In this document: positions 1-64,000 of the stretch, piece by piece | How the letters are laid out: each line of letters opens with the position of its first letter | Position numbering within the stretch: the first letter of the stretch is position 1 | Assembly (NCBI GenBank): GCA_963170125.1 | Contig: CAUJFI010000020.1 | Span: 1-64,000, forward strand | Direction: 5' to 3' | Origin: Deinococcota bacterium | Lineage (GTDB): Bacteria; Deinococcota; Deinococci; Deinococcales; Trueperaceae | DNA: 64,000 bases | Made by a program: the position numbers and the translations under genes | Notes under the pieces: generated by a model | Told to the model about the DNA's origin: nothing | Databases searched by the model: none | Seen by the model: only the letters and a program-made list of their open reading frames with translations

Positions 1-127
1 GCTATCGGGCAGGAAGTACTTGGATATGGAACTGCTCGACAGCGCCGTAGCTTCAACCCCGACCAGCCGTGAGGAGGTGAGCCTGGCGGCCTAGCGATGA
101 CTGACCTTGGAGGAAATTACAGACTTA
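1..127. other. Left-edge sequence, no supported gene
   Basis: Two short open frames run in from the left edge on the plus strand, ending near 72 and 94. The first contains a VLGYGTARQ stretch faintly like the end of an IS transposase, but it is too short to call. A GGAGG at 110-114 could be a ribosome site for the ankyrin gene that follows. Confidence 0.3.
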
Positions 128-153
128 ACGGGGCTTGACTACGGGGCTTGACT
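128..153 (+). repeat. 13-bp perfect tandem duplication
   Basis: ACGGGGCTTGACT occurs twice back to back (128-140 and 141-153), exactly at the start of the ankyrin reading frame. Thirteen is not a multiple of three, so the duplication changes frame. Removing one copy would join the frame that starts near 107 (TTG GAG GAA) to the ankyrin frame. It may be a recent frameshifting slippage event. Confidence 0.85.
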
Positions 154-518
154 GCGAGGTGGCTCCCGTGATCGAGGAATTGTTGCGTCACGGAGCTCAG
201 TTGGAGGCGCGTGACGATGCGGACATGACACCGCTGCTGTTCGCCGCGGCCAATTTCCTTTCGACAGAGGCCATCAGGGCCGTCGCAAGTGCTGGAGCCG
301 ACCTTCACGCCCTAGGCGAGGGTGGTCGGAACGCTCTTGAAATCGCTCGATCGCGGGATAGCGATCCGGCGGATGAGGTCCATCTCGTTACTAGACCAAC
401 TGATGCCGGCTTGACTAAGGCGGCGCCGAGCATGCAACGCTGGCAAGCGGGTTGGAGGCTCCCGAAGTCAGTTGGCCACTACGTGGACCCGCGTGGAGCG
501 CATGGGCGCGCCCTCTAA
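135..518 (+). CDS. Ankyrin-repeat protein fragment
   Basis: The 127-residue frame starts at TTG. It contains about two ankyrin repeats: residues 12-40 have the IEELLRHGAQLEARDDADMT pattern, followed by a second unit with AVASAGADLHALGEGG. Ankyrin repeats mediate protein binding and give no enzymatic function. After about residue 80 the sequence no longer looks repeat-like, and the last 50 bases overlap the 3' end of the convergent ATPase gene. The gene looks truncated at both ends, and the tandem duplication at 128-153 may have broken its start. It lies in a lower-GC accessory patch with transposase debris. It could be a non-functional remnant. Confidence 0.55.
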   Translation: MTTGLDCEVAPVIEELLRHGAQLEARDDADMTPLLFAAANFLSTEAIRAVASAGADLHALGEGGRNALEIARSRDSDPADEVHLVTRPTDAGLTKAAPSMQRWQAGWRLPKSVGHYVDPRGAHGRAL

Positions 519-2120
519 TACCGTCCTCACGGCGTCGTTGATCTGCGCCTTTAGTTCCGGCATGGCCCGCAGAGCCGCCCTGATCATGGCGTCTCGGCAA
601 ACGTCGGCTTCGTGGTTGGAACGGAGCCCCAGGAAGTGGAAAAGGTCATGGTGGTCTCGAGCGGTAACGCTTATCTCGTCGAGCAGGTAGCGAGCTTCGC
701 TGGCGCCACGGCTGAGCTCCAGTTGCTCCGCTAAGCAATCCAAGCCGACCTGGCTTCCAGCCACGGTGGCGAGCAACCAAGCTTCGGGCGCTTCTACTCC
801 TGGCAGCCGGCCGACCCAGTGATAACTCTCATGGGAGAGGGGGGCCACACCGAAATCGCCTTGTGCGGGAAGCCCCAAGCACTCCTCTTCCGAGAGGGCG
901 CGATAGAAGTCCCGAATCTCGCTGTCTCGGACGTCGCCATCGAAAAGGTAGAGGCACCGCGCCCGCGGGGACGACTGGTGCAGGAACTTGCCCACGGTGC
1001 GGAAGCTGTCCTTGCTGCCGATAGGCTCGATCCCGACCCTGACACGGAGGTCCGATTCGAGCGCGTTCGCAACGAGTTGCCTCGCTACCCTGTCTTCAAC
1101 GTAGATGGCTAACTCCTGCTGGTTGGAGTTGGTGAGCGCACTTACGGCCATGCGGGACGTTGGCTTGGGGATAACGTAGACACGCCCGCCTCCCCGTTGG
1201 AGGAGGATGCGTGACACGCGCGGTAATGCATCGATGTAATGTTCAGAGTGACTTGTCGTGACGATCTGGAGGCCCTTATCGATGCTGATCTCTACCATGT
1301 GTTGAGCGAGCCGCCGTAAGGCACTCGGATGTATGCCCAGCTCGACTTCCTCGATTCCGAGGATCGAGCCTGGCTTCGCGCTCTGCAGGGCGTACAGCAC
1401 CTGCACCACGGAATCCTCCCCCGCGCCCATGTTGAATCCGGAGTAGGTGGCGTCGCTCCTCAGAACCCTCAAGCCGTAGCGCTCATCGCCGTAGACGTGA
1501 GCGTCGCTGAACTCCATGCCCATGATCTGCGAAAGTCGCTGGATGTACTCCTGATCGAGGTTGGCCGTTGGCTTCACTACTCGAGAACCGCTGAACTTGT
1601 TCCGGAGAGTTCGTTGCTCGATGGCTGGCACGCAGCGCGAGATGCCCAGGTACGAAACGTACTTCCCGGGGCGCCGTTCGTACCTCATCCACTTGTTGGT
1701 TTGTTTCCTGATCGTGAGCTCGGCGCCGTCGGCGAACTCCCAATTGATATCCACGCCGGACACTTCGGGATCAGTTAACCCCTTGAAGAAGAAGTCGCTG
1801 AAAACGAAGTCTTGGTACGACTTCCGGGCCCTGCGAGCGCTACGGTTCGGCGTGCGCGCGGGGACAATGCTGGCCTTCGTCTTGCGGTCGGGATCGCTGT
1901 AGGCCAGCATGGCGAGGGCCAAGATCGTCGACTTACCGGCGCCGTTACGGCCGGAGATCACGGTGATGGGATAGTCGAACCTTACTTCTACGTTCGCTAG
2001 GCCGCGGATCCCTGCCGTCCCGGAGAGCGAGATTGCTCTCAGCGCAGAGGAGAAGCGCTTGTCGCTGACCCAAGCGCGTTCAAGCTTGCGTTCCATGTCG
2101 GTTAGGTGGATTCCCGGCAT
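468..2120 (-). CDS. OLD-like AAA ATPase with degenerate Toprim-like C-terminus
   Basis: This 550-residue protein has an SMC/OLD-type ATPase domain. Walker A GRNGAGKST is at about 57-65, an ABC-signature-like MGAGE at 231-235, Walker B LGIEEVE at 254-260, and the H-loop TTSHS at 288-292. The C-terminal third has Toprim-like acidic patches (YVED at 340-343, LFDGD at 392-396), as in OLD-family nucleases. The usual EGxxD motif is altered, so nuclease activity is uncertain. No UvrD-like helicase lies next to it, so it is not a Gabija pair; a stand-alone class 1 OLD or AAA15 protein fits better. OLD proteins often act in phage or plasmid defence. A -10-like TAGAAT lies upstream (near 2135-2145). 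Lower GC and neighbouring IS fragments suggest horizontal acquisition. Confidence 0.75.
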   Translation of the reverse strand: MPGIHLTDMERKLERAWVSDKRFSSALRAISLSGTAGIRGLANVEVRFDYPITVISGRNGAGKSTILALAMLAYSDPDRKTKASIVPARTPNRSARRARKSYQDFVFSDFFFKGLTDPEVSGVDINWEFADGAELTIRKQTNKWMRYERRPGKYVSYLGISRCVPAIEQRTLRNKFSGSRVVKPTANLDQEYIQRLSQIMGMEFSDAHVYGDERYGLRVLRSDATYSGFNMGAGEDSVVQVLYALQSAKPGSILGIEEVELGIHPSALRRLAQHMVEISIDKGLQIVTTSHSEHYIDALPRVSRILLQRGGGRVYVIPKPTSRMAVSALTNSNQQELAIYVEDRVARQLVANALESDLRVRVGIEPIGSKDSFRTVGKFLHQSSPRARCLYLFDGDVRDSEIRDFYRALSEEECLGLPAQGDFGVAPLSHESYHWVGRLPGVEAPEAWLLATVAGSQVGLDCLAEQLELSRGASEARYLLDEISVTARDHHDLFHFLGLRSNHEADVCRDAMIRAALRAMPELKAQINDAVRTVLEGAPMRSTRVHVVAN

Positions 2121-2430
2121 CGGCTCTCAGCACAATTCTATCCGAATCGGGGCTGCCGCGGCGTGGTCCTTCGGACTCAACGGCATGCGCGCTCAATGGC
2201 CGACGCATTTGCCACCTCCCCTCAGCAGGCAGCTAGAAAGGAACGACCCTAGGTGTCGCATACTACCGCTACCGTGTTCTTGGGCTGCCACTCCGCCTTT
2301 GCGGTGGCGCCCAGGCTTCCTCTGTGCCTGTTGGCTGGTTGCCGCTCTTTCCCTTCCCTTCAGTGAGTAGAGGGCAGGCTAAGGTCGGTAGTAATGAGTC
2401 AGGATCAGAAGCAGGAGAGTCAGGCGGGAG
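2121..2430. other. Intergenic region, no gene seen
   Basis: About 310 bases lie between the ATPase start and the transposase remnants. Apart from the possible -10 box for the ATPase gene on the minus strand, I see no conserved coding frame, RNA gene or clear repeat. Confidence 0.4.
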
Positions 2431-2790
2431 TGACCCCGTTTCGGTGGACACGTGCTCGCTCGGCTATTGTGCTGAGCAGAAGGAGTGGTCATGCCGAAGG
2501 CGCCGCCGCCTTATCCGCCTGAGTTCAAGGAGGAAGCCGTTCGTCATCACCGTTCGAGCGGTAAGAGTACCAGCCAGGTCGCAGCCCATCTTGGTGTCGC
2601 GCACGAGACGTTGCGCAGTTGGTTGAGACGTCACGAGATCGATGATGGTAACGCGCCCGGCATCACCTCGACCGAGCGTGAGGAGCTGCGTACGCTCAGG
2701 CGTGGGATCAGAGTATTGCGTGAGGAGCGCGAGATCCTGCGAAAAGCCGCGGTGGATTCAGTCCGTCAGTGCAACATGTTTCAGGAGGTG
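2431..2790 (+). pseudogene. IS3-family OrfA transposase remnant with left end
   Basis: From ATG 2491 the frame encodes an HTH_Tnp_1 domain: PPEFKEEAVRHH, then SQVAAHLGVAHETLRSWLRR, then a leucine-rich ELRTLRRGIRVLREER segment ending in ILRKAA. This is the normal layout of IS3-family OrfA. Resemblance stops near 2755, where OrfB should begin by frameshift; instead the sequence switches into an IS30-like frame. Upstream, TGACCCCGTTTCGGTGGACA at 2431-2450 looks like the terminal repeat of such an element. OrfB and the right end are missing, so this is a dead remnant. Confidence 0.75.
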
Positions 2791-2794
2791 TTGC

Positions 2795-3178
2795 GTGGCG
2801 AGGATGGGTCGGCCGGGGTTGCCCGACGAGCGGAAGCGGGAGCTGTGGGATCGCTGGCGTGCTGGGGAGTCGATCAGCCAGATCTCGGTAGCGTTAGCGA
2901 AACCGCCGGGGCCGGTGTTCACGATCCTGCGGCACTACGGTGGCATCGCTCCAGCGTCACGCAAGCGCCGCCCGGAGTTCTTGTCGCTGGCTGAGCGAGA
3001 GGAGATCTCCAGGGGCTTGGCGAGCGGCAAATCCCTACGGCAGATCGCCCGTGAGCTGAACCGCGCCCCTTCGAGCATCAGCCGTGAAGTGAAACGCAAC
3101 AAGGGCGCGCGGCATTATCGTGCGGTCGCCGCCTCGTTGACCCGAGCCGATTGGCGAGGACCAGCCACAGGTGCATGA
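2795..3178 (+). pseudogene. IS30-family transposase N-terminal remnant
   Basis: From GTG 2795 (RBS AGGAGG just upstream) the frame reads VARMGRPGLPDERKREL, the usual start of IS30 transposases. It continues through the first HTH (SISQISVAL) and the second (EREEISRGLASGKSLRQIARELNRAPSSISREV). IS30 transposases run to about 380-460 residues and carry a DDE domain. This frame ends after about 127 residues, and homology is lost near 3140. The catalytic domain is absent, so it cannot transpose. It lies immediately after, and apparently inside, the IS3 remnant. Confidence 0.8.
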
Positions 3179-3185
3179 TAAGTGC

Positions 3186-3461
3186 ATGGCGGTGAAGAGG
3201 ATCACAATCGACATGGACGCTTACGAGCGGCTGAGTCGCTTGAAGCGGAAGGGGCAATCGTTCTCGCAGGTGATCAGGGAGCTGACCCCACCGGCGGTTT
3301 CAACCGGGGGCGACTTGCTCGAGGTGCTTGACGCCATCGACATCTCCGAGACCACACTCGACGCGCTCGACCAGATCGTGGAAGACCGCCTCCCGTTACC
3401 ACCGAAAACCCTATATAGCGGTCTACCCCACCCACGGCCGCAAGGGAGGCCACCCGCGTGA
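3186..3461 (+). CDS. Orphan VapB/DUF217-type antitoxin
   Basis: ATG 3186 starts MAVKRITIDMDAYERLSRL followed by KGQSFSQVIREL, the pattern of UPF0330/DUF217 antitoxins that partner PIN-domain toxins. The body ends normally near residue 68 (LDALDQIVEDR). It then runs on into a proline-rich tail that looks like read-through of unrelated sequence. No PIN toxin follows; the next gene, overlapping its stop by 4 bases, is the PqqD-like gene. The end of the antitoxin and its toxin were probably lost by deletion, leaving this gene fused at its 3' end to the glycan locus. Confidence 0.65.
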   Translation: MAVKRITIDMDAYERLSRLKRKGQSFSQVIRELTPPAVSTGGDLLEVLDAIDISETTLDALDQIVEDRLPLPPKTLYSGLPHPRPQGRPPA

Positions 3462-3895
3462 CCCGAACGAACGAGACGAAGGCCTACTGCATCGCAGGCG
3501 CCCACGTGGTCGCCGAGGAGTTCGACGGCGAGTACATGGTTCTCGACCTAGGAACGGGGCGGTACTTCAGCTTCGCCGGCGGGGCCGCCTTGGTCTGGGC
3601 GGGGCTGGTCGCCGGCGCCACCCCTGGCGAGCTGGCGGCGCGGCTACCGGCCGGTAGCCAGGCACGCGCCTCGTTCGCCGCGTTCGTGGAGAGCGCCATC
3701 GACGCAGGCCTGCTCAGGGAGGCGGAGCGACCCGCCGACGTTGACGCCAGCGATCTCGCCGAGCGCATCGCGGCCGCCGGCGACACGTTCGCGTTCGAGG
3801 CGTTCGATGACCTGACCGAGCTCCTCGCCGCCGATCCCATCCACGACGTCGCGAAGGAGGCGGGTTGGCCGCATAGCGAGCCACGTGACGCGTGA
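3458..3895 (+). CDS. PqqD-family peptide-binding protein
   Basis: The 145-residue protein has a PqqD-like fold at residues 5-75: a beta-rich VAEEFDGEYMVLDLGTGRYFSF segment, then a helix (GAALVWAGLVAG) and an ATPGELAARL helix. PqqD-type proteins bind leader peptides for RiPP-modifying enzymes. Relatives also occur beside HprK-related kinases in the HPr-rel-A systems. Start GTG 3458 has AAGGGAGG upstream and overlaps the preceding stop. The next gene starts at GTG 3892 and overlaps this stop, so they are translationally coupled. No precursor peptide or radical SAM gene is nearby, so its client is unknown. Confidence 0.75.
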   Translation: MTRTNETKAYCIAGAHVVAEEFDGEYMVLDLGTGRYFSFAGGAALVWAGLVAGATPGELAARLPAGSQARASFAAFVESAIDAGLLREAERPADVDASDLAERIAAAGDTFAFEAFDDLTELLAADPIHDVAKEAGWPHSEPRDA

Positions 3896-4962
3896 CGAGC
3901 AAGGCCAGCCTCTCGCGAGAGACCCTCACCGAGGAAGCTAAGCACCGCCTGGGGGCGGCTCATGCGTTGCCGCCTTCCGCGGGGGCCGCGCTCACCCGGG
4001 CGCTGCCGTCTCTCACGTTGAACATCCGGAGCTTCACGCCCGGCTACCTCGATAACTGCGCTCGTGCGCTCGTGCACGAGCCGGGTACCGCGTCAGACCG
4101 GGTGCCCGCCGGGGTGCGCCTCGACGTGGTCGTGGCGGACCGAGCGGCGCACCCTACCCTCGCTCTACCCACGCCGGCCGAGCCGGAGCCACCTCTCCCG
4201 AGCCTGGAGGCCGACGACCTGGACGGTTATCTCGACACCGCCTACGGCGCCTGGCACCTGCTCCGCCGGGACTGCCCCAACGCGGGGCAAGGGTTGGTGC
4301 TCCTCGACGCTCCCGGTCGTTGGCCACCGTGGGAGACCTCGTTCCCCATGCGCCACTTCCTCAACTGGGGGTACGCAGCACAAGGGATGCGGCTCCTGCA
4401 CGCCGCGACGTTGGGGCTTGGCAGCACGGGGGTGCTCTTGGCCGGGTCTGGGGGCGCGGGCAAGTCAGGCACGACGCTCACGGGAATACTGCACGGTCTG
4501 CGCAGCGTGGGCGACGATTACGTGGCGCTGGCGCACGACGCGGGCGGCGTGCGCGCCTACCCGGTGGTGAAGCTGATGAAGCAGGACCCGGCCGGGCTGG
4601 CGCGCTTGGGCGTGAACACCCACGGCCCAGCGCTGGGGCCGCTGAACTGGCAGGGCAAGCACGAGTTCGACCCGACCGACCTCGCACCAGGCTGCCTGGC
4701 GCCGCAACTGACGGTGAAGGCCGTGCTCTTGCCCAGCATCACGGCCGAGGCCACCACGCGCCTCGTTCCGGCCTCGGCCCAGGCAGTCATGTTCGCCCTG
4801 ATGCCGACCAACCTCGGCCAACTGCCGGGCCGCATGCGGCAGGGGTTCGGCTTCGTCGGCCGCCTGGCGAGGGCCCTGCCCGGCTACCACCTGACCCTCG
4901 GTACGGAACCCGCCGAGGTGGCCGCCACCCTCGCTCGCTTCATGGGTAAGCTCGCTGCGTGA
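3892..4962 (+). CDS. HprK-related kinase
   Basis: The 356-residue protein has a P-loop GSGGAGKS at about 185-192 and a following GDDY acidic pair at 207-210, the core of the HPr kinase C-terminal domain. The N-terminal half is not the standard HprK N-domain. The layout matches HprK-related kinases encoded with PqqD-like and NTP_transf_5 proteins (the HPr-rel-A association, from family knowledge). Similar kinases phosphorylate some lasso peptides, so the substrate may be a peptide or a glycan intermediate rather than HPr. It overlaps the genes on both sides by 4 bases (GTGA), so it belongs to one tightly coupled transcript. Confidence 0.75.
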   Translation: MTSKASLSRETLTEEAKHRLGAAHALPPSAGAALTRALPSLTLNIRSFTPGYLDNCARALVHEPGTASDRVPAGVRLDVVVADRAAHPTLALPTPAEPEPPLPSLEADDLDGYLDTAYGAWHLLRRDCPNAGQGLVLLDAPGRWPPWETSFPMRHFLNWGYAAQGMRLLHAATLGLGSTGVLLAGSGGAGKSGTTLTGILHGLRSVGDDYVALAHDAGGVRAYPVVKLMKQDPAGLARLGVNTHGPALGPLNWQGKHEFDPTDLAPGCLAPQLTVKAVLLPSITAEATTRLVPASAQAVMFALMPTNLGQLPGRMRQGFGFVGRLARALPGYHLTLGTEPAEVAATLARFMGKLAA

Positions 4963-5714
4963 GGATCGCGTTGCTGATGGCCGCCTTCAACGCCGAGGCG
5001 CACGTGCGGGCGGCCCTGCTCTCGGCCCTGGCGCAGCGGCGGCCCGGGCTCAGCCTCGAGGTGTTCGTCGTGAACGACGGCAGCACAGACCACACCGCCG
5101 AGGTGGTGCGCGCTGTGGCCGCCACGCACGCCGGTGTGCACCTGATCGAGACCCAGAACCAGGGCCCTGCGGCCGCCCGCAACGTGGCCCTCGAGGCGCT
5201 CCCGAACAGCACGGACCTCGTTTCGTTCCTCGACGCCGACGATCTCCTCCCTCCCGACCGGTACGAGCGAGACCTCGCGCTGTTCGCGGCCGACGCCGCT
5301 CTCGACCTTACGTACGGCACCACGGTCATGTTCCGCGAGGCCACCGCCAACGACACGGGGCCGGCGCCGGGAAGCAAGACGGCCACCGGACGAGGGTTGC
5401 AGCTGGGCGCCGGCATGTACCGTTACGGCCTCATCCGCCAGGTGGGTGCGTTCGATACCTCGTTCGCCCAAGCCGAGGACCTGGATTTCCTGCTACGCAT
5501 GTTCGAGCTGAGCCCCAAGTACGCCATCCGCGACGACCATTGCCTCTACTATCGGCGCCACGGCGGCAACCTGACCCGCGACACCGCTGCGTTGCGTCGT
5601 GAGTTCGCCAGGGCCCTGCTCTTCTCTATGCGGCGGCGCCGCGCCAACGGGCTGCCGCCCCCACCGCCAGAGGTCTTCGCTAAGGGCGGGCTGCAGCAGG
5701 CCCACGGTTGGTGA
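4959..5714 (+). CDS. GT2-family glycosyltransferase (first copy)
   Basis: The 251-residue protein is a GT-A fold family 2 enzyme. It has an N-terminal nucleotide-binding segment (LLMAAFNAEAHV), NDGSTDHT near residue 30, QNQGPAAARN near 68, the metal-binding DADD near 90, and the acidic acceptor motif AEDLDFLL near 170. It would transfer a sugar from a nucleotide donor on the cytoplasmic side. No membrane segments are seen. Start GTG 4959 overlaps the kinase stop. The stop lies inside the start of the second GT2 gene. Confidence 0.85.
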   Translation: MRIALLMAAFNAEAHVRAALLSALAQRRPGLSLEVFVVNDGSTDHTAEVVRAVAATHAGVHLIETQNQGPAAARNVALEALPNSTDLVSFLDADDLLPPDRYERDLALFAADAALDLTYGTTVMFREATANDTGPAPGSKTATGRGLQLGAGMYRYGLIRQVGAFDTSFAQAEDLDFLLRMFELSPKYAIRDDHCLYYRRHGGNLTRDTAALRREFARALLFSMRRRRANGLPPPPPEVFAKGGLQQAHGW

Positions 5715-6394
5715 ACCGCGCCACGGGCTACTCGGTCGTCATCCCAGCGTTCAACGCGGCCGCGACCATCGCGGAAGCGGTCCGCTCTGTGCTGGCCCAG
5801 AGCGTCCCTGCGCGCGCGGTCGTGATCGTCGACGACGGCTCTACGGACGCCACCGCCGAGGTCGTGGCCGCCCTCCCTGGACCCGTGCGACTGGTGCGGC
5901 AGGCCAACCAGGGGCCGGGCGCCGCCACCAACGCCGGCTTCGCGCTGTGCGAGGACCCCCTTGTGGCCACGCTGGACGCCGACGACCTCTGGTTGCCGGG
6001 CAAGGTGGAGCGCCAGTTGGAGCGCCTGCGCGCCGACGCGGACCTGGCGGCGGTCTTCTGCCGCCTCGCGACGTTCCAGGACGACCCAGCCCGTGCCGAC
6101 CTGGCCGGCGCTCGCGGCGGCTGGTCGCGCAGCACGATGCTCATAAGGCGCGAGGTGATCGCGGCGGTGGGCCCCATCGTCGACCCGCCGGGCCGCGCAG
6201 GCGAGATGGTCGACTGGTTCGCCCGTGCCAAGGAGCAGGGTCACCGCTTCGAGCTGATCGCCGAACCGTTGGCCCTCCGGCGCGTGCGGCCCGGCAGCCT
6301 CACTTACGCTCACCCCGACCTGGCAGGGAGTTACCTGCAGGTCGCGCGTGCGGCACTCCTCAGGCGACGCGCGGCCGCACGTAAGGACGGCTGA
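5708..6394 (+). CDS. GT2-family glycosyltransferase (second copy)
   Basis: The 228-residue family 2 enzyme has VVIPAFNAAATI, DDGSTDAT, ANQGPGAATNAG and LDADD in the standard order. The later catalytic acidic motif is GEMVDWF. It is about as short as its upstream neighbour and shares its motif spacing, suggesting an old tandem duplication with different acceptor use. Start is TTG 5708, or GTG 5711. Only 3 bases separate its stop from the next gene. Confidence 0.82.
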   Translation: MVNRATGYSVVIPAFNAAATIAEAVRSVLAQSVPARAVVIVDDGSTDATAEVVAALPGPVRLVRQANQGPGAATNAGFALCEDPLVATLDADDLWLPGKVERQLERLRADADLAAVFCRLATFQDDPARADLAGARGGWSRSTMLIRREVIAAVGPIVDPPGRAGEMVDWFARAKEQGHRFELIAEPLALRRVRPGSLTYAHPDLAGSYLQVARAALLRRRAAARKDG

Positions 6395-6397
6395 AGC

Positions 6398-7993
6398 GTG
6401 CCGCCCGAGGCCCTAGCGGCAAGGCTCGCCCATCGCGGCTTCCCGACCCCGGAGTGGGCGTGGCCAACGGGTCCTCGCGACCTGCTGCTCCGCGCCGCCC
6501 TGCTGCCCGACTCCGGTGAGTCCCGGGCCGCCCTCAGGGCATGGTTGAACTTGCACGACCTAGATGAGATCTCGTTCGCCGACCACCGTCTGATGGCCGC
6601 GGTGGCGGAACGCCACGGCGCAGACCTGGCAGGCTCGCCCGAGTACCCTCGGCTGAAGGGCTTGCAGCGCCAGTTATGGACGCGCTCGCGGTTGAGCCTG
6701 GACGCTTCACGCTCCGCCGTCCAAGCCTTCGTTGCCGCCGGGTTGTCGCCGCTGCTGCTGAAGGGCGCCGCCCGCATCGCTCTGGACCCCGCCGCTCAGC
6801 GCCAGCGCGCTCAGCACGATGTGGACGTGCTGTTGCGCCCCGAGGAGCTCGTGCCCGCCGCCCGCGTGCTGGTGGACGCCGGTTGGGTCACCATCTACGG
6901 CGACTCGAGGTTGGCGGCAGTGGCGCGGGCGCGCGTAGCGCGGGCCATCAACTTCGTGCTGCTGCCCTGGGGGAACCTGGACCTCCACCGGAGTCCTTAC
7001 CACGGGCGGCAGGTGAACACGCACCTCGACGCCCGGGTCTGGAGCGACGCGCAGAGCGCGGAGTTCTTCGGAGTACCCGTCTTGGTGCCGTGCGCCGCGG
7101 AGCGCCTGGCCATGTGCTTGGCTCACGGCGTCACGTACCCCGAGACGCACTCCGACTGGCTCGTGGACGCCGCCGAGATCATCACTGGGGGCGAGGTGGA
7201 TTGGGAGCGGGCCTGCGACGTCTTCGTACGGCGGCGCATGGTCACGGAGGCGCTGGTGGCGCTCAGTTACCTGCACGAGGGTCTGGGGATCGAACTGACG
7301 CCGTCAGCGCTTTCCGCCTTGTCGGCTCTCACGCTAGACCCGCTCCCCTACCGGCTGGCAACGCTTCTCCTAGCGCGCCCCGCGCTGGCCACTCGCCCGT
7401 GGTTCGAACGCCTCCCCCGCCGGGCCCTGACGTCGGCGCGTTACTGGCAACCACAGCTGCGCAGGCTCTGGCTCCTGAAGGGCGGGCCATCGTGGGGCCG
7501 CGGCGGAGAGCCCCTGCCGACCATGGGCGGCGCCATCGCGCGTTCGGCCAACAGGTCTACCCTGGGGAGCCACCGCCCCTCCCCAGCCGGCTCGCTGCCT
7601 GACCAGAGTGCAGACGCCACCCACTACACGACGGCCGCCATTCTCCATGCCCCGCGCACCGCCGCGCCGAACGCCGCCACCCACGTCGACATCTCGGTAG
7701 CGTTCCGGGCCCCCGGCGTGCGGCGGCGCGTGACCTTCGAGCTGAACAGCGAGACGGTGCACCTGGCCCGCTTCCACGTGTTCGTCTTCGGCGGGACCAA
7801 CGGCGTGCTGCGGGCGCGCCTGCAAGCGCGCGTGCACCTGCCCGCCGGCTGCCAGGCGCTCACCCTCGAGTCCCGCCCGAGGAAGTTCCCGCTGCCCACG
7901 GCGCAGTCGACGCAACTGCGGAAGACCGAGCCGGTGCCGTTCACCGTGATCAGCTCGAGCCTGGCCGTGCACCAGCCGACGGAGCCTCGGTGA
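6398..7993 (+). CDS. NTP_transf_5 nucleotidyltransferase-like protein
   Basis: The 531-residue protein has a nucleotidyltransferase core near residues 108-165: LLLKGAARI, then QHDVDVLLRPEEL, where the D-x-D pair would bind metal. This matches the PF14907 NTP_transf_5 family found in HPr-rel-A and some lasso-peptide clusters. After about residue 345 an extra 180-residue beta-rich tail follows (around VRRRVTFELNSETVHLARF) that I do not recognise. Start is GTG 6398. The 3' end overlaps the convergent flippase gene by 44 bases. Role: probable nucleotidyl transfer to a small molecule, peptide or glycan; the substrate cannot be read from sequence. Confidence 0.7.
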   Translation: MPPEALAARLAHRGFPTPEWAWPTGPRDLLLRAALLPDSGESRAALRAWLNLHDLDEISFADHRLMAAVAERHGADLAGSPEYPRLKGLQRQLWTRSRLSLDASRSAVQAFVAAGLSPLLLKGAARIALDPAAQRQRAQHDVDVLLRPEELVPAARVLVDAGWVTIYGDSRLAAVARARVARAINFVLLPWGNLDLHRSPYHGRQVNTHLDARVWSDAQSAEFFGVPVLVPCAAERLAMCLAHGVTYPETHSDWLVDAAEIITGGEVDWERACDVFVRRRMVTEALVALSYLHEGLGIELTPSALSALSALTLDPLPYRLATLLLARPALATRPWFERLPRRALTSARYWQPQLRRLWLLKGGPSWGRGGEPLPTMGGAIARSANRSTLGSHRPSPAGSLPDQSADATHYTTAAILHAPRTAAPNAATHVDISVAFRAPGVRRRVTFELNSETVHLARFHVFVFGGTNGVLRARLQARVHLPAGCQALTLESRPRKFPLPTAQSTQLRKTEPVPFTVISSSLAVHQPTEPR

Positions 7994-9767
7994 GCCCGTC
8001 CTCGTCCTTACCGGCCAGCCGGTAGTCTCTTAGGACTCGCCCGGGGTCGCCCACGTCCACGACGGCGCCGCCCTCCAGGACGACGACCAGGTCGGAGCCG
8101 GCCACGGTCTCGAGCCGGTGGGCGATGGTTATCACCGTTCGCGTACCAGCGACTACCCTTAACGCGTCGTAGACGGCCTGCTCCGTGTGCACGTCCAGCG
8201 CGCTGGTGGCCTCGTCGAACACCAGCACCTGCGGGTTCCGGTAGAGCGCCCTGGCGATCCCGATGCGCTGGCGCTGCCCTCCCGACAGCCGCACCCCGCG
8301 CTCGCCCACCACGGACTCGTACCCGTTCGGTAGCTCACCCTCGATGAACGAACTCAGTTGCGCTGCCTCGCAGGCGCGCTCGATAGCAGCGCGGTCGACC
8401 AGTGCAGCTGGCATCCCGAAGGCCACGTTCTCCGCCACCGTCCCATCGACCAAGAAGATGCTCTGCGGGACGTAACCGAACAACCTGCGGTATGCCAGCA
8501 AGTTGGCGGCCGTCACCGGCACGCCGTCCACGCTGATGGTGCCTTCGGTCGGCGGCAGCAGGCCGAGGATCACGTCGGCCAGCGTGGTCTTCCCCGCCCC
8601 CGTGCGGCCTATGAGCGCGACGCTGCCGCGCCTCGGGATGCTCAGGTCCACGCCGTTCAAAGCGCGGCGCTCCGAGCCTGGGTAGCGGTAGGAGACGGCG
8701 CGCAGCAGGATCCGCTCCTCGAAGGCGAGTGGCGCTTCAGGCGCGGCAGCTTGCGGCAGTTCGGCCTCGGCCGCGAAGTCGGCGGCGATGGCCTCTAGCG
8801 CCCCTTCCGCGTAACGCAAGCGCGCCACCGCCCCGAAGATCGCTTGCAGCGCCGGCAGCAGCCTCATGCCGGCCACCGCGTACACGCCGAGCAGCGGCAG
8901 CGCCGCACCGAACGACTCGGTGCGCCCAGCCATGACGACCGCGATGAGGATCATGCCGCTCATCGCCATGGCCTCGAGCGCGTAGCGCGGCACCGTGGAG
9001 ATGACGCCGCTAAGCGACTGGGCGTCGGCGTAGCGCTTCGATGGCACCCGGTAGCGAGCGCCGGCGCCCTCCTCCAGGCCGAGGAGCTTGACCTCCTTGA
9101 ACCCGCCAAGGCCCTCGTTCACGAGCCTTAACCGTTCCCGGTTCGCGCTCGTCGCCTCTCGCCCGACCCGCCTGAGCACCCCCTTGACGGCGGCGTAGAT
9201 CAAGGCATAAGCCCCCGCAAGCGAGGCGAAAGCCACCACCGCCAACATGGGATCGAGCACGAGCAGGAAGGCCACGATCGCGAGCGCCACCACCGCCCTC
9301 GCCACCAAGGTAAGCGCCGCCACGAAGCCGTCGCTCGTCAAGCGGTAGACCTCCTGCATGACGTTGTTGGCCATGGCGGCCGAGTTGCGCGACAGCATGA
9401 ACGTGTAAGGCTGCGCCAGGTAATGCGTGAACAACCTAGTGGAGAGCGTGTCGTTGAGCCCCCACGCGAAGCGCAGCAGGCGCCAGTTGGCAGCGATCCC
9501 GACTAGATTCATGAGCACAACCGCCACGGCCGCCCCGACCCCGGCCCAGCGCAACACCGTCAAGGGGTCCGCTACCGAACCGACCAACCAGGCCCCCACC
9601 AGGGGAACCCCCGCGGCGCTGCCAGGGTCGCCCAGCAGCGTGAAGAACGGTACCACGGCGGCCACGCCCACTACTTCGAACAACGCCGCCACGACCACCA
9701 ACGGCAGCAGGCGCAACACGGCGCGCTTCTCTGTTGGGGAAAGTAGGTCGTAAAGCCTCGGCAGCAT
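7950..9767 (-). CDS. PglK/MsbA-type ABC exporter or flippase
   Basis: The 605-residue half-transporter has an N-terminal six-helix membrane domain starting with a PglK-like segment ([17 protein letters not shown]), then an ATPase domain. The ATPase has Walker [10 protein letters not shown] near 388, signature LSGGQRQR near 492, Walker [13 protein letters not shown] and H-loop IAHRLE. PglK relatives flip lipid-linked oligosaccharides. Beside two GT2 enzymes, a glycan-flipping role is likely, though peptide export is possible. It is transcribed towards the GT2/NTase operon and overlaps its end by 44 bases. Its start is divergent from the beta-helix lipoprotein gene, with TTGACG (minus strand, 9814-9819) a possible -35. 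Confidence 0.82.
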
Positions 9768-9918
9768 CGGTCGCCTCGCAGGGGGAAGCAGTCGGAGACC
9801 ACTAAACCACGTGCGTCAACGCGCGTGCTCGACGGGCCCGGCCCCGCGCGGTGCATGTGGCATTTCGCGTCGTACCACCCACGCGGCCGGCGCTAGGCTC
9901 CCATGGAACGGAGGCAAC

Positions 9919-11742
9919 ATGTCACGACGTCTACTCTTGTTCATGATCGCCATCGTCGCCGCGGGCGGCCTATTGATCGGGTGTGGAGGCAGCACACCGG
10001 CCCCCCAACCGCCCACCGGCCTGAGCGCCGCCCCCGGCATCGCTGCTGTTGGCGAGGTAGTCACGCTCACCGGCCTGCACCTCGGCAGTAGCGCGGGCAC
10101 CCTCAGCCTAGGCGGCACGCCAGTGACGGCCACCAGCTGGGCCGACGCCGAGGTCGTGTTCACCGTTCCCCCCACGGCCGCGCAGGGTCCGCAAACGGTG
10201 ACCCTCACCACGGCGGTAGGCTCGGCCACCACCGGCCTGTTCGTCGGGGTCGACTTCCCGAGCGGCACGCTCGAGAGCCTCGCGGCCCTTGCCCTACCCA
10301 AGGGCACGGCGGTGCGCCTCGGCGCCGGCACCTTCGCGGCCTCGTCGGAGGTGAGGCTGGATAACCTCAGCCTCTACGGCCGCGGCCCCGGCAGCACCAT
10401 CGTCCAGAACGCCTTCCCGAACCCTCTCTACCTCCTCGCCGACGACGGCTACGAGCTCACCCTTGAAAGCTTGACGCTGCGCACCGACGCCACCGCGATC
10501 GTGCCAAGCGCGGCAGTCCTCCCTGCCTCCCTCGGAGCAGCCGAGTCCGGCTCCGCCTGGACCACCCGAGCGTTCACGGTCGATGACCTGGCGCCCGCCG
10601 CGGCCGCGCAGACCATCACCTCACAAGCGTTGGCACCGACGAGCTACACGCTGCGCGGCGTGGCCATTGAGCCGGCTTCCGCCACGCCGTTCGGCCTGGT
10701 CACCTTGGATCCGGCAGGCCCTGGCATCTACTACCCCGGGGCCATCCACGTTAGCGACGTCACCGTAACGGGGGTTCCACTTGCGATCATGGTGGCGGGG
10801 GACGTCGATCTCAACGAGGTCACGTCCACCGGGTCCGGCGGGGTGGTGGCGCTCTCGTTCACCCAACACGCGCAGATCAACGACCTTAAGGTCTCGACCG
10901 CGGGCGGCGGTGGCTTCTTGGCCGAGGGCACCTTACTCGGCGGCGGCCGCGGCCTCACGCTCACCAACTCGCAGATCACGGTCGTCGACGGCGACATCAC
11001 GCTTTACGGCTCGGTCCCCATCAGCATGCCGCTGGGCGGGCCAACCGCGATCACGGGCAACAAGTTCATCGCCCGAGACACGGACCCGCTCGACGGCATC
11101 GACTGGGGCGTGATCGAGTTCATGACCCTGCTGGGCAGCGCCGACTTCTCCAACAACGAGGTCACCGCCGAGGGCGGTTTCGTGTTCGAAAGCCAAGAAG
11201 CGGCTACCCGCATGCGCGCGAACACCTTCACGCTCGGGTCGGCCGACTACCCCACCACCGAGTTCAGCTTCGGGGTGGCTGGCGGCATCCTCGCCCTCGA
11301 AACCAACCACGCCGAGTTCCTGAGCACGGGCGGGTTGCGCGTTGACGCCGAGGGCGGGCAAGCCACCCTCACAGGCAACACCGTCACTGGCCACAGCGAC
11401 ACGGGCACGGCCCTTTACCTCCACCACGAGGATGAAGAGTTGACCTTCACAGCCACCGGCAACACGTTCAGCTCGTTCGGCCAGGCCCTCTTCATCGACC
11501 GGGACACTGGGTTCGCCGAAACCCTGACCGCCCGGATCAACGACAACGTCTTCGACTTCCCGATCGACGCGGCGCCCAAGGCCGCCACCGTGAACGACTT
11601 CCTCGCGACGGACGGCACCCTCGACGCGCGCAACAACCGCTGGGGTAGCAACACCTCAGCGGCTACCGTCGCGAGCTACGTCGCGTACACGGGCACCAGC
11701 GACCCTGACACGCTCCAGGTCGCTCCGATCACGCAACCGTAA
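9919..11742 (+). CDS. TIG-domain plus right-handed beta-helix lipoprotein
   Basis: The 607-residue protein has a lipoprotein signal peptide with lipobox LIGC (Cys about residue 23), so it is probably membrane-anchored outside the cytoplasm. Residues about 35-110 form an IPT/TIG immunoglobulin-like domain (GEVVTLTGLHLGSSAGTLSLGG). The remainder shows the regular short turns of a pectate-lyase-like parallel beta-helix (for example GNTVTGHSDTGTALYL). Such proteins bind or cleave polysaccharides. ATG 9919 was chosen because GGAACGGAGG precedes it and the signal peptide starts there. It sits back to back with the flippase gene and may process or anchor the exported glycan. Confidence 0.75.
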   Translation: MSRRLLLFMIAIVAAGGLLIGCGGSTPAPQPPTGLSAAPGIAAVGEVVTLTGLHLGSSAGTLSLGGTPVTATSWADAEVVFTVPPTAAQGPQTVTLTTAVGSATTGLFVGVDFPSGTLESLAALALPKGTAVRLGAGTFAASSEVRLDNLSLYGRGPGSTIVQNAFPNPLYLLADDGYELTLESLTLRTDATAIVPSAAVLPASLGAAESGSAWTTRAFTVDDLAPAAAAQTITSQALAPTSYTLRGVAIEPASATPFGLVTLDPAGPGIYYPGAIHVSDVTVTGVPLAIMVAGDVDLNEVTSTGSGGVVALSFTQHAQINDLKVSTAGGGGFLAEGTLLGGGRGLTLTNSQITVVDGDITLYGSVPISMPLGGPTAITGNKFIARDTDPLDGIDWGVIEFMTLLGSADFSNNEVTAEGGFVFESQEAATRMRANTFTLGSADYPTTEFSFGVAGGILALETNHAEFLSTGGLRVDAEGGQATLTGNTVTGHSDTGTALYLHHEDEELTFTATGNTFSSFGQALFIDRDTGFAETLTARINDNVFDFPIDAAPKAATVNDFLATDGTLDARNNRWGSNTSAATVASYVAYTGTSDPDTLQVAPITQP

Positions 11743-11762
11743 GGCGAACGAGCTACGAGCGA

Positions 11763-11793
11763 GCGGGGCTGATCCACCACGGGTCAGCCCCGC
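11763..11793. terminator. Stem-loop terminator after the beta-helix gene
   Basis: A 10-bp perfect stem (GCGGGGCTGA pairing with TCAGCCCCGC) has an 11-base loop, 20 bases after the beta-helix stop. It overlaps the 3' end of the hipA remnant coming from the other side, so it could end transcription both ways. There is no clear T-tract. Confidence 0.6.
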
Positions 11794-12857
11794 GCCGCCG
11801 CCTCCATCTGCATATGCTCGAAGGCCGGCGCGAAGTCCTGCAGCTCGCGCTCGCTAAGCCCCACCTCCGGGCTCTTGGCCACCACACGCCAGTTCGCGAC
11901 AGCCCTATGCACCTCGCGGAGGGCGCCCAGTGCCTGGGACTCCGAGATTGAGAAGAGCCGGCACCGTCTCAGCAAGGTGCCGATGTCCGTGATCGGTCCG
12001 TCCTCCTCCGAGAGCCACGTCTTCGACTCCCGGTCCTTGTCGGGGAACGGGTTCAGGTCGAACGTGGGCGCCAGGCGCCATTGGCCGTGGCCGACGTGCA
12101 GGAACGCGAGGTTCTGGAGGTGATCGTCCACGTTGGTGATGAGCAGGTTGAAGACCAAGCGGCGCCACAGCTCCAAACGGTCGCGAGCCGGATCGTCGCC
12201 ACGCGCCTCGATGGTTCGGACCACCTCCGTGTACGCCCGGTCTTCCTGGCGCGATGACAGCAGCATCGACGCGGCCGAGAGGTACGGGATGCGACCATCG
12301 CCCGCGTCCCTGTCGAACCGGCGAACGACGACGACGGGCGTCCCTTCCACCAGCTCGATACGCGCGGCAGCTCGAGGAGCGGCGGGGTGCGCCTGCGACC
12401 CTCATCGACGCTGGCTTCGTATTGACCGTCGGGGCCAACGAGGCGGAGCGCCCCTACCCGGCTGAAGTCGTCGACGGCAAGCAGGAAGTCGAGTTCCGTC
12501 AACGCCGCCAGCTCCGCCCCCGGCCGCACGTCGGCTCGCATGCTCACGCAAGATGATGCGGCGCCCCCAGGCATCGGGAGCGGTGTCGGCGATGGCGAGC
12601 GGGAAGTGCGAATCCGCCGAGGTTGGCGCGCGGCGGTACTGGTGATCGAGAGTGAACTTGAGGTCGGGCGAGACCTCGAACGCATCCGGGTTCGTCAGCC
12701 AACCCTGGTCGTACGCGACGGGGTTCCGCGTCCGGCGGGCGCGACCCGCCTCGCGGCGGGAGAGAAGCGCATCGAGGGGTACGGGGCCAGCCGCCAGCGG
12801 CAGGCGAACCGATCGCTCCTTGTCGGGCCGGCAGCGCGCCCAAGACGTCGCTTGCAC
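11784..12857 (-). pseudogene. hipA: HipA-like kinase pseudogene, two frameshifts and a deletion
   Basis: HipA signatures are spread over two frames. Frame A from about 12857 has DQGWLTNPDAFEVSPDL and TAPDAWGRRIILRE (N-domain). From about 12540 to 12360 the neighbouring frame carries LTELDFLLAVDDFSRVGALR. From 12350 down, frame A resumes with VVVVRRFDRDAGDGRIPYLSA, the catalytic NVDDHLQN and the metal-binding TFDLNP. The shifts compensate, but the P-loop/KFP segment of about 80-100 residues is missing at the second junction, so the kinase cannot be functional. No HipB partner is present. Its 5' end faces the DUF4143 gene across the palindromic promoter. Confidence 0.8.
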
Positions 12858-12886
12858 CAACTGTAAATCCAATTTACAATCGGTGC
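12852..12886 (+). promoter_or_regulatory. Leaderless promoter inside a 33-bp interrupted palindrome
   Basis: TTGCAC (12852-12857), a 17-bp spacer, then TACAAT (12875-12880) form a near-consensus promoter, and ATG 12887 begins 6 bases later, so the mRNA would be leaderless. The same bases form a symmetric two-block palindrome: GCACC (12854), 3 bases, TGTAAAT, 3 bases, ATTTACA, 3 bases, GGTGC (ending 12886). It overlaps both promoter boxes and is well placed to bind a repressor, perhaps the product of the adjacent gene or of the lost hip system. Confidence 0.75.
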
Positions 12887-14056
12887 ATGACCGAGGTGAT
12901 CCCGAGGACCCTCGCGGGTCCGCTGCTCGCCGCGGCATCGCAGTACCCCGTGGTGACGGTCACGGGCCCACGCCAGTCGGGCAAGACCACCCTATGCCGC
13001 GCCACGTTCCCCGAGCACGCCTACGTGTCACTCGAGCCCCTCGACAACCGGGAGTTCGCCACCCAAGACCCGCGTGGGTTCCTGGCGCAGTTTCAAGGCG
13101 GGGTGATACTGGACGAAGCGCAGCGCACGCCGGAGCTGTTCGGCTATCTGCAAGAGGCCGTCGACGAGACCACGAGCCCGGGCCGCTTCATCATCTCCGG
13201 CTCCGAGAACCTCGCCCTCACCACGACCGTGAGCCAGTCACTCGCCGGCCGCACCGCCATGCTGGTCCTCCTCCCCTTCTCGCTCGAGGAGCGCATGCAG
13301 ACGGATGCGGCCGACGCGACGCTCGACGAGGTCCTGTTCCAGGGCGGTTACCCTAGGCCGCTGATCACCGGCATCCCGCATGAGCGCTGGCTGCAGGACT
13401 ACTTCACCACCTACGTCCAGCGCGACGTCCGCCAGCTCACCCAGATCAACGACCTCGGCGCGTTCACCCGTTTCGTGCGCTTATGTGCCGGCCGCACGGC
13501 GCAAGAAGTGAACCTCAGCCAGCTCGGTTCGGACACCGGGGTATCGCACAACACCGCCCGCGCCTGGCTTGGGGTCCTGGAGGCAAGTCACCTGGTGTTC
13601 CAACTACCCGCCTGGCACGCCAACGTCAGCAAGCGCATCATCAAGCGCCCCAAGCTGCACTTCATAGACACCGGCCTGGCGAGCGCGCTCCTCGGCATCC
13701 GCGACCCGCGACAGCTGACCACGCACCCCCAGCGCGGGGCGCTCTTCGAGACCTTCGTCGCGAGCGAGGTCCTCAAATGGCATCTCGGACGCGGGCTGCC
13801 GGCCGACCTCCACCACTACCGGGAAGTGCGTGGCTCCGAGATCGACGTGATCGTCCCTGGTCGGCCGCGTGGGTTCGCTGTCGAGGCGAAGGCGGGGCAG
13901 ACCGTGCAGTCGGAGTTCTTCGACCACCTTGCGGACCTGCCCGCGGACGACTGGAGGCGCTGCATCGTCTACGGCGGAGCGGGTCGGCAGGTGCGCGGGG
14001 GCGTCGAGGTGCTGCACTGGCGTGCGCTGGCGGCCACCGATTGGGCTGCTGGCTGA
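12887..14056 (+). CDS. AAA_14/DUF4143 ATPase
   Basis: The 389-residue protein has an AAA_14 domain with Walker A GPRQSGKTT (27-35), Walker B GGVILDEAQR (71-80) and sensor-like IISGSENLAL. The DUF4143 C-terminal domain contains SHNTARAWLGVLEASHLVF (winged-helix part), then IDTGLASALLG and a nuclease-like EIDVIV core near residue 318 with a downstream EAKAG. This family is widespread and poorly characterised, often near toxin-antitoxin or mobile regions. The D/E and EAK residues resemble a PD-(D/E)XK fold, so a DNA-related role is possible. Its promoter is leaderless and palindromic. It is divergent from a broken hipA. Confidence 0.85.
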   Translation: MTEVIPRTLAGPLLAAASQYPVVTVTGPRQSGKTTLCRATFPEHAYVSLEPLDNREFATQDPRGFLAQFQGGVILDEAQRTPELFGYLQEAVDETTSPGRFIISGSENLALTTTVSQSLAGRTAMLVLLPFSLEERMQTDAADATLDEVLFQGGYPRPLITGIPHERWLQDYFTTYVQRDVRQLTQINDLGAFTRFVRLCAGRTAQEVNLSQLGSDTGVSHNTARAWLGVLEASHLVFQLPAWHANVSKRIIKRPKLHFIDTGLASALLGIRDPRQLTTHPQRGALFETFVASEVLKWHLGRGLPADLHHYREVRGSEIDVIVPGRPRGFAVEAKAGQTVQSEFFDHLADLPADDWRRCIVYGGAGRQVRGGVEVLHWRALAATDWAAG

Positions 14057-14342
14057 CCAGGGTCATGAGCGCCGGACCGTCCGTCAGCCTCGCCCCGACA
14101 TACCGGGCCAGTCGGCGCTCCAAGACTCACGGCACGAGCCGCGGCCCCTGGCGGCGGACCCCGGGTACAGCAACAGCGCGACCCATTGCCACGCCCCGCG
14201 CCTTCGGCTATAGTCGCCTCGTTCAAAAGACACCCTGCGCGTCCACGTTTGTGGCGCTGGTCAGGGCGAAGGGCTTCAGTGGCACGCCGGGCACCGCGAG
14301 CCGGCCTCCCCGCGATCACCCCATTCGCGGAAGGGAAGTGGC
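14057..14342 (+). promoter_or_regulatory. Promoter and leader of the haem-copper reductase operon
   Basis: TTGCCA (14186-14191), a 17-bp spacer and TATAGT (14209-14214) make a good promoter. Transcription from about 14221 gives a leader of about 120 bases before ATG 14343, which has GGAAGGGAAG as ribosome site. I see no clear FNR- or NsrR-type palindrome. Nothing else coding is evident in this interval. Confidence 0.65.
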
Positions 14343-14864
14343 ATGGAGATCCAGGGCAAGATCCTCCTCACCTACGGTGCGCTGGTTGTGCTGACGCTCG
14401 CCGTCTTCGTGATCGTGGCGGCGTCATCGCGGGGCGCACCGAGGCCCTACGCGGAGGTGCAGCCACGCGGCTACGGCGTGAGGCGGGTGTGGTTCTGGTC
14501 CCTGCTCGCCGTGCTCGTCGTGGCCTTCGGCGTATGGGGGAGGCTGACCCCCTACTCGAAGGCCGAGGCCGGGCCGGACACGGTCAGCTTCCCCATCGTG
14601 GCTCGGCAGTACGCCTTCGAGAACATGCCTGAGGTCGTGCCCTACGGCGTGCCGGTGGTGTTCAACCTCACGTCGATCGACGTCAACCACGGCTTCGCCA
14701 TCTACGACACGCAGGACCGGATCGTCGGCCAGGTGCAGGCCATGCCGGGCTACGCGAACGACCTGCACGTGACGTTCACGGAGAGAGGCAAGTACATCGT
14801 GCGGTGCCTGGAGTTCTGCGGGATCAACCACGCCTTCATGCAGGGCAGCTTCGAGGTCAAGTGA
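14343..14864 (+). CDS. Subunit II-like CuA electron-entry protein
   Basis: The 173-residue protein has two N-terminal membrane helices (about 8-26 and 48-66) and a cupredoxin domain outside the membrane. All CuA ligands are visible: His116 (VNHGF), then Cys155, Glu157, Cys159, His163 and Met166 in the C-x3-C-x3-H-x2-M pattern. It would take electrons from a cytochrome c or blue copper protein and pass them to the catalytic subunit encoded 2 bases downstream. It is shorter than aa3-type subunit II. By itself the CuA domain does not tell an oxygen reductase from a CuA-type nitric oxide reductase. Confidence 0.88.
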   Translation: MEIQGKILLTYGALVVLTLAVFVIVAASSRGAPRPYAEVQPRGYGVRRVWFWSLLAVLVVAFGVWGRLTPYSKAEAGPDTVSFPIVARQYAFENMPEVVPYGVPVVFNLTSIDVNHGFAIYDTQDRIVGQVQAMPGYANDLHVTFTERGKYIVRCLEFCGINHAFMQGSFEVK

Positions 14865-14865
14865 C

Positions 14866-16383
14866 GTGAACGCCTCCACGAACGACACCACGGCCCGCCG
14901 CATAATGGCCCTCTACCTAGCGACCGGCCTCGGCCTCGCCGTTCTCCTCATGGTCGTCGGCATCCTCATGCGCATGTCGCAAGCCGGCTGGATCCGCCTC
15001 GCGTCGGTCGACTTCTACGCCCTCATGACGCTGCACGGTGCCGGCATGATCGCCGCCCTCGTGCTGTGCGGCATGGGTGGCATCTGGTACCTCATGCGCC
15101 GCGAGGTCGCCATGTCGGCGAGCCTGGCGCTCTGGGCCTACGGGGTCACCGTCGGCGGCGTGCTCCTCGTCGCCGTCGCCGCCGCGTTCGGCAAGTTCGG
15201 CGCGGCCTGGACCTTCCTCTACCCCCTGCCGTTCCTGAACCCGACCTGGCCCGCCTGGTCGATCGGCGCCTTCCTGATCGGCCTGACACTCATCGTCTTG
15301 GGCTGGACGGTCTGGTGCATCCAGGTCCTGGAGGCCGTGTTGCGGGGCTTCGGCGGCTTCCGCGGCGTACTCGGTTGGGACGCGGTCTTCAGGCCCAAGG
15401 CGTTCGCGGCGGCCGGCCGTAAGCTGCCCCCACCGCAGGTGCTGCCGGCCTTCGTCATCGCCTTCGACGGCCTGCTGGCTGCCACCGCTGCCAGCCTCCT
15501 CGGCGTGGCGCTGTTCGTGCATTGGCTCGACCCGAGCGTGCCCCTCGACGCCCTCTGGGCGAAGAACATCACCTACTTCTTCGGCCACGACCTCGCGAAC
15601 TTCATCATCTACATGCTCATCGCGCAGGTCTACGTCGGTCTACCCGCCTACGCGGGGCGCCCGTGGAAGAACTCGGCGGTCCTGACCCTCGGTTGGTGGG
15701 GCACCCTCGTGTTCTTGCTCCTCGCCTTCCCACACCACCTCTACATGGACTTCGCCCAACCCGCCTGGATCCAGTACCTCGGCCTCGGCGCCTCCTACCT
15801 GTCGTCCGTGCCCGTGGCGGTCGTGACCGTGTTCGGCGGCCTCCTGCTCGTCTGGCGCTCCGGGATGCGCTGGGGGCTCGGATCGCTCTTCATGTACGCG
15901 GGGATGGCCGGCTGGATCCTTGGCGGCATCGGGGCGCTGCTCGACGCGACCATCAACTTCAACGTCCACCTCCACAACACCCTGTGGGTGCCCGCCCACT
16001 TCCACACGTACCTGCTCGGCGCGTCGTTCCTCTTCGCGATCGGCTGGGTCTTCGCCATGCTCGAGGTGCGTAGCCCCGACCCGACGCCACCCGCCATGCG
16101 TTGGACCATCGGCGTCACCGTGCTGGGCGGCATCGCGCTCCTCGTGGGCACGTTCTACCTGGCCGGCGCGGCCAGCGTGCCCCGCCGTTACGACGTGGAG
16201 CCAGACCCCGGCCCACTCCTCGCCGGCTGGGGCTCCGTCGGCGCCATCATCCTCGTGCTCGGGCTACTCATCGCGACCCTCGAGGGCGCGCGGCTCTGGC
16301 GCGGGCTGCGGCGTGCGAAGACGAGCGTCGAGTGGCCGTGGTCACCGGACGCGGCGGCACGACCGGAAGGCGGTGCACGGTGA
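14866..16383 (+). CDS. Haem-copper reductase catalytic subunit, probably NO reductase-like
   Basis: The 505-residue protein has about 12-14 membrane helices. Low-spin haem ligands are His57 (TLHGAG) and His380; the high-spin haem ligand is His378 (PAHFH). The second-metal ligands are His241 (FGHDLAN) and His290/291 (PHHLYMD). In oxygen reductases of types A and B the first motif is HPEVY or similar, and its tyrosine four residues after the histidine is cross-linked and catalytic. Here that position is Asn245, with Asp242 and Asp295 near the site. Loss of this tyrosine is the hallmark of NO reductases and of recently described NOR-type families. Start GTG 14866; coupled to the cytochrome c gene by GTGA. 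An oxygen reductase that places its tyrosine elsewhere remains possible. Confidence 0.8.
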   Translation: MNASTNDTTARRIMALYLATGLGLAVLLMVVGILMRMSQAGWIRLASVDFYALMTLHGAGMIAALVLCGMGGIWYLMRREVAMSASLALWAYGVTVGGVLLVAVAAAFGKFGAAWTFLYPLPFLNPTWPAWSIGAFLIGLTLIVLGWTVWCIQVLEAVLRGFGGFRGVLGWDAVFRPKAFAAAGRKLPPPQVLPAFVIAFDGLLAATAASLLGVALFVHWLDPSVPLDALWAKNITYFFGHDLANFIIYMLIAQVYVGLPAYAGRPWKNSAVLTLGWWGTLVFLLLAFPHHLYMDFAQPAWIQYLGLGASYLSSVPVAVVTVFGGLLLVWRSGMRWGLGSLFMYAGMAGWILGGIGALLDATINFNVHLHNTLWVPAHFHTYLLGASFLFAIGWVFAMLEVRSPDPTPPAMRWTIGVTVLGGIALLVGTFYLAGAASVPRRYDVEPDPGPLLAGWGSVGAIILVLGLLIATLEGARLWRGLRRAKTSVEWPWSPDAAARPEGGAR

Positions 16384-17354
16384 GCAGCGCCCGGAAGCCC
16401 AACGCCGGTAAGAAGGGCGGCAAGAAGGGCGCCAAGGCGCCCCGTCTGTCCCCCTTCGCGACGACCACCCTCGTGCTGGCCCTGATCGGCTACTTCTGCA
16501 TCGTCGTCGCGTGGCTGCACCTTGGCCTCCCCTCCCCGGACCACAGCATCAAGGACCACCACCTCCAGCACCTGTGGTTCCTGATCGGCGGCGGCCTGTG
16601 GGGCATCGCCCTCGCCCGTTGGCTGGCGCGCCGCCACGAAGCCCGCCAACCGCAAGGCGCCTGGCTCTTCGCAGCCCTGCTCGCGCCCATGACGGCGATG
16701 TTCCTGATGTGGCCGTCGGCCTACCCGTACGTCGAGGCCCGCCCGTTCCTCCACGCGTCCATGCACCTCGTGTTCGTGGCGCTCGGCGCGCTGACGACGT
16801 TCGCCGGCTACCAGTACACGCGCGTGGTCGGCTGGTTGTTGGGCGGCTCGCTCGCCGTCATGGCGTGGCTCGCCGCCTTCTTCTTCGGCGTCACCGCCAA
16901 GCCGAATCCCGCTGTCACCGCCATCCTCGACGCGCGCCCGGCACCGGCCCCCACGGCCTCGGTCGAGGGCCAGAAGGTCTTCGACCAGATCTGCGCCGCC
17001 TGCCACATGACGACGGGCGCCGGCCTGCCCGGAGCGTTCCCGCCCCTGGCCGGGCACCTCCCCGACCTCCTGGCGGCGTCGGGTGGGCGCGACTACGTCG
17101 TGCGCGTCGTGCTCAACGGCCTGCAGGGCGCCATCTCGATCGGCGGGGTGACTTACAACAGCGTCATGCCCCCATGGCAACAGCTGAGCGACCAGGAGAC
17201 CGCCGACGCGCTCAACTACGCCACCACGGCCTGGGGCAACGAGTTCCCCGAGGGAGCCCAGGCGTTCGAGGCGGGCGAGGTGGCGGCGGCGCGGGGCGAG
17301 GCGCTCAGCTCGCAACAGGTCCACGACTTGCGGGGGCAGCTCGGGCTGCCCTGA
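16380..17354 (+). CDS. Multi-helix membrane-anchored cytochrome c
   Basis: From GTG 16380, overlapping the previous stop, the 324-residue protein has a lysine-rich cytoplasmic start and about five membrane helices (28-48, 64-84, 95-112, 125-143, 150-171). A histidine-rich loop (DHSIKDHHLQH, 54-64) lies between the first two. A single cytochrome c domain follows, with haem-binding CAACH at 205-209 and a probable axial Met263 (SVMPPW). It is too large to be a simple anchored cytochrome. The fused membrane part may be an extra subunit of the complex. It probably delivers electrons to the CuA subunit. Confidence 0.8.
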   Translation: MSSARKPNAGKKGGKKGAKAPRLSPFATTTLVLALIGYFCIVVAWLHLGLPSPDHSIKDHHLQHLWFLIGGGLWGIALARWLARRHEARQPQGAWLFAALLAPMTAMFLMWPSAYPYVEARPFLHASMHLVFVALGALTTFAGYQYTRVVGWLLGGSLAVMAWLAAFFFGVTAKPNPAVTAILDARPAPAPTASVEGQKVFDQICAACHMTTGAGLPGAFPPLAGHLPDLLAASGGRDYVVRVVLNGLQGAISIGGVTYNSVMPPWQQLSDQETADALNYATTAWGNEFPEGAQAFEAGEVAAARGEALSSQQVHDLRGQLGLP

Positions 17355-17384
17355 CCTGGACCGCGAACCGCAAGCACTAGTGCC

Positions 17385-17411
17385 ATCGGGGCCGCCACGA
17401 GCGGCCCCGAT
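17385..17411 (+). terminator. Terminator stem-loop of the reductase operon
   Basis: An 11-bp perfect stem (ATCGGGGCCGC pairing with GCGGCCCCGAT) has a 5-base loop, 30 bases after the cytochrome stop. It has no T-run but is very stable, and it separates the operon from the SARP regulator gene. Confidence 0.75.
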
Positions 17412-17465
17412 CTACGTCGGGGGTCAGGGGAGCGTGGCCGTGGACGCTGAGCGCGACCACTTCCT

Positions 17466-17480
17466 TATACTGGCAGTATG
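17466..17480 (+). promoter_or_regulatory. Leaderless -10 box and start-codon palindrome
   Basis: TATACT (17466-17471) lies 6 bases before ATG 17478 and no Shine-Dalgarno precedes it, so transcription probably starts at the ATG. ATACTG-G-CAGTAT (17467-17479) is a perfect inverted repeat overlapping both. A -35 is not clear (TGGACG at 17441-17446 has 19-bp spacing). Confidence 0.55.
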
Positions 17481-20400
17481 CTCCTCCGCACCCTCGGCGG
17501 TGTGGCGCTGCAGGGAGCTTCGTTCCGTCGCCTGAAACCGCTCCTGATGCTGGCCTACCTCGCCTTGGAAGGGCCGAAGGACCGTCGCTACCTGGCCGAA
17601 CTGTTCTGGCCGGAGGCGGCCGACCCCAGGCAGAGCCTAGCCGTGGCCGTTTGGCAGTTGCGGCGCGCCTCGCCCGGAGTCCTGCGCGTGGACGACCAAG
17701 TGATCGCGGCCGTCGTCGAGTGCGACGCCACCTTGCTTCGTGATGCGGCAATCGATGGCGAGTGGCGTGACGTGGTGGACCTGTACGGCGGGCCCTTCCT
17801 CGAGGGTGCCGACGTCGACGCCGGCAACGCCGAGCTGGAGGAGTGGCTGTACGGCACACGAGAAGCGTTGTCCGTGCTGACCCAGAACGCGCTGATCGCG
17901 CTCGCAGAGGAGCACCTGTCGGTCGGCGACTTGCGAGGCGCAGCGCGGCTCAGCGAACGAGCCGCGACGATCGTGCGTGACCTGGCCACCGCTCAGCCGG
18001 AGTGGCTCTCGCGTCTTCATGCGTTGCTGGTCGCGACCGGCAACCCGCGGTCCGTGGCGGTGGCGAAGGAGGCCGCGGCCTTCGGCGTCACGTTGTCCGA
18101 GCACGCCGACCGGAACGCCGACGACGTCCCGCTGCCCGAGCACAACTTGCCCAACCTCATCGCCCCGTTCGTCGGTCGCGACCAGGAGCTGCGCGACCTG
18201 GAGGCGCTGCTCGAGCGCGGGGAGCGGCTGGTGACCATCACAGGGCTCGGCGGGATGGGCAAGACGCGTCTCGCGATGGCCCTCGCTAGGCGGGTCGTGA
18301 ACGGACGCCGGTTCACTCGCGTCTACTTCGTTCCGTGCGGCGTCGAGAGGTCGGATCACGTGCTGACCCAGGTCGCTGCCGTGGCTGCCCCGCGAACCGG
18401 GGCGCCCCCGCTGACCAGCTTGCGGCGGGCGTTCGGCGACGAGGGCACTTTACTCGTGCTGGACGGCCTCGACCAGGTGGCCGGTGACGCGCAGCAGCTC
18501 GTCGAGCTGCTCGAGGCCTGCCCTCTCGTCAGGCTGGTTGTCACTTCGCGCGAGCCGCTGGGCCTGGCAGCGGAGTCCCTTTACCCGCTCGGCGGCCTCC
18601 CTCTGCCCGGAAGCGCGGCCGAGGCGCTGGCAGGCACCGGAGAGACGAGCGGTCTGGACCTGTACGTCCTCACCGCTCGCCGTTTCGACCCCCGGTTCGC
18701 CCTGGAGCAAGGGAACGCGAGCTTGGTGCTCGGCATCTGCACGCGCTTGGCCGGCGCGCCGCTCGGGATCGAGCTGGCAGCGTCGCTGGCCTCCGTCGTG
18801 TCGCCTGAGGAGCTGGAACGCGAGCTGGAGGCGGACCTCGACACGCTGGTCAGTGTCAGGTCCACGACCAACCCGCAGCACACCAGCCTGCGCGTCGTGT
18901 TCGAGCGCTCCTGGAGCCTCTTGAGCGACGCCGAGCGTGGCGCGCTGTCGGGTTGCTCCGTCTTCCAGGGCGGCTTCACGCGCATAGCGGCCGCCGCGGT
19001 GCTGCGGCTGGACGTGCGGCTGCTCACCGCGCTCCTCGACCGGTCGCTCGTGTGGCGGGCGGGAGGGAGGTACGACTTGCACCCGCTCGTGAAGCAGTAC
19101 GCGGGCGAGAAGCTGAGCGAGCGGCCGGACGCCGACGAGCTGCTAGCGCGCCACGCTGAGCACTTCTGCGGCCTCGTGGAGTCGAAGAGCCGCTTCGCCT
19201 TGAGAGCCGGTCAAAGCGCGGCGTTCGACGAGCTGGACCGGGATCATGCGAACGTACGGGCAGCGTGGGATTGGGCCGGGAAGGCCGGGCGCCATGACGT
19301 GCTCGAGCGGATGTTACCCATGTTGGCCAGCTACCTCGCCGACCGCCGGCCCTCGGACGAGCGTATCCGGACCATGGACGCCGCTCTGGCGCGGGTGGAC
19401 CCCGATTCGGCGCTGACGGCGCGCCTCTTGCTGGAGCGAGGGCAGTTCCTGACGTACGTTGACCCCTCCGAGTCACGCAAGACCCTGGAGCAAGCGCTGC
19501 TCCTCGCCCGTAGACACCATAGCGAGCGTCGCGCGGGGCCATGGCTCTACGCCTTGGGTCGCACGCTCATGCACCTTGGCGACTTGGCTGGCGCGCGGAG
19601 CGCCTACCGTGAAGCCGCGGAGCGGTTGGCCGGCAGCGCCGACGAGGAGCTCCTCGGCGGCTGCCTCTCGAACCTGGCGATGACCAGTACGGACGCTAGG
19701 GAGATGGAGCGCCTGTTCACCGAGGCCATCTCGGTCTGCCGACGCACGGGTAACGTCTCCTACCTCGTCAAGGTGCTGCTCAACCTCGGCGATACGCTCG
19801 AGAACGCGCACGGCGACTACGCGGGCGCGTTGGCGCTCCAGCGCGAGGCACTGGCCCTGGAGCGAGCCGAGATCGGGCGACCACAACTCTTGATCTACTT
19901 GGGTTGCACCTGCGCACACCATCTCGCGACGCTGGGCGACCTGGAAGCCGCCGAACGACAGCTGGAGGAGGTCAGGGACCTGACCGCCCCACGGGAGCCG
20001 TGGGACGTAGCGCCGTGGATGCTGGCGATGCCGAGCAGCTGGGCGCGAGTCTTCATCCACTACGCCCGCGGCGAGGAGGACCTCGCCCGCTCGGTCGGAG
20101 CACAAGTCCAGGACGATGTCGTCTGGACGCTCTTGGCATGGATGGCGCTCGACGAAGGCGACCCTGCCGCCGCGGCACCGTATCTGCGCAGCCTGGGCGA
20201 GCTTGCCGAGGCCCCTTGCGACGCCCGGACCGGGTTACGGCTGAAGGCGTCGTGCAGCCTGCTGAGCGCCATGAGCGAGGCACTCACAGCGGCCTCCTCC
20301 CGCCACGAGCCAGCGGGGCAGGGGTCGAGCCCCGGCTTGCCTCACCTGCTCGAGGCGCTCGAGATCATCGCTGCATCCAGCCTGGTACCCCTGGCGTTCG

Positions 20401-20645
20401 AAGCGTTCATCGTCGCGCACGCCGTCGCACCGGAGGTGGTCGGGAGGGAGTGGCTCGAGCTGGCGGCCACGCAAGCGCGCGCTCCCATGCACGCGCGGCG
20501 GCGCGCCGGCAACTTGTTGACCGCGTGGCCGGCGGGCGAGCGCATGCCGCCCTCGTCTCCACCCGTGGCTGCGGCTGTACCCCTCACGTCAGAAGCCGTG
20601 GTGGAGGCGGCCCGAGACCTGATGCGGCGGCTGTCGCCTGCCTAG
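17478..20645 (+). CDS. SARP/BTAD-type regulator with NB-ARC ATPase and TPR domains
   Basis: The 1055-residue protein has four parts. Residues 1-75 form a Trans_reg_C-like winged helix (LKPLLMLAYLALEGPKDRRY, LAELFWPEA). A BTAD helical domain (about 80-195) contains LYGGPFLEGADV and AELEEWLY. A STAND/NB-ARC ATPase follows, with P-loop ITGLGGMGKTRLA near 252-264 and Walker B LLVLDGLDQV near 323. A long TPR array runs from about 600 to the end. It would act as a signal-gated transcription activator that oligomerises with ATP. The convergent binding-protein gene at 20709-22451 has 11-bp-phased repeats in its promoter, as expected for a SARP target. Confidence 0.85.
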   Translation: MLLRTLGGVALQGASFRRLKPLLMLAYLALEGPKDRRYLAELFWPEAADPRQSLAVAVWQLRRASPGVLRVDDQVIAAVVECDATLLRDAAIDGEWRDVVDLYGGPFLEGADVDAGNAELEEWLYGTREALSVLTQNALIALAEEHLSVGDLRGAARLSERAATIVRDLATAQPEWLSRLHALLVATGNPRSVAVAKEAAAFGVTLSEHADRNADDVPLPEHNLPNLIAPFVGRDQELRDLEALLERGERLVTITGLGGMGKTRLAMALARRVVNGRRFTRVYFVPCGVERSDHVLTQVAAVAAPRTGAPPLTSLRRAFGDEGTLLVLDGLDQVAGDAQQLVELLEACPLVRLVVTSREPLGLAAESLYPLGGLPLPGSAAEALAGTGETSGLDLYVLTARRFDPRFALEQGNASLVLGICTRLAGAPLGIELAASLASVVSPEELERELEADLDTLVSVRSTTNPQHTSLRVVFERSWSLLSDAERGALSGCSVFQGGFTRIAAAAVLRLDVRLLTALLDRSLVWRAGGRYDLHPLVKQYAGEKLSERPDADELLARHAEHFCGLVESKSRFALRAGQSAAFDELDRDHANVRAAWDWAGKAGRHDVLERMLPMLASYLADRRPSDERIRTMDAALARVDPDSALTARLLLERGQFLTYVDPSESRKTLEQALLLARRHHSERRAGPWLYALGRTLMHLGDLAGARSAYREAAERLAGSADEELLGGCLSNLAMTSTDAREMERLFTEAISVCRRTGNVSYLVKVLLNLGDTLENAHGDYAGALALQREALALERAEIGRPQLLIYLGCTCAHHLATLGDLEAAERQLEEVRDLTAPREPWDVAPWMLAMPSSWARVFIHYARGEEDLARSVGAQVQDDVVWTLLAWMALDEGDPAAAAPYLRSLGELAEAPCDARTGLRLKASCSLLSAMSEALTAASSRHEPAGQGSSPGLPHLLEALEIIAASSLVPLAFEAFIVAHAVAPEVVGREWLELAATQARAPMHARRRAGNLLTAWPAGERMPPSSPPVAAAVPLTSEAVVEAARDLMRRLSPA

Positions 20646-20657
20646 CCGAGGAACGGG

Positions 20658-20690
20658 GCGGGGGCGGGCCGAGGAGGTCCCGTCCCCCGC
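20658..20690. terminator. Bidirectional terminator between convergent genes
   Basis: GCGGGGGCGGG (20658-20668) pairs with CCCGTCCCCCGC (20679-20690), with one bulged base and a 10-base loop. It lies between the stops of the regulator and the binding-protein gene, so it can serve both. Confidence 0.65.
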
Positions 20691-20708
20691 ATGCAAGCGG
20701 TTCGGAGG

Positions 20709-22451
20709 CTATTCGGCTTTGCTGAGGTCTGACCACCTGATCTCGGTGAACATCGGGTTGCGGTAGGCGCCGGACACCTTGTCGCTCACGACGAGCGTGT
20801 ACGGGAAGCTCGGCAGGAGAGCGAACGGTGCGTCCTCGTAGGCGAGCCTGCCGACCTGGCGGTACAGCTCGTCGCGTTTCGCTGAGTCGAACTCGGTGCG
20901 CGCCTGGGCGATCAGCCGGTCGATCTCCTCGTTCTTGTACCCGAAGCGCGCCGTGATCGACGTGGATGACTGGTACCAATCCGCCATGAACTCGTACGCG
21001 TCCGGGAAGCTCGCGTAGCCCGCAGCGTTGGCCCACGGCAGCTGCATCTCGGCCCACGCACGCGCCTCCTGCTCGGGGCTCAAGTCGACGAGGTCGATGG
21101 TGAACTTCGGGTTCATCGCCTCCAACGTGTCCTTGAACGCCTGGGTTATCCAATCGTCACTCGGTCCGGCCAGGTACATGCCGGTCTCCCACAGCTTCCC
21201 GCCCCAGGCGGCCCGGCAGTGCTCCTCGGCCTTGTCAAGGTCGAGTTTGTAGTGGGGGATGGTGGGATCGTAGGCTGGGTAGAAAGGCAAGAGGATCATG
21301 TTCGGGTAGAACGAACCGTCGCCGGCGTACTGGGGGTCGTCCTCCCCGGTATCCCAGGCGTAGGCGAAGCACTTGCGTGCGTCGACGTCCGAGAAGAAGT
21401 CCGGCGGCACCCCGAACCCGTCGAGCTTCCCCGTGCCGATCAGGACGTTGTCCGAAGGGCTCATCATCTGGTTGAAGAAGATGGCTCCCACGACCCGTAT
21501 GCCCCCTGGGAGCGTCGGGTCTGTCGACGGGTCGAGCACCTTGACCCCGGGCCGGTCCTCGAGCTCGGAGAGCGGGGTCATGCGGACGTCGATCTGATCG
21601 ACCTCGCCCGCTACGAGCGCGGCGACCCGCGCCTCCTCGTCCGGGACCACCTCGTAGACCACCGTCTCGACCTGCGGCGCGGGACCCCAGTAGTCGGGGT
21701 TCCTCTCTGCGACCAGCCGCACTCCCGGCTCCCAAGACGCCAACCGGAATGCGCCGGTGCCGCCGGCATGGTCGTGAAGGTACCCCTCGCTTAGGTCGCT
21801 CGCGAGCAGGTCGCGCCAGGTCGCTTCCGTCCCGTCCCAACCGCCGTTCCCCTTGGCGAGCTCGCTATCGATGACGAAGTAGCGCGGGCTCATCAGGCTG
21901 GCGAACAGGATGGGATCCGGCTCCAAGGAGCGTATGACGACCGTGTGGTCGTCCAGGCACTCGACGGCAGCATCGATCCGACCCCAGTAATCGGCGTACT
22001 CCTCGTCGCTACCTGCCTCGCCGAGCTCGCTGAGGGCGTCCGTAGCCGTACCCAAGAGCGACTGGCCCACGAAACCGGGATCGAGGATCAACGCCCGCTC
22101 GATGGAGTACTCCACGTCCGCGCACGTGAAGGGGTTGCCGCTATGGAACCTCACCCCTGAGCGGAGGTGGAAGGTATGGGTGCGCCCATCGTCCGAGAGG
22201 TCGTGACCTGTGGCCAGCTGCGGCGTGAGGTCGATCGTGGCGCCGCTGTAACCGTACAGACCTTCGTAGAGGTTCTCGATGACGCTCTGGCCCCACGGTG
22301 AGTAGGAGCCGAGCGGATCCAGTGTCTCCGCGTCGAACATCCGCTGGAACACGTATGACTGGCCGAGCGCTAGGCACGCGACCAGCAGGGCCAGCGAGAG
22401 GATGACCTTGGCGCTCAGGCTCATGGCTCGTTGAACTGTGGTGTTCATCAT
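20709..22451 (-). CDS. ABC transporter family 5 solute-binding protein (orphan)
   Basis: The 580-residue protein has a signal peptide (about residues 10-31, ending near CLALGQ). It then has the SBP_bac_5 fold: LATGHDLSDDGRTHTFHLRSG near 80-100, FTCADVEYSIERAL, and the GTGAFRLASWEPG motif near 225. Members bind peptides, nickel, opines or oligosaccharides for import. No permease or ATPase genes adjoin it, so it must use a transporter encoded elsewhere. ATG 22451 is preceded by GAGGAGGAAGAGGG. Three GTTGANC direct repeats and a TAACCT -10 lie upstream, suggesting control by the adjacent SARP-like regulator. Confidence 0.85.
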   Translation of the reverse strand: MMNTTVQRAMSLSAKVILSLALLVACLALGQSYVFQRMFDAETLDPLGSYSPWGQSVIENLYEGLYGYSGATIDLTPQLATGHDLSDDGRTHTFHLRSGVRFHSGNPFTCADVEYSIERALILDPGFVGQSLLGTATDALSELGEAGSDEEYADYWGRIDAAVECLDDHTVVIRSLEPDPILFASLMSPRYFVIDSELAKGNGGWDGTEATWRDLLASDLSEGYLHDHAGGTGAFRLASWEPGVRLVAERNPDYWGPAPQVETVVYEVVPDEEARVAALVAGEVDQIDVRMTPLSELEDRPGVKVLDPSTDPTLPGGIRVVGAIFFNQMMSPSDNVLIGTGKLDGFGVPPDFFSDVDARKCFAYAWDTGEDDPQYAGDGSFYPNMILLPFYPAYDPTIPHYKLDLDKAEEHCRAAWGGKLWETGMYLAGPSDDWITQAFKDTLEAMNPKFTIDLVDLSPEQEARAWAEMQLPWANAAGYASFPDAYEFMADWYQSSTSITARFGYKNEEIDRLIAQARTEFDSAKRDELYRQVGRLAYEDAPFALLPSFPYTLVVSDKVSGAYRNPMFTEIRWSDLSKAE

Positions 22452-22498
22452 CCCTCTTCCTCCTCGGTAGGTTCGCTGCGTTCTCGAACCGTGCCGCG

Positions 22499-22542
22499 AG
22501 GTTAGGGGGACGGGATCAACGACGGCTCAACCGGCGGTCAAC
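22499..22542 (-). promoter_or_regulatory. Three 11-bp-phased heptamers upstream of a -10 box
   Basis: Read on the minus strand, GTTGACC, GTTGAGC and GTTGATC end at 22536, 22525 and 22514, exactly 11 bp apart (plus-strand TCAAC at 22516, 22527 and 22538). A -10-like TAACCT (22504-22499) begins 9 bp after the last heptamer, and no good -35 is present. Streptomyces SARP activators bind direct heptamers with 11-bp phasing placed about 8 bp upstream of -10, so this is a strong candidate binding site for the neighbouring BTAD regulator. Confidence 0.65.
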
Positions 22543-22701
22543 GGCGACCCACCGGGGCCCGCTGGCAGGCCGACCATGGCTCAGCGATCGGACGAAGGAC
22601 GCGGCGTGTGCTTCTCTCGTCGGCGCTTCCTCGGTTGCCGCCGTCTCTCGTCATCAGTGTGCTCATGCGCGGCGGCGGGTCGGTCACTGCTACCGCGAGG
22701 C

Positions 22702-23090
22702 CTACGAACGATACAGATCGTCTAGGTCCAGCAACACGATACGGCCGTCTTCCTCGGCCAGTCGTTCGAACTCGGCCGTGAAGCCTGCGGCACTCAGGTA
22801 CAGATGACCGGCCAAGCGCTCGCTCGTCAAGGCGTCCTTGGCCCAGCCGTGCCCGGACGCGGCGAGGCGCTCGAGGTCACGCAGCAAGCCGGTATGGACG
22901 CTCGGGCCTACGGGTGACGCCGACCACTTGACCTCACCCGTCAAGATCCGGTCGTCGTCCAACGTCGCGACCAGGTCTATCCCGGTGGAGCGGCGATCGC
23001 GGTCCTACCCTTCCCAACTCGACGATTCGATGGAGGGTTGCAGGCCTAGGCGCCCGCTCAGCGTCGCGTAGACCTCGCGACCGGCAGCAT
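22702..23090 (-). pseudogene. Remnant of a DUF234-type ATPase C-terminal domain
   Basis: On the minus strand the frame reads HAAGREVYATLSGRLG, then an in-frame TAG at 23005-23007. It then continues with STGIDLVATLDDDRILTGEVKWS and ends at 22702. GIDLVA...GEVKW is the PD-(D/E)XK-like core of DUF234, found at the end of archaeal/bacterial AAA ATPases. The ATPase part is missing, and the in-frame stop kills the rest. A short product could start at TTG 22962 but would lack the aspartate motif. Confidence 0.65.
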
Positions 23091-23137
23091 GGCTGGTTCG
23101 CGAGCGACTCCGATGGTGGGCGGCGGTGAACCGGCGG

Positions 23138-24358
23138 CTAGCCGCTCCCGCCCACGTACCGAGCCCTCGGCCTGATGACCCTGTCGGAACCGTACTGCTC
23201 GAACACGTGCGCGATCATCCCGGCGGTGCGTCCGAGGGCTATGAGGCTGAAGATCGCGTCCTCCGGCAGACCGAGGAGCGGCTCGGCGACGGCCAGGGCG
23301 AAGTCCACCCGCGGGTGCTCACCGGTGGCCGCCTCGGCGACGCTCAGGGTCTCCTTCAACAGCGGGTAGAGTGCGGACCCGGCCAACAGCTCCACCAAGG
23401 TGGCGACCCGCGGGTCGTGGCCCGCGTACAGGCGGCGGTAAGGGTTGTGGAACCCGGGCACCACACCGCGTAAGCGCAGGTAGCGCCTCACGACTGGCGC
23501 GGCCCGACCCTCCGCGACCACCTCGGCGAAGAACCCGCGGGCCTCCGCGACCTGCCCGTAGAGGTGCTTGTACCCCTGCAGCGCCGCCAGGCCGCCCAAG
23601 ACCGCCTGGTACAGCGTCGCCCCGGCGCTCGCGACGCACCGGGCGGTGTACGTCGCGATGTTGAGCTCGTGGTCGGCGACCATGACCAGCAGGGCGTCCA
23701 GTTTGGAGGCGTCCACGCCCCAGGCGGATGCCAGGGTGGTCGCCAACGAGCCGGTGTACGGACGCCCCGCGCTGAAGTACGTCAGCTGCAGGAGGATGCG
23801 GACCGCGGCCGGCATCAGCACCGCCGCCTTGGCCCCGTAGGCGTGTAGGTCGCGGCGCTCCATCAGCGGCAGTACCGCCTGCAGCCGCTCGACCGGGGTC
23901 AGGTCGGCCGGGAGCCCGCTTCCCAGGCGCGTGTCCGTCGGCTGGCCCCAGAGCTCGGACTGGGGGAGCAGGTCAGGGGGGCTCCCTGTTCCCTCCACCT
24001 CACCGGTCCACAGGAACTGCGCTACCTGCTCGAAGGCGTAACGACCGGCGAGCTCGCTCGAGCTGCGGTCCCGGTAGGAGTGGTCAGCCTCCGTGATCTG
24101 CGAGATGGACGTGGTCAGTATGGGCGTCCCGAACTCGATGACCTCGGTCGCGGCCGTGTCGGGGTCCTTGCGGAAGGTGGTCCGGTGCCGCAGCGCCAGG
24201 AGGTCGGACCGGCGATAGCCCTTCCTGCGGTCGCCGGCGGCGAGGGCAATGGACGCGATCATGCCGCGACTGACGTACGCGTAGAGGGTCGCCTTGGTCA
24301 CGCCGAGGAACGCGGCGGCAGCGGCGGCATCCAGGTAGTCGCTCGAGGCTTCGGCCAT
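23138..24358 (-). CDS. HTH-fused citrate synthase family protein
   Basis: The 406-residue protein starts at ATG 24358. Residues about 7-55 form a MerR/excisionase-like helix-turn-helix (AAAAAFLGVTKATLYAYVSRG, YRRSDLLAL). The rest is a citrate synthase fold with catalytic-type HELN near 215, a second His (GYKHLYG), GFHNPYRRLYAGHDPR and VDFALA near the C-terminus. It could condense acetyl- or propionyl-CoA with a 2-oxoacid, or have become a ligand-sensing regulator. The promoter TTGATT-18-TAGCTT lies over a 16-bp palindrome shared with the divergent gene, and the start is leaderless. This suggests the protein may bind its own promoter. Confidence 0.82.
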   Translation of the reverse strand: MAEASSDYLDAAAAAAFLGVTKATLYAYVSRGMIASIALAAGDRRKGYRRSDLLALRHRTTFRKDPDTAATEVIEFGTPILTTSISQITEADHSYRDRSSSELAGRYAFEQVAQFLWTGEVEGTGSPPDLLPQSELWGQPTDTRLGSGLPADLTPVERLQAVLPLMERRDLHAYGAKAAVLMPAAVRILLQLTYFSAGRPYTGSLATTLASAWGVDASKLDALLVMVADHELNIATYTARCVASAGATLYQAVLGGLAALQGYKHLYGQVAEARGFFAEVVAEGRAAPVVRRYLRLRGVVPGFHNPYRRLYAGHDPRVATLVELLAGSALYPLLKETLSVAEAATGEHPRVDFALAVAEPLLGLPEDAIFSLIALGRTAGMIAHVFEQYGSDRVIRPRARYVGGSG

Positions 24359-24366
24359 GTGCGACC

Positions 24367-24428
24367 AAGCTAGCACCGAGGTTGACGGTCAATCAAGATT
24401 GACAACGTCGACGCCCGAGTGACACCAT
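24367..24428. promoter_or_regulatory. Divergent leaderless promoters overlapping a 16-bp palindrome
   Basis: GTCAATC-AA-GATTGAC (24388-24403) is a perfect inverted repeat. On the minus strand TTGATT (24396-24391) with an 18-bp spacer to TAGCTT (24372-24367) leads to ATG 24358 after 8 bases. On the plus strand TTGACA (24399-24404) with an 18-bp spacer to CACCAT (24423-24428) leads to ATG 24435 after 6 bases. Both -35 boxes lie in the palindrome, so one bound protein could control both genes. The plus-strand -10 is weak. Confidence 0.65.
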
Positions 24429-24434
24429 CCAACG

Positions 24435-25409
24435 ATGGTCGAAGAGAAGCTGATGTACGGCGCGCGCCGTCTCGTCACCCAGTGCACCGCCGTTCAGCCG
24501 AACGAGAACGGCCTCGTGGTGCTGGACACGAGGACCGACCCCGTCATAGCCGACGCGCTGGCCCAGGCGCTCCGCGAGGTGGGAGCGACCGCGACCGTGA
24601 TCCGCACCGACAGTGCCAAGACCGACTCCGGCGAGGCCGCCCCCACGGTAGCCGCCGCCATGCTCGCTTCCGACGTCATCTTCACGGCCGTGCAGGTCTC
24701 GCTGACCCATACGGAGGCCACCAAGGCCGCCTGCGCGGCGGGCGCGAGAGTGGCCGCACTGACGCAGTGGGTCCCGGAGATGCTCGCCGGCGGCGGCATC
24801 GAGGCGGACTTCCGTGCCATCGAGCCGCGCGTGTTGCGCGTCGCGGCGGCGTGGGACGCCGGTTCGACGGTCACCGTCACGAGCGCCGCCGGCACGGACA
24901 TGACCCTGGACATCCGCGGCAGGCTTGGCACGCCGCACGCCAAGACGGGCGTGGTGAGGCGGGGCACGTTCCATCCGATACCCGACATCGAGTCGCCGGT
25001 ATCCCCGGTGACGGGCAGCGGCGTGATCGTCTGCGACGCCTCCGTTCCCTACCTCGGCATCGGCGTGCTGAGCGAGCCGCTGACGCTCACGGTGGAGGAC
25101 GGCCGCGTCGTCGCCATCGAGGGGGGCCCGGCCGCCGACGTCGTCAGGAACTCCTGGGAAGCGCTGCGCGACCCCAACGTCTACCACCTCGCCGAGCTCG
25201 GCATCGGCATGAACCCGAGTTGCCGCCTGACGGGCCGGATGCTGGACGACGAGGGCGTGGCGAGCACCTGCCACTTCGGCATCGGCAGCAGTTACACGCT
25301 CGGGGGCGACGTGAAGGCCAAGTGCCACTACGACTTCGTGCTCCACGATCCCACCATCGCCGTGGACGGCACGACGATCATGCGCGCCGGCGAGCTCCTG
25401 ATCCAGTGA
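24435..25409 (+). CDS. NicX/M29-like metal-dependent hydrolase or dioxygenase
   Basis: The 324-residue protein resembles the aminopeptidase M29 superfamily branch that includes 2,5-dihydroxypyridine dioxygenase NicX. Conserved features are the ELGIGMNPSCRLTGRMLDDE segment near 257-277 (metal-binding Glu) and CHFGIGSSYTLGG with His near 285. KCHYDFVLHDPT with further His/Asp ligands follows near 303. It is shorter than classical M29 peptidases (about 400). It is the first gene of a run with an M29 aminopeptidase and a peptide-type importer, so peptide or N-heterocycle breakdown is plausible. The leaderless start is at ATG 24435. Confidence 0.7.
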   Translation: MVEEKLMYGARRLVTQCTAVQPNENGLVVLDTRTDPVIADALAQALREVGATATVIRTDSAKTDSGEAAPTVAAAMLASDVIFTAVQVSLTHTEATKAACAAGARVAALTQWVPEMLAGGGIEADFRAIEPRVLRVAAAWDAGSTVTVTSAAGTDMTLDIRGRLGTPHAKTGVVRRGTFHPIPDIESPVSPVTGSGVIVCDASVPYLGIGVLSEPLTLTVEDGRVVAIEGGPAADVVRNSWEALRDPNVYHLAELGIGMNPSCRLTGRMLDDEGVASTCHFGIGSSYTLGGDVKAKCHYDFVLHDPTIAVDGTTIMRAGELLIQ

Positions 25410-26431
25410 CACCCGACCGCGTCGCCGCCTTCGCCGATCTGGTGACGCGGTTCTGCCAGGAAGCCGCCCCCGGAGACGTCGTCCTCGTGGAGGGCACGAC
25501 CGCGACGCGCGCCGAGGCCCTCGCCGTGACGGAGGCGCTACGCCGTGAGGGCGCAGACACCAGAACGCTCTATCTCGACGACGCGGCCGACGCCGCCCGG
25601 GCGGTCGACGAGGCGCTCTGGCTGGGGCTGACGGGCTACGTGAGCTTGCGGACCGTCGGCGACAAGAGCGCGGCCGGCGCGCGGCCGGGCCCGAGCGAAA
25701 CGGTACGCACTCTGCGCATGACCGCCCGGAAGACCTCCACGTACCTGCCGGACCCGGTCCTCGCCCAGCGCGCCGGGCTCTCCCTGGCTGCGCTCGAGGA
25801 CTACTACGCCGCCCTCCTGCACCTGGACGCGGTCGATCCCGTCGCCAAGCTGCACGAGCTGCGCGACCTGCAGGAGGCGCTCCTCGCGCCCCTGCGGCGG
25901 GCCACCACGGTACGCATCGAGGGGGACGGCACCGACTTGACCCTCAGCACCGCGGGGCGCACCTGGGTCAACAGCTACGGCAGGCGCAACGTGCCGAGCG
26001 GTGAGATGTACACCAGCCCGGTGGAGTCGTCACCGCATGGGGTGATCCGTTTCGACGTCCCCAGCTACAACCACACGAAGCGCGTGGTCGGCGTGACCCT
26101 GGAGTTCCGCGCGGGCGAGCTGGTGCGTGCCTCGGCCGACGAGGGCGACGACGTCCTGCAGGCGCAGCTCGAGCGTGACGCCGGCGCGCGCCGCCTGGGC
26201 GAGCTCGGGATAGGTGGCAACCCGGCCATGACCAGGTTCCTCGGCGCCACGCTCTTCGACGAGAAGGTCTCCGGCACCGTCCACCTGGCGCTCGGCAAGG
26301 GCTACCCGCAGGCCGGGGGGCTCAACGACAGCGCGCTCCATTGGGACCTCATCAAGGACCTCCGCCGCGGCGGCCTGATCTCGCTGGACGGTGAGGTCTT
26401 CCAACAGGACGGGGTCTTCGTGGGCGCTTGA
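25406..26431 (+). CDS. M29-family aminopeptidase
   Basis: From GTG 25406 (overlapping the previous stop by 4 bases) the 341-residue protein matches thermophilic aminopeptidase T/PepS. It has an NVPSGEMYTSPVE segment near 197 with a metal-binding Glu. A second Glu lies in LGELGIGGNPAM, then TVHLALGKGYP (His and Tyr) and SALHWDLIKD (His, Asp). These supply a two-metal site for removing N-terminal residues from peptides in the cytoplasm. The adjacent importer with a family 5 binding protein would supply oligopeptides. Confidence 0.82.
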   Translation: MTPDRVAAFADLVTRFCQEAAPGDVVLVEGTTATRAEALAVTEALRREGADTRTLYLDDAADAARAVDEALWLGLTGYVSLRTVGDKSAAGARPGPSETVRTLRMTARKTSTYLPDPVLAQRAGLSLAALEDYYAALLHLDAVDPVAKLHELRDLQEALLAPLRRATTVRIEGDGTDLTLSTAGRTWVNSYGRRNVPSGEMYTSPVESSPHGVIRFDVPSYNHTKRVVGVTLEFRAGELVRASADEGDDVLQAQLERDAGARRLGELGIGGNPAMTRFLGATLFDEKVSGTVHLALGKGYPQAGGLNDSALHWDLIKDLRRGGLISLDGEVFQQDGVFVGA

Positions 26432-26485
26432 CGGCGTGCCCGCGAGGCGGTTCGAGCCGTGATCGATTTCAGCAGGAGGAAGACC

Positions 26486-27991
26486 ATGAAGCAACGTTAC
26501 CTGCAGTGGTTGCTCGCGACGGTGTTGGCGGCCCTCGCGTTCGGCAATGCCCAGAGCACGGTCACGGTGGCCGTCCCAGAGGGCCCTCCGGGCTTCGACC
26601 CCCAGAACAACAACCGGGCTGTCGCGTCGGGGATCTACATCAACCTCTTCGACTACCTGATCTTCAAGGACGCCGACGGCGCCTTCCAACCCGCGCTCGC
26701 CACGGCATGGGAACCGGTATCCGACACGGCGTGGCGCGTGGAACTGCGCCAGGGCGTCCTGTGGCACGACGGCGCCCCGTTCACGGCCGCCGACGTGGAG
26801 TTCACCTTCGAGCGGGTGGCCAACGACCCCGCCCTGCTGCGACACTCCTACTACGCGGGCATCACCGATGTCGAGGTGGTGAACGACCACGAGGTCATCT
26901 TCCACACCGCGGCGCCCGACCCGACCTTCTTGAGCGCCCTCAGCCGTAACGGCGCGAGCGTGATCCCTCGGCACTACTACGAGTCGGCGGGCGTCGAGAA
27001 GGCGTCGCTCGAGCCGATCGGCACGGGGCCGTACAAGTTCGTCGAGTACCGCACCGACGACCGGCTGGTCCTCGAGGCCTTCGACGACTACTGGGGCGGT
27101 CGCCCCCAGTTCGACAGGGCGGTGTTCCGGGTCATCCCCGAGTCGTCCACCGCCGTCAGCGAGTTGGTGACGGGCGGCGTGGACATCGTCACCTCAGTGA
27201 AGGTCTCCGAGGTCGCCCGCGTCGAGGCCTCCAGCTCCGCGCACATCGAGCGCGTCGGCAGCAACAGTACGCAGTACATCACCTTCAACGTCTCCGAGGG
27301 CCAAGTGACCGCCGACCCGCTCGTGCGCGCCGCCATCGACTACGCCGTTGACGATAGCCTGCTCGCCGAGGTCCTGACCGACGGCGCCGGCGTGCCCGTG
27401 CGGGCCAGGGTCTCGCCGGAGACCTCGTTCTCGCCGGCCGGCCTCTACGACACCTACCTCTACGACGTGGAGCGCGCCCGCGAGCTGTTGGCGGAGGCTG
27501 GTTACGCGGCAGGCGGCCTGACGGTGACTCTCATGGGCAACACGGGCCATGCCGACATCGCCGACCTCGTGGCGGCCATGCTCGCCGAGGTCGGGATCGG
27601 CACGAAGATCGAGTTGTTCGAGTCGAGCGTTTGGAACAGCAAGTACTGGCAGCCGGGCGACTTCACGAACATCGCGTTCGGCGCCTCGAGCGACTCCTCG
27701 TTCGACTACGGCAACTCCCTCATCGACCTGACGTGCCCCGACGGCGTGCATGCGCGCCGCAGCCACTGGTGCAACGAGGAGTACACCGACCTGGTCGACG
27801 CCGCTAACACGGAGTTCGACCCGGTCAAGCGCGCCGAGCTCCTCAGCGCTGCCACCGACATCCTGTTGGACGAGCGCCCACAGTACTACCTCTACAGCAA
27901 CGCGACGTTCGTGGGGGTCAGCGATCGACTCTCGTTCACGCCGCGCGCCGACTCGCTCATCGTCCTCGCGGAGACCACCGCGGCGCCCTAG
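26486..27991 (+). CDS. Family 5 solute-binding protein (peptide-type ABC importer)
   Basis: The 501-residue protein starts at ATG 26486 after AGGAGGAAG. The signal peptide ends near residue 23 (FGNAQ). The SBP_bac_5 features are LATAWEPVSDTAWRVELRQG, FTAADVEFTFERV and IGTGPYKFVEY. It captures peptides or similar ligands in the periplasm. It is followed within 3 bases by the first permease gene. It differs from the orphan binding protein at 20709-22451, so the two probably serve different ligands. Confidence 0.87.
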   Translation: MKQRYLQWLLATVLAALAFGNAQSTVTVAVPEGPPGFDPQNNNRAVASGIYINLFDYLIFKDADGAFQPALATAWEPVSDTAWRVELRQGVLWHDGAPFTAADVEFTFERVANDPALLRHSYYAGITDVEVVNDHEVIFHTAAPDPTFLSALSRNGASVIPRHYYESAGVEKASLEPIGTGPYKFVEYRTDDRLVLEAFDDYWGGRPQFDRAVFRVIPESSTAVSELVTGGVDIVTSVKVSEVARVEASSSAHIERVGSNSTQYITFNVSEGQVTADPLVRAAIDYAVDDSLLAEVLTDGAGVPVRARVSPETSFSPAGLYDTYLYDVERARELLAEAGYAAGGLTVTLMGNTGHADIADLVAAMLAEVGIGTKIELFESSVWNSKYWQPGDFTNIAFGASSDSSFDYGNSLIDLTCPDGVHARRSHWCNEEYTDLVDAANTEFDPVKRAELLSAATDILLDERPQYYLYSNATFVGVSDRLSFTPRADSLIVLAETTAAP

Positions 27992-27994
27992 GCG

Positions 27995-28933
27995 ATGACT
28001 GGTTACGTCCTACGCCGGCTTCTTCAGGTGATCCCGACACTTATCGGGATCACCTTGCTGGTGTTCGTGACGTTGAGGCTGTCCGGCGACCCCATCGCCG
28101 CCTACCTGGGCAGCGACGCCGCGGACAGCGCCGTGATCACGCCGGAGCAGGAAGCCGCCATCAGACAGCGTCTGGGGCTGGATCGCCCGCTCGCCGTCCA
28201 GTACCTGGTCTTCCTACGCAACGTGGCGCGGGGCGACTTCGGGCAGTCGTTCATCTACCAAGGGCGGCCGGCCGCGAGCCTCCTGCTCGAGCGCCTGCCC
28301 GCCACGGCCGCCTTGGCCGCCGCCGCCCTGGTGATCGCCATCCTGATCTCGCTGCCCGGGGGCATGCTGGCCGCCGTCAACCGCAACAAGGCGCCGGACA
28401 CCCTGGTGAACGTCTACTCGGTCATCGGCGACGCCATGCCGAACTTCTGGCTTGGGGTCATGTTGATCCTCCTGTTCAGCGTGAAGCTGGGCTGGTTGCC
28501 CGTGTCAGGCAGCGGCACCTGGCGCCACCTCGTCCTCCCCGCGCTCACCCTGGGAACGAGCATGGCCGCCCTCCAGACGCGGCTGATGCGCACCGGCCTC
28601 ATCGAGGCCCTGCAGCAGGACTACGTACGGACGGCGCGCGCGAAGGGGCTCACGCCCAGGACCGTGCTGTTCAAGCACGCCCTGCGCAACGCGGCGCTCG
28701 GCTACGTGACCCTGCTAGGCCTGGCCGTCCCCGGCCTCCTGGGCGGCTCCGTCGTGGTCGAACGGATCTTCGCCTGGCCCGGCATGGGGCTCCTCTTCAT
28801 CAACGGGCTCGGTGGACGCGACATGGCCCTGATCCAGGCGGTGGTCATCTTCTCGGCGGCGATGGTCATCCTCGCCAACCTGGGCGTCGACCTCCTCTAC
28901 ACCGTCATAGACCCGCGGATCCGGTACCAGTGA
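27995..28933 (+). CDS. DppB/OppB-type ABC permease
   Basis: The 312-residue protein has six membrane helices. The N-terminal YVLRRLLQVIPTLIGITLLVF segment is typical of DppB. The EAA loop (TARAKGLTPRTVLFKHALRNA, near 210-230) contacts the ATPase. It pairs with the next permease to import the ligand delivered by the upstream binding protein. Its stop overlaps the next start (GTGA). Confidence 0.9.
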   Translation: MTGYVLRRLLQVIPTLIGITLLVFVTLRLSGDPIAAYLGSDAADSAVITPEQEAAIRQRLGLDRPLAVQYLVFLRNVARGDFGQSFIYQGRPAASLLLERLPATAALAAAALVIAILISLPGGMLAAVNRNKAPDTLVNVYSVIGDAMPNFWLGVMLILLFSVKLGWLPVSGSGTWRHLVLPALTLGTSMAALQTRLMRTGLIEALQQDYVRTARAKGLTPRTVLFKHALRNAALGYVTLLGLAVPGLLGGSVVVERIFAWPGMGLLFINGLGGRDMALIQAVVIFSAAMVILANLGVDLLYTVIDPRIRYQ

Positions 28934-29775
28934 GAAGGCTGAAGGGCATCCTGCGCAACCCGCTGGCCGTCATCGGGGCGGCGCTCCTCCTCGCGTTCCT
29001 GCTGATAGCGGCGTTCGCGACGGCCCTCGCACCCCACGACCCCGCACTGCAGAACCTGCGCGCGCGCCTGCTGCCGCCCTTCTGGCTGGAAGGCGGAAGA
29101 CCGGAGTACCCGCTCGGCACCGACCAGCTGGGGCGCGACCTCCTGTCGCGCGTCCTCTACGGCAGCCGCGTGGCCGTGATGGTCGCCTTCGGCGCCACCA
29201 GCCTCGCCATGCTCATCGGCGTGCTGCTCGGCCTGATCTCCGGGTACTTCAGGGGCGCCTGGGACACCGCCATCATGCGGCTCGTCGACATCATCGTCTC
29301 GGTGCCCAACACCATCTTGTACCTGACCATCCTGGCGCTGGCCGGGCCGAGCCTGCCGCTGCTCATCCTCGTGATAGGGCTGCTTGGCTGGACCACCACG
29401 GCGAGGGTCATCCGCAGTGAGGTCCTGTCCCTCGGAAAGCGCGAGTACGTCGAAGCATCGCGCGCCCTCGGCAGACGCGAGGGCGCGACGGCCTTCAGGC
29501 ACGTGCTGCCCAACATCATGGGCAGCGTCATCGCGCTGGGAACGTTGAAAGCCTCCGCCACCATCATCATCGAGTCGACCCTCAGCTACCTCGGCTTCGG
29601 GGTCCAGCCGCCGACCCTGACGTGGGGTCAGCTGCTCTCGCAGGGTCAGCAGTACGTGTCGACCGCCTGGTGGCTCTCGACGTTCCCGGGGATCGCGATC
29701 ACGCTACTCTCCTTGAGCCTCATCTTCCTCGGCAACTGGCTTAGGGACGTGTTCGACCCCAGGGTCGCCCCGTAG
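28930..29775 (+). CDS. DppC/OppC-type ABC permease
   Basis: The 281-residue protein has an N-terminal helix, then PHDPALQNLRARLLPP and the LGTDQLGRDLLSRVLYGSR motif characteristic of DppC. Five further helices and an EAA loop (EASRALGRREGATAFRHVLPN) follow. It forms the membrane channel with the upstream DppB-like protein. The operon ends here; the DppD/DppF-type ATPases are absent from the window, so shared ATPases must be encoded elsewhere. Confidence 0.9.
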   Translation: MRRLKGILRNPLAVIGAALLLAFLLIAAFATALAPHDPALQNLRARLLPPFWLEGGRPEYPLGTDQLGRDLLSRVLYGSRVAVMVAFGATSLAMLIGVLLGLISGYFRGAWDTAIMRLVDIIVSVPNTILYLTILALAGPSLPLLILVIGLLGWTTTARVIRSEVLSLGKREYVEASRALGRREGATAFRHVLPNIMGSVIALGTLKASATIIIESTLSYLGFGVQPPTLTWGQLLSQGQQYVSTAWWLSTFPGIAITLLSLSLIFLGNWLRDVFDPRVAP

Positions 29776-29884
29776 CCCGAGGGACTTCCCGACCTGGCAA
29801 CACCGATAGTGGAACGGTACATTGCTTTCAAGAGGGCTTCCGCGAGCGCGGGCGAGGCATCTCTCGGCGGGGAAGGTGACGCAG

Positions 29885-30613
29885 GTGCTTCGAGAAGCGT
29901 TGATCGTTGGCGCGGCTTTCTTGGCGTACTACGCCGCAGTCGTCGTAGTCCTCCTCGCGGCGCGGCGCCTGCTCAAACCGCCCGGCGAGCTGGTCCGCAA
30001 GCTGTTCCACATCAGCGTGGCTGGTTCCATGTTCGTGCCGCTGCACCTCTTGAGCTCCTGGCAGCTCGCGACGGGCATGCTCTTGGGGTTCGGCGTCCTC
30101 TTCTACATCGTGATCAGTTGGGCAGGTCGCTACCCACGCTTCATGCGGGCCCTCCACGAGCGACACCCGGGCGAGGTCCGCTCGAGCCTGGCGCTCATGT
30201 TCTTCACCATGGCCGTGCTCTTCGCCCTCGGTTGGGGTTGGCTCGGTCCGGACTCCAAGTTCATGGTCGTGGCCCCGATCCTGGGGTGGGGGTTCGGCGA
30301 CGCGTCCGCGGCGCTCGTCGGCAAGAAGTGGGGCAGGCACAGGCTCAGCCACCCGTGGGTGGACAACAAGAAGACGACAGAGGGCACCATCGCCATGTTC
30401 GTGTTCGCCACCGCCGCCATCCTCGTCACGCTCATCGGTTACACCGCGTGGCCGTGGTACGCGTGCCTCCTCGTGGCCTTGCTCGTGGCGCCGGTGACGG
30501 CCGTGGTCGAGCTCGTCACCAGGAACGGCCTCGATACCATCACCGTTCCCCTGGCCACGTTCGCCTGGCTGCTCGCGGTCGTGACGCTGTTCGGGCGGCT
30601 AGGAGTCCTCTGA
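29885..30613 (+). CDS. Dolichol/phytol kinase-like CTP-dependent membrane protein
   Basis: The 242-residue integral membrane protein has about six helices. Family marks are the RKLFHI motif near residue 38, GWGFGDASAALVGKKWG near 137-153 and the downstream DNKKTTEGT. These are shared by CDP-diacylglycerol synthase-like and CTP-dependent lipid kinases (phytol, dolichol, diacylglycerol). It probably phosphorylates an isoprenoid alcohol or lipid in the membrane. GTG 29885 was chosen for GGGGAAGG about 8 bases upstream; GTG 29876 is an alternative. A promoter TGGCAA-17-TACATT lies just upstream (about 29794-29822). Confidence 0.75.
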   Translation: MLREALIVGAAFLAYYAAVVVVLLAARRLLKPPGELVRKLFHISVAGSMFVPLHLLSSWQLATGMLLGFGVLFYIVISWAGRYPRFMRALHERHPGEVRSSLALMFFTMAVLFALGWGWLGPDSKFMVVAPILGWGFGDASAALVGKKWGRHRLSHPWVDNKKTTEGTIAMFVFATAAILVTLIGYTAWPWYACLLVALLVAPVTAVVELVTRNGLDTITVPLATFAWLLAVVTLFGRLGVL

Positions 30614-30626
30614 TCGGCGCCCTCAG

Positions 30627-31277
30627 ATGAACAGCGCCACCCACGACGTTTCGCGACCGGGGGCCGGCCAGCACGCCGCCAAGAGCGAACGGACGCTCCT
30701 CGCCTCATGGCTGTTGAGCGCCCCCGGTCCGGTCGTGACGGGTATCGCCGTCGCCATGAGTTCGTCAGCAACCCAGATCGCCGACGCCATCCGCCGAACG
30801 CTAGAGCTGGCGGCACTCTTCACGGGCTGGTGGACGTTCCGCCGGCGCAAACGCGTCGCCTCCGACGCGGAGCGGCTCAGGCTGGAACGCAGGTCCGAGA
30901 TGAGCGTGGCGCTCGCCATGGCGATCTCCGGCGTGATCATGCTCCTCATCGGGGGCTACCGGTTCTTGAACTACGAGCCGGGCGGCAACGTGATCGTCGG
31001 GTTGATCGTGGCCGTGCTGGGCGGGGGCGTCAACGCGACCTTCTGGGTGAGGTACACGAGGCTGCTACGCCACGCCCCCGACCCGGTCCTGGCGGGGCAG
31101 CTCAAGCTCTACCGAGCGAAGACCATGGTCGATCTCGCGGTCACGACGGCGCTCCTCACCGTCGCGCTCATCCCGACCCAGCCGGTGACGCGCTACGTCG
31201 ACACGCTAGGCTCCGTGTTCGTGGCCTGCTACCTGATCCTCCAGGCGCTGAGCTTCCGGCGGGCCAAGGCGGCATGA
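30627..31277 (+). CDS. CDF-like membrane protein with degenerate metal site
   Basis: The 216-residue protein has about six hydrophobic helices and the overall pattern of the cation diffusion facilitator membrane domain (GPVVTGIAVAMSSSATQIADAIRRT, then YRAKTMVDLAVTTALLTVAL). In working CDF exporters, helices 2 and 5 each carry an H/D-x3-D zinc pair. Here each keeps only one aspartate, and there is no C-terminal cytoplasmic domain. It probably does not transport zinc in the usual way. Only 13 bases separate it from the preceding gene. Confidence 0.55.
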   Translation: MNSATHDVSRPGAGQHAAKSERTLLASWLLSAPGPVVTGIAVAMSSSATQIADAIRRTLELAALFTGWWTFRRRKRVASDAERLRLERRSEMSVALAMAISGVIMLLIGGYRFLNYEPGGNVIVGLIVAVLGGGVNATFWVRYTRLLRHAPDPVLAGQLKLYRAKTMVDLAVTTALLTVALIPTQPVTRYVDTLGSVFVACYLILQALSFRRAKAA

Positions 31278-31403
31278 GGTCGCCACGTCGTCCAGCACGA
31301 TGATCCCGAGCTCGTCGCGGCGGCGCCTGGTCTGCACCGACGCTGGCTCGCGCTGGCTACAACGGACCGCCCCCGCCCGATCACCCAGGGCGAGGGCGGC
31401 GAA

Positions 31404-31418
31404 CCGAACCTGGTTCGG
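31404..31418. repeat. 15-bp inverted repeat CCGAACC-T-GGTTCGG
   Basis: A perfect 7-bp inverted repeat (8 bp with the flanking A/T) around a single central T lies just beyond the lipoprotein stop. A one-base loop is too tight for a normal hairpin, so protein binding is more likely. It resembles, but is not in register with, the LacI operators near 38455 and 38540. Confidence 0.45.
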
Positions 31419-31429
31419 TGGAGGTCAGC

Positions 31430-32167
31430 TCAGACTGCGCCGACCACGTTGAAGTACAGCTCCTCCGCGTCGTCGTTCCCGAACACCACGCCTGTCACGT
31501 CACCCGTGTCCGGGTCGTGTTGGAAGGACAACGCTACCTGGTTCCAGCCGGCCGTCAGGTCGAGCTCGACCGTGAGCGGGGCGCTATCGAAGCTGCACGT
31601 GGCCGCGCCGGAGGTCACGCTCACGTCATCGGTTGCGAAGAGCCAGGTCACGATGGTGTAGTCGCTGATGTCGCCGGGGCCTTCGAAGTCCACGGGGGCC
31701 GTGGTGACGATGCTGAAGCCGGAGCCCATGATCGACAGGAAGACGACCCCTGGCAGGTTGAGGTAACCGGCCATGTAGAGGTAGCTGACCCGCGCGGTGA
31801 TCGAGTCCGCCGTCAACGGGCACTCGATCAAGTCCTCCATCACCGCGAGATCGGCAGCCGGGGCCAACACGGACGCCGGGATGTCCTCGGCGGCTGGCAG
31901 CGGCAGCTCGAACGTGCCGTCGGCGGCGATCGCCACCGGCTCGGAGGCGAACAGTCCGGGGATCACCTCCGTCATCGCCGCGGAGGTGAGCGCGCTGGGG
32001 TCGAGCATCACCATGCTTGCGCCGAGGACCTTGAAGTCTGGGGTCGGGTAGCTGACCGTACCCGCCACCGATGGCACGGGTGGCGGCTCCTCGGTCCTTG
32101 GCGCCTGAGCACACGCAGCCAGGGCGACTACTACCCCCAACATGAGGACGGGAAGTGAACGCTTCAC
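31430..32167 (-). CDS. Lipoprotein of unknown function
   Basis: From GTG 32167 (preceded by GAGAGGAGGT) the 245-residue protein has a clear lipoprotein signal with lipobox LAAC (Cys about residue 18). The mature part is acidic, beta-rich and low in lysine, with only two further cysteines (IECPL and ATCSF) that could form a disulfide. I recognise no domain. It is probably anchored at the cell surface. Monocistronic; its stop lies next to the inverted repeat at 31404-31418. Confidence 0.7.
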   Translation of the reverse strand: MKRSLPVLMLGVVVALAACAQAPRTEEPPPVPSVAGTVSYPTPDFKVLGASMVMLDPSALTSAAMTEVIPGLFASEPVAIAADGTFELPLPAAEDIPASVLAPAADLAVMEDLIECPLTADSITARVSYLYMAGYLNLPGVVFLSIMGSGFSIVTTAPVDFEGPGDISDYTIVTWLFATDDVSVTSGAATCSFDSAPLTVELDLTAGWNQVALSFQHDPDTGDVTGVVFGNDDAEELYFNVVGAV

Positions 32168-32295
32168 GGGTAGACCTCCTCTCGGCCGCCCTGGGTTCCG
32201 GCGGCCGGTGAACACATGACGGTTACATGCCTGCTTCCGCGAGATGGTGAACGGCTCCACACGACGGCCATCGCCTGAACGGCCGGAGTGGCGAA

Positions 32296-33230
32296 GTGAG
32301 GATGCGAGGATGCGCGTCCAGCACGACCGCTACGATCCGGGCCCGCGATGCGAAGCGGACGGCGGTAACGCTTCACCAGGGGCCGATCGGTCAGATAGTC
32401 TCCTTCCGCTCCACCTTCGCCGTCATCCCGCTCATGATCTTCCTGCTGGTGCGCAGGGAGTTCCCCGGCGGCCTCGCCACCAAGCGCCCGCTCGGCCACC
32501 TCGCTCGGTCGGCGTTCGGCACCGCCAGCATGTTCCTTTCCTTCGCGACGATCGCGCGCTTGCCACTCGCCGACTCGACGCTCGTTGGGTACGTAACGCC
32601 GCTCCTGACCGCGCTCCTCGGCGGTCTCCTCCTCCATGAGGCCTGACGCGCTCCAAGCTGACCGGGATCTTCCTCGGGGTGTGTGGCGTGCTCGTGCTCA
32701 CGCTGCCACAGCTGGTGGGCACGACGATCGACACGACGCGACTAGTCGGCTACGGCCTCGGCCTGCTCTCCGCGGTCCTCGCGGCCGGGGCGATGATCCA
32801 GGTGCGGCGGCTGGGTACCACCGAGTCGCCTGGCGCGATCGCCCTCTACTTCGTGCTCGTCTCGGCGCTCGTTTCGCTCTTCACGCTCCCAACTGGCTGG
32901 GTCGCTCCGAGCGTCGGCACCCTCGTCATGCTCGTGCTCGCCGGGCTGGTCGGCGGCTTGGCGCACATAGCCATGACGCTCTCGTACCGCTACGCTGAGG
33001 CCTCGACCCTCGCCCAGTTCGAGTACCTGTCGCTCATCTGGGCCGGCGTCCTGGACCTCACCGTCTTCCACATCGGGCTGAGCCCGTGGTTCATCTTGGC
33101 GGTGCCGCTACTCCTGACGGGCGCCGCCGTCTCCACCGGCATGGTCGGCGAGCAGCTGCAGAGGCTCGCTAGGCGTAGACGGGGGCGCCTGCCACACGCG
33201 GAGCGCCCCGCACGCAAACGCGCCGCTTAG
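32296..33230 (+). pseudogene. Frameshifted EamA/DMT-family transporter
   Basis: The first frame encodes an EamA half starting abruptly at GQIVSFRSTFAVIPLMIFLL and running to LLHEA, then a TGA at about 32644. One base out of frame, TRSKLTGIFLGVCGVLVLTLP and the whole second EamA domain follow to 33230. A single-base deletion near 32643-32646 explains the break. The normal first membrane helix is also missing, replaced by unrelated sequence. It is probably inactive, although a sequencing error could explain the frameshift alone. Confidence 0.75.
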
Positions 33231-33270
33231 CGCCGCTCCGCCCCAGGGCCTCGCGCGGCCGCGCCTGCCG

Positions 33271-35007
33271 TCAACTGCAGCAGGAACCCTCGCCCTCCGA
33301 CCGCTCCTCCAGCCGACAGAAGCACGACGAGCCTATCCGTACGTCCGCTCGCGCGAGCGCGACCGCCAGGCGCTGCCTGAACGGGTCCGCCTCCGCCTGC
33401 CTCCCGAGGCGCTCGTAACACTCGACCAGGCCATGCAACGCCCAGACGTTGTCGGGGTGCTGCAACGAGCGCGGCACGTTGCCGCTCAGGCCGAGGTCCT
33501 CCCGGTACGCCTCCAGGGCTTCCGCCGCGCGACCACGCTCGAGGAGCAGCGCGCCGAGCGCGTGACGAACGGGCTGCATCCACGCCCAAGGCTCGTCGTA
33601 CGGCAAGGTGTCGGAGAGGGCGATGGCCTCGCGCAGCGCCTCGAACGCCCCGTCGAACTCGCGGGCCCGGTACTTGACCTCGCCGTCGAGCATCTTCGCG
33701 GCCACGGCGAGGATGTCGAGACACGTGTTGTTGAACACCGTCCGGCTGGCGGGCACCCGCGCCACGGCCGCCTCGAACGCGCGCTGCTCCTCGCGCGCGC
33801 CCGGCACCTCGCCGAGGGCCGCGAGGGCCACCCCGCGCGCGTAGCGCGTCATGGCGGTCGTCACGCAGTAGAGGTCCGGGTCGGCCGGCAGCGGCAGGGC
33901 CAGAACGTCGTGCCAGCGCCCGAAGCGGATGAGCGCGTGCACACGCATGCTCAGGAAGCCCTCGAGCCAGTCCGCCATGGGCGGCAGCTCCACGCGCAGC
34001 AGGCTCTCCGGCAGCGCCTCCTCCAACTGTCTGGCACCCTCAAGCGCCGGCCCAAGCTGGCCGAGGAAGAGCGCGGAGTAGATCTTGAAGTGGATGTTGT
34101 GGCAGCGGTAGAGCGTGTAGAAGTCCCCGCCGCCTCCGCGCGCGAAGAGGCGGTCGTCCGCCGCCATCCCTAGTTCGTTCGCCACGAGCGAGTCGTGGTA
34201 GTTGCCGCACAGGACGTCAATGTGCGAGGGCATGTGGCGCAAGTGACCCGAGCCGGGCACGAGGTCGCGCAGCGCGTCGGCCGCCCGCAGCGCCGCCTCG
34301 GGACGCGGCGACATCTCCAGCGTGTGGATGTAGAGGTGCAACAGCCCGGGGTGCCCTTGCTCGCCCGCGGCGTCACGCTCGGCCAGCGCCCTCTCGAGAA
34401 CGGTCTGCGCCTCGAGGGTGTCGGCCCCGGTCGCCGGCTCACCGGTCGCCAGGTCCCACAGCTTCCACGGCGTCCGGTTGATGAGCGCCTCCGCGAACAG
34501 GGCCGCGACGTCCGGGTCGTGCGGGTGGGCCGCGTGGACCGCGCGCATCGCACCGGCGTAGTCGTCGTTCCACGCTTGGAAGGGCGGCGCGTCGGACGAC
34601 ACCTCGGAAGCGGGGTAGCGGCGCATCAGGGCCTCCGCGAGCGCCCCCTCGGTGGGCCATGCGTCCGCCCCCGCGGCCCGCAGGGCCTCGACGGCCGCGC
34701 GCGCGGCACCGTGAGCCAAGGCGAGGGCCTCGCGCCGCTCCTCCTCGAGGAACGCTTCCCAGGGCTTGTTGTAGTTGCAGCCGGCCGCGTACGCGACGCC
34801 CCACCATGCCATCGCGCAGCCGGGGTCGGCGCTCGCCGCGCGCTGGAAGCAGCGGATGGCCTCCTCGTGGTGGTAGCCGTAGCACCAGGCCAGGCCGCGG
34901 TCGAACCAGAGTTGCGCCTCAGGGGAGGTCGTACGCACCCGCCTCGAGTACGGGCCCAGGTCGTGATGACCGTCGCCGGCCACGCCGAGTTCAGCCACTC
35001 GCTCCAC
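33271..35007 (-). CDS. TPR-repeat protein with cysteine-rich tail
   Basis: The 578-residue protein is built from TPR-like helical pairs (for example EEAIRCFQRAASADPGCAMAWWG near 50-72). It carries the HMPSHIDV segment near 258 that typifies a widespread family of uncharacterised 500-600-residue TPR proteins. No signal peptide is seen, so it is probably cytoplasmic. The last 25 residues are unusual: SSCFC, then an acidic patch and a terminal SCCS, giving four cysteines that could bind metal. GTG 35007 has AGGAGG 7 bases upstream. Confidence 0.7.
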   Translation of the reverse strand: MERVAELGVAGDGHHDLGPYSRRVRTTSPEAQLWFDRGLAWCYGYHHEEAIRCFQRAASADPGCAMAWWGVAYAAGCNYNKPWEAFLEEERREALALAHGAARAAVEALRAAGADAWPTEGALAEALMRRYPASEVSSDAPPFQAWNDDYAGAMRAVHAAHPHDPDVAALFAEALINRTPWKLWDLATGEPATGADTLEAQTVLERALAERDAAGEQGHPGLLHLYIHTLEMSPRPEAALRAADALRDLVPGSGHLRHMPSHIDVLCGNYHDSLVANELGMAADDRLFARGGGGDFYTLYRCHNIHFKIYSALFLGQLGPALEGARQLEEALPESLLRVELPPMADWLEGFLSMRVHALIRFGRWHDVLALPLPADPDLYCVTTAMTRYARGVALAALGEVPGAREEQRAFEAAVARVPASRTVFNNTCLDILAVAAKMLDGEVKYRAREFDGAFEALREAIALSDTLPYDEPWAWMQPVRHALGALLLERGRAAEALEAYREDLGLSGNVPRSLQHPDNVWALHGLVECYERLGRQAEADPFRQRLAVALARADVRIGSSCFCRLEERSEGEGSCCS

Positions 35008-35190
35008 TTTCGCCTCCTGAACGACGGCCGCGCGGACACGGTCCGCGGCGGTCCCGTCTGATATTGCTGCTTGGGCATGTTACAGGCTGACGGTCAGGTT
35101 CAGCGCATGAGCTTACTCGCATCGACGGATGCAGGCCGGCGAGGCGCCGCCCAGCTACGTCGTCGGGCGGTTGGGGTCACAGGGAGAGCG

Positions 35191-35219
35191 TTGACTAGGC
35201 GTCTTCGGTGCTAGATGTT
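35191..35219 (+). promoter_or_regulatory. Leaderless promoter of the VapBC pair
   Basis: TTGACT (35191-35196), a 17-bp spacer and GATGTT (35214-35219) precede ATG 35226 by 6 bases, matching the leaderless spacing seen at other genes in the window. No strong Shine-Dalgarno is present. Confidence 0.5.
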
Positions 35220-35225
35220 TGATGC

Positions 35226-35462
35226 ATGATGCGGCACCGCACGACGTTGGCCATCGACGAGGATGTCCTGGCTTATGCCAGGCAGCTCTCGGAAGCGAGC
35301 GGCAAGCCGCTCGGCACCGTCATCTCAGACCTAGTCCGCACGGCCATGACGAAGCCCGAAGCAACGTCCACACGTAATGACATCCGACTCCTACCTACCG
35401 GCACGGCGGCTGGTCGCGCGACCCTGGCGGATGTGAACCGCCTGCGGGACGAGTCGCCGTGA
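35226..35462 (+). CDS. VapB-like antitoxin
   Basis: The 78-residue protein has an N-terminal TTLAIDEDVLAYARQLSEASGKPLGTVISDLVR segment, a ribbon-helix-helix-type DNA-binding fold. The C-terminal tail (RATLADVNRLRDE) would wrap the toxin. It should neutralise the PIN toxin encoded next, whose GTG start overlaps this stop by 4 bases, and repress the shared promoter. Confidence 0.75.
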   Translation: MMRHRTTLAIDEDVLAYARQLSEASGKPLGTVISDLVRTAMTKPEATSTRNDIRLLPTGTAAGRATLADVNRLRDESP

Positions 35463-35902
35463 AGCCCAGCCTGCCGGACGTCAACGTCCTCATCGCCCTG
35501 CTCGACCCGCTCCACGTGCAGCACGACCGGGCCCACACGTGGTTCGCGGAAGCTCGCCGCGCCCCATGGCTGTCCTCGCCGACCACCCAGAACGGCGTGC
35601 TACGGATCGGGTCGCACCCGAAGTACTCGAACGATCAACGACTCCAGACCGTGCTGGAGAGCCTGCGGAGCTTGCTGTCCGTCGGTCACCATCGCTTCGT
35701 CGCGGACGATCAGAGCGTCCTGGGCTCGGCAGGCCGAGGACAGCTGGTGACCCCAGAGCGCCTGGCGACTTCCGCACAGGTCACCGACACGTATCTGCTC
35801 GCGCCCGCAGCCGCCAACGAGGCCAAGCTCGCCACCTTCGACAGGCGCATGGTCACGGGGGCGGTTCGCGGCGGGGATGAGGCCAGGTACTTGATCCCTT
35901 GA
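35459..35902 (+). CDS. VapC-like PIN-domain toxin
   Basis: The 147-residue protein starts with LPDVNVLIALLDP, giving the first PIN acidic residue Asp7. The SPTTQNGVLRIGS motif near 40-52 is typical of one VapC branch. VTDTYLLA near 109 and LATFDRRM near 126 supply further acidic residues. VapC toxins are magnesium-dependent ribonucleases that cut tRNA or rRNA loops. All core motifs are present, so it is likely active. Coupled to the VapB gene. Confidence 0.78.
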   Translation: MKPSLPDVNVLIALLDPLHVQHDRAHTWFAEARRAPWLSSPTTQNGVLRIGSHPKYSNDQRLQTVLESLRSLLSVGHHRFVADDQSVLGSAGRGQLVTPERLATSAQVTDTYLLAPAAANEAKLATFDRRMVTGAVRGGDEARYLIP

Positions 35903-35977
35903 GGCGTACCGGTCGCCCAGGCGAGCTCGCCAACGTGATCGCGCACGTCTGGCCGAACGGCTGAAGGCGGGGCCCGT

Positions 35978-36328
35978 ACCGTCGTCCGCTGGGGCGTGCT
36001 GCGCACGGCCAACATCGGGGCCAGGGCCGTGGCGCCGGCCATCGCGCGCTCGGCGAACGGCCGCCTGCTGGCGGTCGCCAGTAGGAGCGCCTCCAAGGCC
36101 GAGGCGGACGCGGAGCGCCTCGGCGGCGAACGCCACTACGGGTCGTACCCGGCTTTGCTCGACGACCCCGACGTCGACGCCGTCTACATCCCCCTGCCGA
36201 ACAGCCTGCACCTGGAGTGGACCGTCAAGGCCCTCGAGGCCGGCAAGCACGTGCTACGCGAGAAGCCCCTCGCCCTGTCGGCGGCAGCCATGACCTCGCC
36301 CGCGACGGTGCGCAGCCAACGCCGCTAA
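35978..36328 (+). pseudogene. Gfo/Idh/MocA oxidoreductase N-terminal remnant
   Basis: The frame reads VRWGVLRTANIGARAVAPAI, then DPDVDAVYIPLPNSLH and the catalytic-region EKPLALSA, the Rossmann half of an Idh-type dehydrogenase. It stops after about 110 residues, whereas the family needs about 330. No start codon fits the true N-terminus upstream. The C-terminal half is deleted at the junction with the aldo/keto reductase gene, whose end it overlaps by 4 bases. Confidence 0.75.
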
Positions 36329-37266
36329 CCCTCGAGCCAAGCCACGTCCGCGGCGGACAACCGCTGCTCCGCCAGCGCCTTCAGCTCGCCGTACTCGACT
36401 CCCGACCGGCAGCCGACGATGGCGTGCGTGTCGCAGGCTTGGCTGAGCACGTAGAGGAGCGCCGTTTGCGGCGCGCTCAGGCCGCGCCGGGCACCGAGCT
36501 CCGTGGCGCGCGCGCGGCGCGCGGCGTTGGCCGGCGTGTCGAACACCCTGACGGCCTCGTTCAGGCCGGTCGCCGTGGCGGCTCCCGGCTCAGGAGCGAC
36601 GAAGTAGCCCATCGCCAGGCTCGACCAGGCGAGGAGGGGTAGGCCCGTGGCGGCGTAGAAGGCGCGTTCCGCGACCCCGTCGGCGCCGGAGACGCTCACG
36701 CAGCCGGGCCAGGGTGACTCGGTCGGCACGGCGAGGCTGAAGTGCGGGCTGCTGGCGCTAAGAGGCTCGTAACCCCGGGCCGCGGCGTACGCGTTGGCGG
36801 CCGCGATGCGCTCCGAGCGCCAGTTCGAGACGCCGTACGCGTTGACCAGACCGCGCGCCCGCAGGCCATGCAGTACCTCGACGACCTCGCCCACCGGCAC
36901 GCTCTCGTCGTCGCGGTGCAGGAGGTAGAGGTCGACGGAACCGCAGCCGAGGCGCGCGAGCGAGCCGGTGATGTCCGCCTCGATGTCCGCCTTCGTGACC
37001 CGGTTGCGGCCGCCGTACGGGTGGGCGCCCTTCGTGATGATGAAGAGGTCTTCGCTGCCGCCGCGCTCCGCCAGCCACCCCCCGAAGAGCGCCTCGCTCC
37101 TGCCGCCGCCGTAGTTCTCCGCCAGGTCGAAGGTCCGGGCGCCGGCGGCCACCACGTCGTCGAGGAGCGCGCTCGCCTGCGACTGCGCCAGCGACGAGAT
37201 CTGGGCCGTGCCCTGGATGATGCGGTCCGCTCTCTTACCGCCTACGACTAGGCTCACGCGCAACAC
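36325..37266 (-). CDS. Aldo/keto reductase
   Basis: The 313-residue TIM barrel has the catalytic set: Asp and Tyr in FDLAENYG near 46-53, Lys in IITKGAH near 78 and His in YLLHRDD near 117. These reduce carbonyls with NADPH. QGTAQIS near the start and SNWRSERI match the aryl-alcohol dehydrogenase-like branch. The start may be TTG 37266 or GTG 37257. Gene order next to a TIM-barrel isomerase and an Idh remnant suggests sugar or cyclitol metabolism. Confidence 0.82.
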   Translation of the reverse strand: MLRVSLVVGGKRADRIIQGTAQISSLAQSQASALLDDVVAAGARTFDLAENYGGGRSEALFGGWLAERGGSEDLFIITKGAHPYGGRNRVTKADIEADITGSLARLGCGSVDLYLLHRDDESVPVGEVVEVLHGLRARGLVNAYGVSNWRSERIAAANAYAAARGYEPLSASSPHFSLAVPTESPWPGCVSVSGADGVAERAFYAATGLPLLAWSSLAMGYFVAPEPGAATATGLNEAVRVFDTPANAARRARATELGARRGLSAPQTALLYVLSQACDTHAIVGCRSGVEYGELKALAEQRLSAADVAWLEG

Positions 37267-37291
37267 CTCACAGTCTCGAGACCCGAGCGCC

Positions 37292-38335
37292 TCATAGCCC
37301 CAACCCCCGCAGGAACTCGCGGTTGCGCCCCGCGCTCTCCTTGGGCGTGCCCATGCCTGGCAGCACGTCCTGCTCGACCGTCAGCCAGTCCGAGTAGCCC
37401 CTCCGCCACAGGACGTCGAGGACGGCCGCGAAGTCGACGGTGCCCTTCCCGAGCTCGGCGAACACGCCCGCGCGCACGGCCTGACGCAGGTCCCACCCTG
37501 CGCGCCTGGCGCGCTCCGCCACTGCGCCGTCGACGTCCTTGAGGTGGACGTACCAGACGCGGTCCCAGAAGCGCTCCAGGCCGGCGACTGCGCTCTGGCC
37601 GTCCTCGTCCGGCTTGGCACTGCCGTACACGTGGTGGCCCGTGTCGAACACGAGGCCCATGAGGTCGGGGTCCGTGAGGTCGAGGAACCGCTCCACCTCG
37701 TCCGGCGTCTCGACGAAGCCGGCGCAGTGGGGGTGGAACACGGTACCCAGACCCGTCTCGCCCGCGACGATCCTGGCGACCTCCTCGGCGTTGGCCGCGA
37801 ACACCTTCCACTCCGACCCGGAGAGGCCGAGCTCAGGCGTGACGCGCCCGGCACTGGCGGCGCGCACCGGGTCTAGGCCGTCCGCGTCGGCCAGCACGAG
37901 GTAGGGCCGGCGCGGTCCGCGCTCGGCCTCCGCCAGGAGGGCGGCGAGCCGCAGGAGGCGCTCACGCGCGCTCGCCACCACGCCCCGTTCCCGCAAGGTG
38001 ACACCGGCGAAGGCCCCGAGCAACGTGAGCCCACGGTCGGCCAACTCGTCGTGGAGCGCCGCCGGGTCCGTCGGCATGTAGCCGTAGTCCCCCAGCTCCG
38101 TGCCGACGTAGCCCGTCTCGACGAGCTCGTCGAGCATGCGGGCGTAACCGGTGCCAGGGTCGCCCTGGCCGATCAGCCCCCACGAGCACGGCGCGTTGGC
38201 GACCCGGATCTCCGGTCGGGCGCCCGGCCCGGGGCCCGACCGGGCGTCCGCCCATGCCCCGGGTCGGACCCCGGACCGACCCGCGCCCGAGCCTCGCGGC
38301 GGCGTCAGCGCTCCACCTTCACGGTCGTCTTCCAT
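37292..38335 (-). CDS. Xylose isomerase-like TIM-barrel (IolE/sugar-phosphate isomerase family)
   Basis: From ATG 38335 (GGGAGGG upstream) the 347-residue protein starts with a 40-residue Gly/Arg/Pro-rich low-complexity leader. It then enters the AP_endonuc_2 barrel (IRVANAPCSWGLIGQGDPGTGY). Metal-site residues are in HPHCAGFVETPDE and FDTGHHVYG. WYVHLKDVDGA and TVEQDVLPG complete the family pattern. It probably isomerises or epimerises a keto-sugar or inosose. It is transcribed away from lacI, with an operator between them, so LacI may also control it. Confidence 0.75.
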   Translation of the reverse strand: MEDDREGGALTPPRGSGAGRSGVRPGAWADARSGPGPGARPEIRVANAPCSWGLIGQGDPGTGYARMLDELVETGYVGTELGDYGYMPTDPAALHDELADRGLTLLGAFAGVTLRERGVVASARERLLRLAALLAEAERGPRRPYLVLADADGLDPVRAASAGRVTPELGLSGSEWKVFAANAEEVARIVAGETGLGTVFHPHCAGFVETPDEVERFLDLTDPDLMGLVFDTGHHVYGSAKPDEDGQSAVAGLERFWDRVWYVHLKDVDGAVAERARRAGWDLRQAVRAGVFAELGKGTVDFAAVLDVLWRRGYSDWLTVEQDVLPGMGTPKESAGRNREFLRGLGL

Positions 38336-38426
38336 CAGCCCTCCCAACGGGCAGCAGCGGCGGGACCTGTCGAGCGGCGCGACCTCGCGAAGCCGCCCCC
38401 TGTGTCCCTCCAGTGTGCGCTCGTCC

Positions 38427-38468
38427 TTGACAGGCGAGCGGTCGCTTCCTAATATCGAACCAGTTCGA
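38427..38468 (+). promoter_or_regulatory. Consensus promoter with LacI-type operator at +1
   Basis: TTGACA (38427-38432), a 17-bp spacer and TAATAT (38450-38455) form a near-perfect sigma-70 promoter reading towards lacI. TCGAAC-CA-GTTCGA (38455-38468), a perfect 6-bp inverted repeat, begins at the last -10 base and covers the expected start site near 38462, the classical repressor position. On the minus strand it also lies over possible -35/-10 sequences for the TIM-barrel gene. Confidence 0.75.
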
Positions 38469-38538
38469 CAAGCAGTGTAAGGCCGAAGCAACGGAGGCCA
38501 AGGAACGTGACGTCGTCGTGCGCATGCAACCTACCTCA

Positions 38539-38552
38539 CCGAACCGGTTCGA
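38539..38552. promoter_or_regulatory. Second LacI-type operator
   Basis: CGAACCGGTTCG (38540-38551) is a perfect palindrome with the central CG typical of LacI-family sites. It shares the CGAAC/GTTCG arms with the operator at 38455-38468. The centres are 84 bp apart, eight helical turns, so a tetramer could loop the DNA. The rest of 38336-38700 shows no other gene. Confidence 0.7.
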
Positions 38553-38700
38553 TGAACGGCTTCGGCTTGATGTTACTGCCGCGCCACGCCGCTGGGTACC
38601 ACCTCGCAAGCTCGGACGAGAATGGGCTCGTGACCGAACCCTCACGAACCTACGTAGGACCGGCCGACGCTCACGAGCCAGATGACCGCGAGGCCGGCGC

Positions 38701-39693
38701 GTGAGCACGATCCGCGACATCGCGCGCGAAGCCGGCGTGTCCGTATCAACGGCCTCGTTGGCGCTCAACGGCGACGCGCGCGTGCGCCCCGACACGCGCT
38801 TGCGCGTCCTCACCGCCGCCGAGCAGCTCGACTACCACCCGAGCCGCACGGCCAAGAACCTCTCGAGCGGCCGGACCTGGTCGCTTCACCTCATGAACCC
38901 GATGCGCGACGCCGGGCTCTCCTCCACGTTCTTCACGCGCTTCGTGCGCGGCGTTCACGACGTGGTGGCCGCCCTCGACTACACCCTGGCTTTGACCGTG
39001 CTCGACGACGAGGCCGAGGCGGACGAGATCCTGCGCAAGCTCGTCCTGGAGCGCTGGGCCGACGGGGTGATCCTGATGAACGTCTCCGAGGAGCAGTCGT
39101 TCCTCGCGAAGCTCCTCCAGCACGAGTTCCCGCACGTCCTCCTCGGCCACAGCACCTTGCCCGGGGTGACGAGCGTCGACAGCGACAACCAGGCGGTGGC
39201 GGCGGACGCCGCGGCGCACCTCCTGGCGCAGGGCCGACGGCGGCTCCTGTACCTCAACGGGCCCGCCCCGCACGCCTTCGTCCAGGAGCGCGCCACCGGT
39301 TTCCGGCTCGCTCACGAGTGGGCCGGGCTGCAGGCGGCCGGCTCGCAGGTCCAGTTCGGCATCACGTCGGCCGAGGGCGCGCGGGCTCGGGTGAGGCAGC
39401 TACTGGAGGGCGGCGGGACCTTCGACGGCGTGCTGGCCAACAGCGACGAGGCGGCCATCGGCGCGCTTCGGGCCGTGCGCGACGCCGGACTGCGCGTGCC
39501 CTTCGATATCGCCATCGTCGGCATCAACAACGACGACCTCACCGAGTACACCGACCCGCGCCTCACCAGCGTAGAGCTGAACGCGGCCGATCTCGGGCGC
39601 GTGGCCGCCGAGCTCCTGATCCGCAGCATCGACCGCCACCCGCCCGAACGCCGCCTCGTGCCGCACCACCTCGTGCAGAGAGATTCGAGCTAA
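38701..39693 (+). CDS. LacI-family transcription regulator
   Basis: The 330-residue protein has the LacI HTH (TIRDIAREAGVSVSTASLALNG) and the hinge helix (SRTAKNLSSG). A periplasmic-binding-like sensor domain follows, with VLANSDEAAIGALRAVRDAG and GINNDDLTEYTDPRLTSVE. It should repress the alpha-mannosidase/ABC operon that starts 7 bases downstream, and itself, by binding the two palindromes upstream, and be released by a sugar ligand. GTG 38701 is the start. Confidence 0.92.
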   Translation: MSTIRDIAREAGVSVSTASLALNGDARVRPDTRLRVLTAAEQLDYHPSRTAKNLSSGRTWSLHLMNPMRDAGLSSTFFTRFVRGVHDVVAALDYTLALTVLDDEAEADEILRKLVLERWADGVILMNVSEEQSFLAKLLQHEFPHVLLGHSTLPGVTSVDSDNQAVAADAAAHLLAQGRRRLLYLNGPAPHAFVQERATGFRLAHEWAGLQAAGSQVQFGITSAEGARARVRQLLEGGGTFDGVLANSDEAAIGALRAVRDAGLRVPFDIAIVGINNDDLTEYTDPRLTSVELNAADLGRVAAELLIRSIDRHPPERRLVPHHLVQRDSS

Positions 39694-39700
39694 CGACCGC

Positions 39701-42484
39701 ATGCCCACCGCAGATCGCCAGCGCTTCACCGCCTTCGTGGTCCCGCACACGCACTGGGACCGCGAGTGGTACGAACCGTTCAAAGTCTTCCAGGCTCGGC
39801 TAGTCGATGTGATCGACGCCGCGCTCGACCTCCTGAGCGACCCCGCGTACCGCCGCTTCACGCTCGACGGCCAGGCGGCGGTCCTCGAGGACTACCTCGC
39901 CCTGCGCCCCGAGCGCGAGGAGGACCTCCGCCGCTACGTGCAGGCCGGGCGCCTGCGCATCGGACCCTGGTACGTGCTGGCGGACGAGTTCCTCGTGAGC
40001 CCGGAGGCGCTGGTCCGCAACCTACTGGTCGGCGGCCGCGTGAGCCGACGCTTCGGCGACCCGCTGCCCGTCTGCTACACGCCCGACTCGTTCGGGCACG
40101 TCTCGCAGCTCCCGCTCATCGCCGCCGGCTTCGGTCTTCCAGCCATCGTGTTCGAGCGCGGCCTCGGCGACGAGGGCGAGCGGCTCCGCGGCGAGTTCAC
40201 ATGGGTCGCGGCGGACGGCGAGACCGAGGTCTTCACGGCCCACCTCATCGGCACCTACTCCGGCGCCACCGCGCTCGGCCACGTTGACTGGGAGCTGACG
40301 GACGCGTACGACGATGAGCGCGCCATGGAACACCTCAGGGCCGCTCTCTACGGCGTGCAAGGCGACGAGGTCGCCGACCTGCCCGAATGGTTCAGGGCCT
40401 CCCTCGAGCGCGTGCGCGGCGGCCTGACGGCGCACGCGACGGGCAGCGCCCTCATCCTCCTCAACGGCTCGGACCACCTCTTCCCCCAGCCGAACTTGCC
40501 CCAGGTGCTCCGGAGGGCCTCCGAGGCCTTCCCGGAGATCGAGTTCGTGCAAGGCGACGTCGAGGAGTTCGTGACGGAGGCCCGGCGCACCGCGGTCGGG
40601 CTGGAACGGTTCCAGGGCGAGTTCCGCGGCAGCCGCTACCAGCACATCCTCGCCGGCGTCCTCTCCGCCCGCCTCTACCTGAAGCGCGAGAACCATGCTT
40701 GCCAGACGGCGCTCGAGCAGTACGCCGAGCCGCTCTCCGCGCTCGCCTGGTGGGCGAGCGGCCGCCACCCGGACGCCCTGCTGCGCGAGGCGTGGAAGCT
40801 CCTGCTCCTCAACCACCCGCACGACTCCATCTGCGGCTGCTCCGTGGACGCGGTCCACCGGGAGATGCTGACGCGCTTCGAGAACGTCCGCCAGCTCGGC
40901 GACGACGTCTGCCGCCGCGCCTTCGCGCTCCTCGGGGGCCGCAAGCCGAGCAACATCCAAGAGGTCCACGCGACGGCGAAGGACGCGTTCACGGTCTTCG
41001 ACCCGCTGCCCTTCCCCAGGCGCGCGGTCGTGCGGCACGAGCTCGACCTGCCGGCCGGCGAAGCGTCCGAGCTCACCGTCCTTGACGCGCACGGCCGCGC
41101 CTTGAGCGCCCAGGTGACCGTGATGCCCGGCTTCGCGCCCGGCCAGAGCAGCGTGCGGGTCGACCACGTGACCATCGACGTCCTGGCCGACCTCGAACCG
41201 CTCGGGCTCACGAACCTCCACCTCGCGCGCGCCGGGTCGGCGACGACGGCCACCGGCACGAACCCCGCCGCCCCCGCGAACCCCGATGCTACGCGCGCCT
41301 TCCGAGACGCCGGAGAGCCGACCGCGACGGTGAGCGCGACGGCAGGCCCTAACGGGCTCCGACTGGAGAACGATCACGTGAGCGTCGCGATCCGCGACGA
41401 CGGGGACGTGGAGTTGCGCGACCGCCGGTCTGGCGAACGCTACGCGCTGGAACTGCGCCTGGAGGACCAGGGCGACGCGGGCGACGAGTACGACTTCTCG
41501 CCCGTGCCGGGCGACGAGCCCGCCTACTTCTCCGACCCGTGCCGGCCCCCGCGCCTCGTCACGCGCGGCCCGGTAGTGGCGAGCGCGCGCCTCGAGTACG
41601 CGCTCGAGCTGCCGGAACGCCTGAGCGACGACCGGGCCAGCCGTACGGGGAGCGCGGCGCTGCCCGTAACGCTCGACCTGACCCTCCACGCCGACGACCC
41701 CCTGCTGCGCGTGAGCGTCAACTTCACTAACACGGCTTCCGACCACCGCCTCCGGCTGCGGTTCGCCACGGGCACGCCCAGCGAGACGGTGTGGGCCGAC
41801 GGTCACTTCGACGTGTTGGAGCGGACGGTGCGGCCGACCGCCGGCGAGGGTTGGTTCCAGGCGCCACCGCCCACCGATCACCAGCGGCGCTTCGTCGCCG
41901 TGTCGGGCGCGGGCCGCGGCCTCGCCATCCTCCACCGGGGCCTGCCGGAGTACGAGGCGTTCCACGGCGAGGGCGGCACGGAGCTGGCTGTCACGCTCGT
42001 GCGCTCCGTGGGCTGGCTGTCGCGCACCGACCTGTTGAGCCGCCCGCAAGGCGCGGGGCCGCTCCTGCCGACCCCGGAAGCGCAATGCCTCGGCGCGCAC
42101 CGTTGCGAGCTGGCCGTCTACCCCTTCTCCGGGCCGTGGTGGGAGAGCGACCTCCTGCGGCGCGCGCAGGCGTTCATCGCGCCGCCCCTCACCGCCCCCG
42201 GGGTCTCCTCTGGCGCCGGCCCTGGGCTCCTGCGCGTCGAAGGCCCCTTCGACCTCTCGGCCGTCAAGCGCTCCGAGGAACGTCAGAGCCTCATCGTCCG
42301 CGTCGCGAACGCGGCGCCCGTCGCCGCCACGGGCCGGCTGCGGTTCGGCAGGCCGGTGAGCGCGGTCTACACGACGCGCCTGGACGAGACGCGTCTGGAG
42401 GACCTGGGCGCCACCTCGGACGTCTTCCTGCAGCTCGGGCCACGCAGCGTGGCCAGCTTCGAGTTCGTTCCGGAAGGGGGGTGA
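39701..42484 (+). CDS. GH38 alpha-mannosidase
   Basis: The 927-residue cytoplasmic enzyme (no signal peptide) has the GH38 zinc motif HTHWDREW with His18 and Asp20. The nucleophile/ligand Asp129 lies in YTPDSFGH, and a later NHPHDSICG supplies the last His. It releases mannose from oligosaccharides or glycerate-type mannosides. A linker near residues 510-545 is rich in Thr, Ala and Pro. As the first metabolic gene after lacI and upstream of a CUT1 importer, it identifies the substrate as a mannose-containing oligosaccharide. The binding-protein gene follows after 81 bases. Confidence 0.9.
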   Translation: MPTADRQRFTAFVVPHTHWDREWYEPFKVFQARLVDVIDAALDLLSDPAYRRFTLDGQAAVLEDYLALRPEREEDLRRYVQAGRLRIGPWYVLADEFLVSPEALVRNLLVGGRVSRRFGDPLPVCYTPDSFGHVSQLPLIAAGFGLPAIVFERGLGDEGERLRGEFTWVAADGETEVFTAHLIGTYSGATALGHVDWELTDAYDDERAMEHLRAALYGVQGDEVADLPEWFRASLERVRGGLTAHATGSALILLNGSDHLFPQPNLPQVLRRASEAFPEIEFVQGDVEEFVTEARRTAVGLERFQGEFRGSRYQHILAGVLSARLYLKRENHACQTALEQYAEPLSALAWWASGRHPDALLREAWKLLLLNHPHDSICGCSVDAVHREMLTRFENVRQLGDDVCRRAFALLGGRKPSNIQEVHATAKDAFTVFDPLPFPRRAVVRHELDLPAGEASELTVLDAHGRALSAQVTVMPGFAPGQSSVRVDHVTIDVLADLEPLGLTNLHLARAGSATTATGTNPAAPANPDATRAFRDAGEPTATVSATAGPNGLRLENDHVSVAIRDDGDVELRDRRSGERYALELRLEDQGDAGDEYDFSPVPGDEPAYFSDPCRPPRLVTRGPVVASARLEYALELPERLSDDRASRTGSAALPVTLDLTLHADDPLLRVSVNFTNTASDHRLRLRFATGTPSETVWADGHFDVLERTVRPTAGEGWFQAPPPTDHQRRFVAVSGAGRGLAILHRGLPEYEAFHGEGGTELAVTLVRSVGWLSRTDLLSRPQGAGPLLPTPEAQCLGAHRCELAVYPFSGPWWESDLLRRAQAFIAPPLTAPGVSSGAGPGLLRVEGPFDLSAVKRSEERQSLIVRVANAAPVAATGRLRFGRPVSAVYTTRLDETRLEDLGATSDVFLQLGPRSVASFEFVPEGG

Positions 42485-42565
42485 TGCCCAGCAACGCGAG
42501 TGAAACCCCCCGGATCAGGGAAAGCAACTGCCCTTAGCAACGTTCAACCTCATCGGAGGCAACAC

Positions 42566-43918
42566 ATGAAGCAACGCATCACCGCGCTGGTCACCCTGCT
42601 CGTCTTGGGCGCCATGGTGTCACCGGCGTTCTCACAGTCGCTCAGCATCGTCTGCCGCTGCGTGGCCGGTGGCGCCAACGCCAACCAGGTCGCCTGGCTC
42701 AAGGAGTACGTCATCCCGGAGTTCGAGAAAGCGCACGCCGGAGTGAGCGTCACGCTCAACGAGTTCGGCGGCACCGACGACGCCCTGAAGCAGCAGTACG
42801 CCCTCGACCTCTCCGTAGGCAAGGGTAACGACGTCATGGGCTTCGACGGCTTCTGGATCCCCGAGTTCGCCAGCGGCAACCTCCTCAAGCCACTCAACGC
42901 CGTGGCCGGTGCCGCCGTCGACGGCTGGGAAGGCTGGAACCACATCTCCGCCGGCATTCAGAGCATCCTGAGCTACGGCGGCGCGATCTACGGCGTCGCC
43001 AACGGCACCGACGTCCGCATGATCTTCTACCGCAAGGACATCCTCGAGCAGGCCGGCGTCGCCAACGCCGACGCCTGGCAGCCCACATCGTGGGCCGACA
43101 TCACGGACGCCGCCGCCAAGGTCCTGGCCGCCTTCCCGGACAGCGCGCCGCTGCAGATCAACGCGGGCACGAGCGTGGGCGAGGCGACGACCTTGCAGGG
43201 CTACTACATGCTCCTCCTCGGCACGGGCGAAGAGCCGTTCATGGACGGCAAGTGGGTCGTCCGCAGCCAAGGCATCCTCGACACGCTGAACTACTACCGC
43301 GACATCTACGTCGACCACGCCTACGGCTCGCAGCGCGTGCAGCTCGTCAAAGACGGCCGCGACCAGTCGTTCGCCAACTTCCGCGACGGCAAGACGGCCA
43401 TGCTGGTCGAGGGTGACTGGTTCTACCGCTCCGTCACGGCCCCCGGGTCCGATTACGCCGTCGACAACCGCGACGAGATCATGGGCTGGGCCAAGATGCC
43501 GAGCGAGACCCCCGGCTCCGGCATCCGCGGCCAGGACTACGTGAGCGCGTCCGGCGGCACCGGTTGGGTCCTCAACCCCAACACGGCCAACCCGCAGCTC
43601 GCGTGGGAGCTCCTCGCGTTCATGAACAGCAAGGGTGCGCGCGACGTCTGGATGACGTACCAGCCCGGCATCCCGGCCCGCGACGACGTGCCGGTGCCGA
43701 ACAGCGCCTTCCTGACCGACACGGCCGCAGCGCTCCTGCCCCTCACCGTCTCGCGGCCGAACAACGACTACTACGCCAAGGTCTCCGAGCAGATCCAGCT
43801 CATGACCGAGAACGTGGTCTCCGGCCAGATGACCCCGCAGCAGGCGATGGACGCCTACGCCGCGGCCGTCACCGGAATCGTCGGCGCCGACGCGCCCTTC
43901 GACCTGCACGCCCACTAA
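42566..43918 (+). CDS. Family 1 sugar-binding protein of the ABC importer
   Basis: From ATG 42566 (GGAGG upstream) the 450-residue protein has a signal peptide ending near residue 24 (PAFSQ). It has the SBP_bac_1 fold: TLNEFGGTDDALKQQYALDL near 55, GVANGTDVRMIFYRKDIL near 140 and GTGWVLNPNT near 335. It binds an oligosaccharide in the periplasm for the permeases encoded next. A very stable stem-loop follows its stop and probably lets this gene be expressed more than the permeases. Confidence 0.88.
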   Translation: MKQRITALVTLLVLGAMVSPAFSQSLSIVCRCVAGGANANQVAWLKEYVIPEFEKAHAGVSVTLNEFGGTDDALKQQYALDLSVGKGNDVMGFDGFWIPEFASGNLLKPLNAVAGAAVDGWEGWNHISAGIQSILSYGGAIYGVANGTDVRMIFYRKDILEQAGVANADAWQPTSWADITDAAAKVLAAFPDSAPLQINAGTSVGEATTLQGYYMLLLGTGEEPFMDGKWVVRSQGILDTLNYYRDIYVDHAYGSQRVQLVKDGRDQSFANFRDGKTAMLVEGDWFYRSVTAPGSDYAVDNRDEIMGWAKMPSETPGSGIRGQDYVSASGGTGWVLNPNTANPQLAWELLAFMNSKGARDVWMTYQPGIPARDDVPVPNSAFLTDTAAALLPLTVSRPNNDYYAKVSEQIQLMTENVVSGQMTPQQAMDAYAAAVTGIVGADAPFDLHAH

Positions 43919-43933
43919 GTCACGAGATCCCTT

Positions 43934-43965
43934 GGGGGCGGCGCGCTAACTTGCGCGCCGCCCCC
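43934..43965 (+). terminator. Intra-operon stem-loop after the binding-protein gene
   Basis: GGGGGCGGCGCGC pairs perfectly with GCGCGCCGCCCCC (13 bp, 6-base loop) 15 bases after the stop. It lies inside the operon, 18 bases before the permease start, with no T-run. Such elements cause partial termination or protect the upstream mRNA. Confidence 0.7.
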
Positions 43966-43983
43966 GAACGCCAGGAGCGGCTC

Positions 43984-44892
43984 TTGCACCAACGGCGGAC
44001 CATCCTCCCACTGCGTACCGGGCTCCTCTTCCTCGGGCCAGCGGCTCTCTTCATCGGGGCGTTCATACTGCTGCCCTTCTTCTGGATCGCCGGCGTCAGC
44101 TTCACCAACCGGACGCTGACGGGCGCCACGGCCGCGAACCCCCAGTTCGTCGGCCTGCAGAACTATCTCAAGCTGTTCGATCTCTCCACGTTCATGAACC
44201 CGGGCCAGTTCGGCTCGTCGCTCGTCATAACCGGCCAGTTCGTCTTCTGGTCGGCCATCGTCGGGCAGGCCGTCCTCGGCCTCCTGCTCGCCTGGTTCTT
44301 CTACCGCCGTTCCGGGTGGGTGAAGGAGTCGGTCCAGACGCTCGCCATCGTCGCGTGGATCATCCCCGACGTGGTCGTGGCGTTCGCCTGGAACGCGTTC
44401 CTCGACTACGACGGCGGCACGCTGAACTGGCTGTTCGGCCTGGTCGGCCTCCACAAGGTCGACTGGCTCCTCGCCATGCCCCTCCTATCGATCGTCCTGT
44501 TCAACGCCTGGCGGGGCGCCGCCTTCTCCATGCTCCTCTTCTCGTCGGCGCTCGGCTCGATCCCGCCCAGCTACCTGGAGACGGCGGACGTCGCCGGCGC
44601 CGGACCGTGGCAGCGGCTGAAGGACATCATCCTGCCCCTGATCCGCACCCACATCGTCACCGACCTGATCCTCATCACCCTCTGGACGTTCAACACCTTC
44701 GGGCCGTTCCTGCTCACCGGCGGCGGGCCGGCCTTCAAGACGGAGGTCGTCTCCGTGCTCACCTACCGCATGGCGTTCAAGTACTTCGACTTCGGCACGG
44801 GTAGCGCCCTGGGCATGGTCATGATGCTCATCAACCTGGGCTTCGCGCTCGTGTACCTGGGCCTCCTCAGGCGGCAAGGGAGTTCGCGGTGA
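43984..44892 (+). CDS. MalF/UgpA-type sugar ABC permease
   Basis: The 302-residue protein has six membrane helices, beginning LLFLGPAALFIGAFILLPFFW. The EAA loop (ETADVAGAGPWQRLKDIILPLI) lies near 200-222. It partners the next permease. TTG 43984 was chosen because AGGAG lies just upstream and the frame further upstream only shadows the binding-protein gene. Confidence 0.88.
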   Translation: MHQRRTILPLRTGLLFLGPAALFIGAFILLPFFWIAGVSFTNRTLTGATAANPQFVGLQNYLKLFDLSTFMNPGQFGSSLVITGQFVFWSAIVGQAVLGLLLAWFFYRRSGWVKESVQTLAIVAWIIPDVVVAFAWNAFLDYDGGTLNWLFGLVGLHKVDWLLAMPLLSIVLFNAWRGAAFSMLLFSSALGSIPPSYLETADVAGAGPWQRLKDIILPLIRTHIVTDLILITLWTFNTFGPFLLTGGGPAFKTEVVSVLTYRMAFKYFDFGTGSALGMVMMLINLGFALVYLGLLRRQGSSR

Positions 44893-45719
44893 GGGTCGTC
44901 AAGCACGTGCTCGGTCGCGTCGCCTTCTACGTCGTGGCGGCCGTCTTCGCCGCGGTCTTCGCGTTGCCTCTCCTATGGCTCGTGTTCGCGCCGTTCGGCT
45001 CGAGGGCCACGCTCTCCGTCGCGCTCCCGGACCCCTTCACGCTCTCGAACTTCGGCAGGGTCTTCGCGAACACGTTCGCCGTGCGGGCGCTCTTCCAGAA
45101 CAGCATCATCCAGGCCGTAGGGACGATGATCCTCGTGACGCTCCTCGCCACCCTCGCCGCCTACGCGCTCTCGCGCGCGCCCATCCGCGGCCGCGACGTC
45201 CTGAGCTACGGCCTCGTCCTCTTCTCCTCGATCGTGACGGGCACGGCCGCCATGGTGCCCATCTTCCTGCTCATCTTCAACCTGGGCCTGATAGACACGC
45301 ACATGGGCGTGATCCTCGTGTTCACCGGCGGGCTGCTGCCCGCCGCCATCTTCATCATGCGCGACTTCGTCGACTCCATCCCGCGCTCGTACGAGGAGTC
45401 CGCCCTCGTGGCCGGCGCCAGCCCCTGGGGCATGTTCCGCGACATCGCCCTGCCGATCGTGCGCCCGGGGATGATGGTCGTCGGGGTATGGACGTTCGTC
45501 AACGTGTGGGGCGGCTTCCTCGTGCCGTTCATCCTGCTGCGCAGCCCCACCAAGATGCCGGCCGCCGTGGCCATCTACTCCTTCTACACGGAGGGCGGCA
45601 CCCCGATCATCACGCTCACCACGGCCTACGCGCTGCTCTACACGCTGCCCGTGCTGGCCCTCTACCTGTTCGTCAACTGGAAGTACGGTTTCCGCTTCTT
45701 CGGCGGGATCAAGTCATGA
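44889..45719 (+). CDS. MalG/UgpE-type sugar ABC permease
   Basis: The 276-residue protein has six membrane helices, the LPDPFTLSNFGRVF segment typical of MalG, and an EAA loop (EESALVAGASPWGMFRDIALPI) near 162-185. Its GTG start overlaps the first permease stop by 4 bases. Together they form the channel of a CUT1 carbohydrate importer. Confidence 0.9.
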   Translation: MRVVKHVLGRVAFYVVAAVFAAVFALPLLWLVFAPFGSRATLSVALPDPFTLSNFGRVFANTFAVRALFQNSIIQAVGTMILVTLLATLAAYALSRAPIRGRDVLSYGLVLFSSIVTGTAAMVPIFLLIFNLGLIDTHMGVILVFTGGLLPAAIFIMRDFVDSIPRSYEESALVAGASPWGMFRDIALPIVRPGMMVVGVWTFVNVWGGFLVPFILLRSPTKMPAAVAIYSFYTEGGTPIITLTTAYALLYTLPVLALYLFVNWKYGFRFFGGIKS

Positions 45720-45723
45720 GGGG

Positions 45724-46812
45724 TTGAGGACCTTGGCCAACGTCACGTTCAGGTCGATAACGAAACAGTTCGGCGCCTTCACCGCCGTCAACGACGTCTC
45801 CTTCGAGATCGCGGACGGCGAGTTCGTCTGCCTGCTCGGCCCATCGGGGTGCGGCAAGACGACCACGCTCAGGATGATCGCCGGACTCGAGCAACCCACG
45901 AGCGGGCGCATCCTCATCGGAGCGGCCGACGTCACCGAGGCCAAGCCGAAGGAGCGCGACATCGGCATGGTCTTCCAAGACTACGCCCTCTTCCCGCACA
46001 TGACCATCGCGGACAACATCGCCTACCCGTTGAAGGTCCGCGGGGTCGGTCAGGCGGAGCGCCGGAGACGCGCGGCCGAGGTGGCCAAGAACCTCTCGAT
46101 AGACCAGCTCCTGGACCGCCGGCCCGGCCAGATCTCGGGCGGCCAGCAGCAGCGCACCTCGGTCGCTCGTGCCGTGGTGCACAAGCCTAAGGTGTACCTG
46201 TTCGACGAGCCCCTCTCCAACCTCGACGCCAAGCTCCGCCTCGAGGCGCGCAGCTTCCTGAAGCACCTGCAGCGCGAGCTCGGCGTCACCTCGCTCTACG
46301 TCACCCACGACCAGGCCGAGGCCATGGCCATGGCCGACCGCGTCGCGGTCATGGATCGCGGGGAGATCGTCCAGTTCGGGCCGCCCCTCGAGGTCTACCG
46401 GCAGCCCGCCACGACCTTCGTCGCCAACTTCCTCGGGAGCCCGCCCATGAACCTGCTGAGCGTGCGCTACGCGGGCGGCGCCTTCGCGTCCAGCACGTTC
46501 GAACTCGACGCGAGCCCGTTCGCAGGGCGGCTCCGCGACGTGCGTGACGGGAGCGAGCTCACGCTCGGCATCCGCCCCGAGCACGTGCGCATGGGCGGCG
46601 AGGGCGACCGGTGGCGCATCCCCGGGGAGGTCTACGCCGTCGAGCCCCTCGGCCCCGAGTCGCTCGTCACCCTCAGGGTCGCCGGCGCCCTCGTCACGGC
46701 CAGGCTGTTCGGCGACGACCCGCCCACGGCGACCGGCGCGGCCAGCTTCGCGTTCGACCCGGCGCACCTGCACGTGTTCGGGCAGGACGGCCGGCGCCTG
46801 GCCGCGCGATGA
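45724..46812 (+). CDS. MalK/UgpC-type ABC ATPase
   Basis: The 362-residue ATPase has Walker A GPSGCGKTTT near 38, Q-loop VFQDYALFP near 82, signature ISGGQQQR near 137, Walker B VYLFDEPLSNLD and H-loop VTHDQAEAM. A C-terminal TOBE/regulatory domain from about 240 includes LGIRPEHVR. It energises the mannoside importer. Start is TTG 45724, with TTG 45733 as alternative; neither has an ideal ribosome site. Having its own ATPase makes this transporter complete, unlike the peptide importer at 26486-29775. Confidence 0.9.
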   Translation: MRTLANVTFRSITKQFGAFTAVNDVSFEIADGEFVCLLGPSGCGKTTTLRMIAGLEQPTSGRILIGAADVTEAKPKERDIGMVFQDYALFPHMTIADNIAYPLKVRGVGQAERRRRAAEVAKNLSIDQLLDRRPGQISGGQQQRTSVARAVVHKPKVYLFDEPLSNLDAKLRLEARSFLKHLQRELGVTSLYVTHDQAEAMAMADRVAVMDRGEIVQFGPPLEVYRQPATTFVANFLGSPPMNLLSVRYAGGAFASSTFELDASPFAGRLRDVRDGSELTLGIRPEHVRMGGEGDRWRIPGEVYAVEPLGPESLVTLRVAGALVTARLFGDDPPTATGAASFAFDPAHLHVFGQDGRRLAAR

Positions 46813-46867
46813 CCGCGCCTCGCGTGGGGGGCGACCCGGCGACGGCGTTCGAGGTCCCGACGCCGCG

Positions 46868-48391
46868 ATGATCACCTTCGAGGGCCGGGTGACGCCGGTC
46901 ACGCGCGCGGACAGCGTCTACCTCTACCTCCCGTTCGCCGTGCCGGAGGGCGCGGAGCGGATCGACGTGCGCTACGCGTTCGAGGCCGGGAGCATCCTCG
47001 ACCTGGGCCTGCTGGACCCGGAGGCGGGGCCCTTCCCTGCGACGACCGGTTTCAGGGGTTGGAGCGGCAGCGCCAGGCGCGCCGTGTTCGTCAGCGCCAA
47101 GGAGGCCACCCCCGGTTACCTGGCTGGGGAGCTGCAGGCGGGCGGCTGGCAGGTCGTGTTGGGGCTGGCGCTGGTGGCGGACGCGGGCTGCGACTACCGG
47201 GTGGAGGTCGCGGTGACCGCGGCCGTGGACACCGCCGCCGGCGAACCCGTGGTCACTGGTGCGCCGCCGCCAGCCCTCCCGACCACGAGCACTCGCGACG
47301 TGGTCACCCTTGGCACGAGCGTAGCGGCCGACCACCGTGCGGCGCCGCGGCCGGGCCCCGGCTGGTACCGGGGCGACCTGCAGAGCCACACCTACTACAG
47401 CGACGCCCGCGGCTCCATCGCCGACCTCGTGGCCGAGGCGCGGAGCCGGTCGCTGGACTTCCTGGCCGTCACGGACCACAACACGTCGAGCCACCACCGC
47501 GAGCTGGCGGCTTGGAACGCGTCCGACTGGGGCAGCGGCAGCGGCGGGCCCCTGCTGGTGCCCGGGGAGGAAGTGACGACCTACCGCGGCCACGCGAACG
47601 TCTGGGGCGTGAACGGTTGGACCGACTTCCGGCTCGAGCGGCCCGGCGACCTCGAGCGCCTCGTGCGGCACGTGAGCGCCCGCGGCGGGCTCTTCTCCGT
47701 GAACCACCCGAAGGTGACGCCGGGCTGCCTCGGCTGCGACTGGGAGTACGAGGTGCCTGACGGCGCCGCCAGCCTCGAGGCGTGGCAGGGGCCGTGGCTC
47801 ATGCGCAACTGGGACTCCCTGGCGCGCTACGACGCGCTCCTGCGCTCCGAACGCATGCTCACGCTCGTCGGCGGGAGCGACAGGCATCATCCGGGCTACC
47901 CGAACGAGGACCCGCCCGTCTTGCAGGTCGGCTCCCCCACGACCTGGCTGGAGCTGTTCGAGTTGTCCGTTCCCGCCGTCCTCGAGGCCATCCGGACCGG
48001 TCGCGCGTTCGTCAGCGAGTCGCCCGCCGGTCCCTTCCTCGAGCTCGACGTCGGCGGCGTGGGCATGGGCGGGGCCGTCGCGAAGGGCGAGGCCGTGGCG
48101 GCCAGCGCGCGCGTGACGGGCGCGCCGGGCGACATGCTCACCTGGATCGGCAGCGGCGGAGTGCTCAGGGAGGTAGCGATCGAGGGCGACGACTTCACCG
48201 ACGCATGGGCGTGGTCGGCCGAAGGCGCGTACCTACGAGTGGAAGTGGTGGCGCGCGCCTCACTACCCGCCTTGCTCGAGGAGCTGGCGCGCTTCGCGGC
48301 CGCCGGCCGGCTGCCGCCGTACCTGAAGCGCGAGGAGGTCGTGGCGAACCCGTGGCGGCGCGCGCTCTCCAACCCGGTGTACGTGAGGTAG
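46868..48391 (+). CDS. PHP-domain CehA/McbA-family metallohydrolase
   Basis: The 507-residue protein has an N-terminal beta-rich domain (1-165). A PHP domain follows: GDLQSHTYYSD with His174, AVTDHNTSSHH, the SVNHPK motif and GGSDRHHPG. These are the His/Asp ligands of a multi-metal phosphoesterase or hydrolase site. CehA-type enzymes hydrolyse phosphate or carbamate esters. Position at the end of the sugar operon suggests removal of a substituent from the imported glycan. ATG 46868 lies 55 bases after the ATPase stop. Confidence 0.78.
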   Translation: MITFEGRVTPVTRADSVYLYLPFAVPEGAERIDVRYAFEAGSILDLGLLDPEAGPFPATTGFRGWSGSARRAVFVSAKEATPGYLAGELQAGGWQVVLGLALVADAGCDYRVEVAVTAAVDTAAGEPVVTGAPPPALPTTSTRDVVTLGTSVAADHRAAPRPGPGWYRGDLQSHTYYSDARGSIADLVAEARSRSLDFLAVTDHNTSSHHRELAAWNASDWGSGSGGPLLVPGEEVTTYRGHANVWGVNGWTDFRLERPGDLERLVRHVSARGGLFSVNHPKVTPGCLGCDWEYEVPDGAASLEAWQGPWLMRNWDSLARYDALLRSERMLTLVGGSDRHHPGYPNEDPPVLQVGSPTTWLELFELSVPAVLEAIRTGRAFVSESPAGPFLELDVGGVGMGGAVAKGEAVAASARVTGAPGDMLTWIGSGGVLREVAIEGDDFTDAWAWSAEGAYLRVEVVARASLPALLEELARFAAAGRLPPYLKREEVVANPWRRALSNPVYVR

Positions 48392-48433
48392 GGGTGCGCC
48401 TGGGGAGCGGAGTTCAGCTCGCCAGCGAGTAGA

Positions 48434-49693
48434 GTGCTTGAGGTGCCGCACTCGCAGCTGACCGTACCCACGCACGTTGCCCGGCGCTTCGTCCTCGGGA
48501 AGCAAGGCCTTTGGCCGGGCAGGCGCTGGACCGGCGAGGAGGGCACCGAGCGCGCCATGCGCGCCGTCGAGCACTTGCAGCTCGACCCGCTCAACATCAC
48601 CGCTCGCAGCCAGGACCTGATGCTGCACGCGCGGGTCGCTGGTTACGCGCCCGAAGGGTGGCAACGCAAGGCGTACGCCGAGCGCAAGTTCTTCGACTGG
48701 GGCGGCTGGTTGGCGGTGCGCCCCATGGAAGAGCTGCCCTACTTCAGGCGCTACATGATCGACGCCGCCGATCACCCGGTCCACGCCGAGTGGGCCAGGG
48801 AGCATGCGGCCGTGCTCGCCGAGATGCGGGAGGTCGTCAGGGCTCAGGGTCCGGTCTCCAACCGAGACTTCGAGACGGCCGCGCGCGAGCGCGTGAACAG
48901 CTACCGGGGGCGCAAGGACAGCGCCTTGGCGCTCTACCACCTGTGGCGCACGGGCGAGGTGATGATCCACGGTCGCAACCGCTTCGAGCGCAGCTACGAC
49001 CTCACCGAGAGGATCGCGCCGGCCGAGCTCATCTACGAGGCGCCGGCAGACGAGGTCGCGCGCTTCATGATGCTCAAGGGCGTCGCCTTTCACGGTCTGC
49101 GGGATAGCGGCGGCACCTTCCCCGTTCCCGGCGCCCAGACGGTCGGGCCAGCCCGGGCCCTGCTGAACGAGCTGACGGCCGCTGGCGCCCTGCTCGAAGT
49201 GAACCTGGAAGGTCAGCGCGGCAAGCACTACTTGCTCGCTTCCGACTTGCCCCTACTGGAAGAGCTACTGCAGGACCGGGTCCCGGCCGCCTGGCGGCCG
49301 GTGGGTCAGACGACCATGGAGGCCGTCACGTTCCTCGCGCCGCTCGATCCGGTGTCGGCGCGCGGTCGCTCCACCAAGCTGTTCGCTTTCGACTACGTCT
49401 GGGAGGTCTACAAGCCGCTCGACAAGCGCCAGTGGGGCTACTACGTGCTCCCGATCCTATGGGGCGACCGGCTGGTGGCGCGCGCCGACCTGAAGCTCGA
49501 CCGCGCCGGCAACACGCTGCAGGTGCTCGGCTTCTGGCTCGAGGACCCGGCGACCGGCAAGGACGAGGCGTTCGCGCAGGCGTTGGGGCGGGGCTTGGCC
49601 GGCCTGCGGCGCTTCCTGGGCGCCGCCAAGCTCGACGTCTCCGCGGTCCGCCCCGTGGCACTCAGGAACGCGGCGCGCCGCGCCGCGGCCTAG
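48434..49693 (+). CDS. YcaQ/AlkZ-family DNA crosslink glycosylase
   Basis: The 419-residue protein matches the HTH_42/YcaQ family: tandem winged helices with the catalytic QLDPL motif near residue 48 (Q-x-D type). GRKDSALALYHLWRTGEVMIHGRNRFERSYDL and PAFD-like LAPLDPV sequences follow. These enzymes unhook interstrand crosslinks or bulky alkyl adducts from DNA. Start may be GTG 48434 or GTG 48443. Its stop codon overlaps the stop of convergent iolC within the shared CTAG. Confidence 0.8.
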   Translation: MLEVPHSQLTVPTHVARRFVLGKQGLWPGRRWTGEEGTERAMRAVEHLQLDPLNITARSQDLMLHARVAGYAPEGWQRKAYAERKFFDWGGWLAVRPMEELPYFRRYMIDAADHPVHAEWAREHAAVLAEMREVVRAQGPVSNRDFETAARERVNSYRGRKDSALALYHLWRTGEVMIHGRNRFERSYDLTERIAPAELIYEAPADEVARFMMLKGVAFHGLRDSGGTFPVPGAQTVGPARALLNELTAAGALLEVNLEGQRGKHYLLASDLPLLEELLQDRVPAAWRPVGQTTMEAVTFLAPLDPVSARGRSTKLFAFDYVWEVYKPLDKRQWGYYVLPILWGDRLVARADLKLDRAGNTLQVLGFWLEDPATGKDEAFAQALGRGLAGLRRFLGAAKLDVSAVRPVALRNAARRAAA

Positions 49694-50709
49694 AGCCCCC
49701 CGCGCCCGGCCACGAACGCGAGCGCCTCGTCCTCGAAGGCCATGAAGTTCGCGCACCCGTGGCGTGTGACGACGATGGCGCCGCAGGCGTTACCCATGCG
49801 CGCACTCTCGTACCAGTCCCACCCCTTGAGGCGGCCGTAGATGAAGCCGCTCGCGAACGCGTCGCCCGCGCCGAGCACGTTGTGCACCTCGACGGGGAAG
49901 CCGGGCACGTCAGTCACGGTGCCGTCGCGCAGGAAGACGCTCGCGCCCTGCGCGCCGCGCTTCACGACGAGCGCCTGGGGGCCCGACGGCGCGGCGAGGA
50001 GCGCGCGCACGTTGGCCTCCACGTCGCCCTCGATGGTGGGCGCGGAGACCTGCTGGTGCGTGATGCGGACCTGCGCGGCGTCGCTCAGCATGGCCGCGTT
50101 GATCTCCTCCTCCGTGCCCAGCGCGACGTCGACGCTCTGCAGCAGCGCCCGCGCGCAGACGCCGAAGGCGCGGGGGTCGTGCCACTGGTCGGCGCGGAAG
50201 TCGAGGTCGAAGAACACGGTCGCGCCGGACGCCTTGGCGCGCTCGACGGCGAAGAGCGTGGCGCTGCGGCTCGGCTCGCGGCTCAGGCCGGTGCCGGAGA
50301 CCTCCAGAGCGCGTGTGCGCTCCAACGGCGCGGCCAGCACGTCGTCGATGGTGAGCTGCATGTCGGCCGCGTTGTCGCGGTAGAAGACGAGGGGGAAGCG
50401 GTCGGGCGGCTCGATGCCTAGGAGCACGGCGCTGGAACGCGCTCCGGGCTTGCGGGGCAGGAAGCCGACGTCGACGCCCTCGCGCCTCAGGAACGCGAGG
50501 ATGAAGTCGCCGACCTTGTCCTCGCCGACGGCCGTGAGGAGCCCGGTGCGTAGGCCAAGCCGGTTCGCGCCCACGGCGATGTTGGTCGGGCTGCCGCCCA
50601 CGTAGGCGGCGAAGCTCGTGATCTCCTCGAACGGGGCGCCGATGTCGTTGGCGTAGAGGTCGATGGAGGAGCGCCCCATCGTGATGAGGTCGTACTCCTT
50701 GGCGCTCAC
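49690..50709 (-). CDS. iolC: 5-dehydro-2-deoxygluconokinase
   Basis: The 339-residue PfkB-family kinase has GGSPTNIAVGANRLGL near 37-52 and the catalytic NVLGAGDAF near 277-285. ITMGRSSIDLY near the start is typical of IolC. It phosphorylates 5-dehydro-2-deoxy-D-gluconate in myo-inositol breakdown. GTG 50709 overlaps the iolB stop by 4 bases. It is the last gene of the iol operon here; iolJ-type aldolase and iolA are not in the window. Confidence 0.92.
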   Translation of the reverse strand: MSAKEYDLITMGRSSIDLYANDIGAPFEEITSFAAYVGGSPTNIAVGANRLGLRTGLLTAVGEDKVGDFILAFLRREGVDVGFLPRKPGARSSAVLLGIEPPDRFPLVFYRDNAADMQLTIDDVLAAPLERTRALEVSGTGLSREPSRSATLFAVERAKASGATVFFDLDFRADQWHDPRAFGVCARALLQSVDVALGTEEEINAAMLSDAAQVRITHQQVSAPTIEGDVEANVRALLAAPSGPQALVVKRGAQGASVFLRDGTVTDVPGFPVEVHNVLGAGDAFASGFIYGRLKGWDWYESARMGNACGAIVVTRHGCANFMAFEDEALAFVAGRGGL

Positions 50710-51581
50710 GCCTCGCCACCCTCGGACCGGTCGGCCGGCGGCGTCCCGCGTGCCCCGGCGCCCAGCGGCAGCCGCAGGCGCCCGGGGGCGCCCTCCCAGT
50801 TCCCCCGCACCCACGCGAGCTGCGGCTCGTCGCGCGCGACCCACGACGGCGTGTCGCCGGCCAGGAAGTTCAGGTAGTAGCAGTCGTAGCCGGGCGCCGT
50901 GACGACGGGGTGGTACCCCCGGCGCACGATGACCGTGTCGCCGTCCTCGGCCCTCACGACCTCGTCGAGCGAGCGGTCGTCGGTGTAGAGGCGTTGGAGG
51001 GCCCAACCGCCCTTCGGTTGGAAGCGGTAGTGGTAGACCTCCTCGAGGTCCACCTCCTCGGGCGGCGCCTGCACGTCGTGTTTGTGAGGCGGGTAGGAGC
51101 TCCAGTTGCCCGAGGGGGTGTAGACCTCGACGCAGAGGAGCTTCTCGGCGCCGCCCGGGTCGATGACGTGGCTGATCTGGCGCGTGACGTTATGGCCGCC
51201 GCGGATCTCGACCGCGACGTCCTCCGGCGCGATGAAGCGGGGCGGCAGTCGCCCTTCCGCCGGCGCGGTGGCCATGGCGATCTCGACGTCGGTGCTGGCG
51301 AGCACGCGCCACGCGTGGCCCGGCGGCAGGTAGAGGGCGTGGGGCAGGCCGGTGAACACCCCTGCGCGCCCCCGGAAAGCGCGCGCCTCACCCGCCGCTT
51401 CGAGGGTCCCGTCGCCGGACAGCACGACGAGGCAGAGTTCGACGCCGTCGGTGCGACCGGCGAGCGTCGCCCCGGCCGCGGCGCGGCGTGTCTCGAACCC
51501 TAGGTAGTTCCACCCGGCGCGCGCCGGGGTGAGTACCACGCCCGTCGCGCTCGTCGGCTCGTAAGGGACCTTGTGCTCCAT
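50706..51581 (-). CDS. iolB: 5-deoxy-glucuronate isomerase
   Basis: The 291-residue bicupin has the IolB pattern: LGFETRRAAAGATL near 29 and GGHNVTRQISHVI near 129-141. The metal-binding PPHKHDVQAPPEEVDLEEVYHY region near 168-190 and GYHPVVTAPGYD follow. It converts 5-deoxy-glucuronate to 5-dehydro-2-deoxygluconate. It starts at ATG 51581, 8 bases after iolG. The stop overlaps iolC. Confidence 0.92.
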   Translation of the reverse strand: MEHKVPYEPTSATGVVLTPARAGWNYLGFETRRAAAGATLAGRTDGVELCLVVLSGDGTLEAAGEARAFRGRAGVFTGLPHALYLPPGHAWRVLASTDVEIAMATAPAEGRLPPRFIAPEDVAVEIRGGHNVTRQISHVIDPGGAEKLLCVEVYTPSGNWSSYPPHKHDVQAPPEEVDLEEVYHYRFQPKGGWALQRLYTDDRSLDEVVRAEDGDTVIVRRGYHPVVTAPGYDCYYLNFLAGDTPSWVARDEPQLAWVRGNWEGAPGRLRLPLGAGARGTPPADRSEGGEA

Positions 51582-51589
51582 GTTCGCGC

Positions 51590-52618
51590 TCACTCCCGGT
51601 TCTCGGCCACGTGGACGGGCTCCCCGCGCCCGAGGCTCGCCCTGGCCGCCACCGCCACCCGCAAGGACTCGATGGCGTCCTCGGGCCCGGGCGTGGGCCG
51701 CTCGCCGGCCAGCAACGCACTCACGAACGCCTGCACCTCCACGAGGTAGGCGTCGCGGAAGCGCTCGAGGAAGTAGTAGACGTAGTCGCCCCGGATGCCG
51801 CCCTCGCCGTAGCGCCACACGTTGGTGGCGCGCTCGGCCTCGGACACGACCTTGCCGCGCTCGCAGTGGACCTCGACGCGCAGGTCGTAGCCGTAGGCGG
51901 TGCGGCGCGTGTTCTGCAGCACGCCGATGGCGCCGGAGGCGAACTCGAGGGTGAGGATGCTCGTGTCGACGTCGCCGTGCTTCTCGAGGTAGGGCGCGAC
52001 GAGCACGCGCCCGAGAGCGGTGACGCGCGTCACCTCGCCGGCCACGAAGCGCGCCATGTCGATGTCGTGGATCACCGAGTCGACGTAGATGCCGCCCGAC
52101 GTGGCCACGTATCCCTCTGGGGGCGGCGTCGGGTCGGAGGACTGGCTGCGGAACATCTCGACGCGCCCGAGCTCACCAGCGTGGACGGCGCGCGCCACCT
52201 CCGCGAAGCCGGGGTCGTAGCGCCGGTTGAAGCCGATCTGGAACGGCACGCCGGCGTCCGCGACGACGGCCAGCGCCTCGGCGGTGCTGGCCAGGTCCTG
52301 GGCGACGGGCTTCTCGCAGAAGATCGCTTTGCCGGCGCGCGCCGCGGCCATCAAGTGCTCCGCGTGCAGGGTAGTCGGGGAGGCGATCACTACGGCCTGG
52401 ACGACCGGGTCCGCGAGGGCCGCGGCCAGGTCCGTTCCCGACTCCGCCCCGCCGTAGGCCGCGCGTGCCGCCGCCGCCCCGTCGGCGTCTACGACCCGCA
52501 CGAGGCGGGCGCCGTCGACGGCGCCCGCGAGGTGACGAGCGTGCAGCTTGCCCATCCTGCCCGCTCCGATGACCAGGAAGCCGATGGCGGCTTCCGAACC
52601 TGCCTTACCGAGGCTCAT
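51590..52618 (-). CDS. iolG: Inositol 2-dehydrogenase
   Basis: The 342-residue Gfo/Idh/MocA enzyme has the NAD-binding IGAGRMGKLHARHL (about 18-31), the active-site Lys in CEKPVAQ near 103, and GGIYVDSVIHDIDMARF with Asp/His catalytic residues. It oxidises myo-inositol to scyllo-inosose. AAGGAG precedes ATG 52618. It lies 43 bases after iolE. It belongs to the iol operon, unlike the broken Idh remnant at 35978-36328. Confidence 0.9.
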   Translation of the reverse strand: MSLGKAGSEAAIGFLVIGAGRMGKLHARHLAGAVDGARLVRVVDADGAAAARAAYGGAESGTDLAAALADPVVQAVVIASPTTLHAEHLMAAARAGKAIFCEKPVAQDLASTAEALAVVADAGVPFQIGFNRRYDPGFAEVARAVHAGELGRVEMFRSQSSDPTPPPEGYVATSGGIYVDSVIHDIDMARFVAGEVTRVTALGRVLVAPYLEKHGDVDTSILTLEFASGAIGVLQNTRRTAYGYDLRVEVHCERGKVVSEAERATNVWRYGEGGIRGDYVYYFLERFRDAYLVEVQAFVSALLAGERPTPGPEDAIESLRVAVAARASLGRGEPVHVAENRE

Positions 52619-52661
52619 CGTCGGCTCCTTGGCGCACCCGTCCTAGAGGCGAGCGGCGCGC

Positions 52662-53606
52662 TCACAACCCGTATCTCTCGCGCAGGAACGCTCTGGCCGC
52701 CCCCGACACCGCATAGGGGTCGTGCGCCGCGGGGTCCTGCTCCGCTTCCACGATGTACCACCCCGCGTAGCCGGCGCCCTCGAGCGCGCCGATGACGGGG
52801 TCGAAGGCGAGCGCCCCGGCGCCGGGCGTGCAGAAGACGTTGGCCTTGACGGCCTCGACGAAGGAGAGGCCCTCGCGCTTCACGCGCTCGAGCACGTCGG
52901 CGCGCACGTCCTTCAGGTGCACGTAGCCGACGCGCGCGGCGAAACGGCGCGCCGTCGCTCCCGGGTCGCCGCCGCCGTACGCGATGTGGCCAGTGTCGAG
53001 GCAGTAACCGACGAGCGCCGTGTCCGTCGAGGCGAACAGGCGCTCGATCTCCGCGGGCTTCTCGATGGCGGTGCCGCCATGTGGGTGCACGCATAGCGCC
53101 ACGCCGTGCTCGCGCGCGTACGCGCCGACCTCGTTCAGGGCGGAGCAGACCCGGTCCCACTGCGCGTCCGAGAGCGGCTCGACGGCGCCCAGTTGGCCCC
53201 GCCTGTCCCAGTGCAGCGAGCCGCCGCCCTCGGCGAGGTTGGCGAAGCCGGCGCCGGCGGCCCGGCAGAAGTCCACGTGCGCGCGCGCCGCCGCCAGCTC
53301 GTCCTCCAAGAACTCCGCATGCGCGAAGTTCGTCCAGCGGTAGGCGCCGGCCAACACGAGCCCGTGCTCGGCGAGGGCCGCGCGCAAGGCGGCGGGCTCC
53401 TGCGGGTAGACGTAGCTCATCTCGGAGGCCGCGTAACCGAGCTCCGACATCTCGCTCATGACGCGCGCGGCCGTGTACCCCGGACCCCAGCCGCGGATGT
53501 CGTCGTTGACCCAACCGATGGGCCCGATCCCGACCCGACCCCGCGACCACGGGCCGCCCTGGCCGCCGGGCGGGGGGCCCGCGGCGCCTCTGCTCGTCTC
53601 GCTCAT
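52662..53606 (-). CDS. iolE: Myo-inosose-2 dehydratase
   Basis: From ATG 53606 (GAGG upstream) the 314-residue TIM barrel has the IolE-specific start GIGPIGWVNDDIRGWG near 26-41. HPHGGTAIEKPAEIERLF, DTGHIAYGG and YVHLKDVR supply metal and substrate residues. It dehydrates scyllo-inosose to the diketone that IolD hydrolyses. About 23 extra Gly/Pro-rich residues precede the fold. Overlaps iolD by 4 bases. Confidence 0.92.
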   Translation of the reverse strand: MSETSRGAAGPPPGGQGGPWSRGRVGIGPIGWVNDDIRGWGPGYTAARVMSEMSELGYAASEMSYVYPQEPAALRAALAEHGLVLAGAYRWTNFAHAEFLEDELAAARAHVDFCRAAGAGFANLAEGGGSLHWDRRGQLGAVEPLSDAQWDRVCSALNEVGAYAREHGVALCVHPHGGTAIEKPAEIERLFASTDTALVGYCLDTGHIAYGGGDPGATARRFAARVGYVHLKDVRADVLERVKREGLSFVEAVKANVFCTPGAGALAFDPVIGALEGAGYAGWYIVEAEQDPAAHDPYAVSGAARAFLRERYGL

Positions 53607-55537
53607 ACCGTCCTCTGCTTCGCTCTGCCGCGGTCGTACTCCCAGCGCGCGGCGCGCACGTTCTCCTGCTCCGTGGCCTCGGCGATGGGCACGTCCCACC
53701 AGCCCTCGAAGCCGGGCACGCGCTTCTCAGGGTGCGCGGGCACCACGATCACGGTGACGCGCTCGGCGGAGCGGGCCGCGGCCAGTGCCGCGAGCAGCTC
53801 CTCCTTGGTCGGCGCGAACACGGCCTCGGCGCCGAGCGCCGCCGCGTGCGCCGTGTAATCGACGCTCTGGTACGGCCCGTCCAGGGCGCCTCCGCGCGCG
53901 GCGCGGCCCCGCAGCTCGTTGAGGAACGAGGGCGTGCCGGAGGCGCGCTGCAGGCCGTGGATGGACTGGAAGCCGTGGTTGTCGACGAGCACGATAGTGA
54001 AGCGCAGCCCTTCGGCGAGCGCCGTCACGATCTCGCTGTTCATCATCAGGTAGGAGCCGTCACCGATCATGACCACGACCTCGCGCCCCGGCTCGGCCAG
54101 CTTGACGCCGATGCCGGCGGGGATCTCGTAGCCCATGCACGAGTAGCCGTACTCAAGGTGGTAGGCCTTCGGGTCTTCCGGCCGCCACAGCTTCAGGAGG
54201 TCGCCGGGCATGCTGCCGGCGGCGCAGACGACGGTGGCGTGACCGCCGACGGCGGCGTTGACGATGCCGATGACCTCGGCCTGCGCCAGGCGCCCCGAGT
54301 CCACGCTGTCAGGGTCCACCCGCCCCGGATCCACCCCGCCACGCGTCGCGGCGAGACCCTCGCCGGAGCGCAGGGCGTCGACGATGCCGTCCCACTCGGC
54401 CTTGACCGCCCTCACCCGCTCGCGCCACGGCAGCGGCGCGCCGGTCCAGCCGCCGGTCGCCACCTCGGCGCCCAAGCGCTCGAGCGCCCGCTTGGCATCC
54501 GCCACCAGGGGGAGGCTCCTCAGCTTGCCGGCGTCGGCCGCGACGACGTTGATGCTCACGAACCCCACGTCCGGGTCCTGGAAGGCCGTCTTCGAGGCCG
54601 TGACGAAGTCGCCGAGGCGCGTGCCCACCGCGATCACGAGGTCGGCGTCCGCGGCCAGGCGGTTGGCGGCCAGGCCGCCCGCGGCGCCCACCGCCCCGGC
54701 GTTGGACGGGTGGTCCCATGCCAACGCGCCCTTGCCGGCTTGCGATTCCACCACGGGTACCCCGTAGCGCCGGGCGAACGCCTCGAGCTCCGCGCTCGCG
54801 CCAGAGTAGATGACGCCGCCGCCGCACACGACGAGCGGCCGCCGCGCGCGCGCCAGCCGGCGCGCCACCTCCGCGACGAGCTCCGGCTCCGGCTCGGGGC
54901 GCCGCACGCGCCACGCGCGCTCGGCGAAGAGCTCGGCGGGCCAGTCGTACGCTTCCGTCTGCACGTCCTCGGGGAGGGCGATGACGACCGCGCCCGTCTC
55001 GGCGGGATCGGTCAGCACGCGCATGGCCTCGGGCAGGACCGAGAGGAGCTGCTCGGGACGCGTGACACGGGTGAAGAAGCGCGAGACGGGCCGGAAGGCG
55101 TCGTTCACGCTCACGTCGTGCTCGAGCGGGTGCTCGAGCTGCTGCAGCACGGGGTCGGGGATGCGGTTGGCGAAGTAGTCGGACGGGAAGAGGAGGACCG
55201 GCAGGCGGTTGATGGTGGCGCCCGCCGCGCCCGTGAGCATGTTGGTCGATCCGGGGCCGATGGAGGCCGTGCAGGCGAGCGTCTGCAACCTGTCCGTGTG
55301 CTTGGCGAAGGCGGCGGCCGTATGCACCATGGCCTGCTCGTTCTGCGGCCTGTAGGCGCGCAGTCCGACCTCCGGCCCGAGCTCCTGCAGCGCCTGGCCG
55401 AGGCCGGTCACGTTGCCGTGGCCGAGGATGGCGAACATGCCCGGCACGAGCCGCCTCGCCACCCCGTCGCGCTCGGACGACTGCGCGGCGAGGTACTTGA
55501 CGATCGCCTGGCCAACGGTCAACCGCACCGTGCTCAC
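53603..55537 (-). CDS. iolD: Trihydroxycyclohexane-dione hydrolase
   Basis: The 644-residue thiamine diphosphate enzyme has the PYR-domain RPQNEQAMVHTAAAFAKH with catalytic Glu and the ASIGPGSTNM segment. The PP-domain motif GDGSYLMMNSEIVTAL with later NHGFQSIHG follows. IolD opens the ring of the diketo-inositol. An odd short repeat, GVDPGR/VDPDS/VDSGR, sits in the interdomain linker near residues 398-413. GTG 55537 overlaps the upstream ABC ATPase stop (GTGA), so transporter and pathway are translated together. Confidence 0.93.
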   Translation of the reverse strand: MSTVRLTVGQAIVKYLAAQSSERDGVARRLVPGMFAILGHGNVTGLGQALQELGPEVGLRAYRPQNEQAMVHTAAAFAKHTDRLQTLACTASIGPGSTNMLTGAAGATINRLPVLLFPSDYFANRIPDPVLQQLEHPLEHDVSVNDAFRPVSRFFTRVTRPEQLLSVLPEAMRVLTDPAETGAVVIALPEDVQTEAYDWPAELFAERAWRVRRPEPEPELVAEVARRLARARRPLVVCGGGVIYSGASAELEAFARRYGVPVVESQAGKGALAWDHPSNAGAVGAAGGLAANRLAADADLVIAVGTRLGDFVTASKTAFQDPDVGFVSINVVAADAGKLRSLPLVADAKRALERLGAEVATGGWTGAPLPWRERVRAVKAEWDGIVDALRSGEGLAATRGGVDPGRVDPDSVDSGRLAQAEVIGIVNAAVGGHATVVCAAGSMPGDLLKLWRPEDPKAYHLEYGYSCMGYEIPAGIGVKLAEPGREVVVMIGDGSYLMMNSEIVTALAEGLRFTIVLVDNHGFQSIHGLQRASGTPSFLNELRGRAARGGALDGPYQSVDYTAHAAALGAEAVFAPTKEELLAALAAARSAERVTVIVVPAHPEKRVPGFEGWWDVPIAEATEQENVRAARWEYDRGRAKQRTV

Positions 55538-56622
55538 GGGCCCGTCTCTCCCCCTTCGGGCAGCAAGTAGACGCCGGCCGTGTGGAACGTGACCTCTACC
55601 GCGTCGCCCCGCATGAAGCGGCTGCGCCCCTCGCCCGAGACGCTCGAGGCGAGCTCGCCGAGTGGCGTATCGAGCAGGAGCTCGCTGGTGATACCCAGGT
55701 AGCTGATGCTCTTGACGGTCGCGGGCAGGAACCCCGCCTCCGCGTCGCCGAGCGTGCCGGCGCCGCCGGCGGGAGCGAGCCGCACGGCCTCCGGCCTGAC
55801 CATGACGGTCGCCTTCCCCTCGGGGAACGCTTGCGCGTACGGGAAGCGGTACGGGCCGACGCGTACGGTCGACCCGTCGTACTCGCCGGGCAGGAAGTTG
55901 GCGGAGCCGATGAAGTCGGCCACGAAGCGGTTGGCGGGTTGCGTGTAGAGCTCGTGCGGCGAGCCCTGCTGCTGGATGCGGCCGCCCTGCATGACGACGA
56001 TCGTGTCGGAGATGGCGAGCGCCTCCTCCTGGTCGTGGGTGACGTAGACGCTCGTGATGCCGAGGCGCTGCTGCAGGTCGCGGATCTCCTGGCGCACGCG
56101 CCTACGCAGCTTGGCGTCGAGGTTGGAGAGGGGCTCGTCGAAGAGCAGGACGCGCGGCTCGAGCACGAGGGAGCGCGCCAGCGCCACACGCTGCTGCTGG
56201 CCCCCTGAGAGGGCGGCCGGACTGCGCTTCTCGAGACCGACCATCCCGACGGTCGCCAGCGCCTCCTTGACGCGCTTCTCCAACTCGGCGCCGGAGATCC
56301 TGGCGATGCGCAGGCCGTAGGCGACGTTGTCGAACACGCTCATGTGCGGGAAGAGCGCGTAGCTCTGGAACACCATGGTGACGTCGCGGTGGTTGGCGGC
56401 CAGGCGCGTGACGTCCTGGTCGTCGATGAGGATGTTGCCGCCGCTGACGGGCTCGAGGCCCGCGATCATGCGGAGCGTCGTGGTCTTGCCGCAGCCGGAC
56501 GGGCCGAGCAGGGTCACTAGCGAGCCCGGCTCGATCGCCAGGTCGAGCCGGTCGACGGCCACGACGTCCTGGCCGAACTTCTTGGTTACGCCCTCGAGTC
56601 TGACGGGGGCCGGGGCGGGCAT
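55534..56622 (-). CDS. FbpC/AfuC-type ABC ATPase coupled to iolD
   Basis: From ATG 56622 the 362-residue ATPase has Walker A GPSGCGKTTT, Q-loop VFQSYALFP, signature LSGGQQQRVAL, Walker B VLLFDEPLSNLD, H-loop VTHDQEEAL and a C-terminal TOBE-like domain with VRPEAVRL. It belongs to the iron/putrescine/sugar-phosphate group. Its start overlaps the permease stop (ATGA) and its stop overlaps iolD (GTGA). This coupling suggests the transporter feeds inositol-related substrates rather than iron. Confidence 0.88.
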   Translation of the reverse strand: MPAPAPVRLEGVTKKFGQDVVAVDRLDLAIEPGSLVTLLGPSGCGKTTTLRMIAGLEPVSGGNILIDDQDVTRLAANHRDVTMVFQSYALFPHMSVFDNVAYGLRIARISGAELEKRVKEALATVGMVGLEKRSPAALSGGQQQRVALARSLVLEPRVLLFDEPLSNLDAKLRRRVRQEIRDLQQRLGITSVYVTHDQEEALAISDTIVVMQGGRIQQQGSPHELYTQPANRFVADFIGSANFLPGEYDGSTVRVGPYRFPYAQAFPEGKATVMVRPEAVRLAPAGGAGTLGDAEAGFLPATVKSISYLGITSELLLDTPLGELASSVSGEGRSRFMRGDAVEVTFHTAGVYLLPEGGETGP

Positions 56623-58838
56623 CAGGCCACCACCTCTCCGGTGATGCCCCCACGCCGCCGGGTGAGCAGGTTGAGCAGCAGGATCACGACCAGCATTGAC
56701 ACTATCAAAAGTGTACCCATGGCGGCCGCGCGCCCTGTCTGACCCTGCTCGACCCAGCCGAGGAGGAGCACGGTCGTCAGCTGGTTGCCTGGGCTGACGA
56801 CGAAGATGACCTGGCTGATGGCGGTCATGGCGCGCACGAACGCGAAGATCAAGCCAGAGACGATCGGGATGATGAGGAGGGGCACGAGGACGCTCCGCAG
56901 CGTGCGGAACGAGCTCGAGCCCAGCATGGTCGAGGCCTCCTCCAGGCTCCTGTCGATCTGCGCGAAGCCGGCCACGCCGCCACGGATGGCGACGGGCATG
57001 TTGCGGAAGACGAAGGAGAGAACGATGATCACGGCGCTCGACGTGAGGAGCCAGGGGCCGGTGTTGAAGGCCAGGATGTACGCGATGCCCATCACGGTGC
57101 CGGGCGTGGCGAACGACAGCATCGAGCCGAACTCGAGTAGCCGCCTGCCCCAGAACTCCTGCCTGACGACGAGGTAGGCGATGAGGAAGCCGAGGAGCGC
57201 CGCGGGGACGGCGCTGATGGCCGCGATCCGCATCGTGTAGAGGAACACGGGCACGCCAGCGTTCGTGAGGTCGCGCCAGTGCTTGAGCGTCAGGGTCCCG
57301 TTCACCCCCCAGAGCTGCACGAACGAGCCGTAGATGATTGAGGCGTAGAGGGCGACCACCACGGCCGCCCATACGGCGAAGCCGACCAGGAGCACCGCCT
57401 CGAGCCCCCCGGGCAGGCGCGTGAAGGCACGCCGCGACGGCTTGCCCGTGACGGTGACGAACGAGCCGCGACCGAGCCACCGCGCCTGGGCGTAGAACAC
57501 GAGCAGCACGACGAAGAGCAGCACCACGCCGTAGACGGCCGCCTCGGCCTGGTCGAAGCGGGCGGCGAACGCCGAGAACACCTCGGTGGCCAGGTAGTTG
57601 CGGTCGCCGCCGAGGATGAGCGGGTTGCCGAAGTCCGCGAACGACTCGATGACGGTGAGCAGGAACGCGTTGGCGAGGCCCGGCCGCAGGAGGGGCCACG
57701 TCACGGTGCGGAACGTGTGCCACTGGCTGGCGCCGAGCGTGGTTGACGCCTCCTCGAGGGCCGCGTCGAGCGCGGCCACGGAGCCCTGGATGACCATGTA
57801 CGCGATGGGCGTGAACGCCAGGATCTGCGCCAGCGCCACACCTGGGATGCCGAAGATCCAGTTGCTTGAGATACCGAGGATGTCGAACGTGAGCAGGCCG
57901 CGGCGCCCGAGGAGGAAGATCATCGAGAAGGCGAGGATGAAGGGCGGCGTGATGATGGGCAGCACGCTGAAGGCGCCGAGCGAGGCCTTGACGAAGCGGA
58001 AGCGCGTGCGCTGCCCGAGGAGAGCGAAGCCGAGGCCGAGGAGCGTGGCGAAGGTGGCGGCTATCACGGCCAGCGTCAGGCTGCTGGGGACGGCGCCGCG
58101 CGCGAAGAGCATGAGGCCGACGACGAGGCCGGCGAGGCCGCTCGCGAGCGTGACCAGGACGACGCGCAAGGCCGGCTGGCGGCGCCAGAGCGACCAGACG
58201 AGCCCGAGCGCGAGCCCGGCCAGCGCGAAGTAGCGCACCAGCGCGCCCTCGCTGCGCGGGGTGAACGGGTTCTCGATCAGGATGAAGCGGTTGGTCTGCA
58301 GCGTGGCCAGGAACTTGGTGAGCGTGAACTTACCGTTCACGACCACGGCGGCCTGGAGCACCGTGACCAGCGGGTAGACGACGAGCAGGAGGACGAGCAG
58401 CCCCGTGAAGAGTATGCTGCTGGCCACGAACGGGTCGGCCCTCACCCTGCCAGAGAGGCTGAGGCCGTAACCGACGACCACGACGAGCAAGCAGAGCGAC
58501 AGGAGCGCGCCCATGCCGAACGGCGTCTTGGTGGTCAGCAACCACGCCGTGCCGACGAGGAAGGCACCGGCGCCGGCGAAGGTGAGGACGTTGCCGCGCC
58601 TGAGCGTGGGGAGCGGCGCGAGGGCGGCCGCGGCCGCCACGAGCGCCAGGACGGGCAGCAGCCAGAGCCACGGGGCATCGAGGTTCCACGGCCTCAGGGC
58701 CGGGTCGATCGTCAGGAACGGCCTGCCCGGCCGGCCGAACGGTAGGAGGAGGAACGCAGCTGCGGCCGCCAGTGCGTAGACGGCAGCCGAGCCGCCGCGT
58801 CCCTTGGTACGCGCATGTGAGATGGAACGGACGGACAC
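56622..58838 (-). CDS. FbpB/AfuB-type double permease with N-terminal extension
   Basis: The protein of about 738 residues (GTG 58838) contains two fused permease modules of the iron(III)/sugar-phosphate type. EAA loops are EEASTTLGASQWHTFRTVTWPLL and, near the C-terminus, EEASTMLGSSSFRTLRSVLVPLL. Before the first module lie roughly 200 extra residues with about five membrane helices. Typical FbpB proteins are about 500-550 residues, so the extension is notable. It forms the importer with the ATPase and the binding protein encoded 128 bases upstream. Confidence 0.87.
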   Translation of the reverse strand: MSVRSISHARTKGRGGSAAVYALAAAAAFLLLPFGRPGRPFLTIDPALRPWNLDAPWLWLLPVLALVAAAAALAPLPTLRRGNVLTFAGAGAFLVGTAWLLTTKTPFGMGALLSLCLLVVVVGYGLSLSGRVRADPFVASSILFTGLLVLLLVVYPLVTVLQAAVVVNGKFTLTKFLATLQTNRFILIENPFTPRSEGALVRYFALAGLALGLVWSLWRRQPALRVVLVTLASGLAGLVVGLMLFARGAVPSSLTLAVIAATFATLLGLGFALLGQRTRFRFVKASLGAFSVLPIITPPFILAFSMIFLLGRRGLLTFDILGISSNWIFGIPGVALAQILAFTPIAYMVIQGSVAALDAALEEASTTLGASQWHTFRTVTWPLLRPGLANAFLLTVIESFADFGNPLILGGDRNYLATEVFSAFAARFDQAEAAVYGVVLLFVVLLVFYAQARWLGRGSFVTVTGKPSRRAFTRLPGGLEAVLLVGFAVWAAVVVALYASIIYGSFVQLWGVNGTLTLKHWRDLTNAGVPVFLYTMRIAAISAVPAALLGFLIAYLVVRQEFWGRRLLEFGSMLSFATPGTVMGIAYILAFNTGPWLLTSSAVIIVLSFVFRNMPVAIRGGVAGFAQIDRSLEEASTMLGSSSFRTLRSVLVPLLIIPIVSGLIFAFVRAMTAISQVIFVVSPGNQLTTVLLLGWVEQGQTGRAAAMGTLLIVSMLVVILLLNLLTRRRGGITGEVVA

Positions 58839-58966
58839 GACCTCACCTCTAAGTCGGGCCGGAGCGGGTGGTTGGCGGCCGCCGGCCACCGGCTCCCGGG
58901 CCCCTAGCGAACCGGCGCCGCACCCACGAAGCAGGTGCGGCGCCGTCTCCCGTCACGAGAGCGTGA

Positions 58967-59974
58967 TCAGCGCGGCTGCGGGAAGATCTCGTTCGTCCAC
59001 TTCGAGACCAGGCGGTCGCGCTCGGCCGGGTCACCGTACTTGGCGAAGTCGTAGTCGATGAGCTTGATGGTGTCGAGGTCGGGGGCGGCGGCAGGCACGG
59101 GGGTCTTGCTGTTGGACTGCACCTGGTAGGACCCGACCGTGGCGGCGATCATCTGGGCCTCGGGCGTGAGGGCCCACTCGATGAACTTGATGGCCGCGTC
59201 GCGTTCAGGCGCGCCCTTCACGAGGCTCAGGCCACCGATCTCGAAGCCCGTGCCCTCGCAGGGGGCGACGACGGTGAGCGGGAAGCCCTCCTCGGCGAAC
59301 TTGACCCCGTCGTGCATGAACTGGATGGCGATTGCGACGTCGCCGCGGCCCGCGAGCTGCCCGGGGGCGGCGCCGGAGCGCGTGTACTGCTGGACGTTCT
59401 GGTGCAGCGCGGCAAGGTACTCGAAGGCCGCGTCCTCGCCCATGATCTGCACGAGCGTCGCGATGGCCGTGTAGGCCGTGCCGGAGGCGTTCGGGTCCGG
59501 CATCGCGATCAGGTTCTTCAGGGCGGGGTTCGTCATGTCGGCCCAGCACTGCGGGGTCGCCACGCCGTGCTCGGCAAGGATGCCCTCGTTGATCACGAAG
59601 CCGAGGGCCCCGGTGTACAGCGGGATGTAGGTCTCGCCCACCGACTTGGTGAGGCTGGGGAGCAGGTCGTCCCACGAGGACGGCTTGTAGAACTCGGTGA
59701 GGCCCTCGTTGAAGGCGGCGAGGTGCGGGTCGCCGGTGCCGCCGAACCAGACGTCGAACACCGGGTTCGCGGCTTCGGCGCGCAGGCGGGCAAGCGCCTC
59801 GCTCGACCCGAGACGGATGAACTCGAGGTCGATGCCGGTGGCGGCCTTGAACGCCGGGCCGAGCGCCTCACACCAGGCAAGGTCGGGGCTGCACAACAAG
59901 TTGACGCGCTGGGCGTTGCCGATGCCGGCGAAGAGCAGGAGCGACAGAGCCACACCTAGGAACAGACGTCTCAC
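58967..59974 (-). CDS. FbpA/AfuA-like solute-binding protein of the inositol operon
   Basis: The 335-residue protein has a signal peptide (MRRLFLGVALSLLLFAGIGNAQ). It has the SBP_bac_6/8 fold: GIDLEFIRLGSSEALARL, DVWFGGTGDPH and NPNASGTAYTAIATL-like segments. True FbpA ferric-binding proteins carry a Tyr-Tyr pair; no such pair is present here. AfuA-type relatives bind phosphorylated sugars. As first gene of a transcript that continues into iolDEGBC, a cyclitol or cyclitol phosphate ligand is plausible. GTG 59974 has GGAGGT upstream. Confidence 0.82.
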   Translation of the reverse strand: MRRLFLGVALSLLLFAGIGNAQRVNLLCSPDLAWCEALGPAFKAATGIDLEFIRLGSSEALARLRAEAANPVFDVWFGGTGDPHLAAFNEGLTEFYKPSSWDDLLPSLTKSVGETYIPLYTGALGFVINEGILAEHGVATPQCWADMTNPALKNLIAMPDPNASGTAYTAIATLVQIMGEDAAFEYLAALHQNVQQYTRSGAAPGQLAGRGDVAIAIQFMHDGVKFAEEGFPLTVVAPCEGTGFEIGGLSLVKGAPERDAAIKFIEWALTPEAQMIAATVGSYQVQSNSKTPVPAAAPDLDTIKLIDYDFAKYGDPAERDRLVSKWTNEIFPQPR

Positions 59975-60024
59975 GAACTACCTCCACGTTGGGCCATGCC
60001 CAAGTACACCCAAGGGATGGGTTC

Positions 60025-60098
60025 GGGCCGGAACCCCCCGGCCCCGTTGAATCTCGAGTGTCTCGCGGATGATAGCGCCTTGGCGGTTCGGGTGTCAA
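60025..60098 (-). promoter_or_regulatory. Promoter and leader hairpin of the transporter-iol operon
   Basis: On the minus strand TTGACA (60098-60093), an 18-bp spacer and TATCAT (60074-60069) form a strong promoter. The leader of about 85 bases contains a 7-bp perfect stem, GGGCCGG pairing with CCGGCCC (60025-60044, 6-base loop). No clear IolR-type or other operator was recognised. The rest of 59975-60298 shows nothing coding. Confidence 0.7.
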
Positions 60099-60298
60099 AA
60101 CGCCGTTCGAGTTCAGGCGGTCGTCTCGATCGGTCATCGCAACGCCTCCGGGAGCGAGCCTAGGGCGCGCCCGGTCAAGAGAGGCTCAAGGCCGTCCGCG
60201 CCTCAACCAGACGTGATGTTTCACCCCATCCGCCGCGACACGGAGCCTCTAGCATCGCGTTCGTGACGTTCGACCCAGTCGCATGTGGAGGTAAGTCC

Positions 60299-60808
60299 AT
60301 GGACCATGCCATCCGACCCCATCGCCCCGCTCTCCATGTACCGGCCCTCGTTTGCCTCGGGGCCGTCCTGCTGCTCGCCGCGTGCACCAAGCCCGCGCCG
60401 ATCCCACCACCGCCAGAGTTGACCCTCGAGGAAGCCGGCGCCTGGTGGCAGACCACTCCGGCCGTCACCCTGAGCGAGTACTCCAGCCTGCGCATACAGA
60501 TGACCTTCAAGAACACGAGCGGCGTGACCCTGAGGTTCCTCGGTAGCGCCAACGCCGACGGCCCCGCGGGCGAGTTGCAGTTCTGGACCACCCCGGGCAT
60601 CGCCGAGCCGACCGCCACCTTCGCCGCGTTCCCGGAGGGCGACTACGCGCCGGACGCGACCTTCGCGTGGGACGTCACGATCGACCTGACCGGACTGGCG
60701 GACGCGGAGGAGGGCTTCGCGCTCCGACCGCTAGAGTCGAACCTCGTCGGCACGGTCTTCCCCGGTCAGGGGGAAGTCGTCGACGCGACCGGTACGTTGG
60801 CCAAGTAG
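60299..60808 (+). CDS. Small lipoprotein of unknown function
   Basis: The 169-residue protein starts at ATG 60299 with GGAGG 8 bases upstream. The signal peptide ends in lipobox LLAAC (Cys about 29), followed by a proline-rich spacer (PIPPPPEL). The mature part is a single beta-rich domain rich in Thr and acidic residues, with aromatic residues (AWWQTTP, FAWDVTIDL). It has no recognised family. Probably surface-anchored, monocistronic, with its own terminator. Confidence 0.7.
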   Translation: MDHAIRPHRPALHVPALVCLGAVLLLAACTKPAPIPPPPELTLEEAGAWWQTTPAVTLSEYSSLRIQMTFKNTSGVTLRFLGSANADGPAGELQFWTTPGIAEPTATFAAFPEGDYAPDATFAWDVTIDLTGLADAEEGFALRPLESNLVGTVFPGQGEVVDATGTLAK

Positions 60809-60826
60809 CGCCGCCACGGGCGGCGC
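60808..60826 (+). terminator. Terminator stem-loop abutting the lipoprotein stop
   Basis: GCGCCGCC pairs with GGCGGCGC (8 bp, 3-base loop), beginning at the last base of the stop codon. It is GC-rich without a T-tract. It also faces the 3' end of the ArsR gene. Confidence 0.6.
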
Positions 60827-60862
60827 GGCGTGCCGGCCCTGAGCGCCGCCCGCCCGTCTTGC

Positions 60863-61216
60863 CTAGCTGGCCGCCCGGCCCGCCTTCGCACGCTCGGCCT
60901 TGCCCAGCGCCACCTCGTTCTCCAGGCCGTCCATGGCTGCTTCCCAGAACGAGCGGTAGCGGGCGGCCCAGGCGCCGACGGTCCGTAGGGGTCGCGGGTC
61001 CAGGGCGTAGATCCGGCGCCTGCCCTCGGCGCGTACGGTGGCGAACCCCTGCTCCCTGAGCACATGCAGCTGCTGCGACACCGCCGACTGGGTGATCCCG
61101 AACTCGCCGCCGACTAGCTCGACCAGCTCTCCCGCCGCGCGCTCGCCATCGGCCAGCACCTCGACCAAACGGCGGCGCACTGGGTCACCCAGGACCGCGA
61201 AAGGGTGCATATCCAT
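60863..61216 (-). CDS. ArsR-family winged-helix regulator
   Basis: The 117-residue protein has the ArsR pattern: FAVLGDPVRRRLVEVLADGE, ITQSAVSQQLHVLREQGFATVRAEGRRRIYAL. No metal-binding cysteines are present, so it senses something else or acts with its partner. The ATG directly follows the stop of the SRPBCC gene. ArsR plus SRPBCC/AHSA1 pairs are common. The inverted repeat at 62027-62046 upstream of the pair is a likely operator. Confidence 0.88.
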   Translation of the reverse strand: MDMHPFAVLGDPVRRRLVEVLADGERAAGELVELVGGEFGITQSAVSQQLHVLREQGFATVRAEGRRRIYALDPRPLRTVGAWAARYRSFWEAAMDGLENEVALGKAERAKAGRAAS

Positions 61217-61894
61217 CTACTCCCCCGCCGTAGGCTCGCCTTCCGCGGCGCCCATGCCGGGGCCATCACCCGTGTAGAACTTCCTCGTCGTCTCGGCCCT
61301 GGCCCGCGCCTGGTCTACTGGGGTGCCGGCCGCGGCGTCGGCCTCGCCCCATGCGACGGCGGCCGTCCCGTAGAACGCCTTCCCTTCCGCCGACATTGGC
61401 CACTCCGGGTCGGCCTCCGGCGGCTTGGCGCCGCCGGGGTCCGCGAGGTGGAGCGTCAGGCCGAGGAAGCCGCCGTCCCAGCCGACACCGACGGCGCCTG
61501 GGCCGTACACGTCGCTGAAGCCTGGCATGAGCGGCGCCTCGTGCTCCAGCTCAAGCCGCGTGCCGTCGACCTGCGGGACGAGCCGCAACGTAAGCCAGCT
61601 GACCCCGCCGCCGAACTCCCACGTGGCCTCGATGAGTTCCGGCTCGACGCACGCCTGGATGGTGCCGCCGGCGTTCCCCTCGAACTGGTAGCGGCCGCCG
61701 AGGCGCAGGTCGCCGCTGACGGGCAGGAACCAGCGCGACAGGCGCTCCGGCGTCGTGAGGGCGCGCCAGAGGTCGAGGGCGTCCGTGGCGTAGGTGCGTC
61801 CGACTACGACGACGGCCGTCTCCATACCGTCGCGCGTGCCGCTTGAGACGCGGCGGTCCATGTGCAGAAGATGCTCTTCAAACGGGAAAGCCAT
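61217..61894 (-). CDS. SRPBCC/AHSA1-family protein
   Basis: From ATG 61894 (AAGGAG upstream) the 225-residue protein has the AHSA1-like helix-grip fold: RTYATDALDLWRALTTPERLSRWFLP near 32-57, GGRYQFEGNAGGTI and WLTLRLVPQVDGTRLELEHE. Such proteins bind hydrophobic ligands in a deep cavity. The C-terminal 60 residues are an extra tail of unclear role. Encoded with, and probably regulated by, the adjacent ArsR protein. Confidence 0.8.
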   Translation of the reverse strand: MAFPFEEHLLHMDRRVSSGTRDGMETAVVVVGRTYATDALDLWRALTTPERLSRWFLPVSGDLRLGGRYQFEGNAGGTIQACVEPELIEATWEFGGGVSWLTLRLVPQVDGTRLELEHEAPLMPGFSDVYGPGAVGVGWDGGFLGLTLHLADPGGAKPPEADPEWPMSAEGKAFYGTAAVAWGEADAAAGTPVDQARARAETTRKFYTGDGPGMGAAEGEPTAGE

Positions 61895-62026
61895 GCTCAA
61901 GCTCCTTCGCTTGCGGCCGCGGGAGTGCCGCGGGGGTACCATTGGAGCACCGCCCGGCGCCGCGAGCTCGAGCCGTGAAGCCCGTCTGGCCGGCCAGGCG
62001 CCCCGGCGGCGACCGCTAAGAGAACC

Positions 62027-62046
62027 ATATTAGTAACCGCTAATAT
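62027..62046. promoter_or_regulatory. Palindromic operator ATATTAG-n6-CTAATAT
   Basis: A perfect 7-bp inverted repeat with 6-bp centre stands out as AT-rich in a GC-rich region, about 133 bases upstream of the SRPBCC start. It contains a minus-strand -10-like TAATAT with TTGCGT 15 bp before it. Size and symmetry suit an ArsR dimer. Confidence 0.65.
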
Positions 62047-62135
62047 AACGCAAGGAGGCGCGGCGCCCAGAGCAACCGAAGCAACCAGGGGTTCGGCTCC
62101 GGAGCACGCGAACCGCCTCCCCCGCCGACCCGCCC

Positions 62136-63116
62136 TCAACCTCCGATGGCCACCATGGTGCGGTCCCGCACGACGGGCGTCTTGATCCCCGTGGCCACCT
62201 TGTTGCGCGCCGCGAGAACGAACGCCTCGCGGATGGCGGCAACGGGGTCGGCCGCCCGAAGCGCGTGCCTCACGTCGAGTTCCCAATCGTGCATGAGGCA
62301 TGGCCGCAAGCGCCCGTCGCTCGTCAAGCGCATCCGACTACAGCCCGCGCAGAACGGCTCCGAGACGGAGTTGATGAAGCCGATGGCACCACGCCAGCCG
62401 TCCACCCGGTAGAGCCGCGCCGGCGCGCTCGGGTCCACCGGCACGGCTTGGAGCGGACCGAAGGCGGCCTCTATGAGCAGGCGGGTCTCGGCGCCGCTCA
62501 CGTACTTGCCCCGGTACTCCTCGGGCGAGGAGTTGTCGAGGTGCATGTACTCGATGAACCTCACCTGGAAGGGCCTATCCCTGGTCAACCCGGCCAGTCC
62601 GGCGACCTCACCCTCGTTGAGCCCGCGGATGACGACGGCGTTCAGCTTCACGGGTTCCAGGCCGGCGGCCACGATGGCCTCGATGCCGGCCCACACGGTC
62701 TCGATCCGGCCTCCGGAGGTGAGCAGACGGAACGCCTCCGGGTCCAGCGCGTCGAGCGAGACGTTAAGGCGGTCCAAACCCGCCTCGACGAGTTCGGGTA
62801 GGCGCCTGGCGAGGAGGCTGCCGTTCGTGGTGATGGCCACATCCTCCACTCCCGCCACCCGTTTGGCGTGGCGGATCATGGCGGGCAGCTCCTTGCGCAG
62901 GAGCGGCTCACCCCCCGTGAAGCGCACCGACGTCATGCCCAGCGACACGGCGGCCTCGACCACGTTGGCTACGTCCTGCGCGCTCACCACGCCGGCAGGC
63001 TCCTTGTGACCCACCCCCAACGGGTCGCAGTAGGTGCAGCGGTAGTTGCAGCGAGGCGTGACACTGATCCGCAGGTCTCTCACGATGCGGCCGTGCTGGT
63101 CGATCAATGTGTGCAT
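62136..63116 (-). CDS. moaA: GTP 3',8-cyclase
   Basis: From ATG 63116 the 326-residue radical SAM enzyme has C-x3-C-x2-C at 23-30 (CNYRCTYC), the RFTGGEPLLR motif, and the second cluster C-x2-C-x13-C (CAGCSRMRLTSDG...C). The C-terminal Gly-Gly is the essential MoaA tail. It starts molybdopterin synthesis from GTP. A start at 63173 would overlap moaE, so 63116 is preferred. Last gene of the run on this strand. Confidence 0.95.
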   Translation of the reverse strand: MHTLIDQHGRIVRDLRISVTPRCNYRCTYCDPLGVGHKEPAGVVSAQDVANVVEAAVSLGMTSVRFTGGEPLLRKELPAMIRHAKRVAGVEDVAITTNGSLLARRLPELVEAGLDRLNVSLDALDPEAFRLLTSGGRIETVWAGIEAIVAAGLEPVKLNAVVIRGLNEGEVAGLAGLTRDRPFQVRFIEYMHLDNSSPEEYRGKYVSGAETRLLIEAAFGPLQAVPVDPSAPARLYRVDGWRGAIGFINSVSEPFCAGCSRMRLTSDGRLRPCLMHDWELDVRHALRAADPVAAIREAFVLAARNKVATGIKTPVVRDRTMVAIGG

Positions 63117-63129
63117 GCGGCCCCGCCCC

Positions 63130-63654
63130 TCAGCGCCCGTCGTCCGTGGCGGTCGACACGTGACCAGACGCACGGTCAGGCACGGCGGCTGCCATGGTGG
63201 ACAGGGACGCTCCGGCCTGGCAGCCGGGCAGGCCGTCCGCTCCTACCCACACGGCGTCGCCGTCCACGAAGCGCTCCCGTTTCCACACGGGCAGGCGCGC
63301 TTTGACCTCGTCGATGATGTAGCGGCAAGCGTCGAAGGCCGCGTCGCGGTGGGCGGCGGCGGCGCCCACCCACACGGCGCAGTCGCCGATGTCAAGGTCG
63401 CCGGCCCGGTGCACGAGCGCCGCCCCGGTGATGGCGAAGCGTGCCCTGGCCTCCGCCAGGATGCGCTCGCCCTCCCTGAGGGCGAGCGCATCGTAGACCT
63501 CGTAGCTCAGCCCGGCCACGCTCCGCCCATCCGAGTGGTCGCGGACGCGCCCCTCGAAGGCGACGATCGCGCCGGAGCGCGGGTCGTCGAGCGCGTGTTC
63601 CCAGGCCCGCACGTCGATGGGCTCGCGCGCGATGGCGACGAGGCCGGCACCCAT
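63130..63654 (-). CDS. moaE: Molybdopterin synthase large subunit
   Basis: The 174-residue protein has the MoaE motifs GAIVAFEGRVRDHSDG near 28-43, VHRAGDLDIGDCAVWVGAAAAHRDAAFDACRYIID and the catalytic-lysine region KARLPVWKRERF. With MoaD thiocarboxylate it adds the dithiolene sulfurs to precursor Z. The C-terminal 25 residues are an unconserved extension. It starts one base after the moaD stop. Confidence 0.93.
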   Translation of the reverse strand: MGAGLVAIAREPIDVRAWEHALDDPRSGAIVAFEGRVRDHSDGRSVAGLSYEVYDALALREGERILAEARARFAITGAALVHRAGDLDIGDCAVWVGAAAAHRDAAFDACRYIIDEVKARLPVWKRERFVDGDAVWVGADGLPGCQAGASLSTMAAAVPDRASGHVSTATDDGR

Positions 63655-63655
63655 C

Positions 63656-63907
63656 TCAGCCGCCCGCGACTGGCGGGATGAAGCTCACCCGGTCACCGCC
63701 ACGCAACTCGTGTTCCCAGGGGACGAAGTCGTCGTTCACCGCGACACGCAAGACCGAGCGCGGCAGCGGGAAACCGTGGCGCGCACGCAGCTCCTCGTAC
63801 AGTTCCGCCGCGGTCGCCGCCGCCGTCTCCAGGGTCTCCCGGGCTTCCCCGCGCGCCTCACGCAGCACGGCGAAGTAGTCGATGGTCACGCTCTTCGCTT
63901 GGGTCAT
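63656..63907 (-). CDS. moaD: Molybdopterin synthase sulfur carrier subunit
   Basis: The 83-residue ubiquitin-like protein (ATG 63907) has VTIDYFAVLREARG at the start, ELYEELRARHGFPL in the middle, and ends VSFIPPVAGG, whose Gly-Gly becomes the thiocarboxylate. The frame remains open upstream to the window edge, so the true protein may be longer (see the next feature). Followed by moaE. Confidence 0.88.
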   Translation of the reverse strand: MTQAKSVTIDYFAVLREARGEARETLETAAATAAELYEELRARHGFPLPRSVLRVAVNDDFVPWEHELRGGDRVSFIPPVAGG

Positions 63908-64000
63908 CCGGTCCCCCCGCGCCAGGCTCGCCAGGGCGAGCTCGTACTCGGTCGGCAAGTTGGCGTTGGTGAGCTCACGCGCGTCCAGGCTGTCGATCAG
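63908..64000 (-). other. In-frame coding upstream of moaD, MobA C-terminus-like
   Basis: From the window edge the moaD frame is open and reads LIDSLDARELTNANLPTEY and on into MTQAKS. DxRELxNANxPxEY resembles the end of MobA guanylyltransferase (NxNTPE motif). No stop codon separates it from moaD, so this may be a MobA-MoaD fusion, or moaD may simply start at an internal codon. Only 93 bases are visible. Confidence 0.4.

Follow-up and report, generated by a model that had tools for sequence, protein, structure and literature searches.

The solute-binding protein locus and its repeats

The window, i.e., the whole stretch of DNA analysed, comprises 64,000 nucleotides of contig CAUJFI010000020.1 from a member of the Trueperaceae (Deinococcota). 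It contains two convergent genes, P0001 and P0002, and a set of direct repeats upstream of the latter. The features are compiled here:

17460..17477, plus strand: repeat-free promoter of P0001, with its -10 element TATACT a few bases 5' of the ATG; transcript probably leaderless
17478..20645, plus strand: P0001, SARP-like regulator, with winged helix and BTAD-like helical domain (residues ~1-205), P-loop STAND ATPase (230-360) and TPR
17613..17675, plus strand: codons for residues 46-66 of P0001, the recognition helix region; Q60 therein aligns with AfsR R92
20709..22451, minus strand: P0002, exported solute-binding protein of family 5 (SBP_bac_5; Pfam 5.4e-54), probable target
22499..22504, minus strand: -10 element TAACCT; the orthologues and the two paralogous promoters have a TA-starting hexamer at this position
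22514..22520, minus strand: putative operator unit 3, GTTGATC, 9 bp to the -10 element
22525..22531, minus strand: putative operator unit 2, GTTGAGC, whose TTGAGC stands where a -35 hexamer would, with a 20-bp spacer
22536..22542, minus strand: putative operator unit 1, GTTGACC, sequence identical in G003

P0002 carries a signal sequence, its start codon is preceded by a GAGGAGG Shine-Dalgarno sequence, and no permease gene is found beside it. Further along the window (26459-29775, plus strand), another family-5 solute-binding protein is encoded together with two oligopeptide-type permeases, a possible partner for the permease-less P0002. A TATACT-like -10 element a few bases 5' of the ATG, as in P0001 (17460-17480, plus strand), recurs in most regulators of this type (e.g., L067, L105, L107, and L108); judged from the sequences, this suggests that their transcripts are leaderless. 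One report describes -10 elements adjoining the ORF as common in Deinococcus-Thermus (PMC12340547).

Read on the minus strand from 22542 to 22499, the repeat region is an exact match to GTTGACC-GCCG-GTTGAGC-CGTC-GTTGATC-CCGTCCCCC-TAACCT. The preliminary description had noted three GTTGANC heptamers at exact 11-bp spacing, ending 9 bp before a -10 element that lacked a good -35, and every part of this is borne out: the period is 11 bp, TAACCT is in place, the TTGAGC of the middle heptamer lies 20 bp and not 17 bp from it, and no sigma-70-type promoter was found across 20600-22900. Upstream of the repeats (~22700-22970, minus strand), an open stretch ending in LLDLDDLYRS-stop is conserved in G003 and resembles the tail of a broken gene.

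Dinucleotide shuffles predict only 0.01 occurrences of the triple pattern per window, with up to three mismatches allowed; apart from the exact copy, the window holds only the same site read one unit out of register. Across all 179 contigs of the genome (3.08 Mb), one exact triple and two more with two mismatches were located, and the reversed control gave no match. Both two-mismatch sites precede genes of P0002 paralogues (C140, 49% identity; C126, 44%), where they stand 10 bp before TAGCCT and TAACCT, respectively. The genome scan for the triple run, proposed at the outset as a check, hence returned only the promoters of three paralogous binding-protein genes. The C126 site is located between the paralogue gene and a divergent second regulator, which is 44% identical to P0001.

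Absence of the repeats from orthologous binding-protein genes had been named beforehand as an outcome that would refute the proposal; they proved to be conserved in all three orthologous promoters found. The promoter in G003 has the same three heptamers, that in G001 has GTTTAGT/GTTTAGC/GTTAGCA, and that in G004 has GTTTAGG/GTTAACC, with a gap of 9-10 bp to a TA-starting -10 hexamer in each case. A search of six genomes of the genus for two GTTNA units followed by TANCCT gave five matches (reversed control: none), one of which, in G002, consists of four units and separates a P0001-like regulator from a small exported protein. A five-unit array also lies beside a regulator in G004. At another locus (L106, ~10450-10530, plus strand), five 11-bp units are followed 10 bp on by TAGCCT; this array points into the ~500 bp that separate two tandem regulators, where no gene is evident downstream.

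Resemblance of P0001 to AfsR and other SARPs

SARPs have been described as exclusive to actinobacteria or actinomycetes (PMC10972967, PMC7040171). The relatives of P0002 in named genomes belong mostly to the Trueperaceae, to Truepera, and to other Deinococcota, so that the initial placement of this system outside the actinomycetes was right. The neighboring regulator had been introduced as a winged-helix/BTAD/NB-ARC/TPR protein. Pfam recognizes the NB-ARC/NACHT-type P-loop ATPase and the TPR part; the BTAD-like domain is supported by fold only, as the Pfam BTAD profile (PF03704) does not match P0001. Of 26 family members, only two match this profile, and these weakly (E 0.005 at best), whereas other proteins of the same genome match it well. 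A canonical Pfam-BTAD protein with apparent GAF domains before the BTAD is encoded on the same contig, 12 kb past the window (G000:C20:76375-76809, minus strand), and represents a different SARP-type subfamily.

In the AF2 model of P0001 residues 1-251 (pLDDT 87), a winged helix is followed by a helical domain. A fold search of 350,542 PDB chains ranked AfsR in its initiation complex (8k60) first, with E 5.8e-6; no other match fell below 0.001. The TM-scores are moderate (0.44-0.55), as expected if the domain orientation differs. At the sequence level, neither single-sequence nor profile searches with the N-terminal domain retrieved a relative from the PDB, not even AfsR, and a search for related loci with P0001 as query found nothing. 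The second-best fold match, EmbR from Mycobacterium tuberculosis (2FEZ/2FF4), is actinobacterial and carries an FHA domain in place of the ATPase and TPR parts.

A SARP is expected to combine an OmpR-type winged helix and a following BTAD domain, direct repeats at 11 bp with the 3' one near the -10 element, and control of secondary-metabolite genes. It is also expected to activate transcription by contacting the repeats and sigma region 4; for P0001, activation is inferred only. The domain order is satisfied structurally, in the model, and not by Pfam; since the curated BTAD profile is unmatched, the claim is limited to 'SARP-like' and does not extend to membership in the catalogue. The repeat layout is satisfied, with 9 bp to the -10 element in the P0002 promoter and mostly 10 bp in relatives. 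The third feature is not, the targets being mainly exported proteins and lipoproteins.

The closest known system is AfsR-afsS of Streptomyces coelicolor (PMC10936776). AfsR is a large SARP and shares with P0001 the SARP-like N-terminal fold, the P-loop ATPase, and the TPR part. At the printed positions of the afsS promoter, GTTYATC extends from -28 to -22 and the -10 element from -12 to -7, leaving a gap of 9 bp, and the -35 hexamer TTCAGC lies 20 bp upstream of the -10 element (PMC10936776). The P0002 promoter has the same GTTnA core (AfsR, CGTT(T/C)ATCGNN), the same 11-bp period, the same 9 bp from GTTnANN to the -10 element, and the same 20 bp between '-35' hexamer and -10, so the likeness to Streptomyces SARP targets put forward earlier holds down to the layout of afsS. 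In contrast to afsS, three units are present, and a solute-binding protein takes the place of the antibiotic regulator as probable target. P0001 itself belongs to a different phylum, lacks a BTAD detectable by Pfam, and has a winged helix in which about two residues are missing ahead of the recognition helix. With respect to the DNA-contact residues of AfsR (W74, T88, R92, R94, K95), W44 and R62 are conserved in P0001 and R63 stands for K95, but V56 replaces T88 and Q60 replaces R92; positions 60 and 56 are among those that covary with the repeat bases (see below).

A literature search for SARP targets in Deinococcus yielded an annotation-level mention only. Deide_19260 of Deinococcus deserti is listed as a 'SarP family' response regulator (COG3947) with unknown targets (PMC3564903); it comes from the same phylum and shares the annotated SARP-type DNA-binding domain, yet has a CheY-SARP two-component architecture. 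As a SARP-type response regulator had thus already been annotated in Deinococcus, the present system is not a wholly new kind.

Association and covariation across the Deinococcota

Regulators related to P0001 occur in 82 of the 111 Deinococcota genomes searched. Where repeats accompany them, these usually lie in the promoter divergent from the regulator, and their sequence is private to each regulator. For this reason a fixed GTTNA score gave little signal among more distant relatives (5 of 36 at p<=0.05) and was replaced by a sequence-blind statistic, which requires two heptamers at least 6/7 identical with [TC]ANNNT exactly 10 bp on, on the divergent strand within 250 bp. In the first set, 19 of 79 loci scored at period 11; periods 7-10 and 12-16 gave 0-2 each, and the other strand gave four. 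The 10-bp gap had been picked after inspection of these data, and a held-out set was therefore specified beforehand; in it, 14 of 40 new loci scored at period 11 and again 0-2 at other periods. Twelve of the 20 held-out loci from the same family (Trueperaceae) were positive and two of the 20 from other families, i.e., Trueperaceae show a strong association and the other families a weaker one. Positive loci outside the Trueperaceae include L096/L097 and L120; the related regulators L103, L104, L105, and L108 have no repeats nearby.

The products of the divergent genes are often exported. They include Big/cadherin-domain, WD40, beta-lactamase-family, and solute-binding proteins, and a lipobox was recognized by a simple rule in 15 of 33 (background ORFs: 10.7%). 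At four loci (L098, L268, L269, L276), from four genera, the divergent genes encode 187 residues of similar sequence and are accompanied by related repeats (GTTCGGG, GTTAGGG, GTTAGC/GTTAAC); the sequences suggest a conserved regulator-target pair of unknown function, with no Pfam match for the one member tested. Lipoprotein genes divergent from regulators were also seen at L092 and L085, with GGACGGA repeats at 11 bp; the downstream sequence of L085 is masked.

The similarity of the repeats follows that of the recognition helix. Over 35 regulator-promoter pairs, similarity in residues 46-66 predicts similarity of the repeats (r 0.35; 0 of 3000 permutations as high), in contrast to the flanking residues 85-200 (r 0.065, partial -0.12). 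The top residue-base pair of all those tested joins residue 60 to unit base 3, with the combinations Q-T (15) and R-G (13). Between -30 and +7, its signal is confined to bases 3-4 of both units, and the held-out Q/R pairs were concordant in 12 of 12 cases (5/5 and 7/7). In the AfsR structure, R92 contacts T-27 and T88 the base pair at -25 (PMC10936776). Three alignments equate residue 60 with AfsR R92 and residue 56 with T88; T-27 corresponds to unit base 3 and base pair -25 to unit base 5, and residue 56 with base 5 ranks sixth. A tree built without the recognition helix calls for about ten Q/R changes but is poorly supported; the independent contrasts number one pair on well-supported branches and nine on all branches, and on the former the Q60/R60 test lacks power. 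The independence of the Q/R switches is consequently not proven.

Proposed operator assignment and competing explanations

Taken together, the site with its rarity and conservation, the SARP-like fold, the phylum-wide association, and the helix-base covariation, all of them computed, lead us to interpret the repeats, with a probability of roughly 0.83, as an operator through which a SARP-like activator (most likely P0001) switches on P0002. In the proposed mechanism, winged-helix protomers from the N-terminal part of P0001 would sit side by side on one face of the DNA, one heptamer each and one helical turn apart; such physical binding is inferred. Standing in for the -35 element, the protomers would bring RNA polymerase to the weak -10 element TAACCT. 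This recruitment would then switch on the gene of the exported solute-binding protein, activation as opposed to repression being inferred as well. The C-terminal P-loop ATPase and TPR part would presumably gate activation upon a signal, and any ligand or signal is likewise a matter of inference.

The geometry alone would also fit another class of factor. Regulators of the PhoB/OmpR type have a winged helix and bind direct repeats that lie one turn apart and replace the -35 element. A Pho box, 7+4 direct repeats, is nearly identical in geometry, so that the repeats could be a response-regulator box to which the nearby SARP-like gene is incidental. In Streptomyces the sites of PhoP and AfsR even overlap at afsS (PMC10972967). 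We regard this as improbable, chiefly because the residue-base covariation speaks against a common factor of the PhoB type. PhoB/OmpR-type regulators have a receiver domain and a common box sequence, in contrast to the P0001-type regulators with their individual repeats; even inside one genome, G021, the repeats differ by locus (GTTAGCG, GGTGACC, GTTCACG/GTTGAAG) and vary with the recognition helix of the regulator next to them. Moreover, near-sites in the source genome occur only at solute-binding protein genes. A search for pstS as a Pho box comparison found none. That the triple is mere coincidence, its TTGA-like words forming a weak -35 series without a dedicated activator, can practically be dismissed. 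The motif is short and TTGA does resemble half a -35 hexamer, as inferred from the letters, but this is met by the expectation of 0.01 per window, the conservation in orthologues, the wrong -35 spacing, and the outcome of the phylum-wide tests.

A further question is which regulator reads the operator. P0001 was first presented as the neighboring regulator, and its gene is indeed adjacent to P0002; being convergent, however, it does not adjoin the target promoter, and in this it departs from most relatives, which counts against our own assignment. The operator might then be real but read mainly by a paralogue (C126:5665 or C5:5224), with P0001 controlling something else. The sites on C20, C126, and C140 are nearly identical in sequence, and no such site accompanies the C5 regulator. 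On the other hand, the orthologues of P0001 and P0002 adjoin in G003 and G001 as well, in differing orientations, and we consider a paralogous reader unlikely. The regulator-target pairing proposed in the preliminary description finds phylum-wide support in position, spacing, and residue-base covariation; P0001 as the main actor, in place of the 44%-identical paralogue on C126, remains inferred.

For the family as a whole, a regulator of the P0001 type very probably acts as a SARP-like activator that reads an operator of its own, often for one exported protein, although binding, ligand, and expression data are lacking. Whether the Deinococcota possess a large, expanded set of SARP-like STAND ATPases with orthogonal operators that usually drive one exported protein apiece and can be read by a simple residue-base code, is a tentative generalization to which we assign somewhat less than even odds. 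It is also conceivable that the exported protein (in this locus, a stand-alone solute-binding protein) takes part in the loop by which its own regulator senses. The SARP-like family extends beyond actinomycetes, with operators that can be read from sequence for dozens of its members and that provide a set of potentially orthogonal activator-promoter pairs. The covariation at the R92/T-27 contact of AfsR amounts to a testable specificity code for DNA recognition of the SARP type, and the findings also suggest that activators of this class predate their antibiotic role or are more mobile than it implies.
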